Origin: a virus
DNA length: 22,746 bases
Strand: one strand, 5' to 3'
Virus record (IMG/VR): IMGVR_UViG_3300025636_000041
Span: 1-22,746 of that record
Part shown: piece after piece, positions 1 to 22,746 of the stretch
Layout of the letters: the number at the start of each line of letters is the position of its first letter
How positions within the stretch are numbered: position 1 is the first letter of the stretch
The notes under the pieces: model-generated
What the model was told of the DNA's origin: nothing
Databases searched by the model: none
Seen by the model: only the letters and a program-made list of their open reading frames with translations
Program-made: the position numbers and the translations under genes

Positions 1-709
1 CGTCAATGTAATTAGGAGTTGTGTTTGTTGTTACTATTGTTCCAGTATAAACTGAATTAATATCTTGTATCGTATTTCCACTTCCCTCATTTGTTGGAAA
101 GTATGCTTTTAAACCACTTTCAGCACCCGTAAATACTCGTGTCATATCTGCGACAATCTCAGATTGAGTTCTTGCCGTAGTCCAAACCGCTAACTCTTTT
201 TGAGTTCCAGTATTCCCCAAAGTTGGTATAAAAGTTCCAAATCCACCAAAATGAAAATTAGAGCCACTTCGTGTAAATCCTAATGTTGCAGTCGGAGCAG
301 TGTTTGTTTGTGCTACACCATCAACATACATTGTCCCACCAGTTGAAGCATCTAATGAAATAGAAATATAATACCATTGCCCTCCGTTAAAATATTGCCC
401 TGCATTTGACTCAATCAAAACAAAATTATTTCCACTTGAAGCAGTTGGTAAATATATTCTAATTACTCCAGTATCTCGAAACTCTGCATAAAAAGTTCTT
501 TGACCACTTCCAGCATATTGTGCAGCTAAAAATTGTCTCGCTTGACCATTAAAAGTAGTTACGTCTGGCTTAACCCAAAATGATACCGTTCTTGTGCTTG
601 TAATAAAATTTGAAGGTAATTGTACCCACTCATTATAAGTCGCATCAAAGTGCAAAGCATCCTTTCCTTGCTCTTGGTATTGCGAGTATATTCCACGTCT
701 TAAAATCAT
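1..709 (-). CDS. LamG/concanavalin A-like lectin domain protein, partial (3' end beyond window)
   Basis: The frame is open from ATG at 709 to the left edge, 236 codons with no stop, so the C-terminus is missing. The start overlaps the stop of the upstream fibre gene as ATGA. The product looks like a laminin-G/jelly-roll lectin of the Laminin_G_3 type: an N-terminal ALHFDA...EWVQLPS strand pair, TRTVSFWVKPD, then WYYISISLDASTGGTMYVDG and KELAVWTTARTQSEI, which are the usual landmarks of this fold. No signal peptide is visible, as expected for a virion protein. It follows baseplate and fibre genes, so I infer a receptor-binding or glycan-binding adhesin at the tail tip. The fold assignment is fairly sure; the ligand cannot be told. 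Confidence 0.75.
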   Translation of the reverse strand, partial: MILRRGIYSQYQEQGKDALHFDATYNEWVQLPSNFITSTRTVSFWVKPDVTTFNGQARQFLAAQYAGSGQRTFYAEFRDTGVIRIYLPTASSGNNFVLIESNAGQYFNGGQWYYISISLDASTGGTMYVDGVAQTNTAPTATLGFTRSGSNFHFGGFGTFIPTLGNTGTQKELAVWTTARTQSEIVADMTRVFTGAESGLKAYFPTNEGSGNTIQDINSVYTGTIVTTNTTPNYID

Positions 710-1449
710 ACAAGTTCTCCGATTAAGTTCCACTCATCCGTTCCAATCTTTAGTAAACTTGCTCCGCAATTAATTCTACCCATTTCAAGTAAACTATCTA
801 CCGAGTTAATAGTAACTCCACCACTTGCAACAAAGTCTAAAGTTTCTGCTTTTTTAGTAAAGAAAATTTGTGTACCTATTGGAAATTCAACACTTGCGTT
901 TGTTGGAATTGTTATTGTGCAATCTCCATCGTTTTCTAAATTTTTATTTCTGTCTGTCAATAATAACGCTCTTGTTCCTACCGTTATGGTTTCTATCAAG
1001 GTATCATCTCCGAGTAAGTCTTTTACTTCACTAACACTTAAATCCTCAATATTAGAGCCTCCTCCACTTTTTCTCCCTATCAACGTGTTGTTACCTACAC
1101 TTAACGAAGTAGGATTGCTACCACCACTTTGCTTAACCAGAATTGAGTGAGTAGTAAAATCTGAATAATTTATCTTGTCATCCAAAGCATCTTGCAAATC
1201 CGTTTGGTCAGATAGTGTTCCGAGTATATCTCCCCAATTCACAGATGAACCAGCACCATCGTAAAGAGTAACAATTCCAGCTTCCGTTCTTGTCTGCAAA
1301 ATATTATTGACCACGTTAAGGAATAACTCTCCTTCGTAGATATCCGTTGTAAGCCAACTTCCATCTGTATGGTCGTTTGTGCTTGGTATTGTAGCGACCT
1401 CACTTTCGACATCGCTAACTTTCAAAATCATTCTTTTAAATTCTTCCAT
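706..1449 (-). CDS. putative tail fibre / tail appendage protein
   Basis: A 247-residue protein beginning three bases after the baseplate gene stops. Residues about 75-95 (GTLSDQTDLQDALDDKINYS) are the 'LSDQtdLqdALd.K' segment seen in many phage tail-fibre and appendage proteins, often marking a trimeric shaft. The middle is rich in Gly and Ser. The C-terminal third (TITIPTNASVEFPIGTQIFF, then FVASGGVTINS) resembles a beta-structured domain found repeatedly in fibre proteins. The last codons overlap the LamG gene by ATGA, so the two are probably made together. Fibre assignment rests on these motifs and on position; the host receptor is unknown. Confidence 0.6.
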   Translation of the reverse strand: MEEFKRMILKVSDVESEVATIPSTNDHTDGSWLTTDIYEGELFLNVVNNILQTRTEAGIVTLYDGAGSSVNWGDILGTLSDQTDLQDALDDKINYSDFTTHSILVKQSGGSNPTSLSVGNNTLIGRKSGGGSNIEDLSVSEVKDLLGDDTLIETITVGTRALLLTDRNKNLENDGDCTITIPTNASVEFPIGTQIFFTKKAETLDFVASGGVTINSVDSLLEMGRINCGASLLKIGTDEWNLIGELV

Positions 1450-1452
1450 TTC

Positions 1453-3783
1453 TTATAATTGTACTATTATTGGATTCTGTTGTAAAACACTATTCTTCCC
1501 TCCTCTTATTACCGAAGTTCCACCACCTACTCCCTTTGGCGAAGATACCTTTGCAGTAATGTAACTCGGAGAAGAAGAAACAATAACTGGGTTCGATGGT
1601 TCTATTTCTGTTGTTTCTAATACTTTGTATAATTCCACTTTTGTAGTTTCGTATCCGTTTGCATTGTAATCTGTGATTAAATTCTTTCGGTATAACACTC
1701 CGTTAATATTAACCAACGTACTCAAATCTCCAATAGTGCTTTCGTCTAAATCAAAATAAGCACTTAGTATTTTTCCATCTATTGAAGTTTGCTCAACAAT
1801 GCTTATTCTATTGTACTTTGTGAATAGGTTATTATTCTTGTAATTTGTGTAGTCGTAATAAGTAAATACTGGCTTACCAAAATTCAAGTCAAAAGTAGGA
1901 TTCTTGATATCCTCATAAGCGTGATGTGCTTGTGGATAACTCGTATACGAATGTAAACCAAAAGAGTACCTTAAACTCCAGCTACCAGATATTGCTTTCA
2001 ATCCGTTGTTAAAAAATATTCTTGGCTTACCCTTGTACGGTTCAAAAGTTTGTCCTCCATCCTTTGATGCTTTTATCGTAGGTATAACGTAGTTTCTATT
2101 TACTGCAGTTGCAATAGGTATAGTTTGAGCAAAAGGCAAAACGAAGTCAATTTCATTCTTGTTGTACTCGTTGTCGCTTTCGTAGGTAAAATCTCCATAC
2201 TGCTCATTCGTCTTTTCGAAGTAGTCATTTCGATAATAGTCCTTATCTTCTGCAAATTTGAAGTTATACTTCTTTGCTGAATCGTTTACACTTGGCTTAA
2301 TGTTAATTGCTTTTGAATAGTCTAATAACTCACTCCAGTTCTCCTCTCCACTATAATAGTTTTGTAATGGTTCAATGTTTACTACTCCATCCTCGTTCGG
2401 TTCGCTTACATAAAGGTTAAACATATTTATAACTCCCTTTACAAAGTCGCTACATTTTAAATTCGGTATAAACCTATTTAGAGTAATAATATCATTTTCA
2501 AGATAAAATCCGTTTACAGAAGTTAGATTGAGATTGAAAGCATTTTGCAAATCAAAGCTTAAATCTATTGTAAATGGATTCGCATCTCTTAATATTCCTT
2601 GAATAAAGAAGTCAACGTAAATTTCATCCCCAGCAACCAAGTTTAGTTGAGTATTTGTAGTTTGGTTATACGTTGCAGAAGTAGAAAAGAAGAAAGGAGA
2701 TGCACTCGAAATTACTCTACCATTCTTTACAACTCTACTTACTACTCTTAAATTACCCGATGCAGTTCCACTCGTTACTGAGTAACCAAGTAATGAATTG
2801 TAATTTAGTTCTAAGTTATAACTCCCACTCTTTTGTATTGTAATTCTATTCGCAGTAGAATTGTATTGAGAATACCCATCGTTTCTTAATAAAGTTACAG
2901 TAAATTGAGAAAGGTAATATCTCTTTGAGACATAAGCAGAATAACCATAAGAGGGAGTACCAAATGCGTTAATAGTATCAACAACACCTCCTGGAGTATC
3001 AAAGTCATACTCTACTTGTCTCGCACTCGCGTCAGCTGGAGGAGTAGATTCTTTCTTTCCTCCTCCAAAACCCCAAGTCAAAGCCTTAAACATATTTGTA
3101 TCGAAAAAATCCGATTCAATAGAAACTCCAACATGATCAAAGCACTTCTCAAAAGTTTCTTTTACATAAACGTAAGGAACGAAGTTCTCGATATTTATCG
3201 TATTCACTCCACTACCATACTCGAAGTCCATAACTGGGTACCAATATCCAAATCCATCAGGTTTACCACTTGTATAATTAGAAGTAGCAACCGGAACTCC
3301 GGCACTATTTTTTTTAATTACACTTGTATCCCAACTATCTTCGATATTAAACTTTGTTAAGTCGTGGTCGTACTCACTCCAATCTAACTCGTTTACATTT
3401 AAGTCAGCCATCCCCTTAATCATATTGATAAAATCAGCGAATAAAACTATTTCAAAATAATAGTTTCCTTTGTCTATCTCAATATTAAGCAACCGAACCA
3501 AACCATTAAATATCTCTATTCCGTTACGGATGTACCTTGCTCTTACCTTTATGTTTGGGTTGAAGTCAAACCCCAAAGCATCTCCAACATCTGTCAAAGA
3601 CAAATTGTAAGCACCCGAAAATATTCTTTTGTTATTCTGCGTTCCACTTACTTTTATAGTCTTGGATACACTTCTTTTCCTATTCTCTGGATTCTTAAAA
3701 TCTCCAATAGAGTAAGAAATAGGAAATGGAATCTCACTATCCAAATCCACAATTTGGTTATCTATGTAAAGTATGTTAGACAT
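1453..3783 (-). CDS. baseplate / tail-tip structural protein
   Basis: A 776-residue protein, the second longest here. The N-terminal part has a layout seen in large structural proteins of Bacteroidetes phages: 'NRKRSVSKTIKVSGTQNNK' near residues 34-52, then 'FNPNIKVRARYIRNGIEIF' and 'GLVRLLNIEIDKGNYYFEI'. That pattern (small attachment domain, then a beta-domain carrying an 'nG..if.G...l' segment) resembles tail-hub or Tal-like proteins. The rest is rich in Tyr, Asn, Ser and aromatics, typical of beta-structured virion proteins. It overlaps the 3' end of the preceding structural gene by 8 bases and precedes the fibre genes. I infer a tail-tip or baseplate role. No peptidase or lysozyme motif was recognised. 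Confidence 0.55.
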   Translation of the reverse strand: MSNILYIDNQIVDLDSEIPFPISYSIGDFKNPENRKRSVSKTIKVSGTQNNKRIFSGAYNLSLTDVGDALGFDFNPNIKVRARYIRNGIEIFNGLVRLLNIEIDKGNYYFEIVLFADFINMIKGMADLNVNELDWSEYDHDLTKFNIEDSWDTSVIKKNSAGVPVATSNYTSGKPDGFGYWYPVMDFEYGSGVNTINIENFVPYVYVKETFEKCFDHVGVSIESDFFDTNMFKALTWGFGGGKKESTPPADASARQVEYDFDTPGGVVDTINAFGTPSYGYSAYVSKRYYLSQFTVTLLRNDGYSQYNSTANRITIQKSGSYNLELNYNSLLGYSVTSGTASGNLRVVSRVVKNGRVISSASPFFFSTSATYNQTTNTQLNLVAGDEIYVDFFIQGILRDANPFTIDLSFDLQNAFNLNLTSVNGFYLENDIITLNRFIPNLKCSDFVKGVINMFNLYVSEPNEDGVVNIEPLQNYYSGEENWSELLDYSKAINIKPSVNDSAKKYNFKFAEDKDYYRNDYFEKTNEQYGDFTYESDNEYNKNEIDFVLPFAQTIPIATAVNRNYVIPTIKASKDGGQTFEPYKGKPRIFFNNGLKAISGSWSLRYSFGLHSYTSYPQAHHAYEDIKNPTFDLNFGKPVFTYYDYTNYKNNNLFTKYNRISIVEQTSIDGKILSAYFDLDESTIGDLSTLVNINGVLYRKNLITDYNANGYETTKVELYKVLETTEIEPSNPVIVSSSPSYITAKVSSPKGVGGGTSVIRGGKNSVLQQNPIIVQL

Positions 3784-4930
3784 TGAACGAGTTATCTGAT
3801 TCTAATTCTATTGAAACTACCTCCTGGAATACCATATCCGTTTCTTGTATCTTCTTGTCAAAGTTAGTATTTGTAACCTTGCAACGATACAAGTCGTTCC
3901 CCTCTTCCAAGTAAGCAACTGGACTTGTGTACAAAGATTTGCTCAACCAATTCTGAACATCTTGAAGCATCCAATCCGAAGTAACTTCCAACTCCTTACT
4001 AAATTCTTTCAAGTAGTCTATTACCGTTCCATCTTTCAAATCGTAGGTATAATTTCCAGTAGAATCAAAAGAGCCAAATTGTCTTTCATATCCAAAAGCT
4101 TTTACGTTTGTTTTCTCTCTTGTCAGTAAACCGAAAGTATAAGAATCAATTCCACCAATCTCGTTGAGCCAGTGAATCCTTGACCTTGTAGAATATTGAC
4201 AACTTTCGTCTAAATCAATTCTAAATACCTCACTTGCTCCCACTCCATTATCTACCTCAATAGTGTAATAAGTAGCGTTTGTAAAATCTACTCCGTTTAA
4301 TGTTTCCAGAGTTTCAATACCACTCCATAAAGTCATAAGATTAAACCCAGCACCAACACCAGCCAATACAACATTATCTACCAGAGTTCCGTTGGCTTGG
4401 TAAGTATTGATTGTGAAGTCTACTGCATTGCCATTCGTTAAAACAGATAAAAAGAATCTATCTGAATACTTTACTTTGGCAGTTCCTCTTGGTTCTAATG
4501 TTAGAAACTTAACCGCTCCAATAGTATCAAGAAAATAATCAGTATAGTCATAATTCACAAAGTCAGCTTTTTTCAATCTTGCTTTCCAAAACAATACATC
4601 TCCACTCGTTACGCTTAGTTCAGCACTTGGAGTAGTTCCGTAGTATTCTGTTACTTCTATTCTTATGCTTGGTAAAGTTTGGGCAGTATCTTGGTTGTTT
4701 ACATCGGCATATCTTTGAGTAATGCTTGAAGCATCGAAATGTGCTTTGCTTCCAAACTCTGGATAAACTCTGTGCCTTTCAGCGATTGCAAAGGTTGTAG
4801 GATTCGCAATGTAAACCTCGACTAAAAAGTAGAAATTAGGTTGAGCAGTTTCCGTAGAATCGAATACCCAAGTAACTGGGTTATCACTTGGAGTAACTGC
4901 TTGTGGGGATTGTGTTATGCTTATTGCCAT
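3776..4930 (-). CDS. tail structural protein (distal-tail-like)
   Basis: A 384-residue beta-rich protein with no signal peptide or membrane helix. The C-terminal half contains 'SRIHWLNEIGGIDSYTFGLL' (about residues 249-268), a 'WLNe.GG.d.y.F' segment I associate with structural proteins encoded just before the large baseplate gene in Bacteroidetes phages. The start ATG shares one base with the stop of the upstream gene (TAATG), implying re-initiation. Its position between a gp10-like tail-completion gene and the 776-aa baseplate gene is where a distal tail (Dit-like) protein would be expected. That role is inferred from order and composition only. Confidence 0.45.
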   Translation of the reverse strand: MAISITQSPQAVTPSDNPVTWVFDSTETAQPNFYFLVEVYIANPTTFAIAERHRVYPEFGSKAHFDASSITQRYADVNNQDTAQTLPSIRIEVTEYYGTTPSAELSVTSGDVLFWKARLKKADFVNYDYTDYFLDTIGAVKFLTLEPRGTAKVKYSDRFFLSVLTNGNAVDFTINTYQANGTLVDNVVLAGVGAGFNLMTLWSGIETLETLNGVDFTNATYYTIEVDNGVGASEVFRIDLDESCQYSTRSRIHWLNEIGGIDSYTFGLLTREKTNVKAFGYERQFGSFDSTGNYTYDLKDGTVIDYLKEFSKELEVTSDWMLQDVQNWLSKSLYTSPVAYLEEGNDLYRCKVTNTNFDKKIQETDMVFQEVVSIELESDNSFNV

Positions 4931-5478
4931 TATTCAAATATTCTTTTAACCGTTTTACCGAGCCTATCTGCCAAGTCTCTTATCGCTTCATCTCCAAACC
5001 CCTCATCCATAAAAGGAGTTTTTCTTATTCCTTTCTTCTTAACTGAACGAGCAAGTACATAAGCAAGTTGATCATAGTCCATCTCTGGTTCTCTTGGTTG
5101 TATTCCTCGCACTTGTATAAACTCTTTAAACGCTTGATGCATCTTCATCCCTACTCCCAAGTTTCTAAACGAATAAGGAGAACCGAAATTATTTACCGTT
5201 CCGTTTACCCCTTGATTAATGAAATCCCAATAGTCCTCTGCAATAACTTGCACAAGAACCTCCTCTCCGTTGGTAACTAAATCCTTTGGTCTTATGGATG
5301 GTATTAACGAACCATCAACTCTTTTCCCATCTTTAATGAGAACCTCTTGAGCAATATCAATCCTTTCTCTTAACCACTCCGAAATAGTTTGCTCTACCTT
5401 TGTTCCAGCTTTTGCTCTTAAATTTTCAGTTGCAGTTCCAAACGCACTACCAAGCCAATCAAAGTCTTTTACTGCCAT
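4930..5478 (-). CDS. tail-completion / HK97 gp10-like minor structural protein
   Basis: A 182-residue protein. The N-terminal half is helical. The middle carries 'VIAEDYWDFINQGVNG' (about residues 78-93), resembling the 'Y..fve.Gt' strand of gp10-like tail-completion proteins. Near the C-terminus, 'LAYVLARSVKKKGIRKTPFM' (about 138-157) matches the 'a..ia..i...Gi+.tpFl' helix-and-loop that closes many proteins of that group. It begins 16 bases after the end of the frameshift extension of the preceding gene, which supports that extension being real. The next gene starts on its stop codon (TAATG). The family call is from pattern memory and is moderate. Confidence 0.4.
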   Translation of the reverse strand: MAVKDFDWLGSAFGTATENLRAKAGTKVEQTISEWLRERIDIAQEVLIKDGKRVDGSLIPSIRPKDLVTNGEEVLVQVIAEDYWDFINQGVNGTVNNFGSPYSFRNLGVGMKMHQAFKEFIQVRGIQPREPEMDYDQLAYVLARSVKKKGIRKTPFMDEGFGDEAIRDLADRLGKTVKRIFE

Positions 5479-5494
5479 AATTTATAGACTGAAA

Positions 5495-5725
5495 TTATCT
5501 CACTTTTGTAGCCTTTATCCTCTCCTTTTGGATATGCTCAATAAACTTCAATTTGTGATTGAATGTTACAATATTCATTTTAGTAACCTCCTCCCAAGTT
5601 GTTTTAAATTCTTCAGCCATAACGTGAATAATCTCCTCCCACTCGAAAGCTTTTTGTTCTTTTGCTTTTGTGTTGTTGCTTGAGTAAGGATGTAGGAAAG
5701 TTTGTACTGCTTGTGTTTGAGCAAA
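5495..5725 (-). CDS. -1 frame extension of the tail-chaperone-like gene (76 residues)
   Basis: If ribosomes slip back one base on the nine-T run (plus-strand A run 5723-5731), translation continues as FAQTQAVQTFLHPYSSN and then an acidic/aromatic segment 'EQKAFEWEEIIHVMAEEFKT', 'TWEEVTKMNIVTFNHKLKFI', ending IKATKVR and TAA at 5495. The fused product would be about 238 residues. This tail has balanced composition and amphipathic helices, and resembles the 'W..i...a....t..ev..m.l..f...l.fi' pattern of tail-chaperone T domains. It ends 16 bases before the next start, whereas the zero frame leaves a 96-base hole. The shift could be programmed (UUUUUUU is a classic -1 slippery site) or the run could have lost one T. 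Confidence 0.6.
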   Translation of the reverse strand, partial: FAQTQAVQTFLHPYSSNNTKAKEQKAFEWEEIIHVMAEEFKTTWEEVTKMNIVTFNHKLKFIEHIQKERIKATKVR

Positions 5726-6210
5726 AAAAAACCAGTTAAATCTAAGTATTGCGATATGTTCATATTGCGTTTAAACACTTCTGCTCTTTCCTTTAGTGGG
5801 TTAATAATATTTGAATGCTCATCTGTTTCAGCATATCCCATTCCTTTCTCAATATACGCAAAAGCTGGGAGCAACTCTGGCACTTTCTCAAAGTCTGCAT
5901 TTCCTGAATCAATGTACCAACCAGCTGGAAGCTTGAAGAAATCTTGTTGCAATTCGTATTCTTTGCCCTCATACTCCAAGTAGATAGGTACTTCTTTTGG
6001 CTTGTATTGGTTCAGCACTTCAATTATTATATTGAAAGCTTTGTTAATATCCGAAACAACCACCTTACTAATATCTTTCTTTGTGTATAATTTAACAAGT
6101 TTTATCTTGTTGACAATACTCCAATCTTCCTTGACTTCATTTATAAAGTGGAAGCAATCAATGTAGGTTAAGTCTAAATCTTTTATTCTCTTTTTAATCT
6201 TTAATTCCAT
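5575..6210 (-). CDS. tail-assembly-chaperone-like protein, zero-frame product
   Basis: The zero frame encodes 211 residues and begins on the last base of terL. Residues 1-160 look like an ordinary soluble protein, with conserved-looking stretches KLPAGWYIDSGNADF (93-107), LLPAFAYIEKGMGYAETDEH (113-132) and NPLKERAEVFKRNMNISQYL (137-156). After residue 161 the frame crosses a run of nine T (minus strand) and composition changes: the last ~50 residues are almost all K, Q, R, L and S (TTQKQKNKKLSSGRRLF), which looks like out-of-frame translation. The -1 frame gives a much better protein (separate entry). Lying ahead of tail genes, it may be a G/GT-type tail chaperone made by programmed frameshifting. 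An unknown gene with a missing base is the alternative. Confidence 0.5.
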   Translation of the reverse strand: MELKIKKRIKDLDLTYIDCFHFINEVKEDWSIVNKIKLVKLYTKKDISKVVVSDINKAFNIIIEVLNQYKPKEVPIYLEYEGKEYELQQDFFKLPAGWYIDSGNADFEKVPELLPAFAYIEKGMGYAETDEHSNIINPLKERAEVFKRNMNISQYLDLTGFFLLKHKQYKLSYILTQATTQKQKNKKLSSGRRLFTLWLKNLKQLGRRLLK

Positions 6211-7367
6211 TATCTGTATTTTCCGTTATATTTATCTCCCGAACCAATAGCGTAAAGCATCGCATCCATTAAGTGATCTCTATCGCTTTTCTTTGGTTTA
6301 CCAGTCTTTTCATCATAAACATAATACCTTAATTCATCAATCAAATCAGTTGAGTTTTCATCTACATAAAAAGATTGCTCATTCAATGACTGAATTGCAA
6401 AGGTTTTAATATCTTGTTTGCTATCACATTTTACTGCTTGAATCCCAGCAATCTGCAACTCTCTTATTGACTTTGGTTCTGCCGAATCACAATAGACAAC
6501 TCCACTATTATATCCTTGTCTTTTAAATTCTTCTGCTCCTTGTTGATTGGTAAGGTTTGTCTTGTAAACAAATTGCTTCAATACCTTTCTACCATTCCAG
6601 TTATAAATCCCAATGACTGCAAATTTAGAAGTAGCGAAACCAAAATCACAACCATAATACAATAGCCTTGCATCACTTGGCATCTCGATAGTTTCCCAAT
6701 CTGTAAAGACTCCCCCTTGTAATGAGCCGATTCTTCCGAGTCCATATACGTTCCACCAATTTTTCCAATACTCCGATTTGTTACCCTTGTCTTTTGCTTT
6801 CTCAATTTCCTCAACAATCTCTGGAGCAAGTGCTTCGTTATCTTTATAGGTTAAAATAATAAAGTCAGAATCTTTTTCCTTTACAACTTCGGTATGAGCC
6901 CAAAATTCAGCAGTAGGGTTATAATCAATATAAATGTCTCCACTTGTTCTTATAGCTAATTGATTGTAAGTTTCAAAACTTATATTATTTGCTTCGTTTA
7001 CATAAAGTACATTTCTCCTTGCTCCTCTCACTTTATGCTCTTGCTCAACACTAAAAAATTCAATATAAGATTTGTTTGAAAATGTATATCTGCTTTCAGA
7101 CTTGTTCCATCTATCAGGAAAAAATCTATTTGTCATGATCATTACTTTTATAAAATCCTTAACTGCTCCTCTCCTCAAGTGAGGATAAGATTGAGCCACG
7201 ATACTAATCTCACTCAATGGATTCTTAATTGCATAATCAATAAGAATTGGTATTATACCAAAAGTCTTTCCAGCAGAAGTTCCTCCTTGAATTACTTTCT
7301 TTCTTTCCTTTAATTTAAGGATTTTTTTAATTGCAGTTGTTTTGACAAACTTATTTTTCATCATCAT
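6210..7367 (-). CDS. terL: terminase large subunit (packaging ATPase-nuclease)
   Basis: The motor that cuts and packages phage DNA. Seen: Walker A GGTSAGKT near the N-terminus (about residues 28-35 from this start), an arginine-rich 'HKVRGARRN' segment, Walker B VLYVNEAN (about 120-127), the coupling segment IYIDYNPTAEFW, then a C-terminal RNase H-like nuclease with acidic residues in YYGCDFGF, VVYCDSAEP and the final DHLMDAMLYAI. I chose an ATG in the ATGATGATG cluster at 7361-7367. An in-frame ATG at 7418 would add 17 residues lying entirely inside the small-subunit gene and of poor quality. It overlaps terS by up to 17 bases. Length, about 385 aa, is normal for a compact TerL. Confidence 0.93.
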   Translation of the reverse strand: MMMKNKFVKTTAIKKILKLKERKKVIQGGTSAGKTFGIIPILIDYAIKNPLSEISIVAQSYPHLRRGAVKDFIKVMIMTNRFFPDRWNKSESRYTFSNKSYIEFFSVEQEHKVRGARRNVLYVNEANNISFETYNQLAIRTSGDIYIDYNPTAEFWAHTEVVKEKDSDFIILTYKDNEALAPEIVEEIEKAKDKGNKSEYWKNWWNVYGLGRIGSLQGGVFTDWETIEMPSDARLLYYGCDFGFATSKFAVIGIYNWNGRKVLKQFVYKTNLTNQQGAEEFKRQGYNSGVVYCDSAEPKSIRELQIAGIQAVKCDSKQDIKTFAIQSLNEQSFYVDENSTDLIDELRYYVYDEKTGKPKKSDRDHLMDAMLYAIGSGDKYNGKYR

Positions 7368-7689
7368 CAAGGAATAAAGGTTGTTCTTCGAAGCTGACTG
7401 ACTGCTCAACTCTTTCAATGTAACCTCTTTTCTTTCCTTTTGTTTTTAAATAGAAAATTGTAGCACTCGTGTTTCCATCTCCAATCTGTTTGTGTAATTG
7501 GCTTTCTGCAAAATCTAAAGCTACATTCTGAATATCATCCACCTCTTTTGCAAATTCCTCATCATCCTTTAACCAGTTGTAATATTGAGTTCTTCCAACT
7601 CCAACTTTTTTGCAAGCAGTTGTAACCACTCCGAGTGATTTTTCCAAAGCTTCTAAAATTGCTTTTTTATGTTGTTCAGTTTTGTTCAT
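7351..7689 (-). CDS. terS: terminase small subunit (DNA-recognition, helix-turn-helix)
   Basis: A 112-residue protein directly before terL, which it overlaps. Residues about 7-45 form a helix-turn-helix of the terminase-small/phBC6A51 type: 'ILEALEKSLGVVTTACKKVG', then VGRTQYYNWLKDDEEFAKEV. Next comes a helical oligomerisation-like segment (ALDFAESQLHKQIGDGNTSA) with 'TIFYLKTKGKKRGYIER', a sequence common in these small subunits. The C-terminus is acidic (FLDDDEK). I start at ATG 7689, which shares one base with the glycosyltransferase stop (TGATG); the alternative codon at 7692 is TTG. It should recognise the packaging site and recruit TerL. Confidence 0.85.
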   Translation of the reverse strand: MNKTEQHKKAILEALEKSLGVVTTACKKVGVGRTQYYNWLKDDEEFAKEVDDIQNVALDFAESQLHKQIGDGNTSATIFYLKTKGKKRGYIERVEQSVSFEEQPLFLDDDEK

Positions 7690-8432
7690 CAAATCCCTTT
7701 AATTGGTGCGTTAATTATAGGGTTTAAATCGAACCCCTTTATTTTTTTTCCTCTTTGTGTCTTGTCTATTTTTACAATGTCTTTGCCCCATTTTTTTTGT
7801 AGAAGTAATAATTGATCTTTTTCAAAAGTAATAGTTCTGTAATCAGCACATCCTCCCAGATTGCCATGATCTTTTTTTACCAATGAAGCATAGTTTATTC
7901 TCAATATTTTTCTGTACTTATTTAAGTTTTGTAGGCAGAAATCGTAATCATCTTTCAATGGTAACCTTTCATCAAATGATAATTCATTATTAATAAAACC
8001 CATAAAGGAAGCAGAAACCGTATTTGTAAAGCTGATTGGAGAGTATTCTCTGTAACTTCCTTTGTCTCCAAGTATATTAACCCCCCAAAGTCTGCAACCA
8101 CTTTCTTCTGCCATATCAAAGCATTGTTCAATCCACTCAATAACATTGTATATCCTTTCTTGCTTTGGTTTATTATTAACTAAGTTCCATCTTTTGATGT
8201 CTTCAATATCATCGTCAATAATGATTCCCTTTTCTTTTATAAAATTCTTTAAAATATAATTTCTTACTCTCGATATGTTACCCCTTATATTATCTGGTAA
8301 CACCTCAATGTTATATCCTAAATCTTTGTATTTTTCTGATTCAAATTCGTGAACACAATAAATAACGTCCGGTATTATTTTATGGGTTTTAACTCCTTTT
8401 GATCTCTTGTAACTTGGTGCGTATATCTTCAT
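7689..8432 (-). CDS. GT-A fold glycosyltransferase, TET-associated/GREB1-like type, possible DNA-base glycosyltransferase
   Basis: A 247-residue protein that opens with IYAPSYKR and VIYCVHEFESEKY, followed by EVLPDNIRGNISRVRNYIL and the nucleotide-sugar DXD-like motif GIIIDDDIED (residues 69-78, DDD at 73-75). Further on are SFDERLPLKDDYDFCLQNL (acidic 160-164, the usual place of the base) and KKDHGNLGGC with a candidate metal-binding His189. This order fits the glycosyltransferases associated with TET/JBP and other base-modification systems in phages. It starts inside the ParB gene's stop (ATGA) and ends on terS (TGATG), so the three genes are translationally coupled. I infer it may sugar-modify phage DNA before packaging; no hydroxylating enzyme is visible here. 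A virion or host-glycan role is possible. Confidence 0.65.
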   Translation of the reverse strand: MKIYAPSYKRSKGVKTHKIIPDVIYCVHEFESEKYKDLGYNIEVLPDNIRGNISRVRNYILKNFIKEKGIIIDDDIEDIKRWNLVNNKPKQERIYNVIEWIEQCFDMAEESGCRLWGVNILGDKGSYREYSPISFTNTVSASFMGFINNELSFDERLPLKDDYDFCLQNLNKYRKILRINYASLVKKDHGNLGGCADYRTITFEKDQLLLLQKKWGKDIVKIDKTQRGKKIKGFDLNPIINAPIKGI

Positions 8433-9022
8433 ACTCCTTTAATTCCTTTTAAATAATTTGCTCCATTAACTACTCTGCCAATTCCTTTACTCCAGGGTTT
8501 CCCATTTGCTCTTTTTGATTGAACGGTTTTTAATTCAAAGTGAGTTTGAGCAGAAAGCCAGTCTACTTCAGAATCAAAAAGTAGTACCACATAATTGTGT
8601 GCTTCATCCAGATACTCACTAAATTCAATTTCTGCTTCTTCTTGATCGGTAAATTCCTCTATGCTTGGTACTTCAAGTCCCCAATCTTCCAACTTCTCCA
8701 AATCCCAATTTTCGTTAAGATCCTCCCAGTTCCAATCGCCAAACCCTACGTTATCCTTAATTATAAATTCAGCTTTCTGATCTTCAGTCCATCCTTTTGC
8801 AATATCAATCCAAACCTCTTTTAGCCCAGCTTTTTTACAAGCTTTTAATCTCATATTACCACCAAGCACAACCATATCTTCATCCACAACTATTGGTCGT
8901 TTTTCAAGCATATCCGGGAAAGCTTTTATGCTTTCAACTAATTTCTTAAATTTTACATCCTTTATTGTTCTTGGGTTTTTAGGGTTAGTCTTAACCTCTG
9001 ATATTTTTACTTTTTGTTTCAT
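8429..9022 (-). CDS. ParB/Srx-domain protein (ParB-like nuclease/NTP-binding fold)
   Basis: A 197-residue protein whose N-terminal ~95 residues form a ParB domain: KISEVKTNPKNPRTI, 'KFKKLVESIKAFPDMLEKRP', then VVLGGNMRLKACKKAGLKEV (residues 51-70; GGNMRLKA corresponds to the GERR.RA box of ParB), and 'DQKAEFIIKDNVGFGDWNWE'. There is no helix-turn-helix DNA-binding domain as in plasmid ParB. The C-terminus (residues 140-197) is a separate small domain containing YVVLLFDSEVDWLSAQ. In phages such proteins often sit beside a DNA methyltransferase and the terminase; here the partner gene is a glycosyltransferase, coupled through ATGA. Biochemical activity (nuclease, CTPase or other) cannot be read from the sequence. 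Confidence 0.8.
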   Translation of the reverse strand: MKQKVKISEVKTNPKNPRTIKDVKFKKLVESIKAFPDMLEKRPIVVDEDMVVLGGNMRLKACKKAGLKEVWIDIAKGWTEDQKAEFIIKDNVGFGDWNWEDLNENWDLEKLEDWGLEVPSIEEFTDQEEAEIEFSEYLDEAHNYVVLLFDSEVDWLSAQTHFELKTVQSKRANGKPWSKGIGRVVNGANYLKGIKGV

Positions 9023-9312
9023 AATTTACTTTTTATCCATTCTTTATCATTCTTGTATCTGTTTGGTACTTGCTTTCCATACTTCTCAAAGTACTGCTCT
9101 TGTATGGTAGTTTCTTTTGGTTCTTGAATCTTTAGATAGTTCAATAGTATCTTGTAAGTATACGAATCACAAGAGGAACAATTAATGTTTGCAGTTCTTC
9201 CAGTAATCTCATAGTAACATCCATACAAGAATGTTCTTTGTGCTGATGTTAAGGCAATGTTCAACCCTTTCTGTTTTTGTTCGAGTTTCTCTTTGAAATC
9301 TATTAGCTCCAT
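9019..9312 (-). CDS. hypothetical protein with CxxC pair
   Basis: A 97-residue protein that I do not recognise. The N-terminus is helical (DFKEKLEQKQKGLNIALTSA). A central segment, FLYGCYYEITGRTANINCSSC (split here only for description), holds three cysteines, the last two as CSSC, which could bind a metal or simply pack. The C-terminal part is charged (KYGKQVPNRYKNDKEWIKSK). It overlaps the preceding membrane-protein gene by 10 bases and the ParB gene by ATGA, so it belongs to the sigma-to-terminase operon. No enzymatic motif is evident. Confidence 0.7.
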   Translation of the reverse strand: MELIDFKEKLEQKQKGLNIALTSAQRTFLYGCYYEITGRTANINCSSCDSYTYKILLNYLKIQEPKETTIQEQYFEKYGKQVPNRYKNDKEWIKSKL

Positions 9313-9548
9313 AGTTTGTCTATTATTTTAGCAGTTACAAATCCTATTGGGATAAGCAACCAGTTAAGCGAAAGGATTGCTACAATTATAAAAGTCCACA
9401 TGATCAAGCAAAAATAGCAATCAAACGGTTTTACTTCTTCTGTTGATGGATATCCTAAATAAATTTTAATGTAAAAAAATAGGTTCAAATTGTCTTTTAA
9501 GAACAAGATAGTAGCAAGGCTAATTATTGATAAGATAAATGTATTCAT
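9303..9548 (-). CDS. small membrane protein, two to three transmembrane segments
   Basis: An 81-residue, strongly hydrophobic protein. It has an N-terminal segment FILSIISLATILFL (3-16), a middle loop with IKIYLGYPSTEEVKPFDCYFC, and a second hydrophobic stretch, LIMWTFIIVAILSLNWLLIPIG, ending in a basic KIIDKLWS. The CYFC pair sits at the membrane boundary. The start overlaps the sigma-like gene by 29 bases, so co-translation is likely. Possible roles include superinfection exclusion, membrane remodelling or a holin-like function, but nothing in the sequence decides. A dedicated lysis cassette lies elsewhere, which makes a holin role less likely. Confidence 0.7.
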   Translation of the reverse strand: MNTFILSIISLATILFLKDNLNLFFYIKIYLGYPSTEEVKPFDCYFCLIMWTFIIVAILSLNWLLIPIGFVTAKIIDKLWS

Positions 9549-9972
9549 TTTTTATGAGTTTTTTTGCTTGAGCAAGATAAACATCTAAGTCTGCTCGTCT
9601 TAGTTTTAATTTTTTGCAAAGTGATAATTTACTATTTTCAAAAGATAGATAAATCAAATCCTGATAAAACTTGTATTCTTCATCATTTGTTTTTTTCTCC
9701 AGGAATAACTTCAATGCTTCTTTGTAATAGTTTGGTTCATCTCTTTCATCTGGAGTAGTTTCATCCAATTCAACAAATCGGTTATCTTTTAACCAATCAA
9801 GATATACGCTTCTCAATGTTGTATAAAAGTAAGACTTGTAATTTTCCACATTTTGAGGATTTTGGACAATTATTTTTTCAAGTGCTAAAGAGAAAATTTC
9901 TTCGTGTTCTTCTCCAGCTATACTTTTTGCATAGTTTCTGCAGACTTTACAATTATAAATTTTCTCAATCAT
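9520..9972 (-). CDS. sigma-70-like (ECF-type) transcription factor
   Basis: A 150-residue protein resembling a minimal sigma factor. Residues about 21-65, EEHEEIFSLALEKI followed by YKSYFYTTLRSVYLDWLKDN, match sigma region 2 ('DlvQevflk...f..wly.i.rn...D..r'). Residues about 105-146 (LIYLSFENSKLSLCKKLKLR, then LDVYLAQAKKLIKNEY) resemble the region 4 helix-turn-helix. The linker DETTPDERDEPNYY is acidic, as in ECF factors. There is a CKVC pair near the N-terminus. It has a good -7 promoter box just upstream and heads the operon carrying ParB, glycosyltransferase and terminase. I infer that it redirects host RNA polymerase to a later phage gene class. Divergence makes the family call moderate. 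Confidence 0.6.
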   Translation of the reverse strand: MIEKIYNCKVCRNYAKSIAGEEHEEIFSLALEKIIVQNPQNVENYKSYFYTTLRSVYLDWLKDNRFVELDETTPDERDEPNYYKEALKLFLEKKTNDEEYKFYQDLIYLSFENSKLSLCKKLKLRRADLDVYLAQAKKLIKNEYIYLINN

Positions 9973-9977
9973 TTTAG

Positions 9978-9985
9978 CAAATATA
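9978..9985 (-). promoter_or_regulatory. candidate -7 box TATATTTG before the sigma-like gene
   Basis: TATATTTG, a perfect Bacteroidetes -7 consensus (TAnnTTTG), lies just before the ATG at 9972. The sequence 19 bases upstream is ATAG rather than TTTG, so the -33 element is poor. If used, the transcript would be almost leaderless. It could depend on a different sigma factor. Confidence 0.4.
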
Positions 9986-9991
9986 GTAAAA

Positions 9992-10165
9992 TTATTTTAA
10001 GTGCCTATCCCAGTTCTGTTGCACCCTTTTAACGTGAATCAAATCCATCTGTAATTGAGTTAGTATTTGCTTCTGTTTTATTTCATCACATTCGCACTTA
10101 TTGAACTGAATAGTATGTTCGTAGGTTATTAAAGCTGATATTGCTATTACTAAAATATTTTTCAT
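9992..10165 (-). CDS. small 57-aa membrane-anchored protein
   Basis: A short gene between the VRR-NUC and sigma-like genes. It starts at ATG 10165, overlapping the VRR-NUC stop as ATGA, and ends with TAA at 9992. The N-terminus, MKNILVIAISALITYEH, is a short hydrophobic segment that could be an anchor or uncleaved signal. It is followed by NKCECDEIKQKQILTQLQMD and a charged helix ending in NWDRHLK. The ATGA coupling and coherent membrane-plus-helix layout argue for a real gene. I do not recognise the family. Confidence 0.6.
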   Translation of the reverse strand: MKNILVIAISALITYEHTIQFNKCECDEIKQKQILTQLQMDLIHVKRVQQNWDRHLK

Positions 10166-10407
10166 TTCTTATTATCTTTTAATACTATGGCATCTACTCC
10201 ATATTTTTTTAATTCTTCAATCCTAAATTCTTGCAATGGCTTAACCGTATCCCATACTTCTTTGCACTCGATAAACAAAGGTTTCTCTCCATCCTTTAAA
10301 CAAAGTAAATCCGGGATTCCATTCTTGTTAGTTTTGATCAAGTTTATAACGTAGTAACCATCTGCTTCGAATCTCTTTATAATTTTTGTTTGGTACTTAC
10401 TAGCCAT
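10162..10407 (-). CDS. VRR-NUC type PD-(D/E)XK nuclease
   Basis: An 81-residue single-domain nuclease. Seen: an N-terminal helix with Glu14 (KIIKRFEADGYYVINL), the GIPDLLCL motif (residues 30-37, catalytic Asp33), the ExK pair in FIECKE (Glu47, Lys49), and a downstream Gln in VKPLQEFRIEELKKYG. This order (E, GxPD, ExK, Q) is that of VRR-NUC domains, which in phages usually act as structure-specific or nicking endonucleases during replication and recombination. It follows the SF2 helicase and a tiny membrane-protein gene, and overlaps the next small gene as ATGA. An 81-aa length is normal for a stand-alone VRR-NUC. Confidence 0.85.
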   Translation of the reverse strand: MASKYQTKIIKRFEADGYYVINLIKTNKNGIPDLLCLKDGEKPLFIECKEVWDTVKPLQEFRIEELKKYGVDAIVLKDNKK

Positions 10408-10547
10408 TTAATAGGTTTTAAAAAAAATAATACAATGAACGAAGAGAAAAATATAAATATAAACTTAAATAAAAATTTTTCGCCTGAGTTTTTAATAGCA
10501 AAAAATCCAATTACACAAGAATATAAGTATAGAAATAATAAAATCAT
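10377..10547 (-). CDS. 56-aa membrane protein, two hydrophobic segments
   Basis: This gene fills what otherwise looks like a 136-base gap. It begins at ATG 10547, forming an ATGA junction with the helicase stop at 10544, and ends with TAA at 10377, overlapping the VRR-NUC start by 31 bases. The product has two membrane segments, MILLFLYLYSCVIGFFAI and FKFIFIFFSSFIVLFFL, separated by a charged loop (KNSGEKFL) and followed by a basic tail (KPIKWLVSTKQKL), as in an inner-membrane hairpin. T-rich DNA can give spurious hydrophobic ORFs, but the coupling and charge pattern support it. Function unknown. Confidence 0.55.
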   Translation of the reverse strand: MILLFLYLYSCVIGFFAIKNSGEKFLFKFIFIFFSSFIVLFFLKPIKWLVSTKQKL

Positions 10548-11776
10548 AGTATTTTTTTAAAATACGAGTTAGTAAAATCTAACTTATTACTAACTCTTTT
10601 ATAAATATGTTTTTCAATCCCACCTTTTGAAAATACGAAATAAACATCATTGTCTTTTGTTCTTTCCTTGCTGGTCATTCTGTCTTTCCCTTGTATGTAG
10701 CTTAACGCACTAAATTCAATGTTGTAATAAATTAATGCATCAGCACTTGAAAGATTAACACCTTCACGACTGCTCCTGATTTGACCTAAAAAAACCTTGT
10801 CGTTTGATTCGTTAAATTCCTCTGGTTGGTCTGTAAAGTTAGAAAAAATATTTTTAAGTAAATTAAACTCTTCTTTGAACACATAAAATATGGCAATCTT
10901 CTTTCCTTTAAAATACTCCTTTATGTAAACTGCTTTAGAATCGTCAATCGTTTTTGTGTTTCCAGATTCAAATTTAATAGTTCCAGAGCATAACTGATGA
11001 ATCTTGTTTTGTAATTTTACAGAAGTATCTGCAAGTATTACTTCTTCCTTTCCTTGAACAATAAAATCATTCTTTAATTTTTTAACAATTTCATAGGTCT
11101 TTTGTTTCATTTCAACTTCAAGAATGTGTTCATTCACTTGTTGATTGAATCCTGCCTCACTTTGTGTGTAGGAAATAAAGTAATCTTTTAGCACTTCCAT
11201 TATCTTTTCTTTCCTTGCGTTGGAGTAATCATTTACCTTTGCATATCCTAAATTCCTTTGCTGAACATCTACAAAATACTTTGCCCATTTATAGAAATTT
11301 GCGTATTTCTTAAATGGCGAATAAATATCCGACAATCTAAACTGATGAAATAGTTGTGAGTAAGATTCAGGAGAAGGTGTTCCAGATAAAAATATCAATC
11401 TCGCATAAGGATTGTTTTTCATTATTGCCTTTAAGTCTTTATACCTTTTCGATGGTTTTGGATATGTTCCGATTGAATGTGCTTCGTCAATTATAAGTAT
11501 TTGATATTCTCCACTCACTTTGTGAAGTGATTCGTAATTTATAACGGTTAATTTATAACCTGGATTAAGCAATTCGTAATCGCTCTCAATAGATTTCATT
11601 GCCTTCTTTTTGGTAACAAATAGAACATTGGTACAACTAAATTTATCAGCCAATGACAATGCAGTCAAAGTTTTACCCGTTCTAACTTCCATTGATAAAT
11701 AAACCATATTAAATTGCATTAATTTAGAATATCCCTCATTAACTAATTTTAACTGGTAATCTCTTAATGTGATCAT
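10544..11776 (-). CDS. superfamily 2 (SNF2-like) DNA helicase
   Basis: A 410-residue, two-domain helicase. Motifs in order: Q-like start ITLRDYQ; motif I MEVRTGKTLTAL (29-40); Ia VLFVTKKKAM; motif II IIDEAH (95-100); motif III FLSGTPSPESY (129-139); then in the second RecA domain IAIFYVFKEEF, motif V SREGVNLSSADALIYY and motif VI YIQGKDRMTSKERTK. This is the SNF2/RapA-like arrangement common in phage replication modules, where such proteins remodel forks or displace protein from DNA. The start overlaps the preceding gene as ATGA. No extra nuclease or DNA-binding domain is present. Confidence 0.9.
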   Translation of the reverse strand: MITLRDYQLKLVNEGYSKLMQFNMVYLSMEVRTGKTLTALSLADKFSCTNVLFVTKKKAMKSIESDYELLNPGYKLTVINYESLHKVSGEYQILIIDEAHSIGTYPKPSKRYKDLKAIMKNNPYARLIFLSGTPSPESYSQLFHQFRLSDIYSPFKKYANFYKWAKYFVDVQQRNLGYAKVNDYSNARKEKIMEVLKDYFISYTQSEAGFNQQVNEHILEVEMKQKTYEIVKKLKNDFIVQGKEEVILADTSVKLQNKIHQLCSGTIKFESGNTKTIDDSKAVYIKEYFKGKKIAIFYVFKEEFNLLKNIFSNFTDQPEEFNESNDKVFLGQIRSSREGVNLSSADALIYYNIEFSALSYIQGKDRMTSKERTKDNDVYFVFSKGGIEKHIYKRVSNKLDFTNSYFKKIL

Positions 11777-12006
11777 TTAATGTATGGTTTTAATTGTCTT
11801 AGCTTTTCCCTTGTCATTTCTGTGTATTCCGTTTTCTTTCCGTTGTCTTTGGAATGATCAAAATCAATGTTTTTAACCGTATCAAGGCAATCCCAAATTG
11901 AATTGCCCTTTGTCGTTCCTGTCAATTTTAATCTGTTATCTGATGCCTTGATATAAAATTCGTCATGATCATTGATTGATCCATCTTCGTTTATTAATTC
12001 TTTCAT
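11773..12006 (-). CDS. hypothetical protein in replication operon
   Basis: A 77-residue charged protein, unrecognised. The best start is ATG 12006, one base after the primase stop (TAA, T, ATG). A longer reading from 12039 would add KKKKKKHLFN, encoded by the primase 3' end, and is unlikely. The sequence (MKELINEDGSINDHDEFYIK, then LKLTGTTKGNSIWDCLDTVK) has no hydrophobic segment or metal-binding pattern. The stop overlaps the helicase ATG as ATGA. Lying between primase-helicase and SF2 helicase, it may be an accessory replication factor, but that is only context. Confidence 0.7.
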   Translation of the reverse strand: MKELINEDGSINDHDEFYIKASDNRLKLTGTTKGNSIWDCLDTVKNIDFDHSKDNGKKTEYTEMTREKLRQLKPYIK

Positions 12007-12007
12007 A

Positions 12008-14344
12008 TTAAAAAGGTGTTTCTTCTTTTTCTTCTTCATCCCCTAAAATAAACCATCTTTGTCCGTTACTTATTCCATCATTGTAACTTATTCCCTTGTA
12101 GTTTGCATATTTTTTTATCCAGATATTAAACTTTTTTCTAGTAAGCCATTTATTGAAGTCTTTATATTCATTTGTAAAATTGTCAAAATATAACTGCTTG
12201 TCATTTCTTATTCCGAATGGCATGTTATCCCTTTCCTCAATCCATTCGTAAAACTCCATCGATGTTTCTGCTATAAACTTTCTCAATACTAAATTCTTGG
12301 CATTCTGCTTTATCAATCCATTGTTTAAATAAACTTGTATGCAGTAAACCATATAATTGTCGTAAGGTATAAACTCTTGTTCTTCCCAAGAATCGAACAA
12401 CTCTCTGCCAAATTCATCGTATGGAGTTTTCTCCTTTCCATAATATTGTGCTATCTCTAATTCAAACCTCCTTCTGTCGTGTGAGTTTCCCTCTCCTCTT
12501 ATTGCATAATTTGTAGATATAAGCATTTTTGGACTTTCTTCAACTGATAGCTTTATTGCATCCTTGTTCTTTCTTTCTAGTGTGATTCCCTCTGTAACTA
12601 AACTGAATCTTTTCTCAAAATCAAAATTCTTCTTTACATCATCGAATACTAATACTTGTGTGTCTACTGATAATGTTTGATATGGGAAACTCTTTGTATC
12701 ATCAAAGCTTTTACCATCTAATATAGCAGTATTCCTAATTTGCTTTATACCCTGAACAAATAAACCTTTTCCAGTACCTCCCTCTGGATTGTCGCTTATG
12801 ACTTCATCGTTTAGTATTATACACTTATTGTTCATCTTACTTTTGTATGTAGTAAGCAAATAACCTATTGTAGATTCGATTGGTAATGGTTCTTTGTTCG
12901 ATATGTTATTGATAAAATTCTTGTAATCATTTTCATTGTCATCTGAAAATATAAAATCTCTATTGATTATTTGATCCTCCCAGATATAACCATCAATGTC
13001 TATATAATCAACTAAGTTTACTTCATTTTTTCCAACCTCCAAAACTCCGTTTCGATAAGCAATGTAAGACTTGTCGTGCTTATCTTTTAACAACATTAGT
13101 TCTATTGTATCCAGGATTAAAAGAAAAGATTGAGTAAATAAGTTCTGATAATTTGCACAATACTTGTATACTTCTGTCTTACCATTGTCGAGTAGGTATT
13201 GAAGCACAAAATCTTTTATCTTTGCTTCCGAAGTCTCCTTCACTTTATTGCTAATAACCCTAACTAATGTAGGTGCATCAGCACCAGTTGGAAAATATTT
13301 TTTAAACCCATTGTTTTCTAAAAACCACTTGTACTTTAGCACATCGACCGAAACTTTTATTTCTCCATTTTTATCTTCTTTTAATGCCCAAAAATCTTCG
13401 TTTTCTTGCACTTCTTTTATTTCATCATAAACGTCTTCGTTTATCGAATGTTTTTTAATTACTTTTTCCTTACCTTTTGGTAAATCTGTTTTTATTTTCT
13501 CTATTTTTTCATAATCTTCAAAATATTTGATATTAAAAGATCTTATTTTGTAAGCAGAACTTACTGCATTTTTTAACTCTCTTTGTGAAAAATCTCCATA
13601 AACTACATTATTTTGTATATAATTTTCTGTAAAATACTCCGAAATCCCGTACTCACAAAAGGCTCCAGCCAAATCGAAAATGTAGTTGTTTCTTTCTCCC
13701 TCGACAAAATCTTTCTTCCAGTTAAACTTCATTATTATGTCTGCAATCTTATGTTCATCCGACAAAGGTAATATTGGTACTTTTTCAATAACATTGAATC
13801 CTTCATCTATTATGTTAGGTTTGTATTCTTCTGCTTCCCAGTTGATGTATATATTTTCGTCATACGATTCAAAACAAACTCTGTCTACATTTGAGTTTGA
13901 AATATCGAAATACTCGTAATTGTAATCTTTTTGGAATTGCTTGAAATACTTTGAGTGTTGTAGCTTATCACACTTCGGTATTTTTACCACTCCTTTTAAT
14001 CCGTTACCACTTGGAGAAACGAATATTGAAATAAAGTGATTGTTCTGTTTTAAGTCTTCAAGAAATTCTTGCATAACCTCTTGGCTTGGAAACTTATCAA
14101 AGTCGGTTATCATTAAACCAGAATGGTTTATTAAGCTATTGGAATTTCTTTGACTAAATTCTCCAGCAAATAAAATGCAAGGTAGTGAGTTTTTCAACTC
14201 TGACTTGCCTTTCCTTATGCTATCTATTTTAGATTTGCTCTTTCCACTTTTAATTCTGTCAAGTGCTTTCTCTAAAGTTATTTGGAATGGGACGTCTTTG
14301 GATTTGTATAAATCCTTAAAAATACTGATTTTGGTTTCTTTCAT
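12008..14344 (-). CDS. primase-helicase: BT4734/VirE-N AEP-like domain plus SF3/D5-type helicase
   Basis: A 778-residue replication protein with three parts. Residues ~10-175 form a BT4734-like (VirE-N) primase domain: GLMITDFDKF (76-85, with the DxD pair D81/D83), SPSGNGLKGVVKI (110-122) and DRVCFESYDENIYIN (154-168). Residues ~195-270 are a helical primase-C-like linker (NNYIFDLAGAFCEYGISEYF). Residues ~400-640 form the helicase: Walker A PEGGTGKGLF (520-529), Walker B VLVFDDV (564-570), sensor 1 KMLISTNY (606-613) and an arginine finger region HDRRRFE (622-628). It should unwind DNA and prime synthesis. Its own promoter lies just upstream, after a terminator. The domain order is normal for Bacteroidetes phages and mobile elements. 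Confidence 0.88.
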   Translation of the reverse strand: MKETKISIFKDLYKSKDVPFQITLEKALDRIKSGKSKSKIDSIRKGKSELKNSLPCILFAGEFSQRNSNSLINHSGLMITDFDKFPSQEVMQEFLEDLKQNNHFISIFVSPSGNGLKGVVKIPKCDKLQHSKYFKQFQKDYNYEYFDISNSNVDRVCFESYDENIYINWEAEEYKPNIIDEGFNVIEKVPILPLSDEHKIADIIMKFNWKKDFVEGERNNYIFDLAGAFCEYGISEYFTENYIQNNVVYGDFSQRELKNAVSSAYKIRSFNIKYFEDYEKIEKIKTDLPKGKEKVIKKHSINEDVYDEIKEVQENEDFWALKEDKNGEIKVSVDVLKYKWFLENNGFKKYFPTGADAPTLVRVISNKVKETSEAKIKDFVLQYLLDNGKTEVYKYCANYQNLFTQSFLLILDTIELMLLKDKHDKSYIAYRNGVLEVGKNEVNLVDYIDIDGYIWEDQIINRDFIFSDDNENDYKNFINNISNKEPLPIESTIGYLLTTYKSKMNNKCIILNDEVISDNPEGGTGKGLFVQGIKQIRNTAILDGKSFDDTKSFPYQTLSVDTQVLVFDDVKKNFDFEKRFSLVTEGITLERKNKDAIKLSVEESPKMLISTNYAIRGEGNSHDRRRFELEIAQYYGKEKTPYDEFGRELFDSWEEQEFIPYDNYMVYCIQVYLNNGLIKQNAKNLVLRKFIAETSMEFYEWIEERDNMPFGIRNDKQLYFDNFTNEYKDFNKWLTRKKFNIWIKKYANYKGISYNDGISNGQRWFILGDEEEKEETPF

Positions 14345-14370
14345 AAATTGGTTTTATTTTTATTGGTTTT

Positions 14371-14401
14371 TAAAATTACACGTTTCGTTGAGAATTTCAA
14401 A
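14371..14401 (-). promoter_or_regulatory. candidate promoter for primase-helicase operon
   Basis: On the minus strand TTTG (14401-14398) is followed after exactly 19 bases by TAATTTTA (14378-14371), matching the Bacteroidetes -33/-7 pattern TTTG-N19-TAnnTTTG except at the final base. The ATG lies 27 bases downstream. The -33 element falls in the T-run of the preceding terminator, so stop and restart signals are fused. Confidence 0.55.
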
Positions 14402-14448
14402 AAAACAACCCCCCCTATTTAAAACCAATAAAATATTTTTGGGGGGGT
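14399..14448 (-). terminator. intrinsic terminator with pure C7/G7 stem
   Basis: The minus-strand transcript would read ACCCCCCC, a 25-base AU-rich loop, GGGGGGGU, then UG and a run of seven U. Plus-strand C tract: 14409-14415; G tract: 14441-14447; A run: 14399-14405. It lies just after the putative ssDNA-binding protein gene and before the primase promoter, so it would uncouple the two. A matching element lies at 20177-20225. Confidence 0.75.
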
Positions 14449-14468
14449 ATGTTTTTTACCATTTTATG

Positions 14469-15116
14469 TTAAAATGGCACTTCATCCGTTTCAATATTAT
14501 CCTCTGAAACTCTTCCGAAATATGTGTCCATATAGCCTTGAAGTTTACTTGCTGATTCGTTTGCAAGTTTGTCTTCTGCTTTAGTTATATTTCCACCTAT
14601 TTGAAAATCTGGAGTAGAAAACTTTACTGCTCCTTTCTTTCCATCTTTTGCTTCGTTAATCTCAACCCATTGATTGTCTAACAAATGATTGTTGTCATTG
14701 TAGAAATCAGAGTAAGCCTTAACTCCACTTCCTTTTAATTGAAAGTTCACAAGTTCTCCATCCGGTAACATTCCATAAACGGAACGATGATAAACACCTC
14801 CAGCATTTTTTACTTTTTCTTTAATCTCTTTGTAAAGTCCTTTTCCAATTTCTCCACCTTTGAATGCTTTAACAGAAAGTTCTTCCTTTCCTATTGCATA
14901 AACTTCATTGGAGTAGATTCCAGATTCTGTCGCATCATTCCAACCCTTTACGGTATGGTAGTGTTCCAGGAATAGAAATTTGATTGGTAATTCCACAAGA
15001 ACATTTTTGCCTTGTTCTTTGTCATAATACGAAAAAGCCTTGTCATTACTTTTCCAATTTAAATACTTCGTTACCGGAGAAGTAGATCCGTTCGTTGGTC
15101 TGTTTAATCTTGCCAT
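14469..15116 (-). CDS. putative single-stranded DNA-binding protein
   Basis: A 215-residue protein. The strongest clue is the C-terminus, VSEDNIETDEVPF: an acidic tail ending in a hydrophobic-Pro-Phe tripeptide, like the DDDIPF tail by which bacterial SSBs recruit partner proteins. The N-terminal ~170 residues are beta-rich with many aromatics and basic residues (TKYLNWKSNDKAFSYYDKE, KFLFLEHYHTVKGWN, VYHRSVYGMLPDGELVNFQL), fitting an OB-like ssDNA-binding domain. It sits between a RecE-like exonuclease and the primase-helicase, has its own promoter, and its transcript would start with a pseudoknot. I did not recognise the named family, so the call is inference from tail, composition and context. 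Confidence 0.65.
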   Translation of the reverse strand: MARLNRPTNGSTSPVTKYLNWKSNDKAFSYYDKEQGKNVLVELPIKFLFLEHYHTVKGWNDATESGIYSNEVYAIGKEELSVKAFKGGEIGKGLYKEIKEKVKNAGGVYHRSVYGMLPDGELVNFQLKGSGVKAYSDFYNDNNHLLDNQWVEINEAKDGKKGAVKFSTPDFQIGGNITKAEDKLANESASKLQGYMDTYFGRVSEDNIETDEVPF

Positions 15117-15135
15117 CGTTTTTTGTTTTTATCTC

Positions 15136-15167
15136 GCTTACAAATTATGTAGGTGTAAGCATCCTAC
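15136..15167 (-). promoter_or_regulatory. H-type RNA pseudoknot in the leader of the putative ssb gene
   Basis: On the transcript, 5' to 3': GUAGG (15167-15163), AU, GCUUACA (15160-15154), CCUAC (15153-15149), AUAAUU, UGUAAGC (15142-15136). GUAGG pairs with CCUAC (5 bp) and GCUUACA with UGUAAGC (7 bp); the strands interleave, giving a pseudoknot with a 2-nt first loop, no inter-stem loop and a 6-nt A/U last loop. An A-rich unstructured stretch follows up to the ATG at 15116. An alternative is a plain 7-bp hairpin with CUC/GAG below a bulge. Confidence 0.65.
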
Positions 15168-15172
15168 GAGTA

Positions 15173-15203
15173 TAAATATAAGATTTTGTTTCATTAAAAC
15201 AAA
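15173..15203 (-). promoter_or_regulatory. promoter for the putative ssb gene
   Basis: TTTG (15203-15200), 19 bases, TATATTTA (15180-15173) on the minus strand, one base off the Bacteroidetes consensus. The -33 element lies in the last codons of the exonuclease gene. The expected transcription start, a few bases past 15173, coincides with the first bases of the pseudoknot. Confidence 0.6.
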
Positions 15204-15931
15204 TCTTTTTCTATAATAAATTGATCAATGTTTTCTGTCTTATTTTCTGAAAAAAATCTGTCGTATACATTTATTGCTTTTGTAACTTTTCTTTCTCCTC
15301 CTTCAATAAATTCTTCGGTAGGCTTAAAGATTCCCAGCATTTTGCTTGACTTATCAACTACAAAAAATACCAATGGTTTATTGAAAAGTATTTGATATAT
15401 GTAACATTGACTATCATAATTGTATGCTTTTGCAGAATATTTAAACTTGCTTATATCTCCAGTTGTTTTTAAATCAATTATCATATCTGGATGAACAATA
15501 TCTGCTTTTCCTTTCCACATTCTGTTTTGTATCTTTCCTATTGCTGGTACTTCATATTTATTACCTGGATTCATGATCATGTCTTTCATTTTTTTATTGT
15601 TCATCATTTCATAAACCCATTTTTGTATCTCTATTTTCTCTTTTTCTAACAAAGCAAATTTTAAATTATTTTCAATAATAAATTCTTTATATGCTTTTGT
15701 TGTTCTTGTTGATACGTCTATAAAAGACCATTTTTTTGCTTTTTCTGGTTCTAATATTAACTGATGAAAATATCTGCCTTTTGCAAATACTTGGTTGTCT
15801 TCTCCTCCCTTTTTTCCAAATTCTTTAGGATTGTTAAGTAAAGTAGATATGTCAGAGTTAGATAAATATTGTTTTCCTATTCCATTATAGTATTCTTGAT
15901 CATTCTCTAAAGTTTTTAGTATTTCTTTCAT
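15194..15931 (-). CDS. RecE-like exonuclease, PD-(D/E)XK superfamily (DUF3799/PF12684 type)
   Basis: A 245-residue nuclease when started at ATG 15931, which overlaps the preceding stop as ATGA; an upstream ATG at 15991 adds 20 poor residues inside the neighbour. Motifs: an N-terminal YLSNSDISTLLNNPKEF helix, GRYFHQLILEPE (the 'G..lH.l.LEP' signature), Glu in KYEVPAIG, Asp in KGKADIV, catalytic DLKTT (Asp and Lys of DxK), and QCYIY (QxxxY). This order is that of RecE/exonuclease VIII-like 5'-3' dsDNA exonucleases that feed a recombinase. No RecT or Erf annealing partner is evident next to it; the SSB-like protein follows. Function is confident, the partner unknown. Confidence 0.88.
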   Translation of the reverse strand: MKEILKTLENDQEYYNGIGKQYLSNSDISTLLNNPKEFGKKGGEDNQVFAKGRYFHQLILEPEKAKKWSFIDVSTRTTKAYKEFIIENNLKFALLEKEKIEIQKWVYEMMNNKKMKDMIMNPGNKYEVPAIGKIQNRMWKGKADIVHPDMIIDLKTTGDISKFKYSAKAYNYDSQCYIYQILFNKPLVFFVVDKSSKMLGIFKPTEEFIEGGERKVTKAINVYDRFFSENKTENIDQFIIEKDLF

Positions 15932-16161
15932 TTTTGTAGTTTTATAATTAATTCGATTAATCTTTGCTCTTTGTTTTTCCAGTAATCCCATCCATCCTCC
16001 TCAATTCTGACAAAGTATTGGATTCTTTGTATTTCTTTTCTTGCCAGTTGTATTATTTCTTTGTTTGGCATCTCTTGAATTAATGCTTTCACAAAATAAG
16101 GACTAAATTCATACCCCAGTGAATTGCTTACAAGATTGTAAATTGTTTCTTCCATTCTCAA
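15928..16161 (-). CDS. hypothetical helical protein
   Basis: A 77-residue protein with no recognised family. It could start at ATG 16161 or two codons later at 16155 (MEETIYNLVSNSLGYEF). The sequence is helical and charged (YFVKALIQEMPNKEIIQLAR, then GWDYWKNKEQRLIELIIKLQ), without cysteines or membrane segments. It ends inside the exonuclease start codon (ATGA), so it is probably an accessory to that gene or simply co-transcribed. Confidence 0.65.
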   Translation of the reverse strand: MRMEETIYNLVSNSLGYEFSPYFVKALIQEMPNKEIIQLARKEIQRIQYFVRIEEDGWDYWKNKEQRLIELIIKLQK

Positions 16162-16170
16162 ATATCTAAA

Positions 16171-16581
16171 TTAAGATTGATATTTCAAAATAATTTCGTT
16201 CCCAATTTTCTCTCTTGTGTTTGCAGTGTAATTCACAACCTTATGCTTCAGGATTGTGTTAATCTTATCCACATCGTTTTTGATAACCTTATCAACATCG
16301 TAAAATCCTTTGATTTGCTTGATTGAATAAATCATTGTTGCATGATCTTTGTGGATAAATTTACCAATATTTGTCAGACTTTCATTTGTGTATTCCTTGC
16401 AGAAATATGAGTATAATTGCCGAGCATAAACAAAATCTCTCAACCTTGTTTTACGGTTCTTAACTTCGTCAAAGTCTATTGCCAACTCTCTGCAAATTAC
16501 TTTCAAAATTTCTTCTTTGGTTAGCTTTCCAATTGGCATAAACTTCTTAAATGTGCCAACATAAATATATGGGTGTATCAT
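16171..16581 (-). CDS. stand-alone DnaA domain IV-like protein
   Basis: A 136-residue protein that lacks any ATPase region but carries the DnaA C-terminal DNA-binding domain: LTKEEILKVICRELAIDFDE (20-39), KNRKTRLRDFVYARQLYSYF (41-60), then ESLTNIGKFIHKDHATMIYS (67-86). 'R..fvyaRql..yf...ltn.sL..IGk.i.KdHaT.iys' corresponds to the DnaA helix-turn-helix and signature loop (DHAT/S) that contact the DnaA box. It starts within the stop of the upstream gene (ATGA). It could bind DnaA boxes in phage or host DNA, marking a phage origin or competing with host DnaA. Two perfect DnaA boxes lie inside this very gene. Confidence 0.82.
   Translation of the reverse strand: MIHPYIYVGTFKKFMPIGKLTKEEILKVICRELAIDFDEVKNRKTRLRDFVYARQLYSYFCKEYTNESLTNIGKFIHKDHATMIYSIKQIKGFYDVDKVIKNDVDKINTILKHKVVNYTANTREKIGNEIILKYQS
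16265..16273 (+). promoter_or_regulatory. perfect DnaA box TTATCCACA
   Basis: An exact 9-base DnaA-box consensus on the plus strand, inside the DnaA-domain-IV gene. A second perfect box in the opposite orientation lies 76 bases further on. It may be a real binding site or an accident of coding sequence (it encodes part of DVDKI). Confidence 0.4.
16350..16358 (-). promoter_or_regulatory. perfect DnaA box TTATCCACA (inverted)
   Basis: An exact DnaA box on the minus strand (TGTGGATAA on the plus strand), facing the one at 16265-16273. It encodes part of FIHK in the DnaA signature region, so coding constraint could explain it. Confidence 0.4.
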
Positions 16582-16853
16582 TGTGCTTTCTGGATTAAAT
16601 CGTTAATACTTTCCTTTGTTCTTTGGTTTGAATTGTAGTTATTAATGCATCTCCTGAACAAATCAATTACCATTGCAGCATTCGATTCTGTTAAGTTTCT
16701 GTTTCTTCTAACTATCGCAGTTAGCGTTAAAGGATTGTAAAAATGCTTTTCAGCTACTTCTTTAATATCTCCTTTTTCAAAATTGTAAATTATGTAATTG
16801 CTTAACTCCTTACTAATAGGAGTTCCAAAGTGTTTGTGTTCAAATATTGCCAT
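16578..16853 (-). CDS. hypothetical small protein, possible helix-turn-helix
   Basis: A 91-residue protein. I start at ATG 16853 (MAIFEHKHFGTPISKELSNY), preceded by an A-rich leader; the longer reading from 16901 would overlap the zinc-ribbon gene and adds odd residues. The middle, FEKGDIKEVAEKHFYNPLTL then TAIVRRNRNLTESNAAMVID, could be a helix-turn-helix: 'di.eva......l..iv+.nR.l'. The rest is helical. Overlap with the DnaA-like gene (ATGA) suggests a joint role in early regulation or replication, unproven. Confidence 0.65.
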   Translation of the reverse strand: MAIFEHKHFGTPISKELSNYIIYNFEKGDIKEVAEKHFYNPLTLTAIVRRNRNLTESNAAMVIDLFRRCINNYNSNQRTKESINDLIQKAQ

Positions 16854-16876
16854 TGTTTTATTTTTTTTAATTGTTA

Positions 16877-17011
16877 TTACATTTGTCCAGCCTCCCAGCA
16901 CTTACTACAACAATAATCTCCATCTTCCTCAACTGGGTTACCACATTCTCTGCATTCGTATTCTCTTTCGTCATCCTCGCAAGGATTTCCATTGTTTAAA
17001 TAATCTTCCAT
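16877..17011 (-). CDS. 44-aa zinc-ribbon microprotein
   Basis: A gene too short for most ORF cut-offs, fitting exactly between its neighbours: it starts 2 bases after the preceding stop and ends 23 bases before the next start. The product is acidic, MEDYLNNGNPCEDDERE, then YECRECGNPVEEDGDYCCSK and CWEAGQM. The two CxxC knuckles, CREC and CSKC separated by 11 residues, form a classic zinc ribbon. Such microproteins can bind nucleic acid or host proteins; the acidic N-terminus suggests protein rather than DNA contact. Function unknown. Confidence 0.7.
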   Translation of the reverse strand: MEDYLNNGNPCEDDEREYECRECGNPVEEDGDYCCSKCWEAGQM

Positions 17012-17013
17012 TG

Positions 17014-17286
17014 TTATAGTTTTAAGTCAAATAATTGGTTAATAGTTTCTGTCCAGTCAACACCTCCAATGATGTTGTTGTTTATTCCAGCCAATTCCCT
17101 AACATGGAATTCTAATTCTGCTCTTGTATCAAAGTTCATAAACTCGGTTGCTCCATCTAACCAGTCCGAAATATCATCAATTAGCGTTGAATCAGTTGTA
17201 TCAAATTCTCCACGAAATTCGTAGTTAATTAACACCTCAACTTTGAAATGTCCTTTTGTTCTTTTGTAAATTTTGAAATTTGTCAT
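17014..17286 (-). CDS. hypothetical acidic protein
   Basis: A 90-residue acidic protein that I do not recognise. The N-terminal part is beta-like (FKIYKRTKGHFKVEVLINYE), followed by acidic helices (STLIDDISDWLDGATEFMNF, then TRAELEFHVRELAG) and a C-terminal TETINQLFDLKL. There are no cysteines or membrane segments. The mRNA has a stable 6-bp hairpin 18-33 bases upstream of its ATG, which may tune its translation. Small acidic early phage proteins often inhibit host factors or mimic DNA; that is only a possibility here. Confidence 0.65.
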   Translation of the reverse strand: MTNFKIYKRTKGHFKVEVLINYEFRGEFDTTDSTLIDDISDWLDGATEFMNFDTRAELEFHVRELAGINNNIIGGVDWTETINQLFDLKL

Positions 17287-17303
17287 TTGTTATTGGTTTT
17301 TGT

Positions 17304-17319
17304 GGGGAGTTTCCTCCCC
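17304..17319 (-). other. RNA hairpin in 5' leader
   Basis: GGGGAG, a GAAA loop and CTCCCC form a perfect 6-bp GC-rich hairpin; in the minus-strand transcript the loop reads GAAA, a GNRA tetraloop. It lies just upstream of the ATG at 17286 and is not followed by a U-run in that direction, so it looks like a leader element or RNA stabiliser. Read on the plus strand a T-rich stretch follows, but no plus-strand gene needs a terminator. Confidence 0.55.
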
Positions 17320-17330
17320 TTGTTAATTTA

Positions 17331-17513
17331 TTATTTTAATATTTCTTTTATCATGTATGGTGTTCCTGATAGTTTATTGAATAAAATATAATCTTGAATG
17401 TATCTGTTTATTCTATCTTCCCTCACCATTTTTTTGTGCAATCCTAACTTTCTTGAAAAGATTACAACTTCTTTTTTTTGTAAATTTCTATCTGATATTT
17501 TAACGTATGCCAT
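17331..17513 (-). CDS. hypothetical small basic protein
   Basis: A 60-residue basic protein, first gene after the best promoter in the window. The sequence (MAYVKISDRNLQKKEVVIFS, then RKLGLHKKMVREDRINRYIQ) is mixed beta/alpha with no recognisable motif. A 23-base leader separates the -7 box from its ATG, with A-rich sequence directly upstream. As the first gene of an early transcript it could be a host-takeover protein; nothing in the residues confirms that. Confidence 0.6.
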   Translation of the reverse strand: MAYVKISDRNLQKKEVVIFSRKLGLHKKMVREDRINRYIQDYILFNKLSGTPYMIKEILK

Positions 17514-17536
17514 TTTGTTTTGTTTTGATTACATGA

Positions 17537-17567
17537 CAAATATAGAACACTTTTTTATATCTACAAA
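17537..17567 (-). promoter_or_regulatory. consensus Bacteroidetes promoter
   Basis: TTTG (17567-17564), 19 bases, TATATTTG (17544-17537) on the minus strand: a perfect match to the Bacteroidetes -33/-7 pattern in an AT-rich gap between genes. It should drive the small-gene, DnaA-like and exonuclease operon. Host RNA polymerase with its primary sigma factor should recognise it, suggesting early expression. Confidence 0.75.
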
Positions 17568-17585
17568 CTTTTTTGCAAAAAACTT

Positions 17586-17921
17586 TTAAAAAATTTCTTC
17601 TTTCGTGAATTTATGGTCTATTTCAGCCACTTCAGATTGGATCATTTTAAGCAATATTGAATAACAAGTAAGATCAAGCATTGAATCTTCTATTGATTCG
17701 TTGTTTGGTTCTGCTCCTTGCAATAATACACCAAGTCTTGCAACCTTTGTTGAAATCAATGACAAGCAATTCTGTTGCGCTGATAACCCAATTATACTAC
17801 CAGCGAGTTTAAAGTTGCTTAAACGGTCTGTATTTGCGTAATCATTGCCCTTTTTAAACATAGTTTGCTTAACCTCCTGAATGATTACCTCAAATTGCTC
17901 TTGTTGCTCTTTTAAATCCAT
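17586..17921 (-). CDS. DUF1599/Nmad1-like protein (nucleotide-modification-associated domain)
   Basis: A 111-residue helical protein. KKGNDYANTDRLSNFKLAG (residues 23-41), then GLSAQQNCLSLISTKVARLG (45-64) and ESIEDSMLDLTCYSILLKMI (75-94) match the pattern of DUF1599/Nmad1 proteins: 'KG.DY....R..nf......gl........i..K..RL', followed by 'n..EDs.lDl..Y..ll'. The acidic D/E residues recall all-alpha NTP pyrophosphatases, so a nucleotide-handling role is plausible. The family was named for its company with DNA base-modification genes; a glycosyltransferase and a ParB-like gene occur in this same window. It is the last gene before the strong promoter at 17537. Confidence 0.65.
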   Translation of the reverse strand: MDLKEQQEQFEVIIQEVKQTMFKKGNDYANTDRLSNFKLAGSIIGLSAQQNCLSLISTKVARLGVLLQGAEPNNESIEDSMLDLTCYSILLKMIQSEVAEIDHKFTKEEIF

Positions 17922-17925
17922 TATT

Positions 17926-18165
17926 TTAATTTATTAATTCTTCAATATTAATACTGAATTGATCCATATACTCTTGAATCTCCTTAAATACTTCATCCAG
18001 TTCATTCCTATTCTGTGGATTGTTTTCAAATCTTTGTTCCAATGTATGCTTTAAGTTTCTCGTTATTTCAAACAAAACACAAGCCATATCAATAGACTTA
18101 ATGCACCTTAAATGTGCCATTCTATCTTCTTCATTGTTTAAATCAAATTCAAGTATTGCTTTCAT
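17926..18165 (-). CDS. hypothetical helical protein
   Basis: A 79-residue acidic protein predicted to be mainly helical (MKAILEFDLNNEEDRMAHLR, then CIKSIDMACVLFEITRNLKH). The pattern 'EFDLnn.eDr..h......' at the N-terminus recurs in small phage proteins of Bacteroidetes, as I recall, but I know of no function. It starts 5 bases after the previous stop and ends 4 bases before the Nmad1-like gene, so it is part of the same operon. Confidence 0.65.
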   Translation of the reverse strand: MKAILEFDLNNEEDRMAHLRCIKSIDMACVLFEITRNLKHTLEQRFENNPQNRNELDEVFKEIQEYMDQFSINIEELIN

Positions 18166-18170
18166 ATCTT

Positions 18171-18377
18171 TCAGTTTGTTGGTTTGCTTAATCTTTGTAT
18201 TCCTTTATACAATTCTTCTGCATTATCATTCCAAATGTATTCGCAAGTTTCAAGTTTATGGTTGAAAGGCACTTCGACAAAGAAAATTTCTTCACTATAA
18301 TAGTCAATTTTTGTGAATCTGTGGCATTCGTATCTCAACAAGCAACCCTCTCCAGTACATTTAGTTAGTTCTTCCAT
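18171..18377 (-). CDS. small cysteine-containing protein, possible metal-binding
   Basis: A 68-residue protein with an N-terminal cluster ELTKCTGEGCLLRYECHRFT (Cys7, Cys12, Cys18 and His19) and one more Cys near residue 45 (ETCEYIW). 'CtG..C.l...C.r' with a later Cys is a pattern I recall from small phage proteins in Bacteroidetes; the spacing could bind one zinc or iron. Its ATG shares one base with the stop of the phosphoesterase gene (TAATG), so it is translationally coupled. Function unknown. Confidence 0.65.
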   Translation of the reverse strand: MEELTKCTGEGCLLRYECHRFTKIDYYSEEIFFVEVPFNHKLETCEYIWNDNAEELYKGIQRLSKPTN

Positions 18378-19612
18378 TAAAGAAATATGGGTTTTATAGT
18401 GTTTTCAATTCCAATAAATGATTCTATTACGAATCCTCGCCTACCTTTTTTGAAATTGTTTTGTACCCATTGAGAGGATGGACTTAAAGCTGGATAATTG
18501 TAATAATAAAAGTCATCAGAACCAGCCATATCAAAAAGTGTTTGGTGTGAATCTCCTTTTTTAAATATTATCTTTTTAGACTTCTTGTAAATCTCGTTGT
18601 GTTTACAATATTGGTCTATCTTTTCAATCTGCTTTGTGTCAAGTTGTGGCTTGAACCCAAATTTCAAAGTGCTATCGTCTTTTCCGTGAGTTATAACGAA
18701 ACAAACATCATTCACGAAATAATGACTAATAAAATTACGATAATTCGATACACTTACATTTCGATACTTTTGTTCTGCCAAACTTTTAAAAGCCGAGTTT
18801 ACGAAGTAACCAAAGCTTCCAGCGTGATTGTCGTTGCAAATATTGTTGAATTTAATATCTTTGTAATGGTAGATTAACTTATCCAGGATGTTCATTTTAA
18901 ATTTCAAAGCACAATCAAACACTTCTTCGTTAGTCATATTCTGTGGTAAGTCGTGACCTCCTCTTGTAGTCTTTCCATTAAAACCATCCAACAAATCCCC
19001 AAGTTCATCCACAATAAGTAAATCGCTTGTTTGATTCTTAACAACCATATTTACAATTTCATCTGATGCTTTTAAAACTTCTTCTGCGTTCCATTCGGTT
19101 GCATACATTGAATTACCTTTACTATTCGTATCCATTCCAATGTGAACGTCAGAATAAGTTAGTACATCGAAGTCATAATTATTGTATTGTTTCTCAACCT
19201 TTACAGATACTGGACCAATATACTTTGAAATAATTGAATCAAAATCAATTTCATCTTTTGAAACATCAATAACATTCTCCTTAAAAACAATATTGTAAAA
19301 AGGTGTTCCAGTATGCGATACAAGTTTATAGGAAGTAATATCTTTTCGTGGTAAATTGTAGACCTTGCAATATTCGTCAATCTCCATCATTTGACCTGAT
19401 TCACTCCAAGCACTTAAAACAAAGTCTTTCTTTGGTTTGTAGTCGTTTGATTTTGATTTGCTTTTAACTTCTACCTTAACACCTCTCATTTCGTCAAGTT
19501 TACTTACTTCTTCTTCTGTTAAGTAGTATCTTGGATTTCCGTGTCTTGTTTTCTGCTTCAGCGCAAATCCTAATTGGATAGCTTCTGAATTAGTTAATCT
19601 GATCCCTTTCAT
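18377..19612 (-). CDS. metallophosphoesterase (calcineurin-like)
   Basis: A 411-residue enzyme. Residues ~150-365 carry the metallophosphoesterase motif set: YSDVHIGM (D155, H157), DELGDLLDG (D206, D209), CNDNHAG (N262, H263, in place of GNHD/E), VITHGKDD (H309) and KGDSHQ (H356). These ligate the two metal ions. The N-terminal ~140 residues, with SNSE-like helix and a KVEVKSKSKSNDYKPKKD linker, have no clear family and may bind DNA or a partner. In phages such enzymes are often nucleases of the Mre11/SbcD kind or nucleotide phosphatases. It is the first gene after the repeat-rich gap and heads an operon of small genes. Substrate cannot be told. Confidence 0.85.
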   Translation of the reverse strand: MKGIRLTNSEAIQLGFALKQKTRHGNPRYYLTEEEVSKLDEMRGVKVEVKSKSKSNDYKPKKDFVLSAWSESGQMMEIDEYCKVYNLPRKDITSYKLVSHTGTPFYNIVFKENVIDVSKDEIDFDSIISKYIGPVSVKVEKQYNNYDFDVLTYSDVHIGMDTNSKGNSMYATEWNAEEVLKASDEIVNMVVKNQTSDLLIVDELGDLLDGFNGKTTRGGHDLPQNMTNEEVFDCALKFKMNILDKLIYHYKDIKFNNICNDNHAGSFGYFVNSAFKSLAEQKYRNVSVSNYRNFISHYFVNDVCFVITHGKDDSTLKFGFKPQLDTKQIEKIDQYCKHNEIYKKSKKIIFKKGDSHQTLFDMAGSDDFYYYNYPALSPSSQWVQNNFKKGRRGFVIESFIGIENTIKPIFL

Positions 19613-19745
19613 TGGTTTGATTTTTTCAAATATAGTAATTTTTTTTCAAACCCTTAAAAAGACTTTATATCCTCTTATCTTATATTATCTTATCTTATGC
19701 CTTTCGTTTGGGTTTGCTTTCGCTTTTATTTGGGTTTTGAATGGG
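19613..19745 (-). promoter_or_regulatory. repeat-rich regulatory gap with -7 box
   Basis: A 133-base gap without a gene. A perfect -7 box TATATTTG (19634-19627) lies just before the phosphoesterase ATG, with a weak TTTA 20 bases upstream. Further up are two direct copies of CTTATCTTAT (plus strand, 19674-19683 and 19689-19698, period 15) and two copies of TTTGGGTTT (19707-19715 and 19729-19737, period 22). The repeats could be operators. This separates the lysis genes from the early genes. Confidence 0.5.
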
Positions 19746-20153
19746 TTATTTTAGTTTGTTCAAAACGTAAAATATAATCAGTAAAACCAAGCTAATCAGC
19801 CAAATAAGTAGAGTTAAGTTTATTTTGTTTTTTTCCTTAAAATATCTAACTGGTATAGTTCTTTCTACTACTTTATCAACAAAAATAGTATCACATTTTC
19901 CGTTAATATAGACTGAATCTTTAACTCTAAAAACTTCAACTTTTAAGTTTTCTTTTTCCAGAATAATTGTATCAAATAACAAGTTATCTTGCACAACGGT
20001 ATCATAATAAACTGCATTCGTTTGAACAAAAATAGTATCAATTAACTTAACAGAATCCGTTGTATGAACGAATGGGTATTTACGAACAATTCTCGAGTGC
20101 CTTTTTATTGGACTGCAAGAGATCATAAGCATAAGTAAAAAAATGTATCTCAT
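19746..20153 (-). CDS. unimolecular spanin (u-spanin) candidate
   Basis: A 135-residue protein with two membrane signals. The N-terminus is a short lipoprotein signal (MRYIFLLMLMISCSPIK) with a lipobox ending at Cys13, followed by basic residues, so it should stay in the periplasmic leaflet of the outer membrane. The C-terminus (residues 111-131, INLTLLIWLISLVLLIIFYV) is a membrane helix followed by a short basic tail. Between lies a ~97-residue periplasmic segment rich in beta-strands and 'DTI/DTV' repeats. Lipoprotein head plus C-terminal helix is the topology of u-spanins such as T1 gp11, which fuse the inner and outer membranes in the last step of lysis. It follows the endolysin, separated by a terminator. 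Confidence 0.72.
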   Translation of the reverse strand: MRYIFLLMLMISCSPIKRHSRIVRKYPFVHTTDSVKLIDTIFVQTNAVYYDTVVQDNLLFDTIILEKENLKVEVFRVKDSVYINGKCDTIFVDKVVERTIPVRYFKEKNKINLTLLIWLISLVLLIIFYVLNKLK

Positions 20154-20176
20154 AATTTGTTTTCGTTAAAATTTCC

Positions 20177-20225
20177 AAAAAAGCACCCCCCCCTTGAAAA
20201 ACAAAATAGTTTTACATAGGGGGTA
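20177..20225 (-). terminator. intrinsic terminator with poly-C/poly-G stem inside the lysis cassette
   Basis: The minus-strand transcript would read ACCCCC (20224-20219), an AU-rich loop, then eight G (20193-20186), UGC and six U. The stem uses five G plus the flanking A-U pair; extra G residues allow register slip. It lies between the endolysin stop and the spanin start, so the spanin would be reached by read-through. Same design as 14399-14448. Confidence 0.7.
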
Positions 20226-20239
20226 TAAGAAATAGGTGT

Positions 20240-20635
20240 TTAAAAGTTAAAAAGTGAAGAGTTGTCCCACCTTGCTTTAGTTCCTCTAATATCGTAATGA
20301 ACAAATCCGTTGTACAATCCAACTCCTCCCTCTTTCATCTTACCACTTTTTATGAGTTTTAAGATAGTTTTGGCAACTTTCTTAGGAGTAAGGTCACGAA
20401 CAACAATATCACTCGCAGAAGCAGTCAAATGTTGGCTAAATTTAACACCCCCGATTCTATTGTTATATTCCGGATGCCTATAAGCTGAATTGATTGAGAT
20501 AGGTAAGCTAATTTCATCTCTTAAAACTTGCAAATTTTTCGCTAATTCTTTTACGTTTTCAATGTACTTTTTTGGTACTGGAGTACCATCTTTGCACTCA
20601 AATTCTTTTAGGCTAAAATTAGGCGTTATATTCAT
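20240..20635 (-). CDS. endolysin, peptidase M15 (D-Ala-D-Ala carboxypeptidase-like)
   Basis: A 131-residue peptidoglycan peptidase of the M15_3 (PF08291) type. Seen: FSLKEFECKDGTPVP at the start, as usual in this family; SAYRHPEYN (residues 50-58, Arg53); the zinc motif SQHLTASASDI (67-77, ligands His69 and Asp76); and FVHYDIRG (111-118, with ligand His113 and Asp115). There is no signal peptide, so release needs a holin. It starts on the last base of the upstream membrane-protein gene (TAATG), forming a lysis cassette. It should cut peptide cross-links in the host wall. Confidence 0.88.
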   Translation of the reverse strand: MNITPNFSLKEFECKDGTPVPKKYIENVKELAKNLQVLRDEISLPISINSAYRHPEYNNRIGGVKFSQHLTASASDIVVRDLTPKKVAKTILKLIKSGKMKEGGVGLYNGFVHYDIRGTKARWDNSSLFNF

Positions 20636-20964
20636 TACGAATGTATTTTTCTATATTTATCAAATTCACTTTTCAAAGAATTATACTTGGTTTTCCAAGT
20701 ACGAACCTCTTGTCTTAATGACTTGCTTTCTTCTTTTACTTCTTTAAGTTCTCCACGAACATAGTTAAGCTCCTCTTTCAATTCGTTGTACCTTTCTTTT
20801 TGATCAATCACAAATTCGTTATAAGCTTTCTGCATTGAAACAACTGCATCACTTCCAGCTTTCTTTTCCTCAATTCTTTTAATTTTTCGCCCACCGAAAT
20901 AAGCACCAACTCCACCGATTGCCAAAACCAAATTATCCCAGTTGCTTTGCAGAAAATCCATCAT
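20635..20964 (-). CDS. membrane plus coiled-coil lysis protein (holin or inner-membrane spanin-like)
   Basis: A 109-residue protein with one N-terminal hydrophobic segment (WDNLVLAIGGVGAYFGG, residues 9-25) followed by a basic patch (RKIKRIEEKK) and a long helical region (residues ~45-105; YNELKEELNYVRGELKEVKE, then ESKSLRQEVRTWKTKYNSLK) with heptad-like spacing, i.e. a coiled coil. Type II topology with a coiled coil fits an inner-membrane spanin; the glycine-rich helix could also be a small holin. Its place right before the endolysin supports a lysis role. Since a u-spanin candidate follows, the holin reading may be the better one. Confidence 0.55.
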   Translation of the reverse strand: MMDFLQSNWDNLVLAIGGVGAYFGGRKIKRIEEKKAGSDAVVSMQKAYNEFVIDQKERYNELKEELNYVRGELKEVKEESKSLRQEVRTWKTKYNSLKSEFDKYRKIHS

Positions 20965-21344
20965 ATCCCCTCAACGAATTTTATATGCTTAATGGCATTA
21001 TCCATGATCGTTTGACCGATTGAATTGTACCAATTTGTTACGTATAAATTTTCATCAGAAACTTTTATGTAGCTTCCATCTACTTCGGTAATTCCATCTT
21101 CTTGGTATTGAACCTTTCCAATTTCTGGAATATCTTTAAACTTAATTTTTTTAGTTTTAAAAATAACATCGCCAAACACATCTCCGTTACTATCTAATCT
21201 TTCAACGAAATACTCAAAAGTAAACGAATCGGTTAATGGCTCAATAGTGATTGACTTAATTACACCTCTTCTATTGTCGGTACTTACGCTTGTTTTCTTT
21301 AATACAATACCAGTCGCTTTGTCGCTTAATTCTTTATACTTCAT
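20961..21344 (-). CDS. hypothetical structural-region protein
   Basis: A 127-residue protein, unrecognised. The composition is beta-rich (RGVIKSITIEPLTDSFTFEY, then FVERLDSNGDVFGDVIFKTK), with a helical C-terminus (NWYNSIGQTIMDNAIKHIKF). It lies between the neck-like gene, which it overlaps by 11 bases, and the lysis cassette, which it joins by ATGA. A small tail or neck component is most likely from context. Confidence 0.6.
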   Translation of the reverse strand: MKYKELSDKATGIVLKKTSVSTDNRRGVIKSITIEPLTDSFTFEYFVERLDSNGDVFGDVIFKTKKIKFKDIPEIGKVQYQEDGITEVDGSYIKVSDENLYVTNWYNSIGQTIMDNAIKHIKFVEGI

Positions 21345-21795
21345 AATTGTAGTCTATTATCGGTAAATCACAGTACCCATTTTCATTTTTTATTTTTATA
21401 CTCAAATTACAGAACCATCCGTTCAAAACACTTCCACCTCTTTGCGAAAAGTTCTGAATCGTAGTAACTCCATCCACAACTCCGTACTCTTGCCATCTGT
21501 TAGAAGTTGTAATTACTTTAATCAAATCGTTCATTATCTGCAAGGTTTCGGAATCTACATATTTCGCAGTTTTCTTTCCATCGTCTATCTTATCACAAAC
21601 CATTAAACCAAGCTGAAGCGTAACATAGTGTCTGTCTATTGTAGCATCAGTAATGTTTGCCAAAAGCGAAGTATGGTTTACTTTATTGCTTTCGTAAATA
21701 TCCAGGAATTGCCCATAGAAATACGAATTGATTTGCAAATGTGCATCAGCTAACAACCTCAATTCTTGGTCTATTTTATTTATCGTTGCTTTCAT
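21334..21795 (-). CDS. neck / tail-completion-like protein
   Basis: A 153-residue protein after the head-tail connector. Helix 1 (INKIDQELRLLADAHLQINS), the segment ITDATIDRHYVTLQLGLMVC and the central SETLQIMNDLIKVITTSNRW suggest an alpha/beta fold; GGSVLNGWFCNLSIKI near the C-terminus ends a beta-sheet, as in tail-terminator and minor-capsid proteins ('...d.l.GW...l.i'). I recall similar proteins next to connectors in Bacteroidetes phages. No enzymatic residues are evident. Assignment rests mainly on order (minor head, connector, this gene). Confidence 0.5.
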   Translation of the reverse strand: MKATINKIDQELRLLADAHLQINSYFYGQFLDIYESNKVNHTSLLANITDATIDRHYVTLQLGLMVCDKIDDGKKTAKYVDSETLQIMNDLIKVITTSNRWQEYGVVDGVTTIQNFSQRGGSVLNGWFCNLSIKIKNENGYCDLPIIDYNYEV

Positions 21796-21859
21796 TCGCT
21801 TTCCTTACTCTAATTGCTTCTAATCTTACTTTGTTAATTGTCTTTTTTTGTGGCTTCAT
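21776..21859 (-). CDS. possible 27-aa basic microprotein
   Basis: A very short ORF starting 3 bases after the connector stop and overlapping the next gene by 20 bases. Its product, MKPQKKTINKVRLEAIRVRK and ANESNDK, is basic. The position in a tight operon favours translation, at least as a coupling leader that delivers ribosomes to the downstream ATG. A functional protein is doubtful. Confidence 0.3.
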   Translation of the reverse strand: MKPQKKTINKVRLEAIRVRKANESNDK

Positions 21860-21862
21860 ATA

Positions 21863-22366
21863 TTACAGAAATGATATTTTTCTTGAATAGTTACTACCTT
21901 GTTTCTCTGGGTTAATATCCTCTTTTTTATTGGTGCAAACGTACAAAGGATAAGATTCTTTATTATCAATTAAATAACCGATAAGCCTATTCTTGTAAAA
22001 AGAGTAGTCCTTTCTCAATTCATCAACATAGGCATTATATTGCGATAAGTCATTCCCTCTCGAATGTTCATCACTTGCAACTCCTACGTTTTTGTTCCTT
22101 ATCTTCCAGTTATTATGGTTTGATGCTTTTAACTCACAAGCAACGTAAACAAAATCTAAAACATAACCCATAAGTTTTTCTTCCAATGCAGTCAAATCTG
22201 AATCCTCAACTCCTTGCAACAATCTTCTGTATTGCTGACTTCCTAAAGCTGGTTCTAAGTCAACGTCTTGCACCCTCTTAAGCGTTACGTTAAGCGTTTC
22301 ATCATTAACATCACTATCAATGTATGAGTAATGCTTCAAAGTTGCTAAATCTACTAAATAATTCAT
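21863..22366 (-). CDS. head-tail connector protein (DUF6712-like / gp6-like)
   Basis: A 167-residue, mostly helical protein. The N-terminus YLVDLATLKHYSYIDSDVND and 'RVQDVDLEPALGSQQYRRLL' (about residues 31-50) are the segment I associate with head-completion connectors of Bacteroidetes phages: '...i..aQ..dl...LG..qy..l'. The middle, LMGYVLDFVYVACELKASNH, is a packed helix, and the C-terminal region is charged. It begins 17 bases after the minor head gene and precedes the neck-like gene, as expected for the ring that joins portal and tail. Confidence 0.65.
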   Translation of the reverse strand: MNYLVDLATLKHYSYIDSDVNDETLNVTLKRVQDVDLEPALGSQQYRRLLQGVEDSDLTALEEKLMGYVLDFVYVACELKASNHNNWKIRNKNVGVASDEHSRGNDLSQYNAYVDELRKDYSFYKNRLIGYLIDNKESYPLYVCTNKKEDINPEKQGSNYSRKISFL

Positions 22367-22383
22367 TGTTAGTCAGTCGTTAA

Positions 22384-22746
22384 TTAAGTAAAGAAAATTT
22401 CTTGTTTCCAAATGTGTCGGCAGTATGGAGTTGCTCTTTCAAGTTTATCGTTGTAATACCAACCACCTCTGTAAGCAAAAGCGTTATATCCAATCCTTGC
22501 ACTAATTCCGTTTATATCCTCTCTACTCCATACCCTTGATGCTGAAAAGCCTACTAACGCTCTGCAAAAATCTCTTGAAGTAGGAATAATAGATGGTCTA
22601 TTGTCTTGTGCTGGATTGTGAGCATAAGAGTAAAATATCTCAATCTTTGTAACGTCTTGCCTTGCAACCTCAATCATTCCCTTGTTAGTAATATTTGCTT
22701 TGCTATCAATTAATTCTAAATTCTTAAATCTTTTAAAAATTCGGTT
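22384..22746 (-). CDS. minor head protein, C-terminal part (5' end beyond window; Mu F-like possible)
   Basis: The frame stays open from the ATG at 22677 to the right edge (residues NRIFKRFKNLELIDSKANIT upstream of it), so this is the C-terminus of a longer gene, not a 97-aa protein. The visible part holds PTSRDFCRALVGFSASRVWS, 'DINGISARIGYNAFAYRGGW' and ATPYCRHIWKQEIFFT. The paired 'sR.fC..l' and 'tPyCRH.W' motifs recall the C-terminal Cys/His motifs of Mu gpF-like minor head proteins ('tr..C..l' and 'ppH..CRC'). The next gene is the connector, so a portal-associated head-morphogenesis protein is expected. Family call is moderate because the core is missing. Confidence 0.55.
   Translation of the reverse strand, partial: NRIFKRFKNLELIDSKANITNKGMIEVARQDVTKIEIFYSYAHNPAQDNRPSIIPTSRDFCRALVGFSASRVWSREDINGISARIGYNAFAYRGGWYYNDKLERATPYCRHIWKQEIFFT

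Follow-up and report, generated by a model that had tools for sequence, protein, structure and literature searches.

Autoregulation of a single-stranded DNA-binding protein (SSB) via a pseudoknot in the leader of its mRNA is a textbook case, described mainly for T4-like phages. The locus analyzed here raises the question of whether a phage of Bacteroidetes encoding an SSB-like protein has a leader of the same kind. The window comprised the entire 22.7-kb virus record IMGVR_UViG_3300025636_000041 (positions 1 to 22,746), in which the gene and its surroundings include the following features.

15,173 to 15,203, minus strand: Bacteroidetes-type promoter-like TTTG-N19-TATATTTA, by direct reading (TTTG at 15,203 to 15,200, TATATTTA at 15,180 to 15,173)
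15,163 to 15,167, minus strand: 5' arm of stem 1 (S1), GTAGG; partner at 15,153 to 15,149; inner four pairs covary (E<0.05)
15,161 to 15,162, minus strand: loop 1 (L1), AT, by direct reading
15,154 to 15,160, minus strand: 5' arm of stem 2 (S2), GCTTACA; partner at 15,142 to 15,136; 5 of 7 pairs covary (E<0.05)
15,149 to 15,153, minus strand: 3' arm of S1 (S1'), CCTAC, abutting S2 without a loop 2 (L2), by reading and covariation
15,143 to 15,148, minus strand: loop 3 (L3), ATAATT, 6 nt, by direct reading
15,136 to 15,142, minus strand: 3' arm of S2 (S2'), TGTAAGC, by covariation and structure-blind alignment
15,117 to 15,135, minus strand: A-rich single-stranded spacer of 19 nt, GAGATAAAAACAAAAAACG, with TAAA; proposed site of ribosome binding and protein spreading
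14,469 to 15,116, minus strand: gene of the SSB-like protein (215 aa, phrog_6706, tail ETDEVPF), ATG at 15,116
14,399 to 14,457, minus strand: terminator-like inverted repeat with T tract, ~12 nt past the stop codon of the gene

Read directly on the minus strand, positions 15,167 to 15,136 form an H-type pseudoknot in which S1 has 5 bp, L1 2 nt, S2 7 bp, and L3 6 nt, while L2 is missing; these are exactly the loop lengths (2, 0, and 6 nt) given in the original prediction. The A-rich stretch ahead of the ATG, which had been described as unstructured, has a mean unpaired probability of 0.90 in the window. At the other end of the gene, the inverted repeat consists of arms of 16 to 17 nt with 25 to 26 nt between them and a T tract at its end; it contains a homopolymer C7/G7, and a loop of ~25 nt is unusual for a terminator. 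Its fold is no better than those of shuffled sequences (z -1.3), and a simple scan for terminators with loops of 3 to 8 nt found none.

Conservation and covariation of the leader pseudoknot

Relatives of the locus were collected from IMG/VR scans (80 loci) and from GTDB genomes (six loci, which sit in metagenome-assembled genomes of Flavobacteriaceae and other Bacteroidetes). The knot precedes the homologous gene in 76 of the 82 readable leaders and is represented by 40 distinct sequences; the six leaders without it belong to L006 and to five distant homologues. With the mycobacteriophages as the root of the protein tree, the knot occurs throughout one large clade and is absent in the basal L080 and L081, as well as in L076, L077, and L079. 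No leader knot was detected before those mycobacteriophage homologues that were checked, either, so the protein evidently can do without the knot in places. In L006, which lies inside the window's own subclade, the knot is broken: the 3' arm of S2 (at ~2,950 to 3,000) reads CTGAGGC where pairing would need CCTCAGC. This loss resembles a 6-nt micro-inversion and might reflect either a mutation or an assembly error.

The descriptor score of the window leader was matched by none of its 40 dinucleotide shuffles, and in the non-redundant set (n=45) 39 leaders scored at least 24, compared to 1.7% of dinucleotide shuffles. A separate scan from a divergent member, for which the descriptor had been fixed beforehand, provided a held-out set of 60 additional leaders, 18 of them non-redundant; all 18 fit the descriptor, as opposed to 0 of 900 shuffles.

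For the analysis of covariation, the elements were aligned on fixed-length stems, the tree was built from the proteins, and the changes were assigned by parsimony. On that tree, 81 double changes kept the pairing, 14 changes were one-sided, and 12 broke the pair. Compared to a phylogenetic null, in which the same substitutions were re-placed on the same branches, significant covariation (E<0.05) was obtained for 9 of the 11 pairs; 98.9% of the cells pair, versus 54% under the null. Because this first alignment had been fitted to the structure, the check was repeated with a sequence-only MAFFT alignment in the G-INS-i mode (the default mode split the S1' arm), with the left ends set by the descriptor. 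Both stems again came out in register, and 11 of the 12 pairs were retained in 36 to 40 of the 40 rows; the outermost S1 pair, retained in 22 of the 40, is optional. The expectation that close relatives would keep both stems through compensatory changes was thus strongly borne out by the 81 double changes and the complete fit of the held-out leaders. Wobbles in the stems are represented by G-U in 38 cells and by A-C in none; the descriptor itself favors G-U, but in the sequence-only alignment the 11 core pairs are likewise free of A-C. Such a pattern indicates that the strand that folds is the mRNA-sense one.

The dimensions of the knot vary little. L1 measures 2 nt in 38 of the 40 distinct knots (with the letters AA, AT, or AC in 34), L2 is zero in 38, and S2 has 7 bp throughout. 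L3 is 4 to 5 nt long in 19 of the 22 knots whose S1 has 4 bp, and 5 to 7 nt long in all 17 whose S1 has 5 bp. These constraints on loop length point to a single stacked knot rather than two independent hairpins. By contrast, the stem letters drift freely: there are 17 different 5'-arm sequences for S1 and 27 for S2, and the only near-invariant letters are the A of L1 and the first G of S2, which fits recognition of a shape and not a metabolite pocket. The knot is almost certainly a real RNA structure.

The SSB-like protein and its neighborhood

The 215-aa product has a single match, phrog_6706, a family of unknown function. A Pfam profile search assigned it to no family, PF00436 included, Pfam and NCBIfam searches with 31 homologues returned nothing usable and no gp32-family match, and gp32 was absent among the PDB fold matches listed for the protein. 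The original prediction spoke of an unrelated SSB, and indeed none of the tests run placed the protein in the gp32 family. An AlphaFold2 model built with the 31 homologues (pLDDT 84.6) displays the order beta-beta-beta-alpha-beta-beta, which is compatible with an OB fold. In a Foldseek search of the PDB, the only significant match was the recombination directionality factor (RDF) gp3 of phage phiC31 (9teh_I; E 8e-4), with a low TM-score of ~0.37 and 11% identity; the OB-fold ssDNA binders hSSB1, POT1, and Teb1 appeared as weak matches (E 0.13 to 0.26). The viral library also lists an RDF of Microbacterium phage Armstrong, and phage SSB-like proteins and gp3-type RDFs possibly share a fold. The integrase/RDF reading of the protein was rejected, as a search of 27 related records (which may be fragments) detected no serine integrase. 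A sequence profile search of the PDB was likewise set aside, having produced no meaningful relative (the phosphorylase 4l22 at 0.007).

The SSB-like tail noted in the prediction, DEVPF in the window, proved to be a family feature: 73 of the 81 complete relatives have an acidic C-terminal tail ending in F, with a mean net charge of -5.3 over the last 12 residues. Neighboring genes encode an exonuclease VIII-like PD-(D/E)XK protein and a BT4734/PriCT primase-helicase-like protein, so that the neighborhood, judging from the predicted products, is one of replication and recombination. No PF00436 SSB was detected in the 27 related records, which may be fragments. The mycobacteriophage homologues (52 records) are annotated as hypothetical proteins; in phages Gaia and Courthouse, the genes beside the homologue are those of a DNA-binding protein and of a polymerase/primase. 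Elsewhere in the window, the 136-aa product of positions 16,171 to 16,581 carries the C-terminal helix-turn-helix domain of DnaA (PF08299, E 1.7e-18) and is possibly an origin-binding protein of the phage. Taken together, fold, tail, and context make the 215-aa protein the likely SSB of this phage.

Position of the knot relative to genes and promoters

The distance from the knot to the ATG is 15 to 21 nt (mean 18.6 +/- 1.4), and the spacer has a mean unpaired probability of 0.79 over the 40 leaders. TAAA is found in 90% of the leaders versus 45% ahead of other ORFs, a contrast that is inflated by relatedness; TTAAA is found in 57.5% of the leaders. In a scan of the window and about 20 related records on both strands (~1.42 Mb) for a knot followed by TAAA and ATG, 17 of the 18 sites fell at the SSB-like gene, and shuffles gave 0.5 sites.

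A second knot, with the anatomy of the first, is present in L090, the same phage record as L024, on the minus strand at positions 6,155 to 6,103, before an ORF of 76 aa. It consists of ATCCGCC, AT, GAGTAGT, GGCGGAT, TTGGA, and ACTACTC, followed by ACTTTAAA, with the ATG coming after 18 nt. The 76-aa ORF has no PHROG match, and a DNA-methylase-like ORF is located farther on.

The prediction also placed the transcription start at the knot. The promoter-like TTTG-N19-TATATTTA is indeed there in the window, but a transcript starting at the knot is not a general feature of the relatives: a TAnnTTT[G/A] motif, similar to the -7 element, is found within 25 nt upstream of the knot in only 10 of the 40. 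In 15 of 38 cases, the stop codon of the upstream ORF is located at most 10 nt before the knot or inside it, and the upstream neighbor itself is variable, with a DUF3799 exonuclease-like gene detected in only 6 of the 27 records. Since the knot stays while the gene upstream, the promoter, and the gap to the preceding stop codon all vary, it travels with the SSB-like gene and not with a transcription start. In L013 and L017, the upstream ORF terminates within the pseudoknot, so that its translation should unfold the knot, and the two genes could be coupled. In L007 and L073, a tRNA upstream of the knot was suspected by eye, and ARAGORN found none there. Just downstream of the SSB-like gene of L057, positions 2,604 to 2,673 give a sub-threshold Rfam match to the Bacteroidetes FopS small RNA (29.8 bits against a gathering threshold of 56, E 1.3), which may be due to chance.

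Possible modes of control

The leader combines a covarying knot, its place before one gene, a fixed spacing, and an open spacer. It is very likely that the knot controls the SSB-like gene, and this control is, on balance, probably autogenous translational repression that resembles that by gp32 but arose convergently. The likeness is in the layout. In the gene 32 operator of T4 and RB69, a pseudoknot precedes an A/U-rich stretch that is less structured and contains UUAAA/UAAA, and the start codon comes after it; gp32 nucleates on the knot and from there covers the start region by spreading, and the stem letters can drift while the topology is kept (PMC535899, PMC3014915). Both systems have the knot 5' of such a start region, an SSB-type gene, and a replication/recombination context. 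The predicted gene 32-like order of parts holds, but not the dimensions: the 15- to 21-nt spacer is about half that of T4, and the knot ends ~18 nt from the start, as compared to >40 nt in T4 and RB69, which leaves less room for cooperative spreading. The present system also differs in its Bacteroidetes hosts, in the putative nature of its repression, and in its protein, which is unrelated to gp32 by the tests run, so that the likeness to the gene 32 operator would be convergent. Even among T4-like phages, the gene 32 leader pseudoknot is not conserved, being absent in RB49 (PMC3014915). The element may well work like the gp32 operator.

The nearest described motif close to SSB genes is STAXI (RF01728), a candidate pseudoknot RNA associated with genes for ssDNA-binding proteins (PMC2864571). 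It differs from the leader knot in several ways: STAXI consists of two to three knots in tandem, often with UUCG tetraloops, and occurs in Enterobacteriales near several kinds of genes, whereas here a single knot with no Rfam match lies 15 to 21 nt before one gene. A permissive Rfam search (E<=5) that included STAXI, preQ1, and SAM-II yielded no match at the leader in the window or at the loci of nine relatives. A search of the accessible literature, which covered few subscription journals, found no description of the element.

In Bacteroidetes, the 30S subunit binds at an open, A-rich start region and not through Shine-Dalgarno pairing. As an RNA operator acting in cis, the leader would fold its interleaved 5-bp and 7-bp stems into one stacked H-type knot within the mRNA, ending ~18 nt ahead of the AUG. 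The SSB-like protein, once in excess over the available ssDNA, could bind this knot and spread 3' across the short A/U-rich spacer (UAAA/UUUAAA), covering the start region and thereby blocking 30S binding. A build-up of ssDNA during replication would cause the protein to leave the mRNA, and translation would resume. The choice of the SSB-like protein as the ligand, and of repression as the effect, is suggested by analogy with T4 gp32. The exclusive association of the knot with one gene weighs against autorepression in particular, as it fits any gene-specific control, feedback or other. Further points against this reading are the knot-less homologues, the broken S2 of L006, and a best PDB fold match that is an RDF and not a proven SSB.

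Phage SSB is needed in quantity, and the main rival explanation, which is clearly less likely, though plausible, is a ligand-free cis element that ensures high early SSB output, acting as a translation enhancer, as a standby structure that faces the 30S subunit on its platform side, or as protection of the mRNA against decay. It would account for the very constant spacing to the AUG and for the promoter-like motif near the knot in 10 of the 40 leaders; however, such an element would not be expected to precede one gene only, and no others, in ~1.4 Mb. A pure 5'-end cap is further contradicted by the many knots that are internal to an apparent operon, or even overlap the end of the upstream ORF.

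The knot might also be an operator for another protein, recognized by a ribosomal or RNA-binding protein of the host or by a different phage regulator, which would time the synthesis of SSB. The second site in L090, before an unrelated 76-aa ORF, agrees with this possibility, but it is rather unlikely, given that a host factor would be expected to preserve more letters than the two near-invariant ones. In the case of rpsO (S15), the knot overlaps the ribosome binding site, whereas the present knot is followed by an open start region. That operator belongs to the known r-protein pseudoknot operators and represents the same type of mechanism as proposed here, autogenous translational control via an mRNA pseudoknot (cited in PMC3014915).

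The remaining explanations are far less probable. Each stem can form alone (mean -2.5 kcal/mol for S1 and -6.9 kcal/mol for S2), as would be needed for mutually exclusive hairpins that act as a switch, but the 2-nt L1, the missing L2, the 7-bp S2, and the tendency of L3 to lengthen with S1 are what a stacked knot requires, making a switch quite improbable. Slightly less credible still is a small-molecule riboswitch: those of the preQ1-I and SAM-II types are H-type knots of similar size and topology, but neither matched in Rfam, there are almost no conserved letters in the loops or stems, and the gene is not metabolic. A DNA-level element, such as an operator palindrome or an origin hairpin, could use S2 as a 7-bp inverted repeat within a replication gene region, yet is the least credible of all, as both stems drift freely with compensation, the mRNA strand has G-U wobbles without any A-C, and the knot keeps a fixed distance from the ATG.

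Gene 32-like autorepression thus remains the preferred reading. The leader knot represents a new RNA family outside Rfam and provides a lead to what the phage protein family phrog_6706 does. With many covarying knots at an unrelated SSB-like gene, it becomes testable whether SSBs repeatedly evolve such operators, which features of shape they read when the letters drift, and by what means hosts lacking Shine-Dalgarno signals gate translation. The chances are about even that the Bacteroidetes phages have made a second, independent invention of gene 32-type control, which would involve an SSB unrelated to gp32 and mRNAs devoid of Shine-Dalgarno sequences, extend over a large clade in which the letters of the knot have been almost fully turned over, and occasionally include a second gene.
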